Source of the DNA: Candidatus Poribacteria bacterium
GTDB taxonomy: Bacteria > Poribacteria > WGA-4E > GCA-2687025
Length of the DNA stretch: 64,000 nucleotides
Assembly: GCA_028818695.1 (NCBI GenBank)
Contig: JAPPNK010000002.1
Span: 62,001-126,000 of the forward strand
Direction of reading: 5' to 3'
Shown here: in pieces, positions 1 to 64,000 of the stretch
Numbering within the stretch: position 1 is the first letter of the stretch
Layout: each line of letters opens with the position of its first letter
The notes under the pieces: generated by a model
Told to the model about the DNA's origin: nothing
The model's input: only the letters and a program-made list of their open reading frames with translations
Databases searched by the model: none
Made by a program: the position numbers and the translations under genes

Positions 1-450
1 CGCCGGGAACTGATTGAGCGGTCCTGAATTGACAGCCGGACCGCGCAGCGCCTTCCCGTTCAGGTCAAACCCGGACGAGTGGCAGGGACATCTGAACTCG
101 GCGTCGTCTGCGCTGTATTTCGTCTTGCACTTTTTGTGCGAGCAGACATTTTCCAGCGCGATCACTTCTGTTTGCGATTTCCGCACAACGAAGAAATCCT
201 TGCCGCGGTATTTGACATGCTTGACCCCGCCCACCTGCTGCAGTTCGGGCGCGTCGGCCAAAGGCTGTCGGTAGCGCGGAGCCGCCGAATCCACTGCCTG
301 AGATGAACGGGACGCCCCTGGCGCGGTCCCGACAACGGAAGCGCAGCCCCCTGCGGCGGCCGCAGCCAGAGCTCCGCCCGCCGCCGCGGCGCGCGTCAAG
401 AATTCGCGCCGTTTCAAGTCGTCCTTGTTCGCGCGTTTTTGATCAGACAT
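1..450 (-). CDS. Rieske [2Fe-2S] protein with Tat signal (3' end outside window)
   Basis: The reading frame starts at the ATG at 450 and runs off the left edge, so 150 residues are visible. A GGAG Shine-Dalgarno site lies 7 bases before the start. The N-terminus carries a twin-arginine signal (KRREFLTRAAAAGG) with a hydrophobic Ala-rich stretch and a Cys that could be lipidated. Two cluster-binding boxes are visible: CSHKKC (a C-x-H box) and CPCHSSGFDLNGKA (a C-x2-H box). This is the layout of Rieske subunits of cytochrome bc complexes or stand-alone periplasmic Rieske proteins. It acts in electron transfer on the outer face of the inner membrane. The gene is 14 bases downstream of bS18. The partner cytochrome, if any, would be to the left of the window. 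Family call is firm; the specific complex is not known. Confidence 0.9.
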   Translation of the reverse strand, partial: MSDQKRANKDDLKRREFLTRAAAAGGALAAAAAGGCASVVGTAPGASRSSQAVDSAAPRYRQPLADAPELQQVGGVKHVKYRGKDFFVVRKSQTEVIALENVCSHKKCKTKYSADDAEFRCPCHSSGFDLNGKALRGPAVNSGPLNQFPA

Positions 451-464
451 TCTGTTCTCCATTT

Positions 465-683
465 CTATCGTACCGTGAACGGAAGCAGCGCCAGATGGCG
501 CGCTCGTTTGATCGCCAGTTGCAATTTACGCTGACCCTTCGATGTGAGGTAGGTCGTGCGCCGAGGTCGAATTTTCCCCGTCTCCGTAATATAGTTGCGA
601 ATCGCCAGCAGATTCTTGTAATCCAACTGCGATTCCAGCTCCTCCACCTGCTCTTTTGTCAAACGCCGATTGCGCCGAACCAT
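465..683 (-). CDS. rpsR: 30S ribosomal protein bS18
   Basis: A 72-residue protein whose second half, [19 protein letters not shown] followed by [14 protein letters not shown], is the bS18 signature. bS18 binds the 30S platform with bS6. The N-terminal part is short and lacks the Cys-containing segment of many bS18 proteins, which is common in zinc-free versions. Start choice is uncertain: ATG at 683 is used here, but a TTG at 689 lies 7 bases after a GAGAGGG Shine-Dalgarno site at 697-703, a better spacing. It is followed by the Rieske gene after 14 bases; bS6, SSB and bL9, the usual neighbours, are not adjacent. Confidence 0.9.
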
Positions 684-782
684 CTGCAAAATCAAACCCT
701 CTCAAAAAACGCTGCCATTGTCAACTTAATCATACTCCGCCCGCCCCGTCCTGTCAACAAGTTTTGCTGACCTTAGCCCTTT

Positions 783-960
783 AGTTGGGACATTCGCCTG
801 GGCGAACGCTGACGGTTTCTGCGGCGCCTCTGGATTCCCTCCCCGTTTTCACGGGGACATGGCTTCACGGGAATGCATGTCCTCGCGAAAGCGGGGAACG
901 GCCTGGTTGGCTGCGCCTTTTCCCATCAATAGAGCGATCATTCGTTCAAATGTCCCAACT
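783..960. repeat. Dispersed repeat, family A, complete copy with 11-bp inverted ends
   Basis: The gap between bS18 and the DUF4175-like gene holds a 178-base element bounded by AGTTGGGACAT at 783-793 and its reverse complement ATGTCCCAACT at 950-960. It contains small hairpins such as TCCCCGTTTTCACGGGGA. About 75 bases of its right end recur, inverted, at 7473, and its left end recurs near 30.2 kb. No open reading frame within it looks real. It resembles a MITE or REP-type non-coding mobile repeat. Confidence 0.7.
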
Positions 961-1047
961 TAACGCATGCTGAGCAGAAACCTTTCCCTAGCAAACCGCC
1001 ATTCCCGCCCCCGCCCGCGCGGAGAGAACGAGGAAACGGACAGTCGG

Positions 1048-4000
1048 CTAAGGAGCCTCATCCTCCGCCGCGCCGCCTTGCGAGCCGCTCAACGCGCGGT
1101 AGTAGGCGCGTATGAGGCGGCGGAACCGTTCAGGCGTTTCGATCTCGCTCATCTCGCGCATGGCGCCTTCAAACGTCTCGGCGATCTTGTCCCAGTCGTC
1201 CCGCTCCGCGCCTTCCTGACCGCCAAAGACGCGCGACGCCGTGGACCCTTTGCGGTTCTCGCCCTCATGCCGCTTTTCCAGCGACTTTGCGCTCTCCAAC
1301 ATGCGCGTCTCGATGCGCCGCATCCGCTCCAACACCTCGCGGTTCAGCTCGCCCGATTCGATGCGGCTCTGGACATCCTCCATCTCATCCCCGACGCCGC
1401 CGAGCCGCTCCGTCAGTTCGCCGTACCGCTCCATCCGCTGTTCAAGCTGCTCAAACGCCTCCCGTATGAGCGACTGCTCAAACGCAAGCCGCTCCATCGT
1501 CTGCTGCCCGCTCGGCGTCTGCCCCTGTTCGCGCATCATCTGCTCAATCTGCTCCGCAAGGTCGTTCACGTCGCCCTGCCCCTCCGCCAGCTGCTGCAGC
1601 TGGTCAAGCATGCTCTGCGCGCCTGAATTCTGCATCTGCGCGTTCAGCGCGTTCAGCGTTTTCAGCATCGCCAGCGCCGCCGCGTTGACGCGCCCCATCG
1701 TTTCGCGCTGAATCGGAATCGCCCTGTCCAGTTCGTTTTCGGCGAACGCCGCTGAGCTTCTCTCGGCGGCGTACTTCGCGTCCTGCAGCCTCCAGAACAG
1801 CTCAAGCGGTATCTGCGTCTCTTCGGAGCTGAGAGCCTGCAGCTCCTCGGCGACGGCTCCGACCCCCTCGGCAAGCGTCTTTTCGTCCAGAGCCAGGCCG
1901 TTGTATTCGGCGGCGTACGGCCGTATTCGGCGCGCCTCCGCCGCCTGTTCAATCAGCGCTTCCTGATCGCTGGACAGGCTCAGCGTCTGCCGAAGCGCGC
2001 CGCGCAGCGCCTTCAAGACCGCCTCGCCCCCTTCGCCGTCCATATACGCCAGCGCGTTGTCTAAGTCCTGCTCCATGCGCTGCAATTCGCCCAGCGCCTC
2101 GGACGCCGGACGCTGCGCCTCCTGCGGTTTCGCCTCTTCAAGACGCTCCTGCGCTTCCGACAAATTCTCCGACAGCCCCCGCTCCTCCGCCTCGCGCATG
2201 GAGCGGCGGATATCCTCGGCGATCTCCTCGGTCGATTCCTCCTCCGCCAAGCCGTCCGCCGACTTTTTCATCTGCGCCAACAGATCTTTAGAGTCGTCCC
2301 CAATCTGCCGCTCCTGTTTCGCGAGCCGCTCCGTCGTCCGCCGGTTCTCTTGACTCTCCGCCTCGCCGCTTTCGTCTCGGCGCGCCGCCTCTTCAGTCTG
2401 TTCAACAACCGTCTCCTGACGCTCCACAAGGTCTTCAGCCATGCGCCGCGCCTTCTCCAGCTCCTGGCGCAGCTGCATCTTTTCCAAGGCGCGTATCATC
2501 TGGTCAAGGCGCTCCTCAAACTTCTGCTGGTCAAAATTTGCCGCCATGATCTGCTGACGCCGCTCTTCAAGCGGGCGTTTTTCCAGCGCCTGTTGAAGCT
2601 TCCGCATCGCCTCTTTCAGCTCCTCGGTCGCCACCTGCTCCATCAGCTGATGCAGCTCCGCCGCCTTTTCCAGCGCCTCCATGCTCAGCAGCTCGTTCTT
2701 CTGCGCCTCTTGGATCGTCTCCCGCATCTCCTCAACGAGCCGCGCCCTGTCTTCCTCCACCTGCTTCTGAAGCTCGAGAGCCTTCTCCAGCTCTTTTTCG
2801 TCCTGAAGCGTCAACTTCTTCTCGGCGCGCGACCGCTCTATGACGCCCTCGACAAGGCTGTTCGCCTCCTCCTGCGCGTCCCGCATCGACTCCAGCAGGT
2901 CCGCCTGCGTTTGGCTGCTTTGCGACACCGCGTTGAACATCTCCGCCATCGACGGCAGGCGAACCGTCCGCGTCGGAGAGACCGCCCGCTTCGGTCCGTT
3001 CACCGCGTCGTTGTCGAACGCCTCAATGTAGTAGGAAACGACATCGCCCGGGAACAGATCCAACGGCGACAAATCCCACACATGCGAGGCTCGGACGATC
3101 GGCTCCGCCTTCTCATAACGCCCAAGCGCAATCGATCCGCTCGTTTCGCCGCGCGTGTACTGTAAACGCATGAGCGAGACGCCGAAGTCGTCCGACGCCT
3201 CCGCTTCCAGCTGAATCGACATCGTCCTGTCCAGGTCTGCGTCCTTTCCAGGGCGAAGATCCAGCGCGGACGGGTACTCGTCCTTCACCGCGTACACGAT
3301 GAATTCAGGCGGATTCGCGTTCTCGGTTCCCTGCTTGTCCTTTAAAACGATGCGGTACCGGTCGCTCTCTTTCACGATGAATTGCCCGCTCAACGTCCGC
3401 CCGTCGATCTTGAGCGGCAGCGGTTCGCCCTGTTGAAACTCAAGCGACGCGGACGCCAGATCGACGGAGGCTTCGCCGCGCATCTCTACGCGCGAGCCGA
3501 CCAGCGCCGCGATGTCGCCCTGATCAGCTTCCAGCGTTTTGACGCCCAGCCCGCTGTAGGACGGAAAATGGATCGACGCGGAGAGACGGTCTAAGGCGGG
3601 AGGGTTCAACAGATCAATAACGTAGGTCTCCGAGGCTTTGTCTCCGACGCGGGCGCGGTATTCCATCCGGTCGGCGACGCCGCGTATGACCGCCGCGTAG
3701 CTTCCCGCGCGTTCCTCGCGCATCGGCTCTGTCGGGACGCTCAGCCACGCGCCGGCTCCGCCGTCCGCGCCGACTGCGCGCGCCTCCACAAGGGGGCTTT
3801 CGGGCGCGTTGCCGGTCAGATGAACATAGACGTTCACATCCTCGCCGCGCGCCGCGGACGTATTTCCAGGTTCAATCGACTCAAATTCCCAGCTGAACGC
3901 TTCGACGGGAGCGGAAGCCCACCGCCCCGCGTCAGAGAGAGCCGCCAGACCGAGCGCAAACGCCAGCGCCGTCAAAACCGCCGAGCCGCACGCCCACGCA

Positions 4001-4482
4001 AGCCCGACCAAGGCGCGCCGCCGCTCCTTCGCCCAGACAACGCCTGAACGAACGCCTTCAAACGCCGCAAAACCCTTTTGGATGGAAAGCCGCGTCAAGC
4101 CCTCGTCGTAGCCGAGGCTGCGCATTTTCTCTCTTCGGTTATGCAGCTGCAGCGCGCCGAGAAAATGCGTCCGCGCGGACGGATACGCATCTTCCACATG
4201 CCCGGCGATGTCGTCCTCGGACATGCGGCGTATGTTGGATCGGAGCCATTCGCGCCGGGCGTAGAAAACCTGCGCCGCCGTCCATAGAAGCAGCAGCGCA
4301 ATGCGGAGCTGCCATGGCGCATGGCGCAGCGCATGGGCGTCTATCCAGACCGCCGCCAGACCGGACGCCAGAAAAAAAGCGCATAAGCGCAGCGCAAAAC
4401 CGCTCAGCGTGTAAAGCGAGCGCGCCCGCTTCAATCGTTTCAAACGGGTCTGAACCGGCGCGTCGTTCTGTTGCGTATTCAT
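1048..4482 (-). CDS. Large membrane-anchored coiled-coil protein, DUF4175-like
   Basis: A 1144-residue protein. Two predicted membrane helices lie near residues 27-75 and a third near 155-182, giving a short cytoplasmic head and a long periplasmic body. Residues of about 290-520 look beta-rich (for example ASIHFPSYSGL and SDDFGVSLMRLQYTRG, typical of the extracellular domain of DUF4175 proteins). From about residue 530 to 1100 it is almost entirely charged helix and coiled coil rich in Glu, Gln and Arg. It is the last gene of a leftward operon with DUF4159 (11-base gap) and VWA proteins. In other bacteria such genes accompany MoxR ATPase clusters of unknown envelope function; no MoxR gene is in this window. 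The function is not known. Confidence 0.75.
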   Translation of the reverse strand: MNTQQNDAPVQTRLKRLKRARSLYTLSGFALRLCAFFLASGLAAVWIDAHALRHAPWQLRIALLLLWTAAQVFYARREWLRSNIRRMSEDDIAGHVEDAYPSARTHFLGALQLHNRREKMRSLGYDEGLTRLSIQKGFAAFEGVRSGVVWAKERRRALVGLAWACGSAVLTALAFALGLAALSDAGRWASAPVEAFSWEFESIEPGNTSAARGEDVNVYVHLTGNAPESPLVEARAVGADGGAGAWLSVPTEPMREERAGSYAAVIRGVADRMEYRARVGDKASETYVIDLLNPPALDRLSASIHFPSYSGLGVKTLEADQGDIAALVGSRVEMRGEASVDLASASLEFQQGEPLPLKIDGRTLSGQFIVKESDRYRIVLKDKQGTENANPPEFIVYAVKDEYPSALDLRPGKDADLDRTMSIQLEAEASDDFGVSLMRLQYTRGETSGSIALGRYEKAEPIVRASHVWDLSPLDLFPGDVVSYYIEAFDNDAVNGPKRAVSPTRTVRLPSMAEMFNAVSQSSQTQADLLESMRDAQEEANSLVEGVIERSRAEKKLTLQDEKELEKALELQKQVEEDRARLVEEMRETIQEAQKNELLSMEALEKAAELHQLMEQVATEELKEAMRKLQQALEKRPLEERRQQIMAANFDQQKFEERLDQMIRALEKMQLRQELEKARRMAEDLVERQETVVEQTEEAARRDESGEAESQENRRTTERLAKQERQIGDDSKDLLAQMKKSADGLAEEESTEEIAEDIRRSMREAEERGLSENLSEAQERLEEAKPQEAQRPASEALGELQRMEQDLDNALAYMDGEGGEAVLKALRGALRQTLSLSSDQEALIEQAAEARRIRPYAAEYNGLALDEKTLAEGVGAVAEELQALSSEETQIPLELFWRLQDAKYAAERSSAAFAENELDRAIPIQRETMGRVNAAALAMLKTLNALNAQMQNSGAQSMLDQLQQLAEGQGDVNDLAEQIEQMMREQGQTPSGQQTMERLAFEQSLIREAFEQLEQRMERYGELTERLGGVGDEMEDVQSRIESGELNREVLERMRRIETRMLESAKSLEKRHEGENRKGSTASRVFGGQEGAERDDWDKIAETFEGAMREMSEIETPERFRRLIRAYYRALSGSQGGAAEDEAP

Positions 4483-4493
4483 AGCGCGAGACC

Positions 4494-5180
4494 TTATCGT
4501 GTGAGGGCGTAAACAGCGATGTTGACCGCCATCTGGACGGCGTATTCTCGAATCTCGGGCGGGTCGTTATGGACGTCGCCCGCCTCTAAGCCGTCTCCGA
4601 TGTCGGAGCTCCAGGCGTAAAAGACGGCGAGCCGCCCGTCCACAAAGACGCCGTATCCTTGGGCGGGGTCTCCGTCATGCTCATGTACTTTGGGGAGTCC
4701 TGGCAAGCTGTAAAAGGCGCGGTAAATCGGATGGGACGCAGGTATCGGCTGAAGAGGGCGGCGGGGAAAGACGCGCGCGATCTCTCGGCGGAAGCTGGCG
4801 TCCAGCCCGTAGTCGTCGTTCACAAACAGAAATCCGCCCGCCAAAATATGCCGGCGCAGCGCCTCCGCTTCGGCGTCCGTGAAACGTATGTTTCCATGTC
4901 CGTTGATATACAGAAACGGCGTCTGGTAAAGCTCTCGGTCGGCGAGGCGGACGGGGCGCGCCTCTTTTTCTACAGGAATGCGAACGCGCTCGCCGATCTC
5001 GCGCAGCCAGTTGGCGATGGAGGTTCGGCTGGAATACCAGTCGCCTCCGCCGCCGTAATGCACCTGCCCGATCGCAAAGGGCTGCTGCGCCGCCGCCGTC
5101 AAGCATCCCCCTAAAACGCCGACTGCCAAAGCAATCAACATTCCCTGCCTCTTGATTGATCGCGTTCCGCGAATCCTCAT
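4494..5180 (-). CDS. DUF4159 domain protein, exported
   Basis: A 228-residue protein with an N-terminal signal sequence (positively charged start, hydrophobic LIALAVGVLGG, Cys, then AAAQQ). The rest matches the DUF4159 fold: GQVHYGGGGDWYSS, PFLYINGHGNIRFTDAE, GGFLFVNDDYG and a closing NPP-like segment (VHNDPPE). DUF4159 resembles a glutamine-amidotransferase-like flavodoxin fold without known activity. The start at 5180 is chosen because its ATG overlaps the stop of the upstream VWA gene (ATGA) and an AGGGG site precedes it; a longer form from 5210 is open but overlaps more. It lies between the VWA and DUF4175-like genes, the usual trio. Confidence 0.85.
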   Translation of the reverse strand: MRIRGTRSIKRQGMLIALAVGVLGGCLTAAAQQPFAIGQVHYGGGGDWYSSRTSIANWLREIGERVRIPVEKEARPVRLADRELYQTPFLYINGHGNIRFTDAEAEALRRHILAGGFLFVNDDYGLDASFRREIARVFPRRPLQPIPASHPIYRAFYSLPGLPKVHEHDGDPAQGYGVFVDGRLAVFYAWSSDIGDGLEAGDVHNDPPEIREYAVQMAVNIAVYALTR

Positions 5181-7372
5181 GCCAGCCCCTTTCGTTTTCG
5201 CAACGCCCATTCAGCCGACAGCAGCCCGGCGATGAGCAGCAGCGCGAACGGGTTGTCCCACACCGCTTTGCGGTAACGTATCTCGCGCGTTTCGGTCTCT
5301 TCTTTTAAAAGCGGAAGAATGGAGTCGATCTGCTGTATGTCCGCGTAAGCGCCGCCGGTGGAGTCGGCTAACGCCTGTAAAAAAGCCTCGTCCCGATACG
5401 CCCGTTCAAACTCGATCTGGGGGGCGGAGGCGTTGAAAGCTGCCTCGTCCTCTCCGAGGGCGGTTCCGCCGACAGACGCCGACGCTGCGACGCGGTATTC
5501 GCCTGGGTCGGCGGCGCGGACAAAGGTTTCAAACACCCCTGGTTCGTTCTCGGACGCGGAGACAGGCAGCGAGGAAGGGCGCCCGTTCGGATCGATGACG
5601 GTCGCGTCAACGGCGGCGTTCGCGGCGGGTTGAAAGCCCGGCAGATATGCGCGTATTTCGATGCGCGCCGTTTCGCCGGCTTCGTAGGCGCGCCGTTCGG
5701 GCGAAACGACCACTTGCCGCGCCGACGCGGGCGTCGCGAGCCAGCGCGCCGCCAAAGCCCAGAACTGGTCAAACAGCCGCTCTTCGCCGCTCTCCGCCGG
5801 CGCCGCCATGCCCCATACCCATGTGGAATCGGAGCCGACGAACAGCGACTTTCCCGCGCCGACGCGCTGCGCAGCCAAAACAGGCGTCAAGGAGCCGGTC
5901 GACTCAACAAGCGTCTCGGCTCCCGGCTTCGCCGTCAAACCTGTGTAAAGGCGCGTCCAGAGCGGCATGCGGCTCCACGCCCGGTCGTTTTCTGAAAGAA
6001 CAGGAGCCAGCTGCGTCACAGGATGGCGGCGGCCCGCCTCGGTCAGGCGCGGCATGAAGTCGGACGAGTCGGGGCGGACAGGCAGCGCGCTTGTTGAGAC
6101 CGGCAGCAGAGGCTCCAGCGGACTCATCGGCAGGGAGGGGTTCAGCCACGCCTCTTCTGCGAGCCACGCTACGCCCGCCCCGCGCTCCTCCACCGCCTCC
6201 ATGAGCGCCGTATGAAAACCGGCGGGCAGCTGCCGCAGCAAAACGCCGCCGATGATGAACAGATCGTAACGGGCGAGGGCGGCCGGTTCCAGAGAGACCG
6301 ACTCGGAGCCGATAAGCGGGTACCTGCCCGTCTGCCCCGGCAGCGAATCGGAGGGAAGAGACGCGGGCGGAGCAAGCAGAACGGCGGTAAGATCGATGTT
6401 GGGAACGCGGCCGAGCGCTCGGCGGACGGCGGCGAATTCATGGCGCGGCTTTCCGTCTATAAAAAGGGCGCGTATGCGTCCGCGCATGACGCTCACCGAC
6501 GCGGCGCTTTCGTTGTTCACCTCGGTCAATTCGCCGTCGGCCGGCGAAACGCGCGCCGCATATCGGACGTCGCCCTCCTTTGCCGGGACGTCTTTGAATG
6601 TGAGCTGAAAGATTTCCGAATCGGAGGCGGGAACGATCGTTTGCGAGTCGATCAGCGCGTTTCCCCGAAAAAGGCTCACGATCGTTTCGCGCCCCGTATA
6701 GCCATGGATGGAGCCTTCGACCGTCAAAACCGCCTCTTCCTCGACAAACATGACAGGCGGCGCCTGTACAGAAGAGACGGCGATGTCGCGCGGAGGCGTC
6801 GGGCTGCCGACTCCGACCGCAAAGACGGAGACGCCCGCTTCTTCAGCCAGGCGGCGCGCCGGCCCGGAGTTCTGTCCGCCGTCGCTGATGAGAACCGCGC
6901 CGGCCGACGGGTAACCCATCGCCGCCGCGCCCGCCTCTTCAACCGCCGTCAAAATGTCGGTGGAGCGTCCGTTCGGACCGCCGAGGCGTTCGATGTCAAC
7001 CCGATGGAGCCGATCGGAGAACGCATAGACGCGCAGGTCGAACCGCTCTTCAAGGCGCGGAGCAATCCGCTGGACGGCTTCAGCCGCGGCGCTCCATCGG
7101 GTTTGCCCGCGTTCGTCCTGTATCGACATGCTTTGGGAGGCGTCGATGAGCAGCAGGGCGAGCGGGCGGATGCGCTCCAGTTGAACGGCGGCGCGCGTCG
7201 GGTTGAGCAGGCACAGAATCAGCAGCGCCGCCGCCGAGGCGCGCAGCCCGATCAGCCACGCAAGCGGCCCTGGCGCGACGCGCCGGCGCGAGCGCAGATA
7301 CGCCGCCACCGACACAACCGCCGCAACGGCCGCCGCCGCAAGATAAGCCCAAGAGGTTCCGCCAAAGTTCAT
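5177..7372 (-). CDS. Von Willebrand factor A domain membrane protein
   Basis: A protein of about 731 residues starting MNFGGTSWAYLAAAA. Two N-terminal membrane helices are followed by a VWA domain whose MIDAS metal site is visible as DASQSMS, with a later Thr in RSTDIL and an Asp in ISDGGQ. The middle has beta-rich and amidotransferase-like segments (LFIIGGVLL, GKSLFVGSDSTWVWG). A single C-terminal helix (ALLLIAGLLSAEWAL) anchors the end. The frame is open further upstream, with ATG at 7393 and GTG at 7414; no start has a strong Shine-Dalgarno site. It is the first gene of the VWA-DUF4159-DUF4175 operon. It probably mediates metal-dependent protein contacts in the envelope; the exact role is unknown. 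Confidence 0.85.
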   Translation of the reverse strand: MNFGGTSWAYLAAAAVAAVVSVAAYLRSRRRVAPGPLAWLIGLRASAAALLILCLLNPTRAAVQLERIRPLALLLIDASQSMSIQDERGQTRWSAAAEAVQRIAPRLEERFDLRVYAFSDRLHRVDIERLGGPNGRSTDILTAVEEAGAAAMGYPSAGAVLISDGGQNSGPARRLAEEAGVSVFAVGVGSPTPPRDIAVSSVQAPPVMFVEEEAVLTVEGSIHGYTGRETIVSLFRGNALIDSQTIVPASDSEIFQLTFKDVPAKEGDVRYAARVSPADGELTEVNNESAASVSVMRGRIRALFIDGKPRHEFAAVRRALGRVPNIDLTAVLLAPPASLPSDSLPGQTGRYPLIGSESVSLEPAALARYDLFIIGGVLLRQLPAGFHTALMEAVEERGAGVAWLAEEAWLNPSLPMSPLEPLLPVSTSALPVRPDSSDFMPRLTEAGRRHPVTQLAPVLSENDRAWSRMPLWTRLYTGLTAKPGAETLVESTGSLTPVLAAQRVGAGKSLFVGSDSTWVWGMAAPAESGEERLFDQFWALAARWLATPASARQVVVSPERRAYEAGETARIEIRAYLPGFQPAANAAVDATVIDPNGRPSSLPVSASENEPGVFETFVRAADPGEYRVAASASVGGTALGEDEAAFNASAPQIEFERAYRDEAFLQALADSTGGAYADIQQIDSILPLLKEETETREIRYRKAVWDNPFALLLIAGLLSAEWALRKRKGLA

Positions 7373-7472
7373 AAAACGCCCGGTGAAGTCCATCGCGCGA
7401 TGCGCGGTATGCACAAGTATAACGGAAGCGCGCCTGTTTTGACAAAGGCGCCTCTCCCGACCTCATGCGTAA

Positions 7473-7580
7473 AGTTGGGACATCTGAACGAATGATCGCT
7501 CTATTGATGGGAAAAAGGCGCAGCCAACTAGGCCGTTTCCCGCTTCCGCGGGAACATGGCTTTGCGGGAACGACGATCTG
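7473..7580. repeat. Dispersed repeat, family A, one-ended copy
   Basis: The AGTTGGGACAT end at 7473-7483 is followed by about 75 bases nearly identical to the reverse complement of the right end of the element at 783-960 (it includes GAACGAATGATCGCTC and GGCGCAGCCAAC). The other end is not present. It lies in the gap between the divergently transcribed VWA gene and the molybdate operon. Confidence 0.65.
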
Positions 7581-7652
7581 GGGAGCGAAGGCGGCGGACA
7601 AACGCGGACGGTTTCTAGGACGTCTAAGATTCTTGCTTTCGAGGAAATGACG

Positions 7653-7712
7653 ACGGGCGGCGCGGACGCTTTAGAGTCGTAAATGAAAACCTCCGTATAA
7701 GCGTACTGCCGG
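7653..7712. repeat. Dispersed repeat, family B
   Basis: The stretch GGCGGCGCGGACGCTTTAG, followed by a variant of GTCTCCGTAAAAGCGTACTG, recurs at 21649-21708, and its first part recurs at 51595-51620. In all three places it follows or adjoins remnants of the other repeats. No coding potential is seen. Confidence 0.55.
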
Positions 7713-7725
7713 TCAAGGGAGCGGC

Positions 7726-7754
7726 TTGCCAAAAAATGCCCAGCGGTATATAAT
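7726..7754 (+). promoter_or_regulatory. Sigma70-type promoter of the molybdate/tungstate operon
   Basis: TTGCCA at 7726-7731 and TATAAT at 7749-7754 are separated by exactly 17 bases. Transcription would start near 7761, leaving about 36 bases before the first ATG at 7797, which has an AAAGGAG ribosome site. This is the strongest promoter match seen in the window. Confidence 0.7.
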
Positions 7755-7796
7755 CAGGCAGCTAGACCCCTCAAAACAGGTCGAAAGGAGCGCGCG

Positions 7797-8897
7797 ATGA
7801 GAGCGGCGGCGTTGTGCATGGCGGCGCTGGCGGCGGTCGGATGCGGCGGCAACGGCGGCGAACATGCCGTCACGCTCACCCTTTACTGCGCCGCGGGAGT
7901 CAAGCCCCCCGTCGAACAGGCGGCGGCGCAGTACGCCGACGAATACGGCGTCAAGATATACCTCCAATACGGCGGATCGGGAACGCTGCTCAGCAATCTT
8001 CAGATCGCTCAAAAAGGAGACCTTTACCTCGCCGCCGACGAAAGCTATCTGGAGCTCGCCGCTGAAAAGAACCTCGCCGACGAAGCGATCCGCCTCGCGC
8101 GCCTAAGCCCTGTTATTGCCGTCCCAGAAGGCAACCCAAAAGGCGTCCAAAGCCTTGACGACCTAGAGCGCTCCGATCTGCGCGTTGTCCTGGCAAATCC
8201 CGAAGCGGCGGCGATCGGCAGACTCATGCGCGACGGCTTAAAAGAATCCGGCAGATGGGAGCGGCTTCAAAAGGCGGCAACAACCATGTTCCCCACCGTG
8301 ACAGAAATCGCCAACGCCCTGCGCATCGGATCGGCGGACGCCGGCGTCATCTGGGACGCGACGGCAAACCAGTACCCGCAGCTGGAAACGGTCGCCGACC
8401 CTGAGCTGGAGCCGTTGAAGAATAGGATCTCAATTGGGGTGTTGAGCTTTTCGGAGCGTCCAACCGAGGCGCTGCGCTTCGCCCGTTATCTGTCGGCGCG
8501 CGGCAAAGGACTGCCCCATTTCACACAGCATGGATACGCCGCCGTTGAAGGCGACGTCTGGGCGGAGGAGCCGCATCTGCGCGTGTATTGCGAGCCGGCG
8601 CTGCGCCGGATGATTGAGGAAGGCGTCCGCGCGTTTGAGCTGCGCGAGGGAACGTCGGTTCTGTTTGAAGAGGCGGAGGACGGCGCGCCGCCCGATCTGG
8701 ACGCTTATATCTCGCGGGACGCGGCGCATCTGCGGACGGGAGAAGCGCGGCCGCTCGCGGCGGACGAGGAAGCGCAAATTCAATGCGCGGTGAACGAACA
8801 GGCGGACTATCCGCGCCTGACGGAACGCATGATTCAAAGCCTGCGCGCCGCGTTGGAATCGCGCGGCTACGAGTGGCGTTTTGAGCGGAACGGATGA
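7797..8897 (+). CDS. Molybdate/tungstate ABC transporter substrate-binding lipoprotein (ModA-like, extended)
   Basis: A 366-residue protein with a lipoprotein signal (LAAVGCGG). The first 230 residues follow the ModA/WtpA type II binding-protein pattern: LTLYCAAGVKPPVEQAA, YGGSGTLLSNL, GDLYLAAD, PVIAVPEGNPKGV and GVIWDA. The ligand would be molybdate or tungstate. About 130 residues beyond the normal ModA end begin with LRVYCEPALRRMIEEGV and PDLDAYISRDAAHL, which look like a second copy of the first lobe motif. It heads a rightward operon, overlapping the permease by ATGA. The transporter, MoaD and MoeB-like neighbours support a molybdenum- or tungsten-cofactor role. Confidence 0.85.
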   Translation: MRAAALCMAALAAVGCGGNGGEHAVTLTLYCAAGVKPPVEQAAAQYADEYGVKIYLQYGGSGTLLSNLQIAQKGDLYLAADESYLELAAEKNLADEAIRLARLSPVIAVPEGNPKGVQSLDDLERSDLRVVLANPEAAAIGRLMRDGLKESGRWERLQKAATTMFPTVTEIANALRIGSADAGVIWDATANQYPQLETVADPELEPLKNRISIGVLSFSERPTEALRFARYLSARGKGLPHFTQHGYAAVEGDVWAEEPHLRVYCEPALRRMIEEGVRAFELREGTSVLFEEAEDGAPPDLDAYISRDAAHLRTGEARPLAADEEAQIQCAVNEQADYPRLTERMIQSLRAALESRGYEWRFERNG

Positions 8898-9754
8898 GAG
8901 GGCTGCGGCGCGGCGCCGACATCCCATTTTTTGCCGCTTTCATCGCCCTGAGCGGCTCCTACGCGCTGCTCATCATCGGCATGCTCGCGGCAGACCTGTC
9001 CTTCGCCTCGGCGTCGGACCTGGCGAAGGCGTTTCAAAGCCGAGAGATACGTTACTCTATCGCCTTGAGCCTCGTCTCTTGCACCGTTTCGGCGCTGCTG
9101 TCGATGCTGGCGGCGGTTCCGGCGGGGTATCTGCTCTCGCGGTTTCAGTTTCGGGGGAAAAGTCTGGCGGAGGGCTTGTTCGACATACCGATTGCGCTTC
9201 CGCCGCTGGTGGTGGGGGTCAGCCTGCTCATTCTGTTTCAGACGCCGCCGGGAGATTTTTTAGAAAAAATAACCGCCGGCGCGGCGCGTTATACAGGCTT
9301 CAACTCGCTCATGCGCTGGATCGGCGCGCCGGAGGTGAAAGGCGTCGCTTATGAAACCCCGGCGGTCGTCCTGGCGCAATTCACTGTCGCAGCCGCCTTC
9401 GCGGTGCGGGCGATGCGCGTCTCGTTTGACCAGATCGATCCGCGCCAAGAGCAGGTCGCCTTGACGCTCGGATGCGGACGCGGGCAGGCGTTCTTTCGCG
9501 TCGCCCTTCCGCAGGCGCGCCCAGGACTGCTCGCCGCCTTCACGCTCGCATGGGCGCGCTCCATGGGCGAGTTCGGGCCGGTGCTGGTCTTCGCCGGCGC
9601 GACCCGCATGAAGACCGAGGTTCTGCCGACAACCGTTTTTTTGGAACTGAGCGTCGGCAATTTGGAAGCGGCCGTCTCCGTTTCGTTCGTCATGATCGCC
9701 GCCGCGTTTTTGGCGTTGTGGCTTGCCCGCTCGATTGGACAAGCGCATGATTGA
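8894..9754 (+). CDS. Molybdate/tungstate ABC transporter permease
   Basis: A 286-residue inner-membrane protein with about six predicted helices. The permease EAA-type loop that contacts the ATPase is visible as EQVALTLGCGRGQAFFRVAL, followed by the conserved FTLAWARSMGEFG segment of ModB/TupB/WtpB permeases. The start ATG overlaps the stop of the binding protein. It overlaps the ATPase gene by 8 bases. ModB proteins are usually about 225 residues and TupB-like ones similar, so this version is somewhat long. Confidence 0.9.
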   Translation: MRGLRRGADIPFFAAFIALSGSYALLIIGMLAADLSFASASDLAKAFQSREIRYSIALSLVSCTVSALLSMLAAVPAGYLLSRFQFRGKSLAEGLFDIPIALPPLVVGVSLLILFQTPPGDFLEKITAGAARYTGFNSLMRWIGAPEVKGVAYETPAVVLAQFTVAAAFAVRAMRVSFDQIDPRQEQVALTLGCGRGQAFFRVALPQARPGLLAAFTLAWARSMGEFGPVLVFAGATRMKTEVLPTTVFLELSVGNLEAAVSVSFVMIAAAFLALWLARSIGQAHD

Positions 9755-10406
9755 GTTTCAAAAAGCGACCGTTCAAGCAGGCGAATTCGTTTTAAAAAAC
9801 GTGTCGATCCGCATCGAACAGGGAGAATACGGGGTGTTGATGGGTCCAACAGGCTGCGGCAAGACGACGCTGCTGGAAGCGGCGGTCGGGCTGCGCGCGG
9901 TCGCGTCAGGGCGCGTTCTCGCCGGCGGCATCGATGTGACCCGCCTCAAACCGTCTGCGCGGCAGATCGGATATGTCCCGCAGGACGGCGCTCTCTTCTC
10001 CGCTATGACGGTCGCGGAGCATCTCGCCTTTCCGCTGCGCATACGCCGCATGAAGCGGGCAGAGATACAGCGGCGGGTCGATGATCTGGCAGACCTGCTC
10101 GGCATAAGCGGTTTATTGGACAGGCGCCCGCGCGGATTGAGCGGCGGAGAACGGCAGCGGACGGCGCTCGGAAGGGCGTTGTCGTTTCGTCCGAAGGCTC
10201 TTCTCTTGGACGAACCGCTTAGCGCGCTGGATGAAGAAACGCGGGAACGAATGTATAATGTATTGAAGCGCGTACAAAAAGTGGAGCAAGCGGCCGTCCT
10301 GCATGTGACGCACAGCAGCAGCGAAGCGGCGGCGTTGGCGGATCGAGTGTTTCATCTTAAGAACGGAAAAGCGGCTGAAGTAGAAAGGACGGGCGATGCT
10401 CTGTAA
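9747..10406 (+). CDS. ABC transporter ATP-binding protein (ModC-like, lacks TOBE domain)
   Basis: A 219-residue nucleotide-binding subunit starting MIEFQKATV. Visible motifs are Walker A GPTGCGKTT, Q-loop VPQDG, signature LSGGERQR, Walker B ALLLDEP and the switch His in HVTHS. It couples ATP hydrolysis to oxyanion import. It ends right after the ATPase domain, so it lacks the C-terminal molybdate-sensing TOBE domain of E. coli ModC and is closer in size to TupC. The ATG at 9747 is used rather than the upstream 9723 codon, which would overlap the permease more. Its stop overlaps the moaD start. Confidence 0.9.
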   Translation: MIEFQKATVQAGEFVLKNVSIRIEQGEYGVLMGPTGCGKTTLLEAAVGLRAVASGRVLAGGIDVTRLKPSARQIGYVPQDGALFSAMTVAEHLAFPLRIRRMKRAEIQRRVDDLADLLGISGLLDRRPRGLSGGERQRTALGRALSFRPKALLLDEPLSALDEETRERMYNVLKRVQKVEQAAVLHVTHSSSEAAALADRVFHLKNGKAAEVERTGDAL

Positions 10407-10680
10407 GATACATCTTGTTTATACAGGCCAGCTGCGGTCGGCGGTCGGCATGTCGGAGGATGCGCTGGAGTTTGCGCAGCCTGTGCGTCTTTCGGAGGCT
10501 CTGACAGCGGCGGCTGAGAAACGCGGCGCGGCGGCGCGGCGAATCCTGTTGAACGAGGACGGAAAGATTCAGCGCGCGCTCGTTCTGATGGTCGGCGGAG
10601 CGCAGGTTCCGCGCGGATCCGATCCTGTACTGGAAAACGGCGCCCAATTGACCATCATGACGCCCATCAGCGGAGGATAA
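10396..10680 (+). CDS. moaD: MoaD/ThiS-family sulfur carrier
   Basis: A 94-residue ubiquitin-like protein ending in the required Gly-Gly (TIMTPISGG). Such proteins are adenylated at the C-terminus by an E1 enzyme and then carry sulfur as a thiocarboxylate to molybdopterin synthase or related targets. The next gene is an E1-like protein, and an oxyanion transporter precedes it, which favours MoaD over ThiS. The start overlaps the ATPase stop by 11 bases and has a GAAAGGACGGG ribosome site. Confidence 0.85.
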   Translation: MLCKIHLVYTGQLRSAVGMSEDALEFAQPVRLSEALTAAAEKRGAAARRILLNEDGKIQRALVLMVGGAQVPRGSDPVLENGAQLTIMTPISGG

Positions 10681-10685
10681 TGCGT

Positions 10686-11432
10686 ATGCGAACCGAGTTG
10701 ACCAGCGAGGAGCGCGCCGTTTACGAATGGCAGCTCTGGGTGGACGATTTTGGCGAAAAGGGGCAGCTCGCCCTGCGGAACGCCTCCGTTCTGGTGTCGC
10801 GCTGCGGCGGTCTGGGAGGGCCGGTGGCGTATGAGCTCGCCGCCGCGGGCGTCGGAAAGCTGATCCTGGCACATGAAGGCAATGTGGAGTACTCCGATCT
10901 TAACAGGCAGCTGCTGATGACGCAGGACTGGGTCGGAAAGCCGCGCATCGAAAGCGCAAAACGGCGCCTTCAGGAACTGAACCCGCGCCTTGAGGTTGAG
11001 GCGCACAATGTGAATGTCAACGAAGAGAACGCGGCGGAGCTGGTCGGCGCGGCAGACCTGATCATCGACTGCGCGCCCATGTTTGAGGAGCGCTTTGCGA
11101 TGAACCGGCAGGCGGTCCTGCAGCGCAAGCCGATCATCGAGTGCGCGATGTACGACCTCGAAGCGTCCATCACAACGATCATACCAGGTCAAACGCCGTG
11201 CCTAGCATGCGTCGTCCCGTCGGTTCCGCCCGCATGGGAGCGCCAATTCCCGGTGATCGGAGCCGTCTCCGGCGCGGTCGGATGCATGGCGGTCATGGAG
11301 GCGGTGAAGGTCCTGGCAGGCTTCGGCAAGCCGCTGCTCGGACGGATGATTCATTTTGACCTGCGCTCCGCCTCGTTTTCGGAATTTCAGATAGAGCGCG
11401 ACTCCGATTGCGCGGTGTGCGGCTCGCTGTAG
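10686..11432 (+). CDS. moeB: MoeB/ThiF-family E1-like adenylyltransferase with altered active site
   Basis: About 248 residues. The nucleotide-binding loop is RCGGLGGP, the Arg finger is in DLNRQLLM, and two zinc-binding pairs are CLAC and CAVC. It would activate the C-terminal glycine of the MoaD protein encoded just upstream. Compared with E. coli MoeB, the acidic LDFD segment is replaced by LAHEGN and the CTDN motif, whose Asp binds magnesium, is replaced by CAPM. The catalytic Cys region of MoeB/UBA-type enzymes also lacks Cys. ATG at 10686 sits 9 bases after GGAGG; ATG at 10680 overlaps the moaD stop and is possible. Family call is strong; activity is uncertain. Confidence 0.8.
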   Translation: MRTELTSEERAVYEWQLWVDDFGEKGQLALRNASVLVSRCGGLGGPVAYELAAAGVGKLILAHEGNVEYSDLNRQLLMTQDWVGKPRIESAKRRLQELNPRLEVEAHNVNVNEENAAELVGAADLIIDCAPMFEERFAMNRQAVLQRKPIIECAMYDLEASITTIIPGQTPCLACVVPSVPPAWERQFPVIGAVSGAVGCMAVMEAVKVLAGFGKPLLGRMIHFDLRSASFSEFQIERDSDCAVCGSL

Positions 11433-11442
11433 CGGAGGTCGA

Positions 11443-12240
11443 TTGCGCGCCGCCGATCGTAACGAAAAGGATGACACGTCGGCTGTGTATGAACGCGGAT
11501 TAAAGACGCATTCTTGGTTGGTCGGGGCGGCGTGCGCGTTCATATGCTGCGCGGCGTATGCGGGAACGCCCGCGCTCATTGACCCAGGCATACCGCATAT
11601 GGAGCGGTCGGTGTACCGCCTGACGCGCGAGGACGGCTCCGTTTCCACCTCAACGCATCTCGTCGCTCTCTCCGAGGAGAACGATGAAAAGCTGTATCTC
11701 ATCAAGACCTTCGACAAAAAGATGCTCCTCCGAAGAAACAACTTGACGCCCATCAACATCACTAAGTGGAAAAAGAACGACGCCGGCGAGAACACCGACG
11801 AGGTGGACTGGGAGATTCGATACGAGAAAGACCGCGTCCATTACATCTTTCCCGGGCCGACGCGCAACAAGGTTGAAAAGGTGGACGAAAACAGGTACGA
11901 CGCCAACGCCATCGTGCATACGGTGCGCGGCTTTCCATTTGAGAAGAAGAAAGAGGTGAAGCTAACATTGGTGACGCATGACCACCGCTTGGGCGTCTAC
12001 TTTAAAATTGTCGGTCGAGAGCTCGCCTCCGCCCCTGTCGGCGAGTTCGACTGCTACAAGATTCAGGCAGGCTTGTCGGGATGGAAAGGCAGGATTATGA
12101 CAAAGAAGCTCTACTTCTGGGTTGAAGCGGAAGCGCCGCACCGGCTTATTCGGCAGATAGATGAAGGGATCACCGATGTGCGCTTGACGGAGCTGGCGGA
12201 ATACGAGGTCGGCGTCGACCATGAAGAGGCGGAGCGTTGA
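11443..12240 (+). CDS. Exported protein, DUF3108-like
   Basis: A 265-residue protein with a TTG start placed 4 bases after a GGAGG site at 11434-11438. A hydrophobic signal segment (WLVGAACAFICCAAYAGTPA) follows about 25 charged residues. The mature part is beta-rich. Its end, with FDCYKIQAGLSGW, KKLYFWVEAEAPHRL and a closing RLTELAEYEV, is like the DUF3108 family of periplasmic proteins related to lipoprotein-carrier folds. It starts 10 bases after the MoeB-like gene and overlaps the next gene by 3 bases, so it may share the transcript, although a link to cofactor synthesis is not evident. Confidence 0.65.
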   Translation: MRAADRNEKDDTSAVYERGLKTHSWLVGAACAFICCAAYAGTPALIDPGIPHMERSVYRLTREDGSVSTSTHLVALSEENDEKLYLIKTFDKKMLLRRNNLTPINITKWKKNDAGENTDEVDWEIRYEKDRVHYIFPGPTRNKVEKVDENRYDANAIVHTVRGFPFEKKKEVKLTLVTHDHRLGVYFKIVGRELASAPVGEFDCYKIQAGLSGWKGRIMTKKLYFWVEAEAPHRLIRQIDEGITDVRLTELAEYEVGVDHEEAER

Positions 12241-13391
12241 AACGGCTGCTGCGCGTTCTCATCTGGTGCGCTCTCGGCGGCGCCGCGCTCGCGCCTTCAT
12301 GGGGGCAGAACCTGCTGCTGGAGGATTACCGCCCGCCGGTCAGCTCGGCGCGCGCCCTGCGCCTGAACCTAGACCTAGACTACGCCGCCGGCGGAGGCGA
12401 GCCGTCGTCGAACCGCTCCAATCTGTTCGCCCTTTACCGGTATTTTTACGACTCGCTTCCGTTCGCCTATTTCGTTGACGCTTCTGTCGATGCGGCTCGT
12501 TCCAGCGGCGCAACCGAGCGCGTTGTTATCGAAGCCTCCGAGCGCGCCCGCGCGTTCGTCTATAAAGACCTGTTCGGCGGAGCGGAACTGCGCCGATCCT
12601 ACCGCTCAAGCGGACCGGACGCCGGCGGACAGGCGAACGGATCGATCGGCGTCGGCTACGGACGATTCATCAACGCGACCCCGCTCGCAAAAGCGGCGCG
12701 CATGGAAGACACGCTGCTGGAGCTCGGGTTGTTGCGCGACGACCTTCCCGCCGAGACGATGATTGAGCTCGGACAGATCATCCAGCGCGAATCGGAATTC
12801 AAGGAGCAGTACGGCGACACCTTCCGACAAGAATGGTTCAAGGCGATGGAACGCGCCGCGCTGGAATCGGGCATGATGATTGAGCCTGAGCTGGGCGCGG
12901 CGGCGCTGTTAAAGATGGATGAAACGCTGTTGCGCGAGCGCATCTTCGACCGGTATTTTGGGTGGGAAGTCAGCCTCAGCGTCGGTTCCGACCTGTTCCC
13001 GTTTGAAAAGCTTAAAGAGGGCGGGCGCGTCTTAGTGGGGGCGTACAGGCTCGCAAAGCCGCTCGGATGGCGCATGCAGTGGAACGAAACGCTCTCGCTC
13101 CAGTCGCCGATGAACGAGCATTTTGGCGAATCGCTCCGCTTCTCGGTCGAAAGCGAATTCTCCTATGAGGTTAGCAACCGCATCGATCTGATCTTCATGC
13201 ACCGCCTGAACGCGTCGCGGGAGCCGGACGAAACAGGAGCCTTTGAGAATGCAGTGGACAGCCGCCTGCAGGCGTCGTTCACGTTCTTTATTGAGAACGC
13301 CTTGACGCTCAACTCCTCCGCTTTCTGGAGCTCCGAGGGCGGCTCGCGCAACCAGGGTTTGTCGCTTATTTTCGGTTACCGCCTCTTTTAA
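12237..13391 (+). CDS. Putative outer-membrane beta-barrel protein
   Basis: A 384-residue protein with a signal peptide (LLRVLIWCALGGAALAPSWGQ). Residues beyond 230 alternate polar and hydrophobic positions in beta-strand style and the protein ends in Phe (LIFGYRLF), the usual end of outer-membrane barrels. The start is a TTG overlapping the stop of the preceding DUF3108-like gene (TTGA). Its end overlaps the end of the opposing glycosyltransferase gene by 26 bases. No specific porin family is recognised. Confidence 0.65.
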   Translation: MKRLLRVLIWCALGGAALAPSWGQNLLLEDYRPPVSSARALRLNLDLDYAAGGGEPSSNRSNLFALYRYFYDSLPFAYFVDASVDAARSSGATERVVIEASERARAFVYKDLFGGAELRRSYRSSGPDAGGQANGSIGVGYGRFINATPLAKAARMEDTLLELGLLRDDLPAETMIELGQIIQRESEFKEQYGDTFRQEWFKAMERAALESGMMIEPELGAAALLKMDETLLRERIFDRYFGWEVSLSVGSDLFPFEKLKEGGRVLVGAYRLAKPLGWRMQWNETLSLQSPMNEHFGESLRFSVESEFSYEVSNRIDLIFMHRLNASREPDETGAFENAVDSRLQASFTFFIENALTLNSSAFWSSEGGSRNQGLSLIFGYRLF

Positions 13392-14538
13392 CGCCTGCCG
13401 CGGACGCTTCCAGCAGTTTTAGATACGCCTCGGCGATGTTCCCCCATGCGTAGGCGCGCGCCTTCTCGGCGTTCGCGTTTCCATACCGCCGGCGCAGATC
13501 GGGGTTGTGGATAAGCCGCTCTAGCAGTTCCGCCAGCCTGCGGTGATCCCCCGCCTCAAACAGCCGCCCGTTCACCCCGTCTTCGATCAGCTCCGTCATC
13601 CCTTGCGCCCGCGTCGACACAACGGGCAGCCCTGTCGCCATCGCCTCCAGCGCCGCCAACGGCATCCCTTCCGCCAGAGAGGTCAACGCGAAGATGTCCG
13701 CCTCGGCGTACTGCTTCGGCAGCTCCTCATATGGAACGGAGCCGACAAAGCGGACGCAGTCTTGAACGTTCAGCTGCTCGGCGAGCGCTTCCAGCCGGGC
13801 GCGTTCCTGCCCGTCGCCGACAATGGCAGCCTCAAACGGCGGAGCTGCGCGTTTTTTAAGCTCTGCCGCCGCGCGAATGAATGTGTCAAAGCCTTTGCGC
13901 GGTATGAGTCTGCCGACGCCCAAAGCCCGAACAGGCGTACGCGCCGGCCGTTCCGCCGGCGAAAACATCTCCAGGTCGATGCCGTCCGGTATGACCTCAA
14001 TCGGCTGCCGCGGCGCGGTTTGAAGCGCCAACTTCCGCAGCCCCTCGCTGCATGCGACCACATACGACGCATGCTTCCAGATGCTCAGCAGCGCCGGCTT
14101 GAGCGCCCGATACAGATGCCGGTAATGAGGCGGGTCAGGGTTCGGCCGCGGCACATCCCTGCCCCCAAGAAAGACCACATACGGTATCCGGAAACGGCGT
14201 TTGAGAAGATAGGCGGCGCCGCCGGAGGGTATCCCGAAGAAGACCTGAACGGCGTCGGGGCGGTTTTTCTTGGCGGAGCGCCATGCCGTCCGCGCGGAGC
14301 TGGCGGCGTAGGTTAGCATCTCGGTTATTTTGGCGGAATTCGGGCTGGCGCGAAGGGCGGGGGCGCGTTCAATTCGGCATCCGTTCTGCGTTTCAAGGCG
14401 CGGCAGGTCTCGATAGGCGGAGGTGACGATATGGACCTCATGCCCGCGCGCGGCGTACTCCTTCGCCAGCCGTTCCGTCACGCGCCCGCCGCCCCCTCCG
14501 ATGGGCGGATACTCATGATTGAAGAGCAGCAGCTTCAT
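13366..14538 (-). CDS. Glycosyltransferase family 4 (GT-B fold)
   Basis: A 390-residue cytoplasmic enzyme. The N-terminal acceptor domain begins NHEYPPIGGGGGRVTERLA, a typical GT4 opening. The C-terminal donor domain shows VGRLIPRKGFDTFIRA, VGDGQERARLEAL and the EX7E-type EGMPLAALEAMATGLPVV. It transfers a sugar from a nucleotide donor, probably for cell-surface polysaccharide or glycolipid. It is translated after the coiled-coil gene (4-base overlap), and a GT39 gene lies further upstream on the same strand. Confidence 0.9.
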   Translation of the reverse strand: MKLLLFNHEYPPIGGGGGRVTERLAKEYAARGHEVHIVTSAYRDLPRLETQNGCRIERAPALRASPNSAKITEMLTYAASSARTAWRSAKKNRPDAVQVFFGIPSGGAAYLLKRRFRIPYVVFLGGRDVPRPNPDPPHYRHLYRALKPALLSIWKHASYVVACSEGLRKLALQTAPRQPIEVIPDGIDLEMFSPAERPARTPVRALGVGRLIPRKGFDTFIRAAAELKKRAAPPFEAAIVGDGQERARLEALAEQLNVQDCVRFVGSVPYEELPKQYAEADIFALTSLAEGMPLAALEAMATGLPVVSTRAQGMTELIEDGVNGRLFEAGDHRRLAELLERLIHNPDLRRRYGNANAEKARAYAWGNIAEAYLKLLEASAAGVKRGGNRK

Positions 14539-15056
14539 CCCTGCTCGCTTCGACTGCTCCGACTAAAGAGCCGCTTGAAGAAGCCCTTGCGCGCCGGCAG
14601 CGCCTTCATCCGCAGCGCCTGCTCATTTGAAAGCAGCAGCGTCAGCCGTTCATTCACATTCTCCAGATTTTCGATGCGCGGTCGAAGATGCTTCAGCTCC
14701 TCTTCGGCGTTTTGGCGCCGTTTTCGTTCGATCTCGGTCGACTCTTCTTTCGCTTCCAGTCTCGTCTTCAGCGTTTCCATATGCGCGTTGAGGTCGTTGG
14801 CGCGGCTTTGCGTCTGCTCAAGCGCCTGCTCCCGGCGCGTCAATATGTCTTTCAGCTCGGCGCATTCGTTTTGGCGGAGCTGTACCTCGCGCGTCCGCTC
14901 CTCGTCGCGTTTTTGGAGCTGCTCCCGCTCTTTTTGGCGGGCGACTTTTTCCGCCTCCAGTTTTGTTTTAAGGATCTCAACATGCGTTTCTAAGTAGGCG
15001 TTGTCGTACTCAAGCCGCTTTATCTGCCGTTCCGCTTTCGCCGCCTTTTTTCCCAT
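14535..15056 (-). CDS. Coiled-coil protein of unknown function
   Basis: A 173-residue protein that is predicted coiled coil from about residue 5 to 145, rich in Glu, Lys, Arg and Gln. The C-terminal 30 residues are basic (GFFKRLFSRSSRS) and could bind a membrane or partner. No signal peptide is present. An AGAGGATCG ribosome site precedes the start. The gene overlaps the start of the glycosyltransferase gene by 4 bases (ATGA), implying coupled translation and perhaps a scaffold role in surface glycan assembly, which is inference only. Confidence 0.75.
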   Translation of the reverse strand: MGKKAAKAERQIKRLEYDNAYLETHVEILKTKLEAEKVARQKEREQLQKRDEERTREVQLRQNECAELKDILTRREQALEQTQSRANDLNAHMETLKTRLEAKEESTEIERKRRQNAEEELKHLRPRIENLENVNERLTLLLSNEQALRMKALPARKGFFKRLFSRSSRSEQG

Positions 15057-15444
15057 CGATCCTCTCCCTAGTCTTTAACATGCGAATCCAGAGGCGCCGC
15101 CTCCGCATCCCGCCGTTCCCGCGCAAGCGCAAACGTCTTTATCGCGCGTCTCCGATATGAGTTGCAATGGGGCGGCGGGCAACGAATATTGTGACGGACG
15201 ATCCGCTTGCCGAGCATATGCGGCGCCTCTTGTGGAGCTTATGCGTACGCTAAATATAGCGCATCGCCGTCAGTAGAGGCTACTCCAAAGAAACTGACCT
15301 TGAGGCTTAGTTGGGACATGTCGGGGCGCGAAGACAGGTAAATTGCAACTGCGCAGCAAGATTCCCGCCTACATCGAAACGGCAATGAAAAGTAGGAATG
15401 AGGCGCCGCGGATGCAGGATAAATCAGGCGCGCTTGAGAAGGTT
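15057..15444. other. Intergenic gap with repeat remnants
   Basis: This 388-base gap has no convincing gene. Near 15078-15130 there is a remnant of the GGAATCCAGAGG / CCCGCGCAAGC palindromic repeat, and AGTTGGGACAT, the end of repeat family A, is at 15309-15319. The rest shows nothing I recognise. Confidence 0.5.
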
Positions 15445-17163
15445 TTATGGGCGCGGCCAGTCGTACACCGCCGCTTTGTTGTCAACATCGCGGAAAACAA
15501 CCTCCCAGTCGCTTGGCTCCGTTGACAGCAAATAAGGCATTCCGCCTTTTTCCAGGACCTCCTCAAATTCATTCGGCGAATTAATGGAACGAAATCGATA
15601 TGCGGGTCGATCAGCAAAGAACATCACCTTCAGATTTTCTACCGGACTCATTTCCTCTGTTATTTCAACGAATAAAACTGCGTTGGACGGTAGATTATTC
15701 CGCGCGCTGTCTGCAATCTTCGCATACGGAGTCGGGGTTCCGCCTCCGCCTGCAATGAGAGAACTCACCCATACCGACCGCCACACCAGCGTAAGACCCG
15801 CCGCAATTACAAATCCAAAGCAGAGCCATCGAAAGGCGTCAGAACGAGCATGCTGAACTAAACGCGACCCGATCCAATAGGCCGCCCATGCCACAGCAAA
15901 TGCGATCGCTATACTGATCACCGGCCATGGCCGTTCAAGTAAGATTGCCCCGAAGGCGTCGCTTTCATGAGCGCCCCGGCCCCATCCGATGGGAGCCTGC
16001 GGCAGGACAAGAACGACCAAAGCGGAGCCTGTCAATACGCATAACTCCCAGCTCCTTCCTCCTTTAGAGACAGCGCGCGAGATGAACTCGCCCAGAATCA
16101 GCAGAAATGCGGGAACCGCGATAAGAACCGCCGAGGGCGTTTTGGTCGCAGCAAGGAGATTCGGCGCCAAGACGCCGAAACCCCATGCGTATGCGATGCA
16201 CAAAGAGATGCGCTTTTCGGTCAAAAGAGGCTTTAGCAGCGCGATCACTGCAACCATTGCTGAGGCAAAAAAGGCATGCAGCAGAAACGGAAAATAGTCG
16301 AACAGGAGGCGGTCCCATGGCGCGCCCCAATGCTCAATATTCGACACGAGATGACGGAAGACATAGCCATGCTCATGATGGAATTCTTGGGGAAACCGAA
16401 TCGCCGTTGAAACAGTCCACGGCAAGGCGACTACTAAAGACGCGCCGATTAGCCCAAGTAGATGACGAAGTCGAAAGCCAGAGTCTTCGCGCCTTCCGAG
16501 ACGGAAGGCGGGAGCCAGAAGGATCGCGAGCGCAATGCCTGTCACGATAAGAGCCAGATAGCTTTTCGAGAGGTAAGCGCAGCCTTGTCCAAAACCGGCA
16601 AGCAGAACATCGCGCCATCGCCCTGATTTCATGGCGCGAATGAGAAAATAAACGGCAAACTCGGTCCAGAACAGCAACGAAATGTCGATCGCGTCGCTGA
16701 ACAAATATCCGTGCGTCAGCTCGGCGATTGTCGGCAAGAACGCCTGAATCGAAGCGGCGGCAAAGGCGACGGATCTGCCAAACAGCTCCCTTCCGATCAA
16801 ATAGGTGAGGAAGACAGACAGAGACGCCAAAATGAGCGACGGAAACCTAAGGACGAACGTGTTGACGCCAAAAACAGCGTAGGAAGCGGCGATTTTCCAG
16901 AGCGGCAAGATCGGCTTATGAAGCCATATATGGTTGGAGGTCCACGACTTGTGGGTGTAGGATAGATGCGGCGTATCGTAGAGCGTCGGCGTGAGCGGAT
17001 GTTTCAACAGGTTGCGCGCGACGATGGCATGACACGCCTCGTCATAGCCGAGATGTTGATGCCCCAGATGCGGCAGTTTGAGGAGCGCAGACGCAAAACA
17101 AAGCGCGCCGATCGTCAAAGCCGACCAGTGAGCGCGAAGAAAACGGGCTGCGGCAACGATCAT
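15445..17163 (-). CDS. Glycosyltransferase family 39 / ArnT-like membrane protein
   Basis: A 572-residue integral membrane protein with about eleven hydrophobic helices. The first periplasmic loop has HLGYDEACHAIVARN, with the acidic residue pair used by GT39/ArnT/PMT enzymes, which transfer sugars from polyprenyl-phosphate donors on the periplasmic face. Other typical segments are LRFPSLILASLSVFLTYLIG and AYLSKSYLALI. The C-terminal roughly 120 residues form a periplasmic domain. No clear ribosome site precedes the ATG at 17163. It shares strand with the GT4 and coiled-coil genes after a gap of almost 400 bases. Confidence 0.85.
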   Translation of the reverse strand: MIVAAARFLRAHWSALTIGALCFASALLKLPHLGHQHLGYDEACHAIVARNLLKHPLTPTLYDTPHLSYTHKSWTSNHIWLHKPILPLWKIAASYAVFGVNTFVLRFPSLILASLSVFLTYLIGRELFGRSVAFAAASIQAFLPTIAELTHGYLFSDAIDISLLFWTEFAVYFLIRAMKSGRWRDVLLAGFGQGCAYLSKSYLALIVTGIALAILLAPAFRLGRREDSGFRLRHLLGLIGASLVVALPWTVSTAIRFPQEFHHEHGYVFRHLVSNIEHWGAPWDRLLFDYFPFLLHAFFASAMVAVIALLKPLLTEKRISLCIAYAWGFGVLAPNLLAATKTPSAVLIAVPAFLLILGEFISRAVSKGGRSWELCVLTGSALVVLVLPQAPIGWGRGAHESDAFGAILLERPWPVISIAIAFAVAWAAYWIGSRLVQHARSDAFRWLCFGFVIAAGLTLVWRSVWVSSLIAGGGGTPTPYAKIADSARNNLPSNAVLFVEITEEMSPVENLKVMFFADRPAYRFRSINSPNEFEEVLEKGGMPYLLSTEPSDWEVVFRDVDNKAAVYDWPRP

Positions 17164-17191
17164 AAACGGGTCATCTATGTTCGCATCATCC

Positions 17192-17557
17192 TTAGGACTT
17201 CAGTTCTCTGAATATTGGATTACTTGGATTTAACTTCTCCAAATAAGCGAGTGCCGCTGCGGCCCTGATCCATTCCGCCTGCGCTTTTTTAAGCTCGGCT
17301 AGAACATCTTCATGCTGTTTCAGCCACTTCATTCGCTGCTTGCTATAGGGCTTGGCTTTTAGCTGAGCGATCGCTCTTTCCGCGTTGCGCTGTAAAGTAT
17401 GAAAAACGACCATGCCCTGATCATTCGGATCGGGAATGTAATTATCGACCAGTTCTTGAACAAATCTTGGATCGTTCAAATCTCGCCGTGTTTTCTTCTC
17501 TTCGCGACGTTTTCCAATTTTCACTTGCGCCTGCGCTCCTTTCCTGAGTCCATGCAA
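17192..17557 (-). CDS. Array paralogue 5 (type A module), short hypothetical
   Basis: A 121-residue charged helical protein carrying the array core FVQELVDNYIPDPNDQ, then a helix with AERAIAQLKAKPYSKQRMKW. It has no signal sequence or anchor, unlike the full-length founder at 18653-19315. The start is a TTG that lies in sequence derived from the founder's linker, read in a shifted frame. The C-terminus (LEKLNPSNPIFRELKS) diverges from the other copies. It may be a functional short protein or a decayed duplicate. It is the last member of the leftward array. Confidence 0.5.
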   Translation of the reverse strand: MHGLRKGAQAQVKIGKRREEKKTRRDLNDPRFVQELVDNYIPDPNDQGMVVFHTLQRNAERAIAQLKAKPYSKQRMKWLKQHEDVLAELKKAQAEWIRAAAALAYLEKLNPSNPIFRELKS

Positions 17558-17564
17558 CGGCCGC

Positions 17565-17891
17565 TCAATTTTCCTCTGAATCGGCTGGTTTATTTGGATC
17601 GGTTCTGTCCAAATAATCGAGCACCGCTGCGGCCCTGATCCATTCCGTCTGCGCTTTTTTAAGCTCGGCTAGATCACTTTCACGTTCTTTCAGCTTTTTC
17701 ATTTGCTGCTCGCAATAGGGTTTGGTTTTTATCCGAGCAATCCCATTTCCCACTGAGCGCTGTACTTTAAGAAAAACTGCCATATCATTCGGGTCGGGAG
17801 TGTAATTATCGACCAGTTCTTGAACAAACTTTGGGTCGTTCAACAAATCTCGCAGTGTTCCCCTCTCTTCGCGACGTGTTCCAATTTCCAC
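17565..17891 (-). CDS. Array paralogue 4 (type B module), short hypothetical
   Basis: A 108-residue protein with the core FVQELVDNYTPDPNDMAVF and a C-terminal helix ending ADSEEN. By eye its translation is identical to the copy at 18302-18628, 737 bases away. The stop is a TGA where the founder gene has TCA in the same context (EEN followed by Ser), so a single change may have ended the frame. It lacks a signal peptide. Confidence 0.5.
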   Translation of the reverse strand: MEIGTRREERGTLRDLLNDPKFVQELVDNYTPDPNDMAVFLKVQRSVGNGIARIKTKPYCEQQMKKLKERESDLAELKKAQTEWIRAAAVLDYLDRTDPNKPADSEEN

Positions 17892-17931
17892 TTGCGCCTG
17901 CGCTCCTTTCCTGAGTCCATGCTGCGGCCGC

Positions 17932-18294
17932 TTAATTTTCCTCTGAATCGGTTGGATTATATGGATCGATTCTCTCCAAATAATTGATCACCGCTTGGTT
18001 CCTGATACATTGCTCCTGAAGTTTTTTAGCCGTGGCTAGAATACTTTCATGAGTTTTCAGCCATTCCATTCGCTGCTTGCTATAGGGCTTGGCTTTTAGC
18101 TGAGCGATCATTCTTTCCGCGTTGTGCTGTAAAGTACGAAAAACGACCATGCCCTGATCATTCGGATCGGGAATGTAATTATCGACCAGTTCTTGAACAA
18201 ATCTTGGATCGTTCAAATCTCGCCGTGTTTTCTTCTCTTCGCGACGTTTTCCAATTTTCACTTGCGCCTGCGCTCCTTTCCTGAGTCCATGCAA
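17932..18294 (-). CDS. Array paralogue 3 (type A module), short hypothetical
   Basis: A 120-residue protein nearly identical at its N-terminal 65 residues to the copy ending at 17557, then diverging in the last 50 residues (ATAKKLQEQCIRNQAVINYL). The core is FVQELVDNYIPDPNDQ. The C-terminal half resembles the founder gene's end (IKKLQEQLIRNRAVFGYL), so the copies are mosaics. No anchor or signal is present. Confidence 0.5.
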   Translation of the reverse strand: MHGLRKGAQAQVKIGKRREEKKTRRDLNDPRFVQELVDNYIPDPNDQGMVVFRTLQHNAERMIAQLKAKPYSKQRMEWLKTHESILATAKKLQEQCIRNQAVINYLERIDPYNPTDSEEN

Positions 18295-18301
18295 CGGCCG
18301 C

Positions 18302-18628
18302 TCAATTTTCCTCTGAATCGGCTGGTTTATTTGGATCGGTTCTGTCCAAATAATCGAGCACCGCTGCGGCCCTGATCCATTCCGTCTGCGCTTTTTTAAG
18401 CTCGGCTAGATCACTTTCACGTTCTTTCAGCTTTTTCATTTGCTGCTCGCAATAGGGTTTGGTTTTTATCCGAGCAATCCCATTTCCCACTGAGCGCTGT
18501 ACTTTAAGAAAAACTGCCATATCATTCGGGTCGGGAGTGTAATTATCGACCAGTTCTTGAACAAACTTTGGGTCGTTCAACAAATCTCGCAGTGTTCCCC
18601 TCTCTTCGCGACGTGTTCCAATTTCCAC
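18302..18628 (-). CDS. Array paralogue 2 (type B module), short hypothetical
   Basis: A 108-residue protein whose translation matches the copy at 17565-17891 exactly by eye. It carries FVQELVDNYTPDPNDMAVF and the ADSEEN end. It lies 24 bases after the founder's stop. See the array entry for the repeat structure. Confidence 0.5.
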   Translation of the reverse strand: MEIGTRREERGTLRDLLNDPKFVQELVDNYTPDPNDMAVFLKVQRSVGNGIARIKTKPYCEQQMKKLKERESDLAELKKAQTEWIRAAAVLDYLDRTDPNKPADSEEN

Positions 18629-18652
18629 TTGCGCCTGCGCTCCTTTCCTGAG

Positions 18653-19315
18653 TCAATGCTGCGGCCGCTGAATTTTCCTCCGTCGGTTCTCTCGCAAATA
18701 ACCAAACACCGCTCGGTTCCTGATCAATTGTTCCTGAAGCTTTTTAATCTCGGCTAGAGAACTTTCTTGCTTTTTCAGCGACTTCATTTGCTGCTCGCTG
18801 TCGCTGTAGGGATCGGCTTTTAGCCGAACGATCAATCTTTCCGCATTGCTCTGCAAAGTACGTAAAACGACCATGCCCTCATCATTCGGGTCGGGAGTGT
18901 AATTATCGACCAGTTCTTGAACAAAATCTGGGTCCAAATCATCTAGCGGTGTCGGCCCCCGCTCTTTGCGCTGTCTTTCAAGTTCATTCATTTCCTGTTC
19001 AGTTTCTTCGATCCAATTATCGATATCCTCATCGCTGAGCGCCATGATGCCGCTGACCGTCAGGCCGCGCTCCGCATATGGGATATAACTCGCTTCTTGT
19101 TCGTTTGCGCCTGCGCTGCTTTCCTGAGTCAACGCAGCGGCCGCTGAATTTTCCTCCGTCGGTTCTGTCTCGTCGGCATCTGTTGGCTCGGGTTCGTTTG
19201 ACGACCCCTTGTCTCCGTCGCGCGGATCGTTGTTAACGGTCAAACGCACACAGATTGCTGCGACAACCGCCGTTAAAAGAAACCAAACCGTCATTCGCTT
19301 TCTCTTTGCGTCCAC
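18653..19315 (-). CDS. Array founder: membrane-anchored protein of unknown function
   Basis: A 220-residue protein with one N-terminal membrane helix (MTVWFLLTAVVAAICVRL), an acidic low-complexity linker of about 60 residues (Glu, Thr, Pro and Ala rich, including PTEENSAAAALTQESS) and a helical C-terminal domain with DFVQELVDNYTPDPNDEG. It is the only full-length member of the array; the four downstream modules repeat its linker and C-terminal part. The domain lies on the periplasmic side if the helix is a signal anchor. No family is recognised. It follows the small secreted protein gene by 95 bases. Confidence 0.65.
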   Translation of the reverse strand: MDAKRKRMTVWFLLTAVVAAICVRLTVNNDPRDGDKGSSNEPEPTDADETEPTEENSAAAALTQESSAGANEQEASYIPYAERGLTVSGIMALSDEDIDNWIEETEQEMNELERQRKERGPTPLDDLDPDFVQELVDNYTPDPNDEGMVVLRTLQSNAERLIVRLKADPYSDSEQQMKSLKKQESSLAEIKKLQEQLIRNRAVFGYLRENRRRKIQRPQH

Positions 19316-19410
19316 CTCATGTAGTCCGACAATTTCCGTGCGGCCTCCATGGATGTCGGATGATCCGTTAAGAGCGATCCTGTCGTCTGCCCAGTAGCTT
19401 CCCAGATGCT

Positions 19411-19824
19411 TTATAACTGGGGCGTTATCCCAATCTGTTGAGGATGAGGAGGAGCTGCTGCCACGACAAGCGCAAGCTTCATCACGATGTTTTTTGCTTG
19501 ATCAAGTCGCCACTTCGTTGCTTTTGTACCATCTTTCGCAGATTTTTCGGCATCCTCAGCTTCACTCAGATCTCTATCTGTTGCTTCTCCATTCTCGTGC
19601 TGTTCCCTCACATCATTTAACGTTTCCAGGGCTTCATTATGATTTTCGACTGCAACTGCGTGTTGCTCTTCACGTATACCTACAAGGTGTTGCAGTCGTT
19701 CACAAGTTTCCTTCTCTTTTTCTGTAAGACAGTCTGCGACGCTTGGCGTTGCGACCAGCACAAGCGAGAGAGAAACAACAGCGGAGAGAACGAATGCGGA
19801 GCAGTTCCAGATTTTACGAATCAT
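19411..19824 (-). CDS. Small secreted helical protein
   Basis: A 137-residue protein with a clear signal peptide (WNCSAFVLSAVVSLSLVLVA, cleavage near PSVADC). Two Cys residues follow in the mature start (DCLTEKEKETCERL) and could form a disulfide. The rest is predicted helix or coiled coil. The start overlaps the end of the sigma-factor frame by 11 bases, which suggests translational coupling to the sigma gene. It could be a target or a regulator of that sigma factor, which is only inference. Confidence 0.65.
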   Translation of the reverse strand: MIRKIWNCSAFVLSAVVSLSLVLVATPSVADCLTEKEKETCERLQHLVGIREEQHAVAVENHNEALETLNDVREQHENGEATDRDLSEAEDAEKSAKDGTKATKWRLDQAKNIVMKLALVVAAAPPHPQQIGITPQL

Positions 19825-20394
19825 CGTGCAATCCTTTCAGTTTGCGGCCGCATTGGCGATTCCCGTCGTCCACTTTATACCCTTCGGGGCAAAGGACGCT
19901 AGCCAGCATTTCGTCCGACACAATAATTTGTTCAAGTTTCTTGAGGGCGCGCGAGTACCGCTGCCGAACCGCATCTTCAGACAGCCCGTATTCAGCCGCC
20001 AGGTTTTTATACGAAGCCTCTTCAAGATCCCGCCGAATGATGATGTCGCGGTCTTTCGGAGGAAGCAGATTCAACGCGATCTGCAAATGTTCTTTCCGCT
20101 CCGCTTTGAGAAGCAGACTTATCGGCGTTTCTTCAGCCGCCTTTTCCGGCAACTCGTCCATCAAGACAGGTTTCTGCTTCCTGAGCATGTCGATCGCTTT
20201 ATTCTTTGCGACAGTCATGACCCATCCTTCCGCGCTTTCTGCTTGCAGCGTCTCGCGCTCATTCAAGCCATCAAAGAAATCTCTTGAGTGAGGTCGTCCG
20301 CATCTTCGGGACTGCGCAAAATGCTAAGCCCGATTCCTTGAACGCGCGCTTTAGCTCGTTCAAGGAGTTCAACGACTTCCGACTCCGTCATCAT
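19814..20394 (-). pseudogene. ECF sigma factor disrupted by a frameshift
   Basis: Two adjoining frames together make one sigma70-family ECF factor. The first, from ATG 20394 or 20391 to a TGA at 20263, encodes 43 residues with region 2.1-2.2 (ILRSPEDADDLTQE). The second, running to 19814, encodes region 2.3-2.4 (GWVMTVAKNKAIDMLRKQ) and region 4 (LLPPKDRDIIIRRDLEEASY, then LSEDAVRQRYSRALKKLEQ). The break lies in CAAGAGATTTCTTTGATGG, where one base is missing or a minus-one slip would be needed. The C-terminus has an unusual tail with CPEGYKVDDGNRQC. Either the gene is dead, the base is a sequence error, or the frame is bridged; the sequence alone cannot tell. Confidence 0.75.
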
Positions 20395-20421
20395 TATTCT
20401 GCCCGCCAACCCGCTTCCTAC

Positions 20422-20427
20422 ATTATA
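20422..20427 (-). promoter_or_regulatory. -10 promoter element upstream of the sigma factor gene
   Basis: A perfect TATAAT on the minus strand lies about 28 bases before the sigma-factor ATG. No good -35 hexamer is at 17 bases, so activation or another sigma factor may be needed. The setting is a short AT-rich patch in GC-rich DNA. Confidence 0.4.
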
Positions 20428-20569
20428 ATATACGATTGACGGCGCGTTTTGTGACCAGTTTTGCGCATTTTTTTATTGCTGTTGCGTTGGCGCGCCTTGC
20501 GCCGCTTTCCATTTCATCGGGAGCGGTATAAACTAAGGCGAAATGTCGTCATACAGAAAGGACGCGGAT

Positions 20570-21577
20570 ATGGACGCAAGAGCGGTTGTTTTCACCGCGC
20601 CGAAACAGGCGGAGGTTCAATCGTTGAGCGCGGCGGAACCCGGCGCAGGCGAGGCTTTGGTCGCGGCAAACCTGACGCTCATGAGCATGGGAACCGAAAT
20701 CATCTGCTACAAAGGCGAATCGGACCCCGGCACCCACTGGCACGGCTGGGTGCGGTACCCGTTTTATCCTGGCTACAGCTCCGTCGGCAGAATCGTTCAG
20801 CTCGGCGAGGGCGCGGAGGGCTTCTCTGTCGGCGACCGCGTCTTTCATACAATGGGACATCGCGGACTGTACACAACGCGCGTCGACAGCGGAACCTTCC
20901 TGCGCATACCGGACGCCGTCTCGGACGAGGACGCCGTCTGGGCGAAACTTGCGACAATCGCGCAGACAGGCGTCCGCCAAACGGAGCATCATATGGGCGA
21001 TGCGGCGGTCGTGATCGGCCTCGGTCCGGTCGGTCAGCTGTCGGTTCAATACCTGCGCGTTCTTGGGCTGAAAGAGATTCTGGCGATCGACATGAACGAG
21101 GCGCGGCTGGAAGCGGCGCTGGCGCATGGGGCGACCGCCGCATTTCACGGCAGGTCGGGAGACGCGGAGCCGTTTGTGCGCGGGCATACGGGCGGCGAAC
21201 TGGCGGACGCCGTCTATGACGTCACCGGCTTTGCGGATGTGTTCCCGACGGCTCTAAAGCTGGCGCGCCGTTTTGGAACGGTCGTTGTACAGGGCGACTG
21301 CCCGCATCCGTCGCGGCAGCATTTGACGCATGATGTGTTGACGCGGCAGCTGCGGGTCTTCGGATCGCATAACGAAAATCTGCCGCCGAAGCATGCCCGC
21401 TGGTCGTTTCGTCGTCAGGCGGAGCTGTTTTATACGTATGTGGAGCGCGGACAGATGCGCCTGCGCGATCTCATCACGCGCTGTTTCTCGCCGGACGAGG
21501 CGCAGGAGGCGTACGCCAGCTTGACGCAGGAGAGAGGCGGAGCGGTCGGCGCCGCGTTTGAATGGCGGGCTGAATAA
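20570..21577 (+). CDS. Medium-chain dehydrogenase, BchC-like, without zinc ligands
   Basis: A protein of about 335 residues of the MDR family. The NAD(P)-binding Rossmann site is AAVVIGLGPVGQLSVQYLR. The N-terminal domain has LMSMGTEIICYKGE and YPFYPGYSSVGRI in place of the GHE and Cys zinc ligands of classical alcohol dehydrogenases, so it probably has no catalytic zinc. It would oxidise or reduce a sugar or polyol; the substrate is unknown. ATG at 20570 is preferred over 20543 because an AAAGGA site lies about 8 bases upstream and the protein then starts at the family's usual point. A paralogue is at 37898-38869. Confidence 0.85.
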   Translation: MDARAVVFTAPKQAEVQSLSAAEPGAGEALVAANLTLMSMGTEIICYKGESDPGTHWHGWVRYPFYPGYSSVGRIVQLGEGAEGFSVGDRVFHTMGHRGLYTTRVDSGTFLRIPDAVSDEDAVWAKLATIAQTGVRQTEHHMGDAAVVIGLGPVGQLSVQYLRVLGLKEILAIDMNEARLEAALAHGATAAFHGRSGDAEPFVRGHTGGELADAVYDVTGFADVFPTALKLARRFGTVVVQGDCPHPSRQHLTHDVLTRQLRVFGSHNENLPPKHARWSFRRQAELFYTYVERGQMRLRDLITRCFSPDEAQEAYASLTQERGGAVGAAFEWRAE

Positions 21578-21585
21578 CACCGCGC

Positions 21586-21642
21586 GCGAATGGCGTTTGC
21601 GGACAGCGTTGTAAGCGTCCTGGGCGCTGGGCGTCGTCCGCC
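21586..21642 (+). repeat. Fragment duplicated from the TPR gene at 23.8 kb
   Basis: About 57 bases starting GCGAATGGCGTTTGCGGAC match 23806-23864 inside the C-terminal part of the TPR-protein gene with a few substitutions and a 2-base deletion. The fragment sits 9 bases after the dehydrogenase stop and just before repeat family B. It cannot encode the TPR segment in isolation and looks like a scar of a past duplication or rearrangement. Confidence 0.6.
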
Positions 21643-21648
21643 ATCCCT

Positions 21649-21708
21649 AGCGGCGCGGGCGCTTTAGGGTCTAAAATGAAGTCTCCGTAAAAGCGTACTG
21701 CCGCTTGC
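21649..21708. repeat. Dispersed repeat, family B
   Basis: A second copy of the 60-base repeat seen at 7653-7712, with the shared parts GCGCTTTAGGGTCT and CTCCGTAAAAGCGTACTGCC. It lies between convergent genes. Confidence 0.55.
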
Positions 21709-21758
21709 ATTTTAAAGGATGGTTTTCCCAGCCATCCTATCGGCAGGCCGGCAAGCCG

Positions 21759-22286
21759 CTATTCGCCGTCCATCGCCGCAATATACGGCAGCTGCCGATG
21801 CCATCCGTCATAATCCAAACCGTAACCCACAAGGAACCGATCCGCGATCTCAAAGCCGACATAGTCCGCCTTCACCGCCTCTTCTCGCCGCGCGGGCTTG
21901 CTCAACAACGCGCAGACCCGCAGCGACGCCGGCTCCTCCGCCTTCAACCGCTCAAGCGCCGCCTGCAGCGTCCGTCCCGTGTCGATGATGTCCTCCACCG
22001 CCAGAACATGCTGTCCGCGCAGACTGGACGCCGGCTCCGCCGTCCATCGTACCCGCCCCGTCGATTCGCTCCCCTCATAGCTGGACGCGCCGATAAAATC
22101 GATCTGCGCATGAATCGTCAAGGCGCGGCTCAGGTCTGCCAAAAAGATGTAGCTTCCCTTCAAGACGCCCACCAGCGTCAGCTCCTTGCCCTCGTAGTCG
22201 CGGGAGATCTGCGCGGCGATCTCCTGAACGCGCGTTTGGATGCGCTCCGCGCTCAACACCGTCTGCCCAGGTTTCCGCAGGGTCAT
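21759..22286 (-). CDS. hpt: Hypoxanthine phosphoribosyltransferase
   Basis: A 175-residue purine salvage enzyme that makes IMP or GMP from the base and PRPP. The PRPP-binding motif is VLAVEDIIDTGRTL; the pyrophosphate loop is GVLKGSYIFLADL; the C-terminal hood shows YVGFEIADRFLVGYGLDY, all typical of Hpt. The start at 22286 makes an ATGA overlap with tilS, the usual tilS-hpt arrangement in many bacteria, where ftsH often follows. The longer frame back to 22400 is inside tilS and not used. Confidence 0.95.
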   Translation of the reverse strand: MTLRKPGQTVLSAERIQTRVQEIAAQISRDYEGKELTLVGVLKGSYIFLADLSRALTIHAQIDFIGASSYEGSESTGRVRWTAEPASSLRGQHVLAVEDIIDTGRTLQAALERLKAEEPASLRVCALLSKPARREEAVKADYVGFEIADRFLVGYGLDYDGWHRQLPYIAAMDGE

Positions 22287-23650
22287 TCGCCGAACGCCTT
22301 TGCGGTCAAAAAAAGAACGCGCCGGCTGCCGTCCGTCACGGCATACCGCCGATCTGCGCAGACGCCCGGCATCCAGATCGGCGCGCCGCCGCCCTCGCAC
22401 ACCGCAGGATAACGCGGGCGCAAGAGAGCTGGCATCCCCGCTTTCGCCATCATCTCAAAAGCGCGTTTTGGACGGTCGGCGCCGTAAGGAGCGATGAGAT
22501 CGTCCGGGCGCGCGTTTCGGACGCAGAGCGGCTTTTTCAACATCTCCCAGTCGAACGCGGCTTGCTGTTTCGGCAGCTTGCGTTGGCGGAAATCGCGCGC
22601 GTCCAGCAGCTCGGCGCGCAGGCAGTCCAGCTCGCACGGCGGCTTCAGCGGCGTCTCGCTGTCGTAGGGCGGATCGTCAACGTTGAAAGCGGACGCCCCG
22701 CCCCTAAACCGAACGAGCGCCGTCTCGCGCGTCAACATACAGACCCCGTTTTTTTCAACCGCAACAAACAACCGCGCCCGCTCTGTCTCATGAAACGCCG
22801 CCGCCCGCCCGCCCGGCATATGCGGCTCCAGATACGCCCGCGCGACGCGCCGTTGAAGAGCGGTCGGCAAACGCTCAAATGCGCCCGCGCGAATCCAGCC
22901 GCCCCTGACGACCGCTCGGTATGCGTCCCGTTCCATTTCATTCAGCAGGCTGTTCTCTGCCGCCAGCGTCCGCCCCGCGTTCGCAAGCGCGCGCGAAATC
23001 TGCGGGTTGCGTTCGCGCAAAACCGGCAGCGCAACATGCCGCATCCAGTTCCGCAGATGCGACTCGTCCGCGTTGGAGGGGTCTTTGCGGTAAGAGAGAT
23101 CGTTTTCGCGCGCAAACCGCTCAATCTCCGCTCTCGGCGTCTCTAAGAATGGGCGAATCCACCGCCCGCGCCGGGGCGACATCCCCGCAAGTCCGCCCGC
23201 GCCCGCGCCGCGCAGGAGGCGCATCAACACCGTTTCGGCGAGATCGTCCTGATGGTGCGCGAGCGCAATCTTGTCGGCGCCGACCTTCTCCGCCGTCTCC
23301 CTCAAAAACGTCAGCCGCGCCTCCCGCGCCGCCGTTTCAATGGAAACCCCTGCCTCTTCCCTTCGCTTTGCGACATCAATCCGCCCCGCTTCAACAGGCA
23401 TTCCGCGCTTCTCCGCCTGCTGAACGACAAAACGCGCGTCGTCTGCGCTCTCTTCCCCGCGCAGCATATGGTCTAAATGCGCAACATAGCATGGAACGCC
23501 CAACCGCCCAAAGGTCTCCAACAGCGCCATCGAGTCCAGCCCGCCGGAGACGGCGAGCAGAATCCGCTCCCCCTCTTCAAAGAGTCGGCGGCTTTTGCAA
23601 AAATGCGCGACGCGCTGAACGAACATCAAAGCCTCCCGCCCGATCATCAT
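22283..23650 (-). CDS. tilS: tRNA(Ile)-lysidine synthetase
   Basis: A 455-residue enzyme that converts C34 of the AUA-reading tRNA to lysidine in an ATP-dependent reaction. The PP-loop is LLAVSGGLDSMALLE; further motifs are HLDHMLRG, ALAHHQDDLAETVLMRLLRG and PFLETPRAEIERFA, in the family's order. The C-terminal roughly 250 residues contain the TilS tRNA-binding domains. The start could also be the Met at about 23626. The gene overlaps hpt by 4 bases. Confidence 0.95.
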   Translation of the reverse strand: MMIGREALMFVQRVAHFCKSRRLFEEGERILLAVSGGLDSMALLETFGRLGVPCYVAHLDHMLRGEESADDARFVVQQAEKRGMPVEAGRIDVAKRREEAGVSIETAAREARLTFLRETAEKVGADKIALAHHQDDLAETVLMRLLRGAGAGGLAGMSPRRGRWIRPFLETPRAEIERFARENDLSYRKDPSNADESHLRNWMRHVALPVLRERNPQISRALANAGRTLAAENSLLNEMERDAYRAVVRGGWIRAGAFERLPTALQRRVARAYLEPHMPGGRAAAFHETERARLFVAVEKNGVCMLTRETALVRFRGGASAFNVDDPPYDSETPLKPPCELDCLRAELLDARDFRQRKLPKQQAAFDWEMLKKPLCVRNARPDDLIAPYGADRPKRAFEMMAKAGMPALLRPRYPAVCEGGGAPIWMPGVCADRRYAVTDGSRRVLFLTAKAFGE

Positions 23651-23700
23651 AATGTGGACGGGGCTGAAACGCTACATTAAACGGCGCTCCGTTTGACAGC

Positions 23701-25152
23701 TCATTCGTCCTCCTCGTCCTCCCCGTCCTCCTCTTCATTCGGCGGCTGCCTTTTGAGACGCTCCTGCTCGTCAAAGCGGCGGAATGCCTGCTGAACCTCC
23801 TCAAGCGAATGGCGTTTGCGGACGGCGTTGTAAGCGTTCTGGGCGCGCTGGGCGTCGCCCGCCCTGGCGAAGGCGCGCGCCATGCCCAGCAAGGCGTTCA
23901 TGTAGCCTTCGGACGTCGCCTCGGAGAGGGCGTATTCCATCTCAAACGCGCTCTGGTACGCCTTGGCGAAGTCGGCGTATGCCGCGGACATCTCCGCCTC
24001 TAAGTTGGGCGGCGGGGGCGGGGATTCTGGTCGGGGAGCGTCGGGCTGGATCGGCTCTGCGTCATGCGGATCCGGCGGGGATTCAGCGCCGGGCGTTGGC
24101 GCGACAGATTCAGCGGCAGCGGCAGCGCGTTCCTCCCAGATGGTTGGATCAGGATTCCCATTTTTCACTTGATGGTGCCATCTTCCTGCGGAGCTATGCC
24201 CAGCCTTTAATGCGATTTGATACTGCTCCATCGCTTCCTCAAGCATGCCCAACCGCTCATAAGCAACCCCAAGATTTCCATGGAGCGATTTATTAGGAGG
24301 ATCGCCTTTTACTTGATCTAGGTAAGCTGTTACTGCTAGAACCGTCGCTTCCGGATAATTAAAGCGAAGCGACAGCGACGCTTCTACTAACGCCTCTTCG
24401 TCGTTCGGATGATGCTCAATGAGTTGAAAAGCAACCGCCTCTTTTGCGGCATATTCGCCCACAATGTCGCGTTTGAAAAGAAGCGCGTCGAGCGAGATTG
24501 GATCCTTTTCAAGGGCGCGGTCCACATACTCAAGCGCATATTCACGCTCCTTTGTCCAATTCCATTCCCAAGGAGGATTATACAAGTTGCGGGCGGCGGT
24601 CAGATCGTCCATGCCCTCCACCAGAATCTCAATGACTGAGCGGGGCGTTTTATCGATCGGATAGGGGTCGTACGTGCCGCTTTCCTCAAAGATGGCTTTC
24701 CGCACCCTATTTTCGAGGTCTGATCGGTTCGAACGCCATTCCCACACATAATAGCCTTCACTTTTCACATACGCGTACCGCTCTTCCGGCGGCAGCTGCT
24801 CAAGCTTTTCCCTCAACCGTTCAAGGCGTTCGATCATACCTTTCCTGCTGAGCAGATCCGGCGGAAGCTGATTTCGCGCCATCTGAACCCATCGGTCCGC
24901 GCTGTATCGGAACGATTCGCCGGCAGTCTTGCGTTCAGCGTTTGAGACGTCTTCTTCGCTTTCGGTTGGAGGCGCTGCGCGCTCAACAGGCGCATCAACA
25001 GGCTTTGGTTTCTTCTGCGCGGCGGTCGGCGCGTCAGGCTCCACTGCGTTGTCTTCCGGCAATTGAGGCGAGCGGAACAGCAGCATAGCGCCCAGTCCGA
25101 TCAAGAGGACCGCCCCGACAACGACCGCCGCCATTCGAATCGTAGAGTTCAT
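23701..25152 (-). CDS. Membrane-anchored TPR-like protein
   Basis: A 483-residue protein with an N-terminal membrane helix (MAAVVVGAVLLIGLGAMLLF), a Pro/Glu-rich linker and helical repeats in TPR style, such as LHGNLGVAYERLGMLEEAM with EQYQIALKAG and a later MARAFARAGDAQRAQNAYNAV. A second Pro-rich linker lies between these, and the C-terminus is very acidic (EEEDGEDEEDE). It probably sits on the periplasmic face as a scaffold. The conserved WEWRSNR and PPWEWNWTKERE segments suggest a specific but unrecognised family. Part of the gene is copied at 21586-21642. Confidence 0.75.
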   Translation of the reverse strand: MNSTIRMAAVVVGAVLLIGLGAMLLFRSPQLPEDNAVEPDAPTAAQKKPKPVDAPVERAAPPTESEEDVSNAERKTAGESFRYSADRWVQMARNQLPPDLLSRKGMIERLERLREKLEQLPPEERYAYVKSEGYYVWEWRSNRSDLENRVRKAIFEESGTYDPYPIDKTPRSVIEILVEGMDDLTAARNLYNPPWEWNWTKEREYALEYVDRALEKDPISLDALLFKRDIVGEYAAKEAVAFQLIEHHPNDEEALVEASLSLRFNYPEATVLAVTAYLDQVKGDPPNKSLHGNLGVAYERLGMLEEAMEQYQIALKAGHSSAGRWHHQVKNGNPDPTIWEERAAAAAESVAPTPGAESPPDPHDAEPIQPDAPRPESPPPPPNLEAEMSAAYADFAKAYQSAFEMEYALSEATSEGYMNALLGMARAFARAGDAQRAQNAYNAVRKRHSLEEVQQAFRRFDEQERLKRQPPNEEEDGEDEEDE

Positions 25153-25164
25153 GTTCGCGCTCCT

Positions 25165-25437
25165 TCAATCATTCTTGATCGTAAGCCTTTGACCTGAATA
25201 GTTCTTGCGCAGCTCGTACCGTTCTCGATGGCGTTTCCAAACAAATTTGGAACCGTCGGGCGTTGTTTCTTCGGCAGGCGCATGATCAGACAGGCGGTCG
25301 AGGCCGCCTACATTGATCATAAGCGGAGATTCTTTCGCCGCGCAACGAATCTCTGCAAAAACATATCTTAGTCGTATCAAATAAATGCCGCCTAAGAGGT
25401 ACTGCCCGAAAGGTTGCCCTCCCTCCCCAAATAGCAT
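25165..25437 (-). CDS. Small hypothetical protein
   Basis: A 90-residue frame 12 bases upstream of the TPR gene on the same strand. It has no signal peptide; residues 60-90 are basic (KFVWKRHRERYELRKNYS). No family is recognised and the N-terminal third could be non-coding. It may be a leader gene for the TPR protein or a remnant. The intergenic gap to the divergent sulfatase gene is only 39 bases. Confidence 0.35.
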   Translation of the reverse strand: MLFGEGGQPFGQYLLGGIYLIRLRYVFAEIRCAAKESPLMINVGGLDRLSDHAPAEETTPDGSKFVWKRHRERYELRKNYSGQRLTIKND

Positions 25438-25476
25438 AGGCTGTCAACAGTCACGAACAAACGCCGAAGGAACGCT

Positions 25477-27069
25477 ATGTCTGACCGACCGAACATCGTC
25501 CTAATCCTGAACGACGACATGGGCTATTCCGATCTGGGCTGCTACGGCGGCGAAGTAGCGACGCCGACGCTGGACCGCCTCGCGTCGAACGGCATTCGCT
25601 TCACGCAGTTTTACAACACGGCGCGCTGTTGTCCGTCCCGCGCGTCGCTGTTGACGGGCCTTCATCCGCATCAGACCGGCGTCGGACATATGATGGGCGA
25701 CGACGGCATCGACGGATACCGAGGCGACCTGAACGACCGATGCGCCACCATCGCCGAGGCGCTGGGAGAGCATGGCTACCGCAACTACATGAGCGGCAAG
25801 TGGCACATTTCGCGCCATATCAGCCCCGACGGCCCGAAACACAGCTGGCCGCTGCAGCGCGGCTTCGACCGCTATTTCGGCATCATCACCGGCGCCGCGA
25901 ATTACTGGTCGCCGCGCACCTTGACCCGCGGCAACACGCAGCTGGAATTGAACGACCTGCCGGACGACTTTTTCTTGACAGACGCCATCAGCGACGAAGC
26001 GGCAGGCTATGTCCGCGACCATGCGGCAGACGGGGGGGACGACCCGTTCTTCATGTATGTCGCCTACACGGCGCCGCACTGGCCGCTGCATGCGCATGAG
26101 GAGGACATCGCGCGGTATGAGGGGCGCTTTGCGGACGGCTGGGACATCCTGCGCGACGACCGCCTCGCCCGCATGCGCCGGATGGACATCTTGAAAGAGG
26201 AGTGGGCTTTAACGCCGCGGGACGCCTCGCAGCTCCCGTGGACGGAAGCGGAGCGCCGCGCATGGAACCAGCGGCGCATGGAGGCGTACGCCGCCCAGAT
26301 CGACAGGATGGATCAGGGCATCGGGCGCATTGTGGAAGCGCTGGAGGCGTCAGGGCAGCTGGAGAACACGTTGATCATGTTCTTGGCGGACAACGGGGGC
26401 TGCGCCGAGGAGCTGGGCGGACGGGCGAGAACGCGCGACCGCGATTCGCATATCGCGACCGCGAGGACGCGCCAGGACGGAAAGCTGGTGTACCATGGAA
26501 ACGACCCGTCCATCATGCCAGGGCCGGAGACGACCTACCAGAGCTACGGCGTTCCGTGGGCGAATGTGTCGAACACGCCGTTCCGCCTGTATAAACACTG
26601 GACGCATGAGGGCGGCATTGCGACGCCGTTCATCGCGCATTGGCCGAGCGGGTTTGAGAGCCGGGGCGAGCTGCGCCATCAGCCGGGGCAGCTGACCGAC
26701 GTCATGGCGACCTGCCTCGAGGCGTCCGGCGCGTCCTATCCTGAAACGCTGGGCGGCAGGGAGATTCTGCCGTTGGAGGGGCGCAGCCTGCTGCCGATTT
26801 TCCACAACAACGACAACGGCAAAGAGGCGTTTTACTGGGAGCATGAAGGCAACCGCGCCGTCCGTCAGGGCAACTGGAAGCTGGTGAACAGACACCCCGG
26901 CGGATGGGAGCTGTACGACATTGAGGCGGATCGAACGGAGATGCGCGATCTGTCGTCCGACCGCCCCGAAATCGCGCGCGAGCTGGGCATGCTGTGGGAC
27001 GCCTGGGCGAGGCGCTGCAATGTGTATCCTTGGGCGGATTTGCAGGAGCTGCGCCGTTCGCGCCGCTGA
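25477..27069 (+). CDS. Arylsulfatase-like sulfatase
   Basis: A 530-residue alkaline-phosphatase-superfamily enzyme that hydrolyses sulfate esters. The metal-binding start is NIVLILNDDMGYSDLGCYGG, and C51 in CCPSRASLLTG is the Cys of the C-x-P-x-R motif converted to formylglycine. GKWH near residue 107, a HWPLHAHEE segment and LADNGG near residue 307 provide other active-site residues. There is no signal peptide, so it would be cytoplasmic unless exported by another route, unlike most polysaccharide sulfatases. A GAAGGA site precedes ATG 25477. The sensor kinase gene follows after 12 bases. The maturase is not in the window. Confidence 0.92.
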   Translation: MSDRPNIVLILNDDMGYSDLGCYGGEVATPTLDRLASNGIRFTQFYNTARCCPSRASLLTGLHPHQTGVGHMMGDDGIDGYRGDLNDRCATIAEALGEHGYRNYMSGKWHISRHISPDGPKHSWPLQRGFDRYFGIITGAANYWSPRTLTRGNTQLELNDLPDDFFLTDAISDEAAGYVRDHAADGGDDPFFMYVAYTAPHWPLHAHEEDIARYEGRFADGWDILRDDRLARMRRMDILKEEWALTPRDASQLPWTEAERRAWNQRRMEAYAAQIDRMDQGIGRIVEALEASGQLENTLIMFLADNGGCAEELGGRARTRDRDSHIATARTRQDGKLVYHGNDPSIMPGPETTYQSYGVPWANVSNTPFRLYKHWTHEGGIATPFIAHWPSGFESRGELRHQPGQLTDVMATCLEASGASYPETLGGREILPLEGRSLLPIFHNNDNGKEAFYWEHEGNRAVRQGNWKLVNRHPGGWELYDIEADRTEMRDLSSDRPEIARELGMLWDAWARRCNVYPWADLQELRRSRR

Positions 27070-27081
27070 AAGAGATCGCCG

Positions 27082-28635
27082 ATGCGGCTAAAGTCTCGTT
27101 TCGTTCTCGCGGTGAATGCGGCGATTTTGGCGGCAACGACGGTTTTTTTCTTTGTGGACGACTACCGCCTGCGGAGCGTCTATTCTGAAGCGATACGCCA
27201 GAGCGCCGAAGCGGGAATCTATGTGCGCGGCATTGCGGAACAAGTCCACAAAAGCATCGCAAACCTTGTCCATGGCGAGGAGCTGATTGAGCGCGTCCAA
27301 ACCGACCTGCGCGGCGACTCGAAGGAGCTGATGGAGCAGGGCGTCATGGAAATACGCCTCGCCGATTCGCTTGACCGCCCGCGCGTCTTTGCAAGCATGA
27401 CAGGAGAGTCCGAGCTCCGATCTATAGAATTGGGGCAAGACGACATGCTCGCCGTCAGCCAGCAGGAACGAGTGCAGCTGAACGCGGCTCTTAAAAAGGA
27501 GGATGTCGGTTTTGTCGTGAACCTGCATCGCCACAAAGGCGAATGGGCGATACGGATCATGATCCCGTATAAGTGGTACAGCGAAAGCCCGGCGCGCGGC
27601 GACTCAACGGCGCGGCGCAGCGAAATTGAAAAGTGGGGGCTGATCGAAATACTGCTTTCCGCCGAGCATATGCCGATAACGCTGCTCCATGACCGTCTGA
27701 TACATCTGCTGTTCGTCCTGCTGCTGGGGCTGTCGCTGACGGCGTTGATCAACTTCACGACGGACCGCATCGTCCTGCAGCCGCTGGCGCTTTTGACGGC
27801 GATGATACAGCGCGCCGAGAGGGGCGACCCGCCTTTAGAAGAAACGTTTCCCGACAACGAGATCGGCAGAGTGCGGGAGTCGCTTTCAAAAATGCTGGCG
27901 GCGAGAGCGCGTCTCCATGCGGAGCGCATCTCGGCGCTGGAGCTGCTGTCGAGCGGCGTCGCCCACGAGATACGCAACCCGCTGCATGCGATTTCGTTGT
28001 CGGCGCAGTATCTGAAAAGCCTGATCGACCGCTCCGATATGTCGGTTGAACATGCGGCGGACGCTCAGGAGACGCTCGATCTGGCGCTGCGTCAGGTGAG
28101 GGAGCTGAACCGCATCACGAGTCAGTTCATGAACCTCGTTCGCCCCTCCGCCTTGCAGTTGGAGCGTTCAGATTTGCGCGAGCTGATGGACGCGGCGCTG
28201 GAGGAGTTTTCGCTGCGTTTGGAGGAGGCGGGGGTTCAGATTCGCCGGCGGTACGAGGAATCGGCGCCGACGCTGGAGGTTGATGTTGCGCGCCTTCGAA
28301 GCGTGTTTTACAATCTGATTCAGAATGCTATTCAGGCGATGCCGGGCGGCGGCTCGCTGTATGTGACGGTTCGCGCCGAGGAGGCAATGGCGGAGATGGA
28401 GATACGGGACACAGGACGCGGAATCACGGAGGATGCGATGGAGCGCATTTTTGAACCGTATTTTACAACGAGGGAGCGCGAAGGAGGCGTCGGCCTCGGT
28501 CTGGCTTTGGCTAAAGAAGCTGTCGAAGCGCACGGCGGAAGCCTGACAGCAAGAAGCAGCCCCGGCGCCGGCGCCGCGTTCCGCATACGGCTTCCCGTCG
28601 ATGTACCGCCTTTGACGAAAGAGCTGCGCTCATGA
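27082..28635 (+). CDS. NtrB-type membrane sensor histidine kinase
   Basis: A 517-residue kinase. One helix near residues 9-25 and another near 208-225 (LLFVLLLGLSLTALINF) bracket a periplasmic sensor of about 180 residues. A HAMP-like region follows. The phosphoacceptor is H295 in GVAHEIRNPLHAISLSAQ, and the ATPase domain shows NLIQNAIQAM, DTGRGI, FEPYFTTRE and GVGLGLALAK. The partner regulator overlaps its stop by 4 bases. It is close behind the sulfatase gene, which may be incidental or could reflect sensing of a sulfated substrate. Confidence 0.93.
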   Translation: MRLKSRFVLAVNAAILAATTVFFFVDDYRLRSVYSEAIRQSAEAGIYVRGIAEQVHKSIANLVHGEELIERVQTDLRGDSKELMEQGVMEIRLADSLDRPRVFASMTGESELRSIELGQDDMLAVSQQERVQLNAALKKEDVGFVVNLHRHKGEWAIRIMIPYKWYSESPARGDSTARRSEIEKWGLIEILLSAEHMPITLLHDRLIHLLFVLLLGLSLTALINFTTDRIVLQPLALLTAMIQRAERGDPPLEETFPDNEIGRVRESLSKMLAARARLHAERISALELLSSGVAHEIRNPLHAISLSAQYLKSLIDRSDMSVEHAADAQETLDLALRQVRELNRITSQFMNLVRPSALQLERSDLRELMDAALEEFSLRLEEAGVQIRRRYEESAPTLEVDVARLRSVFYNLIQNAIQAMPGGGSLYVTVRAEEAMAEMEIRDTGRGITEDAMERIFEPYFTTREREGGVGLGLALAKEAVEAHGGSLTARSSPGAGAAFRIRLPVDVPPLTKELRS

Positions 28636-30026
28636 GAGCGTTGATTGTTGACGACGAGGAAACGCAGCGCATTCTGATGCGGCGCCACCTGAGCGCGGTC
28701 GGATATGAAGCCGAAACAGCCGAAAACGCCGAAGCGGCTCTAAACGTCATGCGCGATTTCCCCGTCGATGTGGTCGTGACCGACATTCGCATGCCCGGCG
28801 AGATAGACGGACGCGGACTTCTCGCAAAGATACGCGAGATCGACCCCGACCTGCCCGTCATTGTGATGACCGCCTACTCCAACCTGCAGGACGCGGTCGA
28901 CCTGTTGACGCAGCAGGGGGCGTTCTACTACATCGAGAAACCGATCGAAGACATCGGCCTGTTGGAACGGGTCATGGCGCGCGCCGTTGAGAATCGGCGG
29001 CAAAAGGCTCCCCTTAGCGTTGACGAGACGATCTTTGAAGGCATGGTGGGCGATTCGGACTCGATGCGCCAACTGCGTCAGGAGATGAAACGCCTGATTC
29101 CGTTTCTAGGCGGTCCTGCGACCGTGCTGTTGACAGGCGAAAGCGGCTCCGGCAAAGACCTGGTGGCGCGCCTGCTGCATCAGAACGGGCTGCGCCAGTC
29201 GGGTCCGTTCGTCCCGGTGAACTGCGGCGCGATACCGTTGAGCCTGATGGAATCGGAGCTGTTCGGCTCGGTGAAGGGGGCGTTCACAGGCGCTGAAGAA
29301 GCGCGCGTCGGCTTTTTTGAGGCGGCGGACGGCGGAACAATCTTCTTAGACGAAATCGCCGAAGTTCCCCTTGAAACGCAGGCGAAGTTCCTGCGCGTTC
29401 TGGACAACCGTGAATTCAGCCGCGTCGGAGCCTCTCGTCCCCAGACGGTCGATACGTGCGTCATCGCGGCGACAAATCAAGACCTGGAAGCGTATGTGAA
29501 GGAGAACCGCTTCCGAGAAGACCTATACTACCGCCTGAACGCGCTGCGCATCCATGTGCCGCCTCTCCGCGAACGCCGCGAAGACATTCCCGCGCTGTGC
29601 CGCTTTCTCATGGACCGCTTCACAAAAGCCTCCAAGATACCTTCCAAGTCGATTGAGGAGGATGCGTTGAACGCGCTGCGCCGTTTCTCTTGGCCTGGGA
29701 ATGTGCGTCAGCTTGACCACTATCTGCGGCAGGCTCTGGCGATGAGCGACGGCGGCGAGATACGGGTTGAAGACCTGCCCGCGGAACGCGGCGCGTCCGG
29801 TTTTCATGAGGAGCCGTCGTTCCTGCGCGAGGCGCTGGAGCGGGAGATGTCGCTCAACGACATAGAGCGGGAGATACTGATTGCGGCGCTTGACCATGCG
29901 GGAGGCAACATGACCGCCGCTGCGGAGATGCTGGGCGTTACCCGCCGAAAATTCCGATACCGTCTCGATAAACATAATCTCGTCGCTCCGAACGGAAACC
30001 GCGGCGATGCGGAGCATGACTCTTGA
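28632..30026 (+). CDS. NtrC-family sigma54-dependent response regulator
   Basis: A 464-residue activator. The receiver domain's phosphoacceptor is D51 in VVVTDIRMPG, with the acidic pair DDEE near residue 7. The AAA+ domain has Walker A GESGSGKD (about 169-176), the sigma54-contact loop GAFTGAEE and Walker B GGTIFLDEIAEV, plus the R-finger segment PGNVRQLDHYL. A Fis-type helix-turn-helix ends the protein (NMTAAAEMLGVTRRKFRYRL). It would activate sigma54 promoters on phosphorylation by the kinase encoded just upstream. Target genes are not evident; I found no sigma54 site nearby. Confidence 0.95.
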   Translation: MRALIVDDEETQRILMRRHLSAVGYEAETAENAEAALNVMRDFPVDVVVTDIRMPGEIDGRGLLAKIREIDPDLPVIVMTAYSNLQDAVDLLTQQGAFYYIEKPIEDIGLLERVMARAVENRRQKAPLSVDETIFEGMVGDSDSMRQLRQEMKRLIPFLGGPATVLLTGESGSGKDLVARLLHQNGLRQSGPFVPVNCGAIPLSLMESELFGSVKGAFTGAEEARVGFFEAADGGTIFLDEIAEVPLETQAKFLRVLDNREFSRVGASRPQTVDTCVIAATNQDLEAYVKENRFREDLYYRLNALRIHVPPLRERREDIPALCRFLMDRFTKASKIPSKSIEEDALNALRRFSWPGNVRQLDHYLRQALAMSDGGEIRVEDLPAERGASGFHEEPSFLREALEREMSLNDIEREILIAALDHAGGNMTAAAEMLGVTRRKFRYRLDKHNLVAPNGNRGDAEHDS

Positions 30027-30060
30027 GACAACGCGCGCCGACCCCGCCCTGCGCCGTTCC

Positions 30061-30266
30061 CGCGCGCCCCTCTCGTCATTCCCGCGCAAGCCATGTCCCC
30101 GTGAAAACGGGGAGGGAATCCAGAGAGATGGACGCCCGTTTGTCTGTACTAGGATTATAAGATGGATAGGATTATTGGAAAACATTGCCGCTCCGCCCAA
30201 CGTCATTCCCGCGCAAGCGGGAATCCAGAGGCGATACAGAAACCGTTCGCCGGCATGTCCCAACTA
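30061..30266. repeat. Cluster of palindromic repeats and repeat remnants
   Basis: The gap of 353 bases between the response regulator and the next gene contains TCATTCCCGCGCAAGC, the hairpin TCCCCGTGAAAACGGGGA, a short remnant of repeat family C (ACTAGGATTATAAGATGG at about 30148), a full palindrome CATTCCCGCGCAAGCGGGAATCC, and the ATGTCCCAACT end of repeat family A at 30255-30265. No gene is seen. The hairpins could also help terminate the upstream transcript. Confidence 0.65.
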
Positions 30267-30379
30267 AACCATGACAGAAAAGATGTACATGAAAACGGCG
30301 GAAAAAGCGGTTAGATTTTAAAGCGCGCCTCCATCGGCGAAGCATGCCCTCGTGAAAACGGGGAAAGGAGAACATTCAT

Positions 30380-31204
30380 ATGGCGAAGCGCGGTTACTGC
30401 TTCAACACCAGCACGATACGCAATTGCGGTTTAAGCCCGATTGAAGAGATTCAGCTGGCGGGTCAAATCGGCTACGACGGCATTGAGCTCTGGACAGCGG
30501 AAATCTTTCGGCACCTGTCGGGCGGCGGCTCCTTAGACGATCTGCGCGCCGCGCTGGATTCAAATGGCGTGCAGGCGGTGAACCTGATCGCATTTTTTGC
30601 GTGGGCGGAGCCGGATCAGTTGGAACGCGAAGCGGCTTTGGAGGAGGCGCGCGTCGTCTTTGAGATGGCGGCCGCCTTGAATTGCCAGTATGTCGCCGCC
30701 CCGCCCGCCGGCGTGCGAGAGATGAGCGTCCCCGCCGCCGACCTAGCGCCCCGTTATGCCGACCTCCAAAAAGCGACCGAAGACACGGGCGTTCTGCCGC
30801 TCTTGGAGTTCTGGGGCGGCGCGTCCACGCTCGGCTCCCTTCAAGACGCGCTGGACGTTCTCGACGCGCTCGGCGACCCGGACACGCGCATTCTCGCCGA
30901 CGTGTTCCATATGTCCAAGTCGCCCGGCAGCGAGGCGTTGTTGAGCCGCCTGCGCGGGGAGCAGATCGGGCTGTTCCATGTGAACGACTACCCGAAGGCG
31001 GACGATCCAATGTCGCTCAACGACAGCGACCGCGTCTATCCTGGGGACGGAGCGGCGCCCATCGCCGACATCGTCCGCCGTTTAGACGCGATCGGATACG
31101 CCGGCATGTGGTCGCTTGAGCTGTTCAATGAATCGTATGAGGCGAACGGCGCGGAACATGCAGCCCGCGTCGGCTTAGAAAAGACGCGCCGCGCGTTTAA
31201 TTGA
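30380..31204 (+). CDS. Sugar phosphate isomerase/epimerase-like TIM barrel
   Basis: A 274-residue protein of the xylose-isomerase-like AP endonuclease 2 fold. It starts KRGYCFNTSTIRNCGL and has typical strands GYDGIELWTAEIFRHL, LLEFWGG, ILADVFHM and GLFHVNDYPKADD, where the Glu, Asp and His residues bind a divalent metal. It would isomerise, epimerise or dehydrate a sugar or inositol derivative. An AAGGAG site is 9 bases before the start. It is the first of five same-strand genes including an oxidoreductase and an HPS-RraA fusion. Confidence 0.9.
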   Translation: MAKRGYCFNTSTIRNCGLSPIEEIQLAGQIGYDGIELWTAEIFRHLSGGGSLDDLRAALDSNGVQAVNLIAFFAWAEPDQLEREAALEEARVVFEMAAALNCQYVAAPPAGVREMSVPAADLAPRYADLQKATEDTGVLPLLEFWGGASTLGSLQDALDVLDALGDPDTRILADVFHMSKSPGSEALLSRLRGEQIGLFHVNDYPKADDPMSLNDSDRVYPGDGAAPIADIVRRLDAIGYAGMWSLELFNESYEANGAEHAARVGLEKTRRAFN

Positions 31205-31233
31205 GTTTTCGTTAGATCGTGAGAGGATGTTGA

Positions 31234-32295
31234 ATGTCAAGGTTTAAAGTGGGCGTCATCGGCGCGGGCGGAATCGTCGCCCGTCTGCATCTGCCGGACC
31301 TGGCGCGGAACGACAATTTTGAAGTGACGCTTGTCAGCGGGCGCAAGAAGCATCGTCTGGAGCATCTATGTTCCGCGTTCGATATTCCGCGCTATGCGAC
31401 CGATTACGAGGCGGTCGTCGCGGACGATTCGATAGACGGGATCATCATCGGGACGCCGCATCCGCTGCATGTCCCATGGGGGCTGAAGGCGCTCGCGGCG
31501 GGAAAGCATGTGTTGATGCAGAAACCGCTGACGGGCGACATGGAGGAGGCGAACGCTTTTGTGGAGGCGGTTGAGGCAACCGACCGGACAGCGTTGTGCA
31601 TGCCGCATTACGGCAACGACGTTTATACGCTGCGCAAGGTGTGCAAAAGCGGCGCCATCGGCAGAATCTCCGGCGCTCGTTTTCGGACAAGCCATGGCGG
31701 TCCAGAGATCTATTACGCCGAAATACGCGATATTTTTGGCGAAAAAGACGACGACCTCTGGTTCTTTGACGCCAAACGCGCCAGCGTCGGCGCCCTGTTC
31801 GATATGGGCGTCTACTCCGTCTCGCAGTGCGTCGGCATTTTAGGCACAATGATGAACGTCACAGCGGTTGTCACAACCTTCGACAAGCCGACGGAGCTGG
31901 AGGACAACGCGACGCTCGTCATGGAGACGGCGGAGGGCGGCGTCGTTTCCTGCGAGACGAGCTGGTGCGACCCCGCCCGAACCGGCGAGTATTCGATTCA
32001 CGGGACGGCGGGCAAATTGACAAAACCGGGGCGGGACGGCGCCGCCGTGACGATGTGGACGCCCACCTCCTACACCCGCGAGAGCGCCCCGCTGAAGCTG
32101 ACGCCGGTGGAGCTGAACGAGGGCGTCGGCGGACTGCATCAGCACTGGCTCGACTGCATACGCGAGGGAAAGCAGCCGCCGCTTGAAAACGCTTGGACGG
32201 CGCGGCATATCACGGAGATCATGCTCGCCGGGCTGGAAGCCGGCAGAACAGGCAGACGCATTGAGTTGGCGACGACAGCGGAGAGTCCCGTTTAA
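31234..32295 (+). CDS. Gfo/Idh/MocA-family oxidoreductase
   Basis: A 353-residue NAD(P)-dependent dehydrogenase of sugars or inositols. The N-terminal Rossmann motif is KVGVIGAGGIVARLHLPDL, and the signature HVLMQKPLTGDMEEA includes the catalytic Lys of the EKP-type motif (QKP here). The C-terminal domain is beta-sheet with DMGVYSVSQCVGILG. An AGAGGA site precedes ATG 31234. With the preceding isomerase it could oxidise and then isomerise a sugar; the substrate is unknown. Confidence 0.92.
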   Translation: MSRFKVGVIGAGGIVARLHLPDLARNDNFEVTLVSGRKKHRLEHLCSAFDIPRYATDYEAVVADDSIDGIIIGTPHPLHVPWGLKALAAGKHVLMQKPLTGDMEEANAFVEAVEATDRTALCMPHYGNDVYTLRKVCKSGAIGRISGARFRTSHGGPEIYYAEIRDIFGEKDDDLWFFDAKRASVGALFDMGVYSVSQCVGILGTMMNVTAVVTTFDKPTELEDNATLVMETAEGGVVSCETSWCDPARTGEYSIHGTAGKLTKPGRDGAAVTMWTPTSYTRESAPLKLTPVELNEGVGGLHQHWLDCIREGKQPPLENAWTARHITEIMLAGLEAGRTGRRIELATTAESPV

Positions 32296-32325
32296 ACAAC
32301 GAGCGGGGAACGGAGGCGGTTCGAC

Positions 32326-33612
32326 ATGAAGCCTGTTGTGCAGTTGGCGCTAGATTTCATGAACCTGCCGCGCGCCTTGTCCGCCGCGGAGGCGGCGGTA
32401 GAGGGCGGCGTGGACTGGATCGAAGCGGGAACGCCGCTCATCAAGAGCGAGGGTCTGGAAGCGGTGCGGCAGCTGCGCGCCCGTTTCCGCCGGCATACGA
32501 TCGTCGCCGACATGAAGACGATGGACGCCGGGCGCGTCGAAGTGGAGATGGCGAGCAAAGCGGGCGCCGACATTGTGGGCGTTCTCGGCGCCGCCTCGGA
32601 CGCAACCCTGCGCGAAAGCATCGAAGCCGCCGCCAACTACGGCAGCAAGATCATGGTCGACCTGATCGGCGCCGCCGACCCTGTCCAGCGCGCCTTGCGG
32701 GCGGCGGAGCTCGGCGCGGACTATGTCGGCATCCACACCGCAATCGACGAACAGATGCGCGGCGCCGACCCGTTTGAGACGCTGGCGCGCGTCTGCGAAG
32801 CGTCCCCGGCGCCGGTTGCCGCGGCGGGCGGGCTTCATTCCGAAAACGCGGCGCTGGCGGTGGAAGCGGGAGCGTCTATCGTCATCGTCGGCGGAGCCAT
32901 CGCCAAGGCGGAAGACCCGCGCGAAGCGGCGCGCGCCATCGTCCAAGCGGTCAAAACAGGCGCGCGCGTCCCGACCGATCTATTCAAACGCGCAGACGCC
33001 GACTCGATACGAGAAACGCTGTTGAAGGTCAGTACGTCGAACATCTCGGACGCGCAGCATCGGACAGGCGGGCTGCCGCGTCTTCGCCCTGTCGCGGAGG
33101 GTTTTAAAATGGCGGGCCGCGCTGTTACCGTCCGAACCTACCCTGGCGACTGGGCGAAGCCTGTCGAGGCGATCGACATTGCGGAGCCGGGCGATGTGAT
33201 CGTCGTGGACGCCGGCGGACATCCGAGCGCCGTCTGGGGCGAACTGGCGACGCACAGCGCCGAGGCGAAGGGCTTGGCGGGCGTTGTGGTGGACGGGGGA
33301 GTGCGCGATGTGGCGGAGATACGCCGTCTGCGCTTCCCGACCTTCGCTCGTCATATCTTTCCGACGGCATGGGAGCCGAAGGGCATGGGCGAAATCAACG
33401 CGCCCATCCAGATCGGCGGCGTGACGGTTCGCCCGGGCGACTGGATCGTCGGGGACGACGACGGCGCGGTCGTCATTCCGTCCAAGTCGGCGCTGGAAAC
33501 GGCAAACCGCGCCATGAGCGTCATGGAGCTGGAAAACCGCCTGCGCCGCGAGATTGATGAGGGCGGAACGTTGAGCGAACTGACGGAGCTGATTAAGTGG
33601 GAAAAGAGATAG
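32326..33612 (+). CDS. HPS-like (OMPDC superfamily) / RraA-like fusion protein
   Basis: A 428-residue two-domain protein. Residues 1-210 resemble 3-hexulose-6-phosphate synthase or 3-keto-gulonate-6-phosphate decarboxylase: VQLALDFMN, WIEAGTPLIKSEG and the D-x-K-x-x-D catalytic set as VADMKTMDAGRV. Residues of about 220-428 resemble RraA and the related hydroxymethyl-oxoglutarate aldolase/oxaloacetate decarboxylase family, with VVVDGGVRDVAEIRRL supplying the Arg-Asp pair. HPS condenses formaldehyde with ribulose-5-phosphate; fused forms are known in archaea and some bacteria. A GGAGG site is 9 bases upstream. No separate hexulose isomerase gene is adjacent. Confidence 0.88.
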   Translation: MKPVVQLALDFMNLPRALSAAEAAVEGGVDWIEAGTPLIKSEGLEAVRQLRARFRRHTIVADMKTMDAGRVEVEMASKAGADIVGVLGAASDATLRESIEAAANYGSKIMVDLIGAADPVQRALRAAELGADYVGIHTAIDEQMRGADPFETLARVCEASPAPVAAAGGLHSENAALAVEAGASIVIVGGAIAKAEDPREAARAIVQAVKTGARVPTDLFKRADADSIRETLLKVSTSNISDAQHRTGGLPRLRPVAEGFKMAGRAVTVRTYPGDWAKPVEAIDIAEPGDVIVVDAGGHPSAVWGELATHSAEAKGLAGVVVDGGVRDVAEIRRLRFPTFARHIFPTAWEPKGMGEINAPIQIGGVTVRPGDWIVGDDDGAVVIPSKSALETANRAMSVMELENRLRREIDEGGTLSELTELIKWEKR

Positions 33613-34523
33613 GCGGCGCATGCTTGATTGTCGGTCCGGGGGCTACCGGCTTGCTGTTTGCGTCTCGTCTGGGCGGGGCGTTGTTGGATTGCCGGGCGGA
33701 TCGGGCGAAGCGTTTGAACCGCGCGGGCGTTTGCGTGGAGAGCGGCGGCGTTGAGCGGCGTTTTGATCCGCGCGTCTATTCGGACCCGTCCGCCGTGGAG
33801 TTTGAGCCTGACTGGGTTCTGTTCGCAGTGAAAGCGTATTCGACGGAGGAAGCGGCCGCCTTTGCGGCGCCGGCGGTTTCGCCAGGCGCTTACGCCGTAA
33901 CCTTGCAGAACGGCGTCGGCAACGCGGAGATTTTGGCGTCGGCATACGGCGCGGAGCGCGTCTTGGCAGGCTCCACCTCCGAGGGCGCATGGCTTGTTCG
34001 AGAAGGAGTCGCGCGGCATGCCGGGTCGGGAACCACAACGGTCGGCGCGCTGTCGGAGGTCTCGTCGGAGGCGGCGGAGCGTTTTGCAGGAACGCTGCGC
34101 GCCGCCGGCTTTGACGCAAAAATAGCCCCCGACTGGGAGGCGTCTGTCTGGGCGAAGGCGGTTGTGAACGCGGCGGTGAACCCGATCACGGCGCTGCTGG
34201 GCGTCCCAAACGGCGAGGTGAGCCGAATTCAGCCGCTGCGCCGTCTCGCCGCCCGCGTTATCAAGGAGGCGTCCAGAGCCGCCGAAGCGCGCGGCGTCCA
34301 GCTTCCGCCCGACCTGCCGAAGCGTATGCTGGAGGTGTGTCAAAAAACGGCGCAGAATCGCTCATCCATGCTCCAGGATGCGCTGCGCGGTTCACGTACC
34401 GAGTTGGAGCAGATCAACGGCGCGCTCCTGCGCGAAGCCTCGGCGCATGGCGTTCCCGCGCCCGCCTTGAAGGCGTTGACCGAGCTGGCGCGCGCCCAGA
34501 CGCAGATAGGAGTTTCAGTTTGA
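33597..34523 (+). CDS. Ketopantoate reductase-like (PanE/ApbA family)
   Basis: A 308-residue NADPH-dependent 2-oxoacid reductase. The Rossmann start is CLIVGPGATGLLFASRLGG, followed by LFAVKAYSTEEAA, VTLQNGVGN with the conserved Asn, and WAKAVVNAAVNPITALL with the catalytic Lys, then SMLQDALRGSRTELEQING, all PanE features. The start is a GTG with GGAG 8 bases upstream, overlapping the previous gene by 16 bases; a TTG at 33624 is an alternative. It reduces 2-dehydropantoate in pantothenate synthesis, or a similar oxoacid. It is translationally coupled to glyA. Confidence 0.88.
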   Translation: MGKEIGGACLIVGPGATGLLFASRLGGALLDCRADRAKRLNRAGVCVESGGVERRFDPRVYSDPSAVEFEPDWVLFAVKAYSTEEAAAFAAPAVSPGAYAVTLQNGVGNAEILASAYGAERVLAGSTSEGAWLVREGVARHAGSGTTTVGALSEVSSEAAERFAGTLRAAGFDAKIAPDWEASVWAKAVVNAAVNPITALLGVPNGEVSRIQPLRRLAARVIKEASRAAEARGVQLPPDLPKRMLEVCQKTAQNRSSMLQDALRGSRTELEQINGALLREASAHGVPAPALKALTELARAQTQIGVSV

Positions 34524-35806
34524 GCGTTGCGGTAAAACATGTAGACGCTTTTCATCGTTCATTGAGCGGCATAGACCCTGAAGCGGCGCGTATTTTGGAG
34601 GGCGACCTGCGCCGTCAGCGCGGCAACGCCGTTCTCATCCCGTCTGAAAATTACGCCAGCCCAGCCGTTCTAGCGGCGCAGGGCAGCGTCATGACAAACA
34701 AGTATGCCGAAGGTTACCCCGGCAGCCGGTACTACAACGGCTGCGAATGGATGGACGCCATCGAATCGCTGGTGATTGAGCGGACGAAGGCTCTTTTCAA
34801 TGCGGAGCATGTGAACGCGCAGACCCATTCAGGTTCGCAGGCGAATGTTGCGGCGTTTCAGGCGCTGCTGGAACCCGGCGACCGCATTTTGTCGATGCAG
34901 TTGAGCCATGGCGGGCATTTGAGCCACGGGCTTGCGCAGAACATTGCCGGGAAGTTATACGATGTCGCTTTTTACGGCGTGGAGGAAGAGACGGGGCGCA
35001 TCGATCTCAACAAGGTCGCCGATCTGGCGGAGAGCCATCGCCCGCGCTTGATCATCGTCGGCGGGAGCGCCTATCCGCGCCTCATCGACTTCGCTCCCTG
35101 GCGCGAGATCGCCGATTCGGTTGGCGCGCATCTCTTGGCGGACATTGCCCATATCGCCGGTCTGATCGCCGGCGGCGTTCATCCCAGCCCGTTTGGGCAT
35201 GCCGATGTTGTGACGACGACGACGCATAAGACGTTGCGCGGCCCGCGCGGCGCGCTTGTCATGTGCAGAGCCGACCTCGCCTCCGCCATCGACCGCGCTG
35301 TGTTTCCAGGCTTGCAGGGCGGCCCGTTCATGCATGCGATGGCGGCGCGGGCGGTGAACCTGAAGGAGGCGATGGAGCCGTCTTTTAAGGAGTATGCGGC
35401 GCAAGTTGTGAAGAACGCAGCCGCCTTAGCCGACGGACTGCTCTCCGCCGGCTTTGAACTGGTGAGCGGCGGAACGGACAACCATCTCATGCTGGTCGAT
35501 CTTCGGAAGCGTCCTTTTAGCGGCAAGCGCGCCGCCGACAGGCTGGAAGAGGCGGGAATCATTGTGAACCGCAACTCCATCCCGAACGACCCTCGTTCGC
35601 CGTTTGTGACGAGCGGCTTGCGTCCGGGCAGCCCCGCCTTGACGACGCGCGGCATGGGCGAATCGGAGATGCGCTTCATCGCCGAACGAATGGCCGCCGC
35701 GGTGAAGCAGTCGACGGGAGAGAAGGGGCGGGCGGCGATCCGCGCCGAGGTGAAGGAGCTGTGCGCCCGTTTTCCGATCTATCCCGACATCTCCTACCTG
35801 TCCTGA
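34520..35806 (+). CDS. glyA: Serine hydroxymethyltransferase
   Basis: A 428-residue PLP enzyme that interconverts serine and glycine with tetrahydrofolate. Visible motifs are LIPSENYASPAV, NKYAEGYPGSRYYNG, HSGSQANVAAF and the PLP lysine in TTTTHKTLRGPRGAL. The likely start is TTG 34520, which overlaps the PanE-like stop (TTGA) and has GGAG 8 bases upstream; no suitable ATG exists near the family's normal start, and the frame upstream of it lies inside the neighbouring gene. Operon context with HPS-RraA and PanE-like genes groups several aldol or one-carbon enzymes. Confidence 0.95.
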   Translation: MSVAVKHVDAFHRSLSGIDPEAARILEGDLRRQRGNAVLIPSENYASPAVLAAQGSVMTNKYAEGYPGSRYYNGCEWMDAIESLVIERTKALFNAEHVNAQTHSGSQANVAAFQALLEPGDRILSMQLSHGGHLSHGLAQNIAGKLYDVAFYGVEEETGRIDLNKVADLAESHRPRLIIVGGSAYPRLIDFAPWREIADSVGAHLLADIAHIAGLIAGGVHPSPFGHADVVTTTTHKTLRGPRGALVMCRADLASAIDRAVFPGLQGGPFMHAMAARAVNLKEAMEPSFKEYAAQVVKNAAALADGLLSAGFELVSGGTDNHLMLVDLRKRPFSGKRAADRLEEAGIIVNRNSIPNDPRSPFVTSGLRPGSPALTTRGMGESEMRFIAERMAAAVKQSTGEKGRAAIRAEVKELCARFPIYPDISYLS

Positions 35807-35917
35807 CCAGCCTTTAAGCTGGACATGGAAGCGGGCTAGACCTTTCAAGGCGGGAATCCAGAAGCGGCGCAGAACTTGTCCGCGCGCGGAGAAACCTCGC
35901 TGAACGGCCGCGCCGCG

Positions 35918-36811
35918 CTAGTCAGACAACTTGCCTTTCGCCTCCACCTCCATCAGAAGCGGTATCGAGGCGAAGGTTCCGTCTTCAAGCGTCGTCTCTA
36001 AGTCGGCTTGCAGCTCCGTCCGCGCCTTGTAATTGACCAGCAAGCCTGTCTTTTCGTCGATGGTATAATTGGCTCGGTAGGTTCCTTGCATGTTCCGGTA
36101 CTGCGCCTCAAACTGAGGCGCGCCGGCGAACGCCATATGGACGGGTCCAACGGCTTTGAGAAGTCCATGCGCCTCAATCAACGCTTTCCCGCCTGATCGC
36201 TTTTCCAACGCGCACTTCACAGACGTCTGGACGCCCGGCATTGGCTCCAACTGGACATTCCAAACATCGCCGACCTCCCGCTTCCCAGGAGGAATATGCA
36301 GAAAGCGCTGCGACGTCTGATAGGTTTTCATGCTGAAAATGAGAAACAGATCGACCGAAAAGTCTGCCCGCTCCGATTTAGGCCGGGCAGGCGTTTTGGC
36401 TAGGCTCGACTCGATCAGCGCTTGTATCGGCGGCGGCTGAACAATATTGCCGCTTTCGTCCGCTTTAAAGGTAAAGCTTGCGCTATGCCGTAGGCGACGC
36501 GACCCGATGATGATCGTCGGACGACCACTCTCGCTACTAGTGGCTTTCTGGCTTGCGCCGTTGTAGGTTCCGAGCGTTCCGTCCTTCTCTTTTTTGAATA
36601 GGATTTTGCCCTCTATCTTCCGCTGTTCAAAGACCTGTAGCGCGCCGCTGGGCGCGTTGATCTGAATATTCGTCTCTATCGTATCCTCCGCTTTGTAGGA
36701 AATGCCCTCGGTTGGACGCAGCTGATAGGAAAACGGCTCTGAATCGCCGCAGCCAAACGCCCAAAACAACGGCGCGGCGAACAGGATGAGAAGAGGTTCC
36801 TTAAAGCGCAT
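35918..36811 (-). CDS. Lipoprotein, paralogue of the upstream gene
   Basis: A 297-residue lipoprotein (LILFAAPLFWAFGCGDS) of mostly beta structure. It shares with the protein encoded at 36828-37745 the segments GKILFKKEKDGTLGTYNG, HIPPGKREVGDVWNVQLEP, GPVHMAFAGAPQFEAQYRN and YTIDEKTGLLVNYKARTELQ. The family is unrecognised, but the C-terminal pattern (beta-hairpins with a YRN-x-QG motif) resembles DUF6263-like lipoproteins. It lies 16 bases after its paralogue on the same transcript. Function unknown, on the inner or outer membrane surface. Confidence 0.75.
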   Translation of the reverse strand: MRFKEPLLILFAAPLFWAFGCGDSEPFSYQLRPTEGISYKAEDTIETNIQINAPSGALQVFEQRKIEGKILFKKEKDGTLGTYNGASQKATSSESGRPTIIIGSRRLRHSASFTFKADESGNIVQPPPIQALIESSLAKTPARPKSERADFSVDLFLIFSMKTYQTSQRFLHIPPGKREVGDVWNVQLEPMPGVQTSVKCALEKRSGGKALIEAHGLLKAVGPVHMAFAGAPQFEAQYRNMQGTYRANYTIDEKTGLLVNYKARTELQADLETTLEDGTFASIPLLMEVEAKGKLSD

Positions 36812-36827
36812 CGTTCATTCCTCTCAT

Positions 36828-37745
36828 TTATTCAAACAACGAGCCTTTCGCCTCCACCTCCATCAGAAGCGGTATCAAGGCGGAGGTTCCGTCTTCAAGC
36901 GCCGTCTCTAAATCGGCTTGCAGTTCCGTCCGCGCCTCGTACTCGACCGGCAAGCCTGTCTTTTCGTCGATGATATAAACGGCGCGGTAGGAGCCTTGCG
37001 TGTTCCGATATTGCGCCTCAAACTGAGGCGCGCCGGCAAACGCCATATGGACGGATCCGCCGGCGTTCAGAGAGCCGACGGCATGAACCCGCTTCTGTCC
37101 GTCTTCGCCGCCTTTTATTTCGCAGTTTGCCGTCGTCTGAACGCCCGGCAGCGGCTTCAAGACGGCGTTCCAGACGCTTCCAACCGGAAGCGCTTCATCA
37201 GGGATATGCATGAACCGCTGCGACGCCAAATAGGTTTTCAAGCTCGCGTTCAAAAACAGCTCCGCCGCAAACGCCGGCCAATTCGATTTGGGCGGCAGGT
37301 CTATCTCTTTTAGATTCGACTCGACCATTCCGAGTATGATCGGCGGCTGAACGATCTTGCCGCCGCTGTCCCATTTCGCTGTGAAACCTGTCTCCATGAA
37401 CCCATGCGCGACGTCCAGCCGTTCAAAATCGATCTTATCCAGCCCGCCTCCGACGCTGCGGCCTCCTGTGCGAATATAGAAGTGGCTTCGACCGACGCCT
37501 CTGAAGCTGTAGGTTCCGAGCGTTTCGTCCCCGTCTTTTTTAAACTGAACAAGACCTCCTAGCTTCCGCTTCATGGTTGCCTTGTAACGCCTGCCGGACG
37601 GAGCGATCTTGATAGTGACTTTTAGCGTGTCCTCCGTGCCGCAGTAACCGCGCGGGACGGGGGGTCTCTCGTTGGAGTCGCCGCAGCCAAACGCCCAAAA
37701 CAACGGCGCGGCGAACAGAACAAGCATAGCGCGGCGAAAACGCAT
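36828..37745 (-). CDS. Lipoprotein, first of a paralogous pair
   Basis: A 305-residue protein starting MRFRRAMLVLFAAPLF with lipobox AFGCGDS, almost the same signal peptide as the neighbouring paralogue. The body is beta-rich with HIPDEALPVGSVWNAVLKP and SVHMAFAGAPQFEAQYRN. The frame is open for 158 codons further upstream, but that part has no coding character and overlaps the divergent dehydrogenase gene, so ATG 37745 with an AAAGGA site is used. A promoter is visible at 37787-37814. Confidence 0.75.
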   Translation of the reverse strand: MRFRRAMLVLFAAPLFWAFGCGDSNERPPVPRGYCGTEDTLKVTIKIAPSGRRYKATMKRKLGGLVQFKKDGDETLGTYSFRGVGRSHFYIRTGGRSVGGGLDKIDFERLDVAHGFMETGFTAKWDSGGKIVQPPIILGMVESNLKEIDLPPKSNWPAFAAELFLNASLKTYLASQRFMHIPDEALPVGSVWNAVLKPLPGVQTTANCEIKGGEDGQKRVHAVGSLNAGGSVHMAFAGAPQFEAQYRNTQGSYRAVYIIDEKTGLPVEYEARTELQADLETALEDGTSALIPLLMEVEAKGSLFE

Positions 37746-37786
37746 CGGGGTCTTTCCTTTCATATGATGAGACGCAACGCCGACAT

Positions 37787-37814
37787 ATTCTACATCATTG
37801 TTTCTATTTGTCCA
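37787..37814 (-). promoter_or_regulatory. Promoter of the paralogous lipoprotein operon
   Basis: On the minus strand TGGACA (37814-37809) and TAGAAT (37792-37787) are 16 bases apart, about 42 bases before the ATG at 37745. The match to sigma70 consensus is reasonable. It is back to back with the promoter at 37832-37859. Confidence 0.5.
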
Positions 37815-37831
37815 TAAGGCATATTGGCCGC

Positions 37832-37859
37832 TTGACTGCGCGGCGGCTTTTGATAGAAT
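37832..37859 (+). promoter_or_regulatory. Promoter of the second dehydrogenase gene
   Basis: TTGACT at 37832-37837 and TAGAAT at 37854-37859 are 16 bases apart, 39 bases before the ATG at 37898, which has a GGAG site 7 bases upstream. The divergent pair of promoters lies within about 75 bases. Confidence 0.55.
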
Positions 37860-37897
37860 GCGGTTCAGGAACGCCGCTTTTCGAAACGGAGAAATCC

Positions 37898-38869
37898 ATG
37901 CCGCTAGAGCTGATTGCGACCGCGCCCAGAACGCCAGAGCTGCGCGAATATGAGGACGGACCTGTCCCTGACGGACGAGTGCGCGTTCAGGTGGAATTCG
38001 GCGCGCCGAAGCACGGAACCGAAATGACCGAATATAGAGCGAACCGCGGGAGCCGATTCCCAAGAGGACTCGGCAACATGTGCGTCGGACGAATCGTCGA
38101 GATCGGCGGCGGCGTGGAAGGTTTTGAGATTGGAGAGCGCGTCGCCGGTTATGGAAGCCTGCGCGAGACGCACACCTGGGGCGCCGGCTCCGTTTTGAAG
38201 ATGTCGGAGCGCATGACATGGAAAGAGGCGGTCTGTTACGACCCTGCGCATTTTGCGTTGGGCGGCGTCAGGGACGGAAACGCGCGGGCGGGCGATCATG
38301 TCGCCGTGTTCGGGCTGGGCGCGCTTGGGCAGATGTCGGCGCAGTTTGCGCGGCTTTCAGGCGCGGACACGGTGAGCCTCATCGATCCGATCGAGGCGCG
38401 GCGGCAGGCTGCGTTGAACGCGGGGGCAGATTTCGCCTTTGACGCGGACCCTGAAGTTGCCGTTTCTGGGTTAAAGGAGGTCAGCGGCGGGCGGGGACCC
38501 GACCTGATCATCGAAACGAGCGCGAATTACCGGGCGCTGGACACAGCTCTGCGCGCGCTCGCTTACGGCGGAACGATCGCGTATATGGGCTGGCCGAAGG
38601 AGTGCGAGGGCGGGCTGGACTTCGGCGCAAAGGCGCATTTTGAGGTCCCGAATATGATCTTCACCCGCGCATGCAGCGAACCGAACCGCGACCATCCGCG
38701 CTGGAGTTTTCAACGCATCAGGGAGACATGCTGGAGCTGGTTGAACGCGGGAAAGCTGCGCTGCGAGGAGATTGTCTCGCCTGTGGTTCCGTTTAAGGAA
38801 GTTGTAGAAGCGTATCGGAGCATTGACGAGGCGCCTGAATTGAGCGTCAAATTAGGAGTCGCGTTTTAG
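37898..38869 (+). CDS. Medium-chain dehydrogenase, BchC-like, without zinc ligands
   Basis: A 323-residue MDR protein with VAVFGLGALGQMSAQFARL as the nucleotide-binding site. As in the paralogue at 20570-21577, the first domain has KHGTEMTEYRANRG and LGNMCVGRIVEIGGGVEGFE rather than Cys/GHE zinc ligands. Both end with a CSEPNRDHPRWSFQRI or SHNENLPPKHARWSFRRQ segment that is typical of this subgroup. It likely acts on a sugar or polyol derivative. It is a single gene with its own promoter. Confidence 0.85.
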   Translation: MPLELIATAPRTPELREYEDGPVPDGRVRVQVEFGAPKHGTEMTEYRANRGSRFPRGLGNMCVGRIVEIGGGVEGFEIGERVAGYGSLRETHTWGAGSVLKMSERMTWKEAVCYDPAHFALGGVRDGNARAGDHVAVFGLGALGQMSAQFARLSGADTVSLIDPIEARRQAALNAGADFAFDADPEVAVSGLKEVSGGRGPDLIIETSANYRALDTALRALAYGGTIAYMGWPKECEGGLDFGAKAHFEVPNMIFTRACSEPNRDHPRWSFQRIRETCWSWLNAGKLRCEEIVSPVVPFKEVVEAYRSIDEAPELSVKLGVAF

Positions 38870-39093
38870 CGGCGCTGCCGATTTAGGCGCAGGGCGCTGA
38901 AGAATAAGGCGCCGTCGGTCTAAAACGCGGCGAAATCGGCGTTTTTGGAGCGGGATGTTCGGCACAATGTTTGCGTCTCTTAGGTTGATGGCGAAGCGGG
39001 GCGCTCATGAAGCGTTTCAAAGGTGATTGCAATACAGCCCCGCTGATGTCATCATCATCAATGCAACGCCTGTATCCACTGAGGAGACTTAAT

Positions 39094-39834
39094 ATGTTAC
39101 GCGTTACAGCAGTTCTGACGGCGCTAGCGTTTAGCGCCGGCTTCTTTGCGCCTGCGCCGAACGCGGCTGCGCAGGATGTCGCCCTTGATTTCACCTACGC
39201 CAGCGCGTATTACTGGCGCGGCGCTCCCGCCGGCGACGGAAACGGATTTCTTCAGCCTTCGGCGGACATTTCCTACGCTGCCTCGCCCGAACTGTCGGTT
39301 GGGCTGAATCTCTGGATGTCGCAGGGACCTGAAGCGTCCGAAGCCGAAGATGACAGCAACAGCGAAATCGACTACACCGTCTGGGCAGCGTACAGCGCCG
39401 GCGAGATCGGCGTGTACGCCGGGGTCATCGACTATGTGATTCCCGCCGGCGCGCCGTTTGCGGACGGGCATGTGTTGGAAGGGCATGTCGGCGTGGACTT
39501 TGCGGCGGGCGATCTGGGTCTCGGCGTCGCCGCCTACCTGAACCTGGACGGCGACGACGAGGACTCCATGTACATCGCCCCTAGCCTCTCCTATCCGCTC
39601 GGCAACCTCAGTCTTGGATTGTCGATCGGTCTTGGGAACGGCGTCTACAGCGCGGAGGAAGAAGGCGAAGAGGACGCGATGGCTCTGGTCGACCTCACGC
39701 CCAGCGTCAGCTACGCCGTCCCTCTTGGCGACGAGATGGAAGCGGCGGTCGGTCTGGCGATCGGTTACAACCCCGACACCGGCGCGACGCTCCCGTTCTT
39801 GACGTTCGGAACCGGCTGGAGCTGGTCTCCGTAA
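39094..39834 (+). CDS. TorF/TIGR02001-like outer-membrane beta-barrel protein
   Basis: A 246-residue protein with a signal peptide (VTAVLTALAFSAGFF, cleavage after AAAQ). The mature start DVALDFTYASAYYWRGAPAG is like the TIGR02001 family opening (conserved strand then YxxRG). The body alternates in beta strands with acidic loops (EASEAEDDSNSE, EEEGEEDAMA). Such proteins are small outer-membrane barrels of unknown function. The start at 39094 has a GAGGAG site 7 bases upstream; the ORF is open back to 39007. A strong terminator follows. Confidence 0.75.
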   Translation: MLRVTAVLTALAFSAGFFAPAPNAAAQDVALDFTYASAYYWRGAPAGDGNGFLQPSADISYAASPELSVGLNLWMSQGPEASEAEDDSNSEIDYTVWAAYSAGEIGVYAGVIDYVIPAGAPFADGHVLEGHVGVDFAAGDLGLGVAAYLNLDGDDEDSMYIAPSLSYPLGNLSLGLSIGLGNGVYSAEEEGEEDAMALVDLTPSVSYAVPLGDEMEAAVGLAIGYNPDTGATLPFLTFGTGWSWSP

Positions 39835-39855
39835 CGAACGCGGTTCTCATCATGC

Positions 39856-39899
39856 GTTGGCGCGGCTGTTTGACGCGGCCGCGCCAACATTCTCTTTTG
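39856..39899 (+). terminator. Rho-independent terminator after the barrel protein gene
   Basis: A perfect 11-base stem, GTTGGCGCGGC (39856-39866) with GCCGCGCCAAC (39878-39888), with an 11-base loop, is followed by ATTCTCTTTT. It lies 21 bases after the stop codon. Confidence 0.8.
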
Positions 39900-39935
39900 A
39901 TCAGCGGTGCCTTGCTGGGAACGGCGCAAAAAAGG

Positions 39936-39964
39936 TTGCGTCCAAAAACGCGCTGTTGTATGAT
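39936..39964 (+). promoter_or_regulatory. Promoter before a micro-ORF
   Basis: TTGCGT at 39936-39941 and TATGAT at 39959-39964 are separated by exactly 17 bases. The next good ribosome site and ATG are at 39990-40007. Confidence 0.4.
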
Positions 39965-40004
39965 GCTCAACAGAAACGCAATGCAGCGGAAAGGAGACGC
40001 GCCT

Positions 40005-40130
40005 ATGATTGTGCTTCCGCTTCGAGTCGGCGCCCACCAGCGCGGCGCAGCCCATATGCGCGATCAAATGTCCGCCGTTCCGAATCAACTTCGCCGCTTT
40101 GGGAATGCGCGCAAGCCTTCCCTGCTGTAA
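40005..40130 (+). CDS. Candidate 41-residue basic microprotein or truncated gene
   Basis: The ATG at 40005 is 8 bases after AAAGGAG (39990-39996) and has a promoter-like pair upstream. The product starts MIVLPLRVGAHQRGAAHMR and ends FGNARKPSLL. No family is recognised. It could be a true small protein or the first codons of a gene that has lost its 3' part. The remaining 180 bases to the next gene show no continuation in any frame. Confidence 0.35.
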   Translation: MIVLPLRVGAHQRGAAHMRDQMSAVPNQLRRFGNARKPSLL

Positions 40131-40273
40131 AACACAGCGCCCTGGCAGAGATACGCCTCTGAGGGCGCGCGTCTAAGACAAACAGCAGCGCAAGCGGCGA
40201 CGGAACGCGGCGGCGCCTCGCAAATCGTCGGCTCGGAGCTGTCTGGCTGCGGAAAATCGCGTACCATTATGGT

Positions 40274-40304
40274 GAAAAGAGCCGTCCGGCTCGCCCGGGC
40301 GGCT
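40274..40304 (-). terminator. Rho-independent terminator of the 211-residue protein gene
   Basis: On the minus strand AGCCGCCCGG (40304-40295), a 5-base loop and CCGGACGGCT (40289-40280) form a 10-base stem with one G-U pair, followed by CTTTTC. It begins 9 bases after the stop codon at 40313. Confidence 0.7.
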
Positions 40305-40312
40305 CCTTCGCG

Positions 40313-40948
40313 TTAAAGCGCCTGCGCGTTGAGCCGCCAGTCATGCTGCTTGTAACGCAGGCGAATCTCAAAAAGGCGCTCTCTCAAAAAACGCTGGTCG
40401 GGACCGTCCTCAAGGCGCGGAATGATGAACCGCACGGCGTCCACGCGCGAGACGGCGAAGTCGCGGAACCGCCGGCGCATAAGCCGCGGAACCGTCAGAA
40501 CCGCCGCCTCGGCGTCCAGATGCGTTTCGCGCTGTAAGAAGGCGCGCGCCGCCGCTTCCAGCTGCGCGTCCAGCCCTTCAGACGAATAGACGCGCACAGG
40601 CGGACCCGATCTGGACCCGTCCGACAGGGCGAAATGAAGGCGCGGCTCCTTGCGCCCCATTTTTTCTATACCGCGAGACAGCCGCCGCGCGCGCTTCCGG
40701 ACGCCTTTGGGCGACAGGTCTGCCCCCGCTTTCAACGCCCCAAGCAGCGCCGCCAAGTTGCGCATGTTGATCCAGTCGGCGCGGTCAGAGTCCGGGTCGG
40801 GCGGGTTTTGCCGCGCCTCGTCCAGAGCCAATTCGATGGCGAGCCGCGCGCCCGCTTGACGAATCGAGTCGTAATCGACTCCGCTGTCGACGATCCATCC
40901 CGCCTCGATAAAGCGTTTCAGCGCTTCGCTCAAATATGCGCGTTCCAT
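40313..40948 (-). CDS. Hypothetical protein, 211 residues
   Basis: The protein begins MERAYLSEALKRFIEAGW and is a mix of helices and basic stretches (SPKGVRKRARRLSRGIEKMG), ending IRLRYKQHDWRLNAQAL. No signal or membrane helix is present. I recognise no domain. The start at 40948 is chosen because codons upstream in this frame look non-coding and overlap another frame; no clear ribosome site is present. A terminator follows. It borders the restriction-modification-like locus, transcribed away from it. Confidence 0.6.
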   Translation of the reverse strand: MERAYLSEALKRFIEAGWIVDSGVDYDSIRQAGARLAIELALDEARQNPPDPDSDRADWINMRNLAALLGALKAGADLSPKGVRKRARRLSRGIEKMGRKEPRLHFALSDGSRSGPPVRVYSSEGLDAQLEAAARAFLQRETHLDAEAAVLTVPRLMRRRFRDFAVSRVDAVRFIIPRLEDGPDQRFLRERLFEIRLRYKQHDWRLNAQAL

Positions 40949-40980
40949 GCGAACAGGATACGGGCAAACGGCGCCGCGCG

Positions 40981-41169
40981 CTAGATTCCGATCAAGCAAC
41001 CAACGCAGCCGGCGCCTGAGCAAGAGGGTCGAGACGCCGCCGCTGTCAGCGGAACGCGCGGCATGACCCACGGGTAACCGTTCGGATGCTGCAGGACTTC
41101 GAACGGAATGTCGTACACCTCTGTCAGCAACGCTTCGGTCAGCGCGTATTCGGGCGGGCCGACATCCAC
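40981..41169 (-). CDS. Possible small gene or gene remnant
   Basis: A 62-residue frame from a GTG at 41169, with coding-like composition: DVGPPEYALTEALLTEVYD, then PNGYPWVMPRVPL, ending with three Cys (CSGAGCVGC). The frame is open only 6 codons further upstream before a TAG. No ribosome site is well placed. It may be the cut-off end of a gene interrupted at the edge of the locus beginning at 41268. Confidence 0.35.
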   Translation of the reverse strand: MDVGPPEYALTEALLTEVYDIPFEVLQHPNGYPWVMPRVPLTAAASRPSCSGAGCVGCLIGI

Positions 41170-41267
41170 AACACCGATGATCGGCTCCGCCTATCAGCCG
41201 CCGTTTTTTGTTGACGCGCCCGCTCAAACGTTCTATGGTATATCTGCCTCAAAACGCGGGAGAAACA

Positions 41268-43073
41268 ATGAGCGAACAAGACGAACGCGAAATTCCCCAA
41301 GAAGAAGAGCAGGAAAAACTGCCCGAACAGGAAAAGTTTTACCGCGCCCCCGCCCGCTTCGGAAACGTCCCTGTCGAAACGGAGCCGAAAGGGTGGGATC
41401 GGTACCGGCAGTTCCAAAAGATCTACCCGCGCCTAGACCTGCCGATGCAGATCGTTGAGCGAATCGACATGAACGGCGACAGCGGCGCCGAGCCGAACCG
41501 ACTCATCTGGGGCGACAACCTGCACGTCATGCGCCAAATGCCCTCGAACAGCATCGACCTGATCTACATTGACCCGCCCTTCTTTTCAGGGCGCGTCTAT
41601 AACGTCATCTGGGGAGACGAAAACGAACTGCGCTCCTTCAACGACATCTGGGAAGGCGGACTGGACGGGTACCTGATCTGGCTGAACGCAAGGCTCTATG
41701 AAATGAAACGGCTCCTCAAAGAGACAGGCTCCATCTATGTCCATTGCGACTGGCATGCCTCCCACTACATCAAGGTCGAAATGGACAAGATCTTTGGGTA
41801 TGAGAATTTTAGGAACGATATCGCTTGGTGCTATAAAAGTACATCGCAAGCAAAATGTTGGTATCCAAGAAAGCATGATCATTTGTTTTTCTACACTAAA
41901 GGCAAAAACTGGTTCTTCAACCCAGACGCTGTACGCATCCCATTTTCTAATGAATCATTAGGTGCTCACGGTGGGAATTGGAGAAGCGGTAGCAAGGAAG
42001 AACTGAAGAAAATTCACCAGAAAGGAAAAATTCCTGAAGACTGGTGGGATATACCAATGTTAAATTCGGTGGCAAAAGAACGCATCGGTTATCCGACGCA
42101 GAAGCCTGAAACGTTGTTTGAACGAATTATCAAGGCGTCCTCAAAAGTCGGAGACGTCGTAGCCGATTTCTTCGGCGGGGGGGGGGGGGCGGCGGCGGTC
42201 GCACAACGTTTAGGCCGCCGGTTTATCATCTGCGATCAATCGCGCGTCGCGGTCGCTGTGACAGCGGAGCGTCTCAAGCAGGAGAAAAACCTTGACGATG
42301 ACACGCCCGACATTCAGATTGAGCATTGGGGCGTCTACGAGGCTGAGCGTTTGACGCATGCGCCGCCCGATCAGTTTCGGGAGTTTGCGCTTTCCGCCTA
42401 CGGCGCCAAGGCGTCTAAAGAGGATGGGAACCCGAACATTCACGGCTGGCGCGGTCAGCTGCCTGTATGGGTCGGCGCGCCTGAGATGGGCGCGCAGGCG
42501 ACCGCCGAGGATGTGTCCAATTTCGCCGGCGCGGTTGTTAAGACGATAGAATACCGCGACGCGCATCTGCGGGACGGCGTCATGCTAGCATGGGGCTTCT
42601 CCAACGGCGCCCGTCAAGCGGCGGCGCAGCTGCTTGAGCGGGAGGCTCTAGGCCTCTCCTTCGTGAAAATTCAACAGGTTCAGATTGGCGGAGGCGAGTT
42701 TCGGCGTAGCGTCGTCAGCAAGTCGACCGACCGCGCCGACTACAGCGAGTTTTTGACCTTCATTCATCCGCCCGTTGTGAGCGTCGGGTTGAAGGCTCTG
42801 GGCGGGCGCAATTTCACCTTCGACGCCGGCGATACCGCCGTTATGAACAACGGCGCCGAGATTGTGAATGTCCAGTGGGATTTCAACTACGACGGGCGGC
42901 GTTTCACGGCGGATCCGAATCATTTGTTCAAGCGGGAGGGTACGGGCAAGAATCGGCGCGCCGTGTTGACGGCGACTCATCGGTTCGCCGCGCCTGGGGC
43001 GTATAAGGTCGCGTGCCGCGTTCAGGACAGCCTCGGCGGCGAGGGCATGGCGGTTCTGGCGGTGGAAGCGTAG
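41268..43073 (+). CDS. Beta-class DNA methyltransferase (type III Mod-like) with PKD-like tail
   Basis: A 601-residue site-specific, probably adenine-N6, methyltransferase. Motif IV is YIDPPFFSG (residues 102-105 DPPF), motif X-like YPTQKPETLFERI precedes motif I DFFGGGGGAAAVAQ (300-312), which is the beta-class order used by type III Mod proteins. Residues of about 175-280 lie between motifs where the target recognition domain is expected and are coded by AT-rich DNA. Residues of about 512-601 look like a PKD or Ig-like domain (VQWDFNYDG, then HRFAAPGAYKVACRVQD). The start at 41268 has a GGGAG site; helicase and nuclease genes follow after 10 bases. Confidence 0.92.
   Translation: MSEQDEREIPQEEEQEKLPEQEKFYRAPARFGNVPVETEPKGWDRYRQFQKIYPRLDLPMQIVERIDMNGDSGAEPNRLIWGDNLHVMRQMPSNSIDLIYIDPPFFSGRVYNVIWGDENELRSFNDIWEGGLDGYLIWLNARLYEMKRLLKETGSIYVHCDWHASHYIKVEMDKIFGYENFRNDIAWCYKSTSQAKCWYPRKHDHLFFYTKGKNWFFNPDAVRIPFSNESLGAHGGNWRSGSKEELKKIHQKGKIPEDWWDIPMLNSVAKERIGYPTQKPETLFERIIKASSKVGDVVADFFGGGGGAAAVAQRLGRRFIICDQSRVAVAVTAERLKQEKNLDDDTPDIQIEHWGVYEAERLTHAPPDQFREFALSAYGAKASKEDGNPNIHGWRGQLPVWVGAPEMGAQATAEDVSNFAGAVVKTIEYRDAHLRDGVMLAWGFSNGARQAAAQLLEREALGLSFVKIQQVQIGGGEFRRSVVSKSTDRADYSEFLTFIHPPVVSVGLKALGGRNFTFDAGDTAVMNNGAEIVNVQWDFNYDGRRFTADPNHLFKREGTGKNRRAVLTATHRFAAPGAYKVACRVQDSLGGEGMAVLAVEA
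42177..42189 (+). repeat. Run of 13 G inside the methyltransferase gene
   Basis: A mononucleotide tract of 13 guanines codes for the Gly residues of the SAM-binding motif I. Such long G tracts slip easily in replication, and a change of one or two bases would truncate the protein at this point. Confidence 0.9.
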
Positions 43074-43083
43074 GAAGGAATCT

Positions 43084-45081
43084 ATGGAGAACCTGTTTCT
43101 GAGAGTTGAAGACGAGTTTCAGCAGTGGGTCAAGGACGGGTACCCCGAAGCCGAGGAGAAGACGGTCGAATATCTGCAGCATCTGTCCAACCCAAAGGAC
43201 GAGTCGAAGCCGCGCGAGGGGGTACTCTGGGAGCATCAGTGGGACTGCCTGCTGCGCATCGTCTATTCGTATGAGATAAAGCGCGAGCTGTCGCAGCTGA
43301 ACGGCGTTTTGCTGAACGTTGTCACGGGCGGGGGCAAGACGGCGGTCATCGCGGCGTCAATGGCGTGGCTTCGCTTGGCGCATAACGTTCAAAACTTTGT
43401 TCTGATCTGCCCGAATCTGATTGTGCGCGACCGTTTGGAGGAGGATTTCAAGGGCGGAAAGGTGTTTAAAGACCGCAGCCTGCTGCCCGCCGTCGGTACC
43501 TTCGATAAAAACGATTTTGAGCTGGTCACGTTGCAAGCAGGCAGAGAACCAGGGCTATTGGGTTCGCACATTGTCTTAGGGAATATCCATCAGTTTTACG
43601 AAAGCAACAAGAGCGGGCTGGATAACGTCGCCAAGCTGATGAACGGCTCCAATTTTGTTCTGTTTAATGACGAGGCGCACAATTCGCCCGCGCCGGAATG
43701 GGAAAAAGCGCTGAAGAGGCTTGGCTCAAAGACGCTGCTGCGCGTCGACACAACAGCGACGCCTGACCGCGCCGACCATCAGACGCCCGACAGCTCCATG
43801 ATCTACGAATATCTCATTGAGGACGCGCTGGCGGATCGTCTTGTGAAGACGCCTATTGTGTATCAACCGAACATTTCAACGGTGGAGCTGACCTATACGG
43901 ACACAGCGACGGGTGAGACGCGCGGCGTGGAGGAGATCGACTGGGCAGAGGTGGACAGGAAGGGGCTGAACGCGACGCAGTGGGTGACGGACGACAAACC
44001 GATGCGTCAGCAGATGGGCATCGCGCTTCAGCGCTTGAAGGAACAAGAGCGGCGAGCGAAGGGGCGTTACCAACCGCTGCTGTTTGTGGTCGCTGTCAGC
44101 AAGCTGGACGCGCAGAGGGCGCAGCGGACGCTTCAGAACTATTTCAAGATACGGACGCTTCTCGTGACGGAGGACAGCCCCGACAGAGACCGCGAAATGG
44201 CGACGAGTCTGAACAAGCAGCGGCTGAGCGGAAATCCGTATAAGGCGGTTGTGAGCGTCCTGATGCTGCGCGAAGGATGGGACATGCCGGAGGTCGGGGT
44301 CATTTTGCTGCTGCGGAAGTTTGGCAGCCGCGTCTATGGTCAGCAGGTGATCGGGCGCGGTTTGCGGCGCGTTCGGCGCGAGGGCGTCGGCGCGGAGGAG
44401 CCGCAGATATGCGCCATCGTCGATCATCCGAAGCTGGAGCATCAGTGGCTTTGGGATATTTTTCAGACGACTCCCCGCAAAAATGTCGGCATTGATGATG
44501 AGTTTGACGAGACGGAAGACCTGCCGGAGCCGCCGCCCCGCCAGGATCTGACGAAGCCTGAAAACGTCATTGAGATACCGGAGCCGGACGAGGAGGCGTT
44601 TGACGAGTTTGAGCTGGATCTGGACGTCAAGGAGGCGGTGCCGATTAAAAACTGGCGCGAGGTTCTGAACGCGCTAGATTACGGGAATCAGACCGTTGAA
44701 ATCACCGACATAAAGACCGAATCGGTTGAATCAACGGAGCTAAAAAAGGACGGCTGGACGGTGCGCGAGCCAGCGCCGGCCGATCTTAAGAACGGCGGAG
44801 CGGTTGAGCTGCCGCTGGAGGATCTGGCGGAGGGAATCAAGGCGGAACTGATGCAGACGGCGGCGCAGCTGCTTGCGCATGCCGGCCATTCGAATCAGCT
44901 GAAGGGGCAAATATACGGCATTTTGCTTGCGCATGTGCGTTCTCGGTTTTTGGATGGGACGTCGCTTGGTCTAGCGGACCGCGATCGGCTGGAGACCGTG
45001 CGCCGCGTGTTGCCGGATCTGGAGAAGGCGGTCAAGGAGACGCCTGGATTGATTGATGGGATGGTTTTATATGGCGGTTAG
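43084..45081 (+). CDS. SF2 DEAD/DEAH-type helicase, restriction (Res-like) subunit without nuclease domain
   Basis: A 665-residue ATP-dependent DNA translocase. Walker A is VVTGGGKTAV (TGGGKT 81-86), Walker B FNDEAHNS (about 195-200), motif III-like VDTTATPDR, and motif VI QQVIGRGLRR (420-429) after LREGWDMPEVGVILLLR. This matches type III Res and related type I HsdR motors. The usual C-terminal PD-(D/E)XK nuclease of Res is absent; an acidic Pro-rich linker near 475-515 leads to a helical C-terminal domain. The nuclease is encoded by the next gene, which overlaps by 11 bases. Confidence 0.92.
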   Translation: MENLFLRVEDEFQQWVKDGYPEAEEKTVEYLQHLSNPKDESKPREGVLWEHQWDCLLRIVYSYEIKRELSQLNGVLLNVVTGGGKTAVIAASMAWLRLAHNVQNFVLICPNLIVRDRLEEDFKGGKVFKDRSLLPAVGTFDKNDFELVTLQAGREPGLLGSHIVLGNIHQFYESNKSGLDNVAKLMNGSNFVLFNDEAHNSPAPEWEKALKRLGSKTLLRVDTTATPDRADHQTPDSSMIYEYLIEDALADRLVKTPIVYQPNISTVELTYTDTATGETRGVEEIDWAEVDRKGLNATQWVTDDKPMRQQMGIALQRLKEQERRAKGRYQPLLFVVAVSKLDAQRAQRTLQNYFKIRTLLVTEDSPDRDREMATSLNKQRLSGNPYKAVVSVLMLREGWDMPEVGVILLLRKFGSRVYGQQVIGRGLRRVRREGVGAEEPQICAIVDHPKLEHQWLWDIFQTTPRKNVGIDDEFDETEDLPEPPPRQDLTKPENVIEIPEPDEEAFDEFELDLDVKEAVPIKNWREVLNALDYGNQTVEITDIKTESVESTELKKDGWTVREPAPADLKNGGAVELPLEDLAEGIKAELMQTAAQLLAHAGHSNQLKGQIYGILLAHVRSRFLDGTSLGLADRDRLETVRRVLPDLEKAVKETPGLIDGMVLYGG

Positions 45082-45421
45082 CAAGCGCGGGATTTTTGAA
45101 AACCCGACAAAAAGCCCCTACAACTTTGAGAAGTACGACAGCCGCCTTGAGGAGCGGATGATGTTCCGCCTGGAGAAGGACGCTGAAGTGGCGAAATGGC
45201 AAAAACGTCATTCGATCACAATCGACTGGATCGACCCGAACGGCAAACGGCGCAAGTACCGCCCCGACTTTTTGGTGGAATACACGGACGGGCGCAAGGA
45301 GATCATTGAGGTGAAAGGCTCCGAGATGATGGATTCCCCGTCGGTGAAGCGGAAGGAAGCGTCCGCGCAGGAATGGTGCCGCAAGCGCGGGATGGAGTAT
45401 CGGATCGCAACGATCCGCTGA
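45071..45421 (+). CDS. TnsA-like PD-(D/E)XK endonuclease
   Basis: A 116-residue protein resembling the N-terminal nuclease domain of TnsA. It has an upstream Glu pair (YDSRLEERMMF, residues 22-32), then YRPDFLVEY with D66 and KEIIEVKGSE with E80 and K82, forming a complete E, D, ExK catalytic set. It would cut DNA, presumably recruited by the helicase encoded upstream. The start at 45071 gives the usual family N-terminus MAVSKRGIFENP and overlaps the helicase stop. It lacks any DNA-recognition domain, so targeting should come from partners. Confidence 0.88.
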   Translation: MAVSKRGIFENPTKSPYNFEKYDSRLEERMMFRLEKDAEVAKWQKRHSITIDWIDPNGKRRKYRPDFLVEYTDGRKEIIEVKGSEMMDSPSVKRKEASAQEWCRKRGMEYRIATIR

Positions 45422-45579
45422 TCCTCTCCGTCATCCCGCGCCGTCTATGTTCGCTTTACCCCTCCAAAGAGAACACGAGCGGATTCTGCTCTGGGTCGAT
45501 GAAAGGACATAGAACACCCTTTATGTATGCAAAGCAAAACACATACAACCCGCCGCCTCTCAGCAGATTCCAAAAGCGC

Positions 45580-45900
45580 TCACTCGCCGGCGCGGGAAGC
45601 GTCCAAAAACACCTCGTGGATCTCCAGCTTGTTCGGACCCGAAAAGGCTTCTTTCGGCAGCGTCCCCGACTTCGCATGCCCCTTCCGAAAGGCGTCCGAG
45701 TTCACCCAGTTTTCAAACGCCTCCATCGACTCCCACAACGTGAAGACGATATACGGATCATCCTCCTCGGTCGGCCGCAGGACGTAATTCGTGATGAAGC
45801 CTGGCATCCCGTCCACCATGCGGGCGCGGTTTTTGAACCGCTCTTCAAACGCCACCCGGTATTCGGCGCTGACATAGATGCGGTTGGCGACAGAAATCAT
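45580..45900 (-). CDS. Antibiotic biosynthesis monooxygenase (ABM)-fold protein
   Basis: A 106-residue ferredoxin-like dimeric alpha+beta barrel protein. Typical pieces are NRIYVSAEYRVAFEERFKNR, MPGFITNYVLRP, YIVFTLWESMEAFENWV and NSDAFRKGHAK. The family includes heme-degrading monooxygenases (IsdG, HmoA/B) and quinol monooxygenases; the His near residue 74 (KGHAK) and aromatic residues fit HmoA-like members. It lies 45 bases beyond the dnaK stop on the same strand. Substrate not determined. Confidence 0.85.
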   Translation of the reverse strand: MISVANRIYVSAEYRVAFEERFKNRARMVDGMPGFITNYVLRPTEEDDPYIVFTLWESMEAFENWVNSDAFRKGHAKSGTLPKEAFSGPNKLEIHEVFLDASRAGE

Positions 45901-45945
45901 ACGTTCTCCCTAACTAAGTTGCCTCTCCCGCGCCGATCGGCAGCC

Positions 45946-47916
<1,971 letters not shown>

Positions 47917-47938
47917 GATTAAATTCCTTTCAAGTGTC

Positions 47939-48367
47939 TCATTTTTTTCGAACGATGCGCCTCTTCCACCGCCACCGCAGAATGAAGCGCAGGCGCCGAA
48001 CGGACGAGCGGGGCGCCGACGCCTTCGTCAGCCATCTCTTCAGGCGGTCCAGATCGAGAGGCTTCTTGAAGTAGGCGGACGCCCCCGCCCTGCAAGCTTC
48101 ATAGATCGCGTCTTCGGACGGATTGCCGGTGATGAGCGACATCGGAACCCCAGGACGCATACGCTGAAGAGACGCCATCAGCTGCGCCCCGTTGATGTCC
48201 GGCAGATCGTAGTCGATAAGGCATGCGTCAATGCGGTACTTCCGATACGCCGCCGCCGCTTCTGAGGCGTCCTGCGCGCACATGGGAACGTAGCCCGCTT
48301 GACGCAACGCGCGCTCAAGGGCGGCTCTGACCGAATCGTTGTCATCTACAATCAATACCGTTCTCAC
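47939..48367 (-). CDS. Stand-alone response regulator receiver protein
   Basis: A 142-residue CheY-like receiver. The acidic pair is VDDND near residues 7-9, the phosphoacceptor Asp is in CLIDYDLPD, the conserved Thr is in LITGN and the Lys in YFKKPLD. The C-terminus is a strongly basic tail ([19 protein letters not shown]) rather than an output domain. The start is GTG at 48367 without a strong ribosome site. It is 22 bases before dnaK on the same strand, an unusual pairing. No kinase is adjacent. Confidence 0.85.
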
Positions 48368-48493
48368 AGCGGTTCAATCCGCGTTTGGGTTGACAATGCG
48401 GCGCCGATGTCAGCCTACAAGCAATTTGAGCGCCAAGCGCCGCCCCCCATATATTCTCTATTTTAGCAGAAAATCTTCCAACTGAATAGGCCA

Positions 48494-49180
48494 TTATGGC
48501 TCTGTTGTGTCAGGACGGCACACTCCAACCCAACCTGGATACGGCAGCCAGCGGTGAACAGCCCGCGCCCTCTCCAGACGCCAACCCGCCTCTAAAAACG
48601 CGCCGCGCCACTCCTCCATCGCGCGGTAGGTCATCGGCTCCGTCTGGCGTATCCCGTAATACTGAACGGCGCTCTTGAGACGCTCCTCCGCCTGCGCGAA
48701 CCGCAGCTTCCATCGAGGCGACGCGGCGGAGTCTTTCACCAAAAGAACGGCGTCTGGACGGGCATGGCAACGCGCCGTTTTCAGAATGTCGATCTGGCTG
48801 TCCGGCGAAAAGTAGAGCAGCGCGTCCGCAAAGATATAACCGCTCCAAGGCGCGTCCGCCGAGCGCAGAGCGTCCCGTATGTCGGCATGTTGAAAGCGCG
48901 CGTTCGGCGGAGTACGGCTCGCCGCCGCCGTTTCGATCCGTTTTTTGGACAGGTCGGCGCCGACGGCGGTTCTATCGGGGCAGCGCGCAAGCCAATGCGT
49001 CAACCCGCCATGTCCGCAGCCGGCGTCCAGCGCATTCCCGTCCGCCGGCAAAAACTCCTCCGCCAGGCGCAGCAGCGGACGCAGCGCCGTCAGCCGCGCC
49101 CAGATGAGAGTCCGCGTCCAGACCGAAGCCCGCGGATACCGACGGCACACCCAACGGAAGCTCGGCTTCCTACGGCGCAT
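48494..49180 (-). CDS. Class I SAM-dependent methyltransferase
   Basis: A 228-residue protein. The SAM motif I is ALDAGCGHGGLTHWLA, followed by VGADLSKKRIETA and HADIRDAL, and the motif IV-like FADALLYFSP. It resembles UbiE/COQ5-type or small-molecule methyltransferases of the Methyltransf_11/25 families. The N-terminal 40 residues are basic and may pack on the domain. The substrate is unknown. It lies 18 bases after msrB's partner-strand end and could share its transcript. Confidence 0.85.
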   Translation of the reverse strand: MRRRKPSFRWVCRRYPRASVWTRTLIWARLTALRPLLRLAEEFLPADGNALDAGCGHGGLTHWLARCPDRTAVGADLSKKRIETAAASRTPPNARFQHADIRDALRSADAPWSGYIFADALLYFSPDSQIDILKTARCHARPDAVLLVKDSAASPRWKLRFAQAEERLKSAVQYYGIRQTEPMTYRAMEEWRGAFLEAGWRLERARAVHRWLPYPGWVGVCRPDTTEP

Positions 49181-49198
49181 GGAAAGCCGCAGACCCGC

Positions 49199-49786
49199 TC
49201 ATTCCTCGCCCGCCTCCTCTGAGGCAGATTCCTCCGCGCGCGGGCTGAATTTCAACGCGGCAGAATTGATGCAGTAGCGCGTTCCAAGCGGCTCCGGTCC
49301 GTCGGGAAACACATGCCCTAAATGAGAATCGCAGCGGGCGCATTTCACCTCAAACGTTCCAGGCCATGGCGCCATCGGATCGATCGCTTTATCGATGCTT
49401 TTGTCCGCGGTGGGCTTGGTGTAACTTGGCCAGCCGGTTCTGGAGTCGTATTTGTCGCTGGAGTCGAACAGAACGGCGCCGCACGCCCCGCACAGATACT
49501 CCCCGTCCTCTTTATGGTTCCAGTACTCGCCTGAGAAGGCGCGCTCGGTGGCGCTTTTGCGAAGCACCTGATACGCCAGCGGCGAGAGCTGGGCGCGCCA
49601 TTCGGCGTCCGTTTTGACCACCTTCTCCACTTTAGCCGCCGCTGTCGGTTCCGCCGTTTTGATCTCCGCCGCCTTCTCCGTTTCGGCGGAGGGCTTCGTC
49701 ATCGCCATTTCGCTCTGCTCAGCTCCGCCGCACGCCAGCGCCCCTATCAGAGCAAGCGGCGCAAGGGCGTATTTCATGCGTTTCAT
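49199..49786 (-). CDS. msrB: Peptide methionine-(R)-S-oxide reductase, lipoprotein
   Basis: A 195-residue MsrB with a lipoprotein signal (LAPLALIGALACGG) and an Ala/Lys/Glu-rich linker to about residue 65. The catalytic domain has LSPLAYQVLRKSATERAFSG, zinc-binding pairs CGAC and CARC, GWPSYTKP, HLGHVFPDGP and the catalytic Cys in RYCINSAAL. It repairs methionine-R-sulfoxide in exported proteins. The start at 49786 has GGAG 8 bases upstream. It needs an electron donor such as an envelope thioredoxin, not present here. Confidence 0.95.
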   Translation of the reverse strand: MKRMKYALAPLALIGALACGGAEQSEMAMTKPSAETEKAAEIKTAEPTAAAKVEKVVKTDAEWRAQLSPLAYQVLRKSATERAFSGEYWNHKEDGEYLCGACGAVLFDSSDKYDSRTGWPSYTKPTADKSIDKAIDPMAPWPGTFEVKCARCDSHLGHVFPDGPEPLGTRYCINSAALKFSPRAEESASEEAGEE

Positions 49787-49859
49787 CTGTACCGCTCCGT
49801 TCAATGTGGCATACTAACTAACGTAAGAACGCATTCCAACACTCTCTGGTGGACATGAA

Positions 49860-51131
49860 TTGAAACGGAAAAAGATCGTTTTTGCAACCTTCGGCACCAT
49901 GGGCGACGTCCGCCCCTATCTGGCGGTCGCGGCGGAACTCCAAAAACGCGGGCATGAAACCGTCCTCGGCGGCATGTCGATGCATCGGGAGATGGTCGAG
50001 TCGACGGGGACGGCGTTTGCGCAGATCGCTCCCGACATGGAGCATGTCAAGAACGATCCTGAGGCGGTGCGCAGGCTGATGGCGCCCCGAAAAGGCTCCT
50101 TCGTTTTGATGCAAAAGTATGTCATCCCAGCGACGCGCGAGGCGTTTGCGAGCATGGCGGAATTCGCGTCGGACGCCGATCTGATGGTCGCGCATCCTGT
50201 TTCGTTTGCGGCTGCCATGTTTGCTGAAAAGCATGGGATTCCGTGGGCGTCCACCTCGCTGGCGCCGTTGTCCTTCTTCTCGGTTTATGATCCGCCCGTC
50301 ATTCCGACGGCGCCGGAGCTGGCGCGGCTGCGCTTTTTGGGTCCAGGGTTTCACCGGCTGCTGGCGCGTTTCATGCGGCTTTTTGCGAAAGGATGGTCGG
50401 CGGAGCTGCGGAAAATACGGCGGGAGGTCCGCCTGCCCGACAAACGCGGCGACCTGTTCTTCAACAACCGCTACTCCCCGCTCATGACGCTCGCCATGTT
50501 CTCGCCGCTGCTCGGAAAACCGCAGCCCGACTGGCCCCCCAACACGGTCATAACGGGTCTGCCGACGCTGGACAGGGAGAACGACGCGCCGATGGATCCG
50601 CAAGTTCAGGCGTTCATGGAGGAGGGGGAGCCGCCGATTCTGTTCACGCTCGGCTCGGCGGCGTCGCATGGCGCTGGCGATTTCTATCAGGTGAGCGCGG
50701 AGGCGGCGCATCGCATCGGGCGGCGAGCTCTGCTGGCGGGGCAGGCGGAGGGCGGCTCGTTTCCGGGCGAGGCGCATCCGGCGGGGTATGTGCCTTACGC
50801 CGAGGCGTTTGAAAAAGCGGCGGCGGTCGTCCACCATGGAGGCGTCGGGACGACCATGCTGGGGCTGCGCTCTGGAAAGCCGACGCTCATCGTGCCGTTT
50901 TCGCATGACCAGCCGGACAACGCGGCGCGCGCGAAGCGCCTGGGCGTCTCGTTGACTCTGCCGCGTACGCGCTATAACGTAAAGTCGGCTGCGAAGGCGT
51001 TGTCCCGTTTGTTGATGGAGCCGAGTTTCGCCCAACGCGCCGCCGAAGTAGGCGAACAGGTACGTCAAGAAAACGGAGCCGAAACTGCCGCCGACGCGCT
51101 GGAGACGCTGCTTGAAGGGAACGCAACATGA
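49860..51131 (+). CDS. GT1-family glycosyltransferase (MGT/UGT-like)
   Basis: A 423-residue GT-B enzyme. It starts KIVFATFGTMGDVRPYLAVA, typical of GT1 sterol or macrolide glycosyltransferases, and ends with the donor-binding AAAVVHHGGVGTTMLGLRSGKP and PFSHDQPDNAARAKRLG, the bacterial form of the UDP-sugar motif. It transfers a sugar to a lipid, sterol or small-molecule acceptor. The start is TTG at 49860. It overlaps the next small gene by 4 bases. Confidence 0.9.
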   Translation: MKRKKIVFATFGTMGDVRPYLAVAAELQKRGHETVLGGMSMHREMVESTGTAFAQIAPDMEHVKNDPEAVRRLMAPRKGSFVLMQKYVIPATREAFASMAEFASDADLMVAHPVSFAAAMFAEKHGIPWASTSLAPLSFFSVYDPPVIPTAPELARLRFLGPGFHRLLARFMRLFAKGWSAELRKIRREVRLPDKRGDLFFNNRYSPLMTLAMFSPLLGKPQPDWPPNTVITGLPTLDRENDAPMDPQVQAFMEEGEPPILFTLGSAASHGAGDFYQVSAEAAHRIGRRALLAGQAEGGSFPGEAHPAGYVPYAEAFEKAAAVVHHGGVGTTMLGLRSGKPTLIVPFSHDQPDNAARAKRLGVSLTLPRTRYNVKSAAKALSRLLMEPSFAQRAAEVGEQVRQENGAETAADALETLLEGNAT

Positions 51132-51391
51132 CGGATGAACAGAAGACTGAGGAGACGCTCGCGGCGGAGATTGCGCTGGAAAAGGCGGCGCCCGCTGAAT
51201 GGAAAGCGTATCAAGAGACGTTAGCCAGAGAAATTGCGATCTTAGATAAGATAAATGCCGAGAGTGACGGAAAAATTAATTTCCGCGCGTCGTTTTGGCC
51301 GTCCCTGAAGGGAATGTGGAAGGTAATGATGGGGGGAAGGGTTGTTAAAAAGGCGGCGCCCGTCGAATGGAAAGCGTATAAAGACGCGTAG
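51128..51391 (+). CDS. Small hypothetical protein with an internal repeat
   Basis: An 87-residue protein coupled to the glycosyltransferase by an ATGA overlap. The segment KAAPAEWKAYQET near residue 19 recurs at the C-terminus as KAAPVEWKAYKDA. Between them is a helix and a basic-hydrophobic stretch (FWPSLKGMWKVMMGGRVV) that may touch a membrane. No family is recognised. The downstream 235 bases hold further repeats. Confidence 0.55.
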   Translation: MTDEQKTEETLAAEIALEKAAPAEWKAYQETLAREIAILDKINAESDGKINFRASFWPSLKGMWKVMMGGRVVKKAAPVEWKAYKDA

Positions 51392-51544
51392 ATGAGAACG
51401 GTTAATGAGAGCTGCCGCGAGATGCGAAACAGATTACGAATTGGACGCAGGAAGCGTTAAGAGCTGAGCTTCCGCCTTGAGTTGCGGTGCAGTCTCTACA
51501 GACGATGATTTTGCTTTTAGAGAGCCGCTTTGGAATGCGGAAGC

Positions 51545-51625
51545 TGTCTGGGAGCTCTCTGGATTCCCGCTTGCGCGGGAATGACGACAACGGGCGGCGC
51601 GGACGCTTTAGGGTCATAAGCGGAA
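51545..51625. repeat. Palindromic repeat plus family B remnant
   Basis: TCTGGATTCCCGCTTGCGCG and its inverted half GCGGGAATGACGAC form a strong palindrome, followed by GGCGGCGCGGACGCTTTAGG, the start of repeat family B. Nothing else is seen in the 51392-51628 gap between convergent genes. Confidence 0.65.
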
Positions 51626-51628
51626 TGG

Positions 51629-53734
51629 TCAGAATTGGCGAAAAGCGCTCCAGTCGAAATTGTGAAAGCTGGCGCGGTATTCGCCCGGCTCAAGCCGCTG
51701 CGATTCATCTTCCCAATGGACCGCCGCGAGGGTTTCAACGTGGAGCGTTCCGTCGCCGCTCGCCCATTCGACTTGGAAGTCGATCGGCTCTTCGGCTCGC
51801 AGTTCCGTTTTTCCGTTGACGCGCAGCTCGCGGAATCCGACGCATTGCATGCCGTCTTCAGAAACGCTGAAGGCGTCCGCATCCATGAAGGTTCCGCGCT
51901 CGTTGAAGGCGCCGAAAGCGCACCGTTCATCTCCTGCGCGAAAGCGGTTGGCGCCGCCGCGCTCCAGTTGAAGGTTCGGGTCTATCGTGAACAGGAGCGC
52001 GTGAACGGCGTCCTCAGCCTGCCATTCGTCTGGGGCTTGGCCGTCTAAGGCGCAGACGCGCAACCGGCTCGGTCCGCTTTGGACAGCCCATTCATGGCCG
52101 GTTTTTTCAAAGACGGCGTCTGGGTCGGTCGGTTCGCAGAGGCGCGTGAGGGAGGCGGGACGCTGTTCGCCCGTCCATTCGTCCGCAATCAAAATATACC
52201 GGTCGAAGCGCCAGAAGACGCGGCGCGTCCAGGTCTCAAACGCGAGGCGCATATACGCAAAATCGGACAGGTCCGCTTTGCGGAGGAGGCGTCCGCCGCC
52301 CGGCTCGTCTGTCCATGCGTCCGCTTTGAGCCATGCGCGTCCGCGCCAGGAGAGTCGGTTGATCTCCGCCCCGACGGAGAGATATTCGCTGTTCGGGCTA
52401 AGGTCCTGCCGCAACGCGGCGCGCGCCGTTTTTCCTTCAGGGGCGGGAACGGCTGAAATGCGGGGGATATTGCGCGGCTCTTCGGGAATGCGGTCAGGCG
52501 TATAGGGGCTTGTCGTCCAGCTGGCGGCGATGTTGACTTCGTCCGTTTCAAGCCACCGCCGCAGCCACAGCGGCTTGCCGTCGTCTGTAAAGGCTGCTAT
52601 CTTGGAGAGCAGATTTTGGGCATGCGGAGCCGCTTGCTCGCCGGTGAGATGGCGTTTTTCGTTGTCGGCGTCTGCGAGTATCGACTGCGCCATTTCGTTC
52701 AACGGAGCCTCGTCCAGCCGTTCGTAATTTTCCGTCCTGAGCAGGTATGTCATCCATATGTCTAGGACGGCGGGGTCTCTTGTGTCGGGGTCCTTTGTGT
52801 TGAATATGCGCTCCACCGCTTTTTCATGCTGTTGGAACGGATTTTGTCCGTAAAGGCGGTTCAGATGGCTTCCAATGTGGACGACCGCCATCGCCTGCGC
52901 GCATGCGGCTTGCGTCAAGGGGCGGACAGGTTCAAAGGCATTTGCAGCCGCACTGCCTGCGCTCAGGAGCGCTCGGTCGATCTGGAGGCGGAACGGGTCA
53001 TCGAAATAGGGGCTATCTTGTACGAGCGTCCATGCGAGCGCTAGTTTCCATGCGTTTTCGGCGGAGAGGGGGCTGTTAAGGGCGTCGTCTAGCAGGCGGC
53101 GCGCCAGTTCCGCCCAGGCGGATTGATCCGTTTGATAATGGTAAAAGAGCGCGTCAACGGCGCGTCCAATCTGCGAATCGGGGTCGCTTCCGACCGTTTG
53201 GCGGATGCGTTCAAGTTCAGCCGCGCTTGGAAGGGCGCGCTGGTTTTTTTCAGAGACGCAGAAGTTAAGGCGGCGCAGGTAAAGCGTTTCGCCGCGCTCG
53301 ACGGTCACCTGTGAAAAGGAGCGGTGAAGGCCGATGATCGCTTCATGCGTTTGTTGATAGTCGGATCCGCCAATCAGAAGTACGTTTTTGCCGAGTCCGA
53401 GAGGGTTTGAAAGCGCGCGTATTTCCACGCCGCGCGGGCCGGGATACGCCGCGTCTGTGAAGCATAAGCTCCGCTGGTATAACTTTAGGATCGCCGGGTT
53501 GTCTAGAATGCTGCCGAAAAGGACGAGGTGGAAATGGGAGAAGTCGTCGTCGGTCAGTTCTTCGGGGACGACTTGGGCAGGTTCGGTTCGCGTGTATTCT
53601 CGTACGCGGACGCAGAAACGATGCGCAAGTTGGCTCCAGTTCGGCTTGTCTGGAGCCGCGACTTTGCAGTGCGGGCGGGATTCGTCCGCGAGCGGGATCT
53701 CGGTCAAGCGGGGGGCGGGCGCGTCTATTTTCAT
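51629..53734 (-). CDS. Large hypothetical protein, possible carbohydrate-active enzyme
   Basis: A 701-residue protein without a signal peptide. Residues of about 60-170 look like an alpha/beta domain (HFHLVLFGSILDNPAILKLY and GKNVLLIGGSDYQQTHEAI), similar in style to N-terminal domains of some glycoside hydrolases. The middle is helical (residues 175-440, with repeated Trp and Arg), and the last 250 residues are beta-rich with many Trp. This order (helical toroid then beta sandwich) recalls polysaccharide lyases, but I cannot assign a family. The start overlaps the tsaB stop by 4 bases. Confidence 0.6.
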   Translation of the reverse strand: MKIDAPAPRLTEIPLADESRPHCKVAAPDKPNWSQLAHRFCVRVREYTRTEPAQVVPEELTDDDFSHFHLVLFGSILDNPAILKLYQRSLCFTDAAYPGPRGVEIRALSNPLGLGKNVLLIGGSDYQQTHEAIIGLHRSFSQVTVERGETLYLRRLNFCVSEKNQRALPSAAELERIRQTVGSDPDSQIGRAVDALFYHYQTDQSAWAELARRLLDDALNSPLSAENAWKLALAWTLVQDSPYFDDPFRLQIDRALLSAGSAAANAFEPVRPLTQAACAQAMAVVHIGSHLNRLYGQNPFQQHEKAVERIFNTKDPDTRDPAVLDIWMTYLLRTENYERLDEAPLNEMAQSILADADNEKRHLTGEQAAPHAQNLLSKIAAFTDDGKPLWLRRWLETDEVNIAASWTTSPYTPDRIPEEPRNIPRISAVPAPEGKTARAALRQDLSPNSEYLSVGAEINRLSWRGRAWLKADAWTDEPGGGRLLRKADLSDFAYMRLAFETWTRRVFWRFDRYILIADEWTGEQRPASLTRLCEPTDPDAVFEKTGHEWAVQSGPSRLRVCALDGQAPDEWQAEDAVHALLFTIDPNLQLERGGANRFRAGDERCAFGAFNERGTFMDADAFSVSEDGMQCVGFRELRVNGKTELRAEEPIDFQVEWASGDGTLHVETLAAVHWEDESQRLEPGEYRASFHNFDWSAFRQF

Positions 53735-54438
53735 GAGGCGTCCCTTTTTTGAGCGGACAATTCGGCTTCGGGCTTGCGGATGTAGATCGGCGCGGCGGCG
53801 TGAATGTCTCGATACGCTTTGGGGTTTTGGCTGTAGGCGAGCTCTCCGACGGAGGCGACATCCGCGGGGCTGATCCAGTCGGTTGCGCCGCTGTTGAAAC
53901 AGGCGAGCTCTCCGAGCGCCGACCGAATCTGAGCGCCGTACGTTTCGGCTCCGCTTCCGACAAACAGCGTCTCCGTCTGGACGCTCCTCACCGTCTCTTC
54001 GATGGATCGGCAGCGCATCGGTCCGACCCGTTCCAACTCACAACCGACGGCGGAAGGGCGGTAATGGGCTTCGTACACCTCATTTTTGCGCGCGTCGAAC
54101 AGGACGCAGACCGGGCGGCGCGCATACCGATATCGATGCGCCGCCGCGTCCAGAGAGGGGACGCAGACGAGCGGCAGACCGCATGCATACGCCAGAGCCT
54201 TCGCGCAGGACATGCCGATGCGGACGCCCGTGAACGATCCCGGACCCGCCGAAACGCAGACCAGATCCAGCGATTTGGGCGTCCATCCGACAAGCCGCAT
54301 GAGCGCATCAAGGGCGGGCGTCAACCTTTCGGCATGGCGCCGCTCCATATCGGCGACCGTCTGCCCGGCGAGCCTGCCGTCTTCTATGAGCGCGGCGCCG
54401 CCTGTTTGCGCCGAGGCATCGATTCCAAGGACGCGCAT
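53731..54438 (-). CDS. tsaB: tRNA threonylcarbamoyladenosine modification protein TsaB
   Basis: A 235-residue ASKHA-fold protein. The N-terminus MRVLGIDASAQTGGAAL and the segment VCVSAGPGSFTGVRIGMSCA followed by KALAYACGLPLVCVPSLDA are diagnostic of TsaB. It forms the TsaB-TsaD-TsaE complex that makes t6A37 in tRNA. The C-terminal part ends with PIYIRKPEAEL, also typical. Partners are not adjacent. It is followed by the large hypothetical gene with an ATGA overlap. Confidence 0.93.
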   Translation of the reverse strand: MRVLGIDASAQTGGAALIEDGRLAGQTVADMERRHAERLTPALDALMRLVGWTPKSLDLVCVSAGPGSFTGVRIGMSCAKALAYACGLPLVCVPSLDAAAHRYRYARRPVCVLFDARKNEVYEAHYRPSAVGCELERVGPMRCRSIEETVRSVQTETLFVGSGAETYGAQIRSALGELACFNSGATDWISPADVASVGELAYSQNPKAYRDIHAAAPIYIRKPEAELSAQKRDAS

Positions 54439-54440
54439 CT

Positions 54441-55646
54441 TTAAGCCCGCGCCCCGTCTAAGATCGACCGGTAAACCGAGTAGGTTTCCAGCTCCTGAGG
54501 AAGCGGGACCGCTTTTTTCAAGTAAAGCCCTTTGTTGCGTTTTCCGCGCTCGCGGGCGATCTGTCCGCGCGATTTCATTTGGTCTAGGCTTGCGCCCGCA
54601 TGCGCCACTTCCCCGTCGTAGAGTCCAATGAACTGGTTTGGAAATCGGCGAACGTAGCGCTCCCTGTTTTCTTCAAACAGCTCCGCTTGATCCGCAATGG
54701 ATCGGCGTATCTCGTCCAGCAGGCTTGGGTCGTTGTTGCGGTCGGCGAAATAGCCTTCAGCCGTGTGGAGCGGGTCGCCGCGCAGGTCGATCTCTTCCAG
54801 CTCCGCCGGTCCGAGACCCCGTTCCGCCGCCAACTTGACAGGGTTGCGGTCGAAGTGGAAGGGGGAGTCGGGGTAGTCGCCAAGCGGATCGAACCCCATG
54901 ATGCGCATGGCGACGGCGTCCGCGGCGATCGTGTTGTTGCCGGCGATGAGCCAACCTGGCTCAACGGCTTCGGCGTTCCACTCGGCGCGCGTCTGTCCGA
55001 CGATTCCGTCGATGACGCACAGCGACGGGCGCAAAATCAGCCCCAGATCCGCGATGACGCGCGGCAGGCGGATCGGCGCATGAAGATACCGGCGCGGGCA
55101 GCCGTAAGCGCTGGTGGGCGGTATCCCGAACAAGTTTTTAAGCGTCAAGGTCGCCCCCGTTGAGAGGTGCGCCTTCATCTTGGCAATGGAGACGACCGCG
55201 TCCGCCGCCGCCATTTCTTCGCTCATCGTATATTCGCGGAACATGAGACCGCCGTCAGGAACCTCAAAGTTGGCGTACGGCTCGTCGTTGTAGTCGACGA
55301 TCTCGACGTTCAGCCGTTTGAGCGGCTCGATAATGCCGACCGCCTCCGCCACCTCTTCGCAGCGTATGCCGGTGGAAGCGTCCCCTAGGACGATGCGCGC
55401 GTCGGTGCGGCTGCGCAGCCATGCCGCAGTCGCTACGACGACGGAGGCGTCCGCCAGCGCGATCTGCCGCCCCCGCTTCAACCGCACATCCTTGATCCCT
55501 AAGTTCGATTTGACAGCGATTCGCTCCATAGAGCCGAACGACGCGGCTAAGCCGTCCATGCTGTCGAGCATGTCGAACAGCGCGGCGCGTATTTTCTCGT
55601 CGCTTGCGTCGGAGCCGCAATGCCTGGCGCTCACAATCGGTTTCAT
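54441..55646 (-). CDS. DUF362 domain protein
   Basis: About 401 residues, starting MKPIVSARHCGSDASDEK. The DUF362 core is visible as IAVKSNLGIKD, KMKAHLSTGATLTLKNLFGI, VIDGIVGQTRAEWN and AADAVAMRIMGFDPL. Some family members carry iron-sulfur clusters, but no 4Fe-4S ligand set is seen here. The biochemical role is not established. The start at 55646 has GGAGGAG 4-5 bases upstream; the frame is open to 55715 but that overlaps the transporter gene. It lies 2 bases before tsaB. Confidence 0.88.
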   Translation of the reverse strand: MKPIVSARHCGSDASDEKIRAALFDMLDSMDGLAASFGSMERIAVKSNLGIKDVRLKRGRQIALADASVVVATAAWLRSRTDARIVLGDASTGIRCEEVAEAVGIIEPLKRLNVEIVDYNDEPYANFEVPDGGLMFREYTMSEEMAAADAVVSIAKMKAHLSTGATLTLKNLFGIPPTSAYGCPRRYLHAPIRLPRVIADLGLILRPSLCVIDGIVGQTRAEWNAEAVEPGWLIAGNNTIAADAVAMRIMGFDPLGDYPDSPFHFDRNPVKLAAERGLGPAELEEIDLRGDPLHTAEGYFADRNNDPSLLDEIRRSIADQAELFEENRERYVRRFPNQFIGLYDGEVAHAGASLDQMKSRGQIARERGKRNKGLYLKKAVPLPQELETYSVYRSILDGARA

Positions 55647-55677
55647 CGTCTCCTCCAATTTCGTTCCTGTCCGCGCG

Positions 55678-57876
55678 TCAGGCGTCCAGCTGCATTCCGC
55701 CGGCGCTTCTGACAAACGCGACCGTTTTCAATCCTCTCGTCAATCCGTTCATCTGCTCTACATCCTGCTCGTCGGCGTTGTCGATGCGCGGGAATCCGAC
55801 GAAGGTGAGCGAAGAGTCTCTCGACTCGCGCCGCAGAGCCGCTCCAATATCGCTTGAAATGACGACGACCGGCTCCGCCTCAATGCGCGCCAACTTGGAC
55901 AGCTCCCTTAGATTCTGGAACGTCGCTTCGCGCTCCGATTCATCCGCCGCGACTCGAATCAGCCGAATGGGGCGCGCCCTCCATTCGGAGCTCTGCGTCA
56001 AGAGATGCGCTAAAAGCAGCATGAGCGACCCGTTCGCGCCGCCGCTCCACCACACATCGACCGGCCCGTCGGGCGCCTGCCAGGGATCTCCGTTTTCTTC
56101 ATACCGCATGGCGACGACGCTGCAGTCCAGCTGCGTCACCGTTTGCAGCGTTCGGCAGAGCGTCTGCGCCGTCTCTGAGGTGAGATCGTTCGGCCACTGA
56201 ATGAGCGTCGTATTCGGACGAATGCCGCCAATGCCGTGGCACTGCGCCAAGGAACGGATGCCTTCGTCAATGTCCGGCGACACCACCGCGACGGTGAAGG
56301 CGGAAACGCCCTGATCATGTATGAATTTGCGCAGCTCCTGCTCCTGAATGTCTCGGCTGCGCATCCAGCGGTTCGGGTCGCCGACGATGATCTGCGCCAG
56401 CGACAGAATGCCCCGATTGCACGCAAACCAGTGGCCGTACGCCGCCAGCTTCCGCTGATCCCACTCCCCGCTCATCGGCGCAAGGATCGTCGGACGCCAA
56501 TTCTTCGGATGGTATTTGACCTCTTCCAGCCTGAGCAGGTTTCGGCGGGCGCGTTCATACATTCCGCCGCTCTGAACGTCGCCCCAATGCCATTCGATCT
56601 CATGCCGGCGGATGAGCCAGTAGATCGCCGCCATGAGCGCGATGGAGATGACCGCCCAGACCGGATCGACCAGAAACATGACGACGGCGCAGCTGGCGGC
56701 TCCGAGCAGAGCTGTCGACCAGTGCGAAAAACGGAAGCGGGGGCGGTAACTTGGGTTGCGGGCAAACGCTTCGCTGAAGGTGGCGAAGTTCAAAACCCCG
56801 TAAGTGATCAGAAAAAACATCGTGATGACGGGGGCGATCGCGTTCAAGTCGCCGACCATGACGCCAATCTGAGCGATGACAAAGGTCAAAAGGATCGCGC
56901 GGCGAGGTTCGTTCGCCTTTCCGCTTCCTCGACCAAAGAAACGGAGAACGCGGAACACATCGTCCACTCCGAACTGCTGCAGAATTCGCGGGGCGCCCAT
57001 CATGCTTCCCAGCGCCGACGAGCTTGTCGCCGCCAACGCCCCCGCCGTGATGAGCGCTCCCCACTGCGCCAGCTCCGACATCGCGCGGTTTCCTTCTGCC
57101 AGATTCTGCAGAGGAAGCGCTCCCGCCATCATGACGACGAGGCTCACATAGACAACCGTCGTGACGCCGATGGCGAGCAGCGTTCCGCGCGGTATGGAAC
57201 GTCCAGGGTCGCGCAGGTCTCCAGACATGTTTGCGCCCGCCATGATTCCCGTTACAGCGGGAAAGAAGATGGCGAATACGGAGAAGAAATTCTCCCCCTC
57301 CGAGAAGTTCGTCCCCAGATTTTCGCGCATCGTTTGAAAACTGAGATCCGGAACGACTCCGATCGTGAAGGAGGCGAGCGACAAGCCGAGCGTCGCCAGA
57401 ATAAAATACTGAAGGCGGATCGTCCAGCCTGCGCCGATGAATACGCAGATCAGAACGACGATATGAACGGCGGTTGCAATCTGCTTTTCGGTGAACCGAT
57501 CCGCTAGAGCTGGGACGGAGCTGCGCAGCTCCTCGGAGAAGCCGACAACATACATGGCGACCGAAACCGCCTGCGCCAGAAAGAAGACAATGCCGATGGC
57601 GGAGCCGAATTCAACGCCGAGGCTGCGCGATATGAGAAAATAGGCGCCGCCTCCGCCGACGCGGATATTGGTTGAAATCGCAGAGAGCGACAACGCTGTT
57701 AAAAGCGTGATCGTCGAACTCAAGAGAACGATTCCAGCCGCGCGAAGCATTCCCGCCTCCCCGACGCAGTTGCCGAGGCGCAGGAACATGATGACGCCCA
57801 GGATGGTCAAAACGCATGGGGTGAAGACTCCCCCGAAGGTTCCGAACCGCCCTGGCGTCTTTCGGTCGGCGGGCAT
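55678..57876 (-). CDS. SLC12-type cation-chloride cotransporter / APC-superfamily permease
   Basis: A 732-residue protein with about 12 membrane helices in the first 440 residues. GVFTPCVLTILGVIMFLRLG and the GITTVVY-like GVTTVVYVSLVVMM with FFPAVTGIMAGANMSGDLRDP are the signatures shared by SLC12 cotransporters. The last 290 residues are cytoplasmic and resemble the universal-stress-like C-terminal domain of bacterial and eukaryotic CCC proteins (PKNWRPTILAPMSG, LLLAHLLTQSSEWR). It would move an amino acid or coupled Na/K/Cl ions. An AAAGGA site is 8 bases upstream. It precedes the DUF362 gene by 31 bases. Confidence 0.9.
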   Translation of the reverse strand: MPADRKTPGRFGTFGGVFTPCVLTILGVIMFLRLGNCVGEAGMLRAAGIVLLSSTITLLTALSLSAISTNIRVGGGGAYFLISRSLGVEFGSAIGIVFFLAQAVSVAMYVVGFSEELRSSVPALADRFTEKQIATAVHIVVLICVFIGAGWTIRLQYFILATLGLSLASFTIGVVPDLSFQTMRENLGTNFSEGENFFSVFAIFFPAVTGIMAGANMSGDLRDPGRSIPRGTLLAIGVTTVVYVSLVVMMAGALPLQNLAEGNRAMSELAQWGALITAGALAATSSSALGSMMGAPRILQQFGVDDVFRVLRFFGRGSGKANEPRRAILLTFVIAQIGVMVGDLNAIAPVITMFFLITYGVLNFATFSEAFARNPSYRPRFRFSHWSTALLGAASCAVVMFLVDPVWAVISIALMAAIYWLIRRHEIEWHWGDVQSGGMYERARRNLLRLEEVKYHPKNWRPTILAPMSGEWDQRKLAAYGHWFACNRGILSLAQIIVGDPNRWMRSRDIQEQELRKFIHDQGVSAFTVAVVSPDIDEGIRSLAQCHGIGGIRPNTTLIQWPNDLTSETAQTLCRTLQTVTQLDCSVVAMRYEENGDPWQAPDGPVDVWWSGGANGSLMLLLAHLLTQSSEWRARPIRLIRVAADESEREATFQNLRELSKLARIEAEPVVVISSDIGAALRRESRDSSLTFVGFPRIDNADEQDVEQMNGLTRGLKTVAFVRSAGGMQLDA

Positions 57877-57985
57877 GCGGTCGTCCTTTCTAGAAACGTC
57901 GATTTATCGTATGCTTTTTCGGAACGCAGGGCAATCGGACGCCCTGCCATGAAGTTTAACTCAAAGAACGCTGGAAAGGCGGATC

Positions 57986-58834
57986 ATGATTAAAGTTGGC
58001 TGCATGTCGCTCAGCTATAAGGATATGTGGAGCCGTCCCGACCGCAAGGGGGGAATGACGATAGAAGGCTTTTTGGAACGCGCCTATGAGCTGCGCCTGG
58101 ACGGCGTCGACCTGCATACAAGCGCGTTTGACGACACGAACGACGCCGCGCTCCGCAAGATACGGCTCGCGTGTCAGGAGCGGGGGCTGGCCGTTTCGTA
58201 TATCGGCGTCAGCAACGACTTCGGCAAAACGGGCGCCGCTCTGCGGGCGGACATCGACCTGGTGAAAAAGTGGGTCGACACGGCGGCGCGCATGGGCGTT
58301 CCGATGACGCGCATCTTCGCCGCCTGGCTGCCGAAGGGCGAACCAGAGGAGCGGGTGTGGGAACGAATGATCGGCGCCATTCGGGAGGCGGCAGACCATG
58401 CCGCGGAGCGAGGAGTGTCGCTTGGGCTGCATAACCACAACCACGGATGTGTGACGCGGACGGGCGCGGACGTTCTGCGCATTTTGGACGCGGTCGACCA
58501 TCCGTACTTCACGCATATTCTGGACACAGGGCAGTACGTCGGGTCGCCGGGGGCGTCTGGTGCGGATCGAGAATCGCCTGGGACGGAGCGGCTGTACCGC
58601 AGCCTGGCGGAGAGCGCGCCGCGGGCTGTCCATGTGCGGGCAAAGTTTTACCGCGTCGCCGAGGAGGAAGAGAAGTGGCTCGACTATCCGCGCATCCTTG
58701 AGATTTTGAAGCGGGTCGGCTTCAACGGATGGATGTCGGTTGTGTATGAAGGCTTTGACGCGGAGCCGTCCGCAACGGCGGTGCCGAAGGCGGTTCGCTG
58801 TCTGCGGCGCCTCCTGCGCGAGAAAGGCATGTAA
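57986..58834 (+). CDS. Sugar phosphate isomerase/epimerase-like TIM barrel
   Basis: A 282-residue xylose-isomerase-like barrel. It starts KVGCMSLSYKDMWSRPD and has LRLDGVDLHTSAFDD, GVSLGLHNHNHGCVTR with a metal-binding His-Asn-His, HILDTGQYVGSP with an Asp, and a final GWMSVVYEGFD with a Glu. It would act on a keto-sugar or inositol derivative. A GGAAAGGCGG site precedes the start. It is flanked by leftward genes on both sides and is probably transcribed alone. Confidence 0.88.
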   Translation: MIKVGCMSLSYKDMWSRPDRKGGMTIEGFLERAYELRLDGVDLHTSAFDDTNDAALRKIRLACQERGLAVSYIGVSNDFGKTGAALRADIDLVKKWVDTAARMGVPMTRIFAAWLPKGEPEERVWERMIGAIREAADHAAERGVSLGLHNHNHGCVTRTGADVLRILDAVDHPYFTHILDTGQYVGSPGASGADRESPGTERLYRSLAESAPRAVHVRAKFYRVAEEEEKWLDYPRILEILKRVGFNGWMSVVYEGFDAEPSATAVPKAVRCLRRLLREKGM

Positions 58835-58840
58835 GCCAGT

Positions 58841-59767
58841 TCACTCCGTCTCTGTAGGCGGGGCGGGCGGCCTGTAGGGTCCGTCCGACCAGCTGATGAT
58901 TCTCCATGCGTCCGATCCGTCCCGCGCGCGCGTCACATAGATCTGCGCGGAGCCGATGTTCTGCCGGTCGCCTGTCTGTCCGCGAAACGCCATGCCGTAG
59001 TCGTATGTGATGACGGCGACATTGTCGGTCATCTGGAAGTCGCGGGGGCGGGACATTTCAACAATCGCTTCTTGGTCGTCTGGGCGGAAGAGTCGGTTCA
59101 TGACAATCTCTCGATAGACGTCGTCGCCCTGTATGAGAAAGTCGTCATCCGGATTTTCAGGAGTTCCGCGGTCGTGCGAGTATTGAAAGCCCTCGTCAAG
59201 GGAGGACAGAAACGCCTGCATATCGCGCCGCATGACCGCTTCGCGCAGCGCGCCTTCGACGGTGGCGATGACAGCGAGCGCTTCGGGCGTCATCAGGGCG
59301 GGGTCTTCGGCTTCGCGGGCTAGGTCTTCCTCGCTGAGCAGTCCGGAGCCTTGCGCCGCCTCAAACAGATCGGGAGCAGGCTGCTCAATCAGGCTCGGCA
59401 GCGGTTCGGAGAGCGAATCTTGCGCCTGCTCCTCATTATTATTTGGAACGCTGGCGGTTGGCGGGGAGACCGTCGCGGGCGTCAGAACAGGGTCTAGCAG
59501 CGTTTGCGCCATCTCCTCGTCGGTGAGATAGTCGAACGTGTTGACGTCGGTCAAATGGAGCGGCTCCGATCCAAACAAGCCTGTCTGTACGGTCTCTTCT
59601 TGGGTTTCGGTTGCCGTTTCCGCTCCCGCTCCCGTTGAGAGTACGGGGGATTGCGTCGTTTCTTCTTCGGCGGTTTTGTGCGGATCGTAAAAGAAACCAA
59701 AATAGGCAGTTGCGCCGACAGCGGCAAGCCCTGCGGCTATGAGCCACCATGTGGTCGATTTCATCAT
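58841..59767 (-). CDS. Membrane-anchored NTF2-like (SnoaL/DUF4440-type) protein
   Basis: A 308-residue protein with an N-terminal helix (TTWWLIAAGLAAVGATAYFGFF), an acidic Thr/Glu/Pro-rich linker of about 140 residues and a C-terminal domain from about residue 165. That domain, with VEGALREAVMRRDMQAFLSS, a Phe-rich DEGFQYSHD and VAVITYDYGMAFRG, followed by RIISWSDGPYR, resembles the NTF2-like fold. The two adjacent ATG codons at 59767 and 59764 both follow a GGAG site; the second has the better spacing. It starts directly after the valS stop. Function unknown. Confidence 0.72.
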   Translation of the reverse strand: MMKSTTWWLIAAGLAAVGATAYFGFFYDPHKTAEEETTQSPVLSTGAGAETATETQEETVQTGLFGSEPLHLTDVNTFDYLTDEEMAQTLLDPVLTPATVSPPTASVPNNNEEQAQDSLSEPLPSLIEQPAPDLFEAAQGSGLLSEEDLAREAEDPALMTPEALAVIATVEGALREAVMRRDMQAFLSSLDEGFQYSHDRGTPENPDDDFLIQGDDVYREIVMNRLFRPDDQEAIVEMSRPRDFQMTDNVAVITYDYGMAFRGQTGDRQNIGSAQIYVTRARDGSDAWRIISWSDGPYRPPAPPTETE

Positions 59768-59768
59768 T

Positions 59769-62438
59769 CTACTCCTTCAGCATACGGATATTTTTTGCGA
59801 GCTTGTCCCGCGCGGCTTCCAGTTCCGTTCGGCGCGTCTTCGCTTTTTCGACGACCGCGGCGGGCGCCCGGTTGAGAAAGTTTTCATTCGATAAATTCTT
59901 CACGGAGCGCTCCAGCTCCTTGTCGACCCGCGCCTTTTCTTTTTCGAGGCGGGTTGTCTCGGCGCCGACGTCAATAACGCCTTCAAGCGGGATATAGATC
60001 TCCACGCTTCCGACAACGGCGGCGGCAGAAGCGGGCGGCTTTGCGTGAAACTCCGCCACATCCAGCGTCGACGCCTTCGCCAGCGCCGACATGTAACCCG
60101 CATGGGCGGACAGAGCCTCCCGCGCCGAAGCGTCGGACGAATGCGCCAAAACAACAATCTCGCGCGACGGCGGAACGTTCAGCTCCCCGCGAACGGTCCG
60201 CGCCGCGTTCACCGCTCCCATGACGACGCTCATCTGCCGCTCCGCTTCGGCGTCTATCTGGAGCGGGTCGAACGTTGGAAATTCGGCGCGGCATAAGCTC
60301 CCCTCTTCGACGCCCAGACGCTGCCACAGCTCCTCGGTGAGAAACGGCATGAACGGATGCAGCAGGCGCAGGATCGCGTCAAAAACGGAGCGGAGCGTCT
60401 GCTGGGCGTCTCGTCGCGCCTGCGGATTCTCCTTTTGATAAAGGCGCGCCTTGGCAAGCTCAAGGTGCCAGTCGCAGAATTCATGCCAGATGAATTCATG
60501 GAGGGCGTTCGCCGCGTCGGCGAAGCGGAATCGTTCTAGGCTGGTTTGGACAGCCTGAACGGTGCGGGCGGTTCGGCTGACGATCCACCGGTCGACCGTT
60601 TCTTCGGAGCGGGGGGCGTTTGGATCCGGCTCAAAATCGCTTAGATGCGTCAAGACGAACCGCCCTGCGTTCCATATCTTGTTGGCGAAGTTGCGCGCGC
60701 CGGCGATGCGCCCCTCTTGAAGCTGCATCCATGGCGCTTCGATCATGGCGGCGGCGACGGCGAAACGGAGCGGGTCGGTTCCGTATTTGTCCATCATCTC
60801 CAGCGGATCGATCGTGTTGCCGCGCGACTTGCTCATCTTTTGCCCGTCGTCGCCTGCGAGCAACGGATGCAGATAGACCGTTTTGAACGGCGGCGCGTTC
60901 TCCAGCTCAAGCGACAGGTTCGCCATGCGCGAAACCCAGAAGAAGAGTATGTCCCAGGCGGTGACAAGCGTGTCGGTCGGAAAGAAGGTCTTGTAGGCGA
61001 ACGCCTCTCGGTTCGGCCATCCGAGCGTTGCGAGCGGCCAGATGCCGCTGCTGAACCAGGTGTCTAAAACGTCGCTGTCCTGTTCTAAGGGAATGCTGGA
61101 GCCGTAGTCGGCGCCGTATTTTTCCTGCGCTTGAGCGCGCGCGTCCGCCTCATTTTCAGCCACAAAATAGGCGTCGTCGGGCGTCTTCCATGCGGGGATG
61201 CGGTGTCCCCACCAACGCTTGCGCGCCAGCGGCCAGTCGCGTATGTTCTCCATCCACTGAATGAAGATGCGCCCCTGATTTTCAGGAATGAAACGTATCT
61301 GCCCGCTTTTGACCGCCTCAATGCCAGCCTCGGCGAGCGGACCCATGCGCATGAACCACCCAGGAGCGACAAGCGGCTCAACAGGCTCCCCCGTCCGGTC
61401 GGACAGGGCGATCGACATGGGATAGTCTTCCGTCTTGACCAGATGCCCGCAGGACGCCAGGTCTTTTAAAATCCGCTCTCGGCAGTCGAATCGGTCAAAC
61501 CCTTCGTAGGGACCGCCGTTCTTGTTGATCTGCGCCTTCGAGTTGAAAATGTCGATCCGCTCCAGCCCGTGCCGCTTTCCGATCTCATAGTCGTTCGGGT
61601 CATGTCCAGGGGTCACTTTAAGCGCGCCGGTGCCGAATTCGGCGTCAACATACTCGTCGGCGATGATAGGCAGCTCCCGTCCGATCAGCGGCAGAATCGC
61701 TTTTTTGCCAATATGTTTTTGGTAACGTTTGTCCATCGGGTTGACCGCAACCGCCGTGTCGCCCAGCATCGTTTCGGGGCGCGTTGTCGCGACGATGAGC
61801 GCGTCGTCCGAGTCTTTCAGCGGATAGCGGATGTAGTACAGCTTGCCTTGCCGCTCCTCATGCTCCACCTCAAGATCGCTGACGCTCGTTTCGAGGCTTG
61901 GGACCCAGTTCACCATCTCTTCGCCGCGGTAGATATGCCCCGCTTCGTAGAGGCGTTTGAAGGCGACGGGGACGGCTTTCAGATAGTCTTCGTCTAGGGT
62001 GAACCGCTCGCGTTCCCAGTCGCAGGAGGCGCCGAGGCGCATGAGCTGTCCGACGATGGTTCCGCGGGAGGCGTCTTTTTCCTGATACAGGCGTTCGATG
62101 AATTTTTCTCGTCCGAGGTCGTAGCGCGTCAGCCCTTCTTCTTTCAGTTTGCGCTCTAAGACGACTTCGGTGGCGATGCCGGCGTGGTCGGTTCCGGGCA
62201 TCCAGAGGGCGTTGTAGCCGCTCATCCGCTTCCAGCGTATCAGAATGTCCTGGAGCGTGTTGTCCAGCGCATGCCCCACATGCAGGCTTCCGGTCACATT
62301 GGGCGGCGGAATGACGATGCAGTACGACGGTTTGTCCGACACATCTTCCGCCCGAAAGCAGCCGTTTTGCAGCCAGTAGTCGAGAATGCGCTTTTCAAGG
62401 TCGCTCGGTTCGTACGCCTTCGATAGCTCAGAATCCAT
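59769..62438 (-). CDS. valS: Valyl-tRNA synthetase
   Basis: An 889-residue class I synthetase that charges tRNA(Val). The HIGH motif is PPPNVTGSLHVGHALD, the KMSKS motif is GQKMSKSRGN, and the editing domain is visible (TTRPETMLGDTAVAV). The anticodon-binding domain is followed by the ValRS-type C-terminal coiled coil (residues of about 825-889). ATG 62438 is chosen because GGAGG lies 5 bases upstream; Met codons at 62450 and 62462 are also in frame. The next gene starts after 1 base, probably on the same transcript. Confidence 0.97.
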   Translation of the reverse strand: MDSELSKAYEPSDLEKRILDYWLQNGCFRAEDVSDKPSYCIVIPPPNVTGSLHVGHALDNTLQDILIRWKRMSGYNALWMPGTDHAGIATEVVLERKLKEEGLTRYDLGREKFIERLYQEKDASRGTIVGQLMRLGASCDWERERFTLDEDYLKAVPVAFKRLYEAGHIYRGEEMVNWVPSLETSVSDLEVEHEERQGKLYYIRYPLKDSDDALIVATTRPETMLGDTAVAVNPMDKRYQKHIGKKAILPLIGRELPIIADEYVDAEFGTGALKVTPGHDPNDYEIGKRHGLERIDIFNSKAQINKNGGPYEGFDRFDCRERILKDLASCGHLVKTEDYPMSIALSDRTGEPVEPLVAPGWFMRMGPLAEAGIEAVKSGQIRFIPENQGRIFIQWMENIRDWPLARKRWWGHRIPAWKTPDDAYFVAENEADARAQAQEKYGADYGSSIPLEQDSDVLDTWFSSGIWPLATLGWPNREAFAYKTFFPTDTLVTAWDILFFWVSRMANLSLELENAPPFKTVYLHPLLAGDDGQKMSKSRGNTIDPLEMMDKYGTDPLRFAVAAAMIEAPWMQLQEGRIAGARNFANKIWNAGRFVLTHLSDFEPDPNAPRSEETVDRWIVSRTARTVQAVQTSLERFRFADAANALHEFIWHEFCDWHLELAKARLYQKENPQARRDAQQTLRSVFDAILRLLHPFMPFLTEELWQRLGVEEGSLCRAEFPTFDPLQIDAEAERQMSVVMGAVNAARTVRGELNVPPSREIVVLAHSSDASAREALSAHAGYMSALAKASTLDVAEFHAKPPASAAAVVGSVEIYIPLEGVIDVGAETTRLEKEKARVDKELERSVKNLSNENFLNRAPAAVVEKAKTRRTELEAARDKLAKNIRMLKE

Positions 62439-62559
62439 CAACGCCTCCATCCTGGTTCCCATATCTTACCATGCTTTCGGCATGAAGGTAACCAGACGGC
62501 GCGGGAGAAAGGCGGAGCGGTCGAAGCCGCGCCCTCCTCCCGCCATTTCCCGCCTCTCC

Positions 62560-62960
62560 CCGTCATGCCCGCGCAAGCGGGCATCTTAGCCGCTCTTTCA
62601 ACTTGTCTGAACTAGGATGATAGGATTAAAAAGATGGACAAGAGGATCGCCGAAAACAGGCGCTCCGCCCTCAATCCTGTAATCCTATAAATCCTGAAAA
62701 TCCTAGTTCAAAACCCAAACGCAACGAGCGCGCCGCGCCCCTCCCGCCATTCCGGCTTCCCGCCGTTCTTTCAATTGTCTGAACTAGGATGATGGGATTA
62801 AAAAGATGGACAGGAGGATCGCCGAAAGCCGACGCTCCGCCCTCAATCCTGTAATCCTATAAATCCTGAAAATCCTAGTTCAAAACCCAAACGCGCGTCG
62901 CCCCTCCTGCCATTCTTTCAAATGTCTGAACTAAGAGGCTCGGATTAAAAGATGGACATC
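62560..62960. repeat. Repeat family C: two 101-base palindromic copies plus a partial third
   Basis: The copies at 62609-62709 and 62781-62881 begin GAACTAGGAT and end ATCCTAGTTC, giving perfect 10-base inverted ends, and share nearly all internal sequence, including CCTCAATCCTGTAATCC. A third, degraded start is at 62928. The units are spaced 172 bases apart with similar spacers, so the second is a tandem copy. A CCCGCGCAAGCGGGCAT palindrome lies at about 62569. No gene is present in the 62463-62980 gap. A fragment of the same family is at 30148. Confidence 0.8.
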
Positions 62961-62980
62961 AAGGCGGAAAACGGTTTACC

Positions 62981-63547
62981 ATGATCCTAATGAAAAACCG
63001 CGCGCCCCAGACCCCTATCTACACGATCGGATACGGCAGCCGCGCTCTGGATGCGTTCATAGAGACGCTGCGCAAATACGGCGCGCAGTATCTCGCAGAT
63101 GTGCGTTCGGCGCCGTATTCCCGCTATAAGCCTGAATTTTCCAAAGAGCCGCTGGAGCAGGCTCTCCGCCGAGAGGGGCTGCATTATGTGTATATGGGCG
63201 CGGAGCTGGGCGGCATGCCGAAGGACAGGTCATATTATTATGCAAACGGCAAGGTGAACTACGATCTCGTGCAGGAGGCGGAGTTTTATCAAAAGGGGAT
63301 CGCGCGGCTGGCGGATGCGTCGGAACGGGGGCTGCCGACAGCGGCGATGTGCAGCGAGGCGAAGCCGGAGATGTGCCACCGCAGCAAGCTGATTGGGAAG
63401 TCGCTGACGGAGGCGGGCGTGGAAACGCTGCATATTGACGAAAACGGCTCGCTTCTGACGCAGGAGCAGGTCATGAAGCGATTGACGGGCGGGCAGGGGT
63501 CGCTGTTTGGAGAAGGCGGCTTTCAGTCGCGCAAGCGGTATCGATAA
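62981..63547 (+). CDS. DUF488 family protein
   Basis: A 188-residue protein with the DUF488 pattern: YTIGYGSRALDAFIETLRKY, LADVRSAPYSRYKPEFS, YVYMGAELGGMP and the Cys-rich helix LPTAAMCSEAKPEMCHRSKL. The family is often found near DNA-processing or restriction genes but has no settled function. The start ATG at 62981 lacks a good ribosome site; Met 4 is an alternative. A truncated homologue follows after only a few bases. Confidence 0.9.
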   Translation: MILMKNRAPQTPIYTIGYGSRALDAFIETLRKYGAQYLADVRSAPYSRYKPEFSKEPLEQALRREGLHYVYMGAELGGMPKDRSYYYANGKVNYDLVQEAEFYQKGIARLADASERGLPTAAMCSEAKPEMCHRSKLIGKSLTEAGVETLHIDENGSLLTQEQVMKRLTGGQGSLFGEGGFQSRKRYR

Positions 63548-63550
63548 AGA

Positions 63551-63631
63551 ATGCGTATGAAGCGTCCAAAGATCGTCACCATCGGCGTTTACGGATTTGA
63601 CGAGGCTGGTTTTTTTGAGGAGCTGCGCCCG
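63551..63631 (+). pseudogene. Truncated second DUF488 gene
   Basis: The first 25 codons (MKRPKIVTIGVYGFDEAGFF and a few more residues) match the start of a DUF488 protein of the second subtype. After about 63627 the similarity ends abruptly, in a region that belongs to the opposing gene's 3' flank. No shifted frame continues the domain, so most of the gene has been lost. Confidence 0.6.
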
Positions 63632-63704
63632 CCAAAACCAGTGTCCTGCGCATCCACTTCTGGGCGCTATCCGCCGCCTCATTCAATTTCTGCATCTTTT
63701 TCTT

Positions 63705-64000
63705 TTAGAATGGAATGTCATCATCGAATGGAATTTCATAATCTATTGGTTCTTGCGTCTCTGGAAATTCGACAATCACTTTGGTCTCTACGCCCTCTCC
63801 GTGAACGACCAACGCCTCTCGCCCGTCTTCCGCTACCCCCACCCCCAAACATAGCGCTGGACCGCTTTCTCGAGTTAGCATGACAGCGCGCGCTTCCACT
63901 TCTTCTGCATGCAATTTTCCGAGAACGATGGCATCTCCGGTTGCCATGATTTTGTTTCCGCGAATTTCTTCCGCCGATACACTACCGTCTTGGTCTTCCA
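63705..64000 (-). CDS. Partial protein with an SSB-like acidic C-terminal tip
   Basis: The frame is open from the right edge to a TAA at 63705 and shows the last 97 residues. It ends EPIDYEIPFDDDIPF; the final DDDIPF equals the end of E. coli SSB, the tip that recruits DNA-repair and replication partners. The visible body (EEIRGNKIMATGDAIVLGK and AEEVEARAVMLTRE) is not recognisably the SSB OB fold. It may be a distant SSB, or another protein that has acquired such a tail. The 5' part is outside the window. Confidence 0.6.
   Translation of the reverse strand, partial: EDQDGSVSAEEIRGNKIMATGDAIVLGKLHAEEVEARAVMLTRESGPALCLGVGVAEDGREALVVHGEGVETKVIVEFPETQEPIDYEIPFDDDIPF

Follow-up and report, generated by a model that had tools for sequence, protein, structure and literature searches.

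A three-gene locus with a separately encoded TnsA-fold nuclease resembles a type III restriction-modification system with a split Res

Introduction

The locus described here raises the question of how a restriction-modification-like gene set would cut DNA when its helicase carries no nuclease domain and the nuclease is encoded as a separate protein of 116 residues with the fold of TnsA. In textbook type III enzymes the motor and the cutter are fused in one protein, and in type III, as in type I, enzymes it is the modification part that aims the cutter. Type III enzymes form a Mod2Res1 complex, methylate one strand and cut in an ATP-dependent manner ∼25–27 bp from two oppositely oriented sites, and the place and action of their nuclease domain have been difficult to study. 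In the EcoP15I crystal structure, this domain, which is tethered through a helical spacer preceding it, is disordered (PMC4490356). The locus lies in a 64-kb stretch of DNA (the window), and an earlier reading made from the letters of this DNA (the sequence-only reading) had proposed a restriction module with a separate TnsA-like cutting subunit, leaving the choice between a distinct family and a type III variant. Sequence, profile, structure and comparative data, as set out below, agree in pointing to such a module, and the homology of its nuclease to the Res C-terminal nuclease, together with the lack of the TnsA C-terminal half and of TnsB and TnsC, decides the choice in favour of a type III-like variant.

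Results

Organization of the trio in the window

Three adjacent ORFs on the plus strand, forming one operon, encode a methyltransferase, a helicase and a nuclease, in this order:

41268–43073, + strand: beta-class amino DNA methyltransferase (Mod-like), 601 aa, Pfam N6_N4_Mtase (PF01555) at 7.9e-43
43084–45081, + strand: SF2 helicase/translocase, a Res motor without nuclease, 665 aa, Pfam ResIII (PF04851) over the cut-off at 2.3e-16
45071–45421, + strand: detached PD-(D/E)XK nuclease with the fold of the TnsA catalytic domain, 116 aa, Pfam Tn7_TnsA-like_N (PF08722) at 3.1e-14
45071–45081, + strand: overlap of the helicase and nuclease genes, 11 nt, with an overlap also in 67 of 78 relatives

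A 10-nt gap separates the methyltransferase and helicase genes, and the ORFs, gap and overlap all lie where the sequence-only reading had placed them. The overlap makes translational coupling of helicase and nuclease likely and suggests equal amounts of the two proteins. A programmed frameshift that would fuse them was also considered and is unlikely, as 75 of the 78 nuclease genes begin with ATG and seven of the 78 lie in a different relative frame. The trio is flanked by a DUF547 gene and an ABM/dnaK gene cluster, and no phage genes were recognised alongside it or alongside most other copies. Inspection of the long ORFs in the window showed neither tnsB nor tnsC, and neither gene is a recurrent neighbour in the relatives. 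Elsewhere in the window, at 17192–18628, a pair of small similar ORFs is duplicated in tandem (121/108 aa and 120/108 aa).

The helicase ends where fused Res proteins run on into the nuclease

Besides ResIII, the helicase matched the PADLOC REase_III model PDLC03648 at 1.6e-10, and 36 of 37 helicase homologues match PADLOC REase_III as well. It carries the motifs Walker A GGGKT, DEAH, TATP and QQxxGRGLRR, and three of its parts are located as follows:

43327–43341, + strand: Walker A, GGGKT, residues 82–86; G82–K85 invariant in 73 sequences, T86 in 97%
43669–43680, + strand: Walker B, DEAH, residues 196–199, invariant in 73 sequences
44815–45078, + strand: C-terminal helical bundle behind a disordered acidic linker, residues 578–665, from the AlphaFold2 model

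The other helicase motifs are likewise fixed across the homologues. No nuclease domain was found in the helicase, either by sequence or in the AlphaFold2 model, in keeping with what had been read from the sequence, and the chain stops at the point from which fused Res proteins extend into the nuclease. EcoP15I Res has a helical spacer between its motor and the disordered nuclease (PMC4490356). The helicase model fits RadD, XPB and EcoP15I Res, with the RadD and XPB fits equal to or better than that of EcoP15I Res, the fold search fitting many SF2 motors without discrimination among them.

The detached nuclease has a TnsA fold and is homologous to the C-terminus of Res

The structure model of the nuclease (pLDDT 92.8) found its best fold match in TnsA (Foldseek 3.2e-5, Z 11.6, rmsd 2.9 over 112 residues, 17% identity), with the next fold far lower at Z 7. 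The match spans only TnsA residues 40–166, and the C-terminal half of TnsA is absent. The EcoP15I Res nuclease, which is unresolved in 4zcf, is missing from this fold-search list, and the list is hence uninformative about it; a PDB sequence search with the nuclease returned only chance matches to obelin. The active-site residues proposed in the sequence-only reading proved invariant in 78 homologues:

45149–45151, + strand: E27
45266–45268, + strand: D66
45308–45316, + strand: E80-x-K82

The full set of residues invariant among the 78 sequences comprises E20, E27, W43, D66, E80, K82, K95 and R106.

Profile comparisons related the nuclease to Res. In PDLC03648 (871 positions), the helicase aligns at 125–375 and the nuclease at 731–826, and in the NCBIfam BPTD_3080 restriction endonuclease model (970 positions) the nuclease aligns at 849–940. 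Alignment by hhalign of the detached nucleases with the C-termini of fused Res proteins gave a probability of 99.4, an E value of 1.6e-21 and 33% identity, and 18 of 44 nucleases matched RE_endonuc (PF19778). The nuclease homologue is part of a fused ORF, mostly of 870–960 aa, on plasmids of Ketogulonicigenium, Phaeobacter, Blastomonas and an Enterococcus and, within the phylum of the source genome, in 28 further genomes. On the plasmids, this ORF bears the annotation helicase or TnsA-domain protein and follows genes for a methyltransferase and an SNF2/ATPase, an arrangement similar to that of the type III group with a third ATPase described by Murray et al. (PMC8259958). Since helicase and nuclease align to opposite ends of the same proteins, and hhalign agrees, homology identifies the detached nuclease as the C-terminal domain missing from a type III-like Res. 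The name ‘TnsA-like’ is correct for the fold of the nuclease and not for the system.

The split arrangement is conserved and widespread

A scan with the helicase over one genome per species (84,980 species) yielded 125 relatives, of which 80 were kept, and three further distinct loci from IMG/VR brought the total to 83 loci with a helicase. In 79 of these, enough downstream DNA was available to look for the nuclease; a separate nuclease ORF lay directly 3′ of the helicase in all 79 and a fused one in none, even L110, whose helicase is frameshifted, having the nuclease next to it. The commonest helicase-nuclease spacings were −14 nt (34 loci) and −11 nt (25 loci). A methyltransferase gene was found upstream in 78 of the 83 loci, mostly within 22 nt. 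At L055, L065, L066, L073, L091, L107, L108, L118, L119 and L121, unrelated genes stand between methyltransferase and helicase, with PIN, IrrE-like, AAA, SMC-like, AlbA-type and BRO among the Pfam families of genes inserted at this junction, and no inserted gene of such kinds was seen at the helicase-nuclease junction. The gene trio is therefore conserved across genomes, and the consistent separation of the three genes in relatives, which the sequence-only reading had named as counter-evidence, is not seen; only the methyltransferase-helicase junction is sometimes opened. The split arrangement is not a local accident. No fourth conserved gene stands beside the trio, the recurrent neighbour clusters being mostly shadow ORFs of the trio, and no trio locus gave a match to an SNF2 ATPase such as that of the plasmid relatives. 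In one locus (L124, 3386–3712 and 3760–4077), tandem nuclease ORFs follow a single helicase, a possible duplication of the nuclease subunit.

The hosts span 22 phylum-level groups, four of them archaeal, with ranks taken from the submitters' titles, and include a cultured strain with all three genes intact, Mesorhizobium sp. STM 4661 (L074). The tree requires more changes than a purely vertical history, and the trio has spread widely by horizontal transfer. The nearest relatives of the window helicase are found in Dehalococcoidia, SAR202 and Acidimicrobiia bins, and among 84 genomes of the same phylum only the source genome has the helicase at E 1e-30. A separate phage collection gave no match to the helicase, though IMG/VR contigs carry it. 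In viral contig L037 (5006–9715), the trio adjoins genes for a GTA-type holin, a GH108 endolysin and a lambda-family portal, and in viral contig L038 (1110–2942) a Mu-like capsid gene. An empty-site comparison within the family found no shared synteny.

The target recognition domain is exchanged while the rest of the system co-diverges

The methyltransferase scored best with type II models in PADLOC (MTase_II 9.8e-62, MTase_III 1.6e-50) and matched RsrI, CcrM and EcoP15I Mod in the PDB. The order of its motifs, from DPPF (IV) through the target recognition domain (TRD) to FxGGG (I), is that of the beta class:

41571–41582, + strand: catalytic motif IV, DPPF, residues 102–105, invariant in 56 complete homologues
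41832–42080, + strand: hypervariable TRD, about residues 189–271
42165–42191, + strand: SAM-binding motif I, DFFGGGGGA (consensus DFFCGGGTT)
42177–42189, + strand: run of 13 G inside motif I, in frame, a candidate phase-variation tract
42303–42767, + strand: C-terminal region, residues 346–500, whose identity follows that of the helicase
42768–43070, + strand: C-terminal PKD-like domain, residues 501–601, PKD_4 at 27.6 bits (cut-off 27)

Motifs IV and I are fixed among the homologues, and conservation is 0.8–0.9 on either side of the TRD versus 0.32–0.44 inside it. Residues 501–601 are conserved across all complete homologues; the label ‘PKD-like’ is tentative, because the cut-off was passed narrowly and only six of 30 members match PKD_4. 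Neither this domain nor the 13-G tract had figured in the sequence-only reading.

Pairwise identities were compared over 1,128 pairs of complete loci; as the pairs share ancestry, the correlations are descriptive, and the weight rests on the contrast between the TRD and the rest. Helicase identity correlated with that of the nuclease at r 0.96, of methyltransferase residues 346–500 at r 0.95 and of the PKD-like part at r 0.81, versus r −0.02 for the TRD (r 0.04 with independent pairwise alignments). Among close pairs, which come from metagenome bins, L053 and L075 are 94% identical in the helicase, 91% in the nuclease and 17% in the TRD, and 23 of the 25 pairs with helicases at least 80% alike have a TRD identity below 40%, the baseline for shuffled sequences being 16.5 ± 2.9. 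The TRDs of L103 (a Bacteroidetes bin) and L115 (a Nanoarchaeota bin) are 78% identical and their helicases 45%, an apparent exchange of specificity across domains, or else misbinning. Judged by these comparisons, the TRD is an exchangeable cassette that no other part of the system follows. As it is uncorrelated with the helicase while the nuclease and the Mod C-terminus co-diverge with the helicase, the pattern implies that the specificity of the whole enzyme would sit only in Mod, as in type III. The strong co-divergence of residues 346–500 with the helicase also marks this region as the probable helicase-binding part; in EcoP15I, the CTD of ModA contacts Res (PMC4490356).

The recognition-domain region is also a place of insertions. 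Transposase-like ORFs (by inspection) lie in or near it in L118 (1115–3616), and an IS1595-family transposase (Pfam) with other genes in or near it in L125 (4306–6947), helicase and nuclease being intact in both.

A poly-G tract in motif I and disrupted methyltransferase genes

The 13-G run is the sole G/C run of at least 8 in the window. A tract at the same place in motif I occurs in L045 (5099–5111, G13) and L086 (4141–4148, G8), out of frame in both, which suggests the motif I poly-G of Mod as a candidate phase-variation switch. The motif I of the window, DFFGGGGGA, may still work, because position 307 is G in another relative also. Runs of at least 11 are few in the source genome and are partly contig-end artefacts; long reverse-strand poly-G stretches at or near the contig ends of G000:C4 (1–48), G000:C11 (98–120) and G000:C22 (1–51) are probably sequencing artefacts and call for caution with other G tracts, and G tracts in metagenome-assembled genomes (MAGs) may be assembly or sequencing artefacts. 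The same genome has internal tracts in L138 (1677–1688; G000:C23; G12) and L139 (1685–1695; G000:C24; G11), at the 5′ ends of ORFs whose products look secreted or membrane-anchored. Phase-variable surface genes show a homopolymer at their 5′ ends. The tracts of L138 and L139 are likely contingency loci, and the organism may rely on homopolymer phase variation more broadly. In type III systems, phase-variable mod genes are well known (PMC2667262); Res needs Mod there, so that the OFF state is safe.

A disrupted methyltransferase gene stands beside intact helicase and nuclease genes in L045, L047, L067 and L086, all from draft MAGs, in which assembly errors or dead systems are possible; such loci would be tolerable if Mod is required for cutting. 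In L047, an inverted repeat of ∼20 bp with a very short loop (∼5090–5135) follows just after motif I, with an in-frame stop; it is either a biological switch or an assembly fold-back.

Discussion

We consider the trio to be, very probably, a type III-like restriction-modification system with a split Res, guided by Mod and equipped with a separate nuclease subunit. The basis lies in its predicted parts, their homology to Mod, the Res motor and the Res nuclease, the gene order, the co-divergence and the exchange of the TRD; from these we infer restriction, methylation, complex formation, the need of Mod for cutting, ATP use, the mode of communication and phage defence. As in type III systems, the methyltransferase is a beta-class amino-methyltransferase with the TRD between motifs IV–VIII and X–I, the motor is an SF2 motor of the ResIII kind, the nuclease is homologous to the Res C-terminal nuclease, and only the TRD appears to vary freely (helicase-TRD r about 0 versus helicase-nuclease 0.96). 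Motor and PD-(D/E)XK nuclease are not joined in one Res polypeptide, and the system is therefore filed as a type III-like variant. In the proposed mechanism, Mod would recognise a short target through its exchangeable TRD and methylate the sites of the host, and on unmethylated invading DNA the same Mod would load the SF2 motor. ATP-driven remodelling or sliding of the Mod-helicase complex would then bring complexes together and activate the 116-aa nuclease, a separate, translationally coupled subunit presumably bound to the motor or to Mod, which would cut.

Other explanations were weighed against this one. The TnsA fold match and the Pfam family of the nuclease could be taken to mean that the trio belongs to a Tn7-like transposon, with the nuclease as the TnsA that frees the transposon ends. 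The missing TnsA C-terminal half and the missing TnsB and TnsC led us to reject a Tn7 origin, which the sequence-only reading had also thought unlikely, and as the gene is always beside a ResIII helicase, nearly always with a methyltransferase, and its closer sequence link by hhalign is to Res nucleases, we give this origin practically no credence. An ordinary type II system, in which an independent methyltransferase and a sequence-specific nuclease happen to enclose an unrelated helicase, would accord with the type II models that rank best for the methyltransferase in PADLOC. It is nevertheless very improbable and was rejected, since the nuclease, which has no recognition domain and is homologous to the Res nuclease domain, stays unchanged while the TRD changes, and the helicase and nuclease genes stay together in all 79 loci, usually with an overlap. 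The same constancy bears on an enzyme of the CglI/NgoAVII kind, in which a nuclease-helicase complex translocates directionally and the methyltransferase only protects the host. Here the precedent is real, as CglI and NgoAVII are named systems of methyltransferase, nuclease and SF2 ATPase with the nuclease apart from the ATPase (PMC4267653, PMC5737866), but R.CglI combines a PLD active site with a B3 domain for DNA recognition, whereas a nuclease of 116 residues has no room for a recognition domain, and a target chosen by the nuclease would uncouple cutting from protection whenever the TRD changed beside a near-identical helicase and nuclease. We therefore hold this reading to be improbable.

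Two further possibilities concern the role of the trio and the handling of its nuclease. The trio might serve mobile elements, by excluding competitors or as an addiction module, with competition between elements outweighing host defence. Copies adjoining phage genes (L037, L038) and the wide horizontal spread speak for this, but most copies, including that of the window, have no recognised phage genes alongside, and we regard such a role as rather unlikely; it would in any case be compatible with the same split-Res mechanism. The detached nuclease might also be more than a split domain and act as a separate effector, which is recruited or let go once the Mod-helicase complex has recognised foreign DNA, with the whole system switched on and off by the homopolymer in motif I of Mod. 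This we put forward as a doubtful proposal; if true, cutting could be regulated, could occur in trans or could have a geometry unlike that of type III, and the trio would represent a mechanistically distinct class of ATP-dependent restriction across bacteria, archaea and phages.

With the split-Res system that we favour, a free nuclease of 116 aa would allow cutting, motor and recognition to be separated, mixed and mutated individually, and the TRD block, which moves from system to system and from phylum to phylum, and apparently also across the divide of bacteria and archaea, would provide a natural range of specificities on a common chassis. The trio may often have been missed or misread as an orphan methyltransferase and a stray ‘TnsA’ gene, because its best PADLOC matches either score weakly or fall to type II methyltransferases. 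PADLOC, Pfam and NCBIfam gave no family that corresponds to the split trio, and the literature searched gave no paper that describes it, and the novelty of the split form is relative to these sources, REBASE and DefenseFinder lying outside the scope of the search.

Among known systems, the trio shares with the type III enzyme EcoP15I (Mod2Res1; PMC4490356, PMC4005696) a beta-class Mod with a central variable TRD, an SF2 motor with a helical spacer, a PD-(D/E)XK nuclease and, as predicted from the comparisons above, specificity in Mod. Unlike in EcoP15I, its nuclease is a separate 116-aa product of the TnsA-N subfamily, its helicase stops at the spacer and its Mod carries a PKD-like C-terminal domain. 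The BPTD_3080-type or m4C type III systems with a third ATPase (NF046055; PMC8259958; plasmid loci L031, L033–L035) have a homologous motor, a homologous C-terminal TnsA-like nuclease and the methyltransferase gene directly upstream, but in them motor and nuclease form one polypeptide and a gene for an SNF2-type helicase lies 5′ of mod. To TnsA of Tn7 (1f1z, 1t0f), the likeness extends to the catalytic-domain fold and the PD-(D/E)XK residue pattern, whereas the identity is 17% and the C-terminal half and the transposase partners are lacking. In archaeal XPB-Bax1 (6p4o), too, an SF2 helicase works with a PD-(D/E)XK nuclease that has a gene of its own (Z 6.2 for the nuclease to 6p4o and Z 19.2 for the helicase to 6p4f); it is a DNA repair pair without a methyltransferase, and the likeness is at the level of a common fold. 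The sequence-only reading had named a known family with exactly this gene set as counter-evidence, and CglI/NgoAVII come near to it: they too have three genes, for a methyltransferase, a separate nuclease and a separate SF2 ATPase, and their cutting needs both nuclease and ATPase (PMC4267653, PMC5737866). They differ from the trio in their PLD nuclease with a B3 domain, their Z1-containing ATPase and their m5C methyltransferase, the trio having a PD-(D/E)XK nuclease and an amino-type methyltransferase (PF01555 with DPPF), and they are the nearest named precedent for a nuclease encoded apart from its ATPase.
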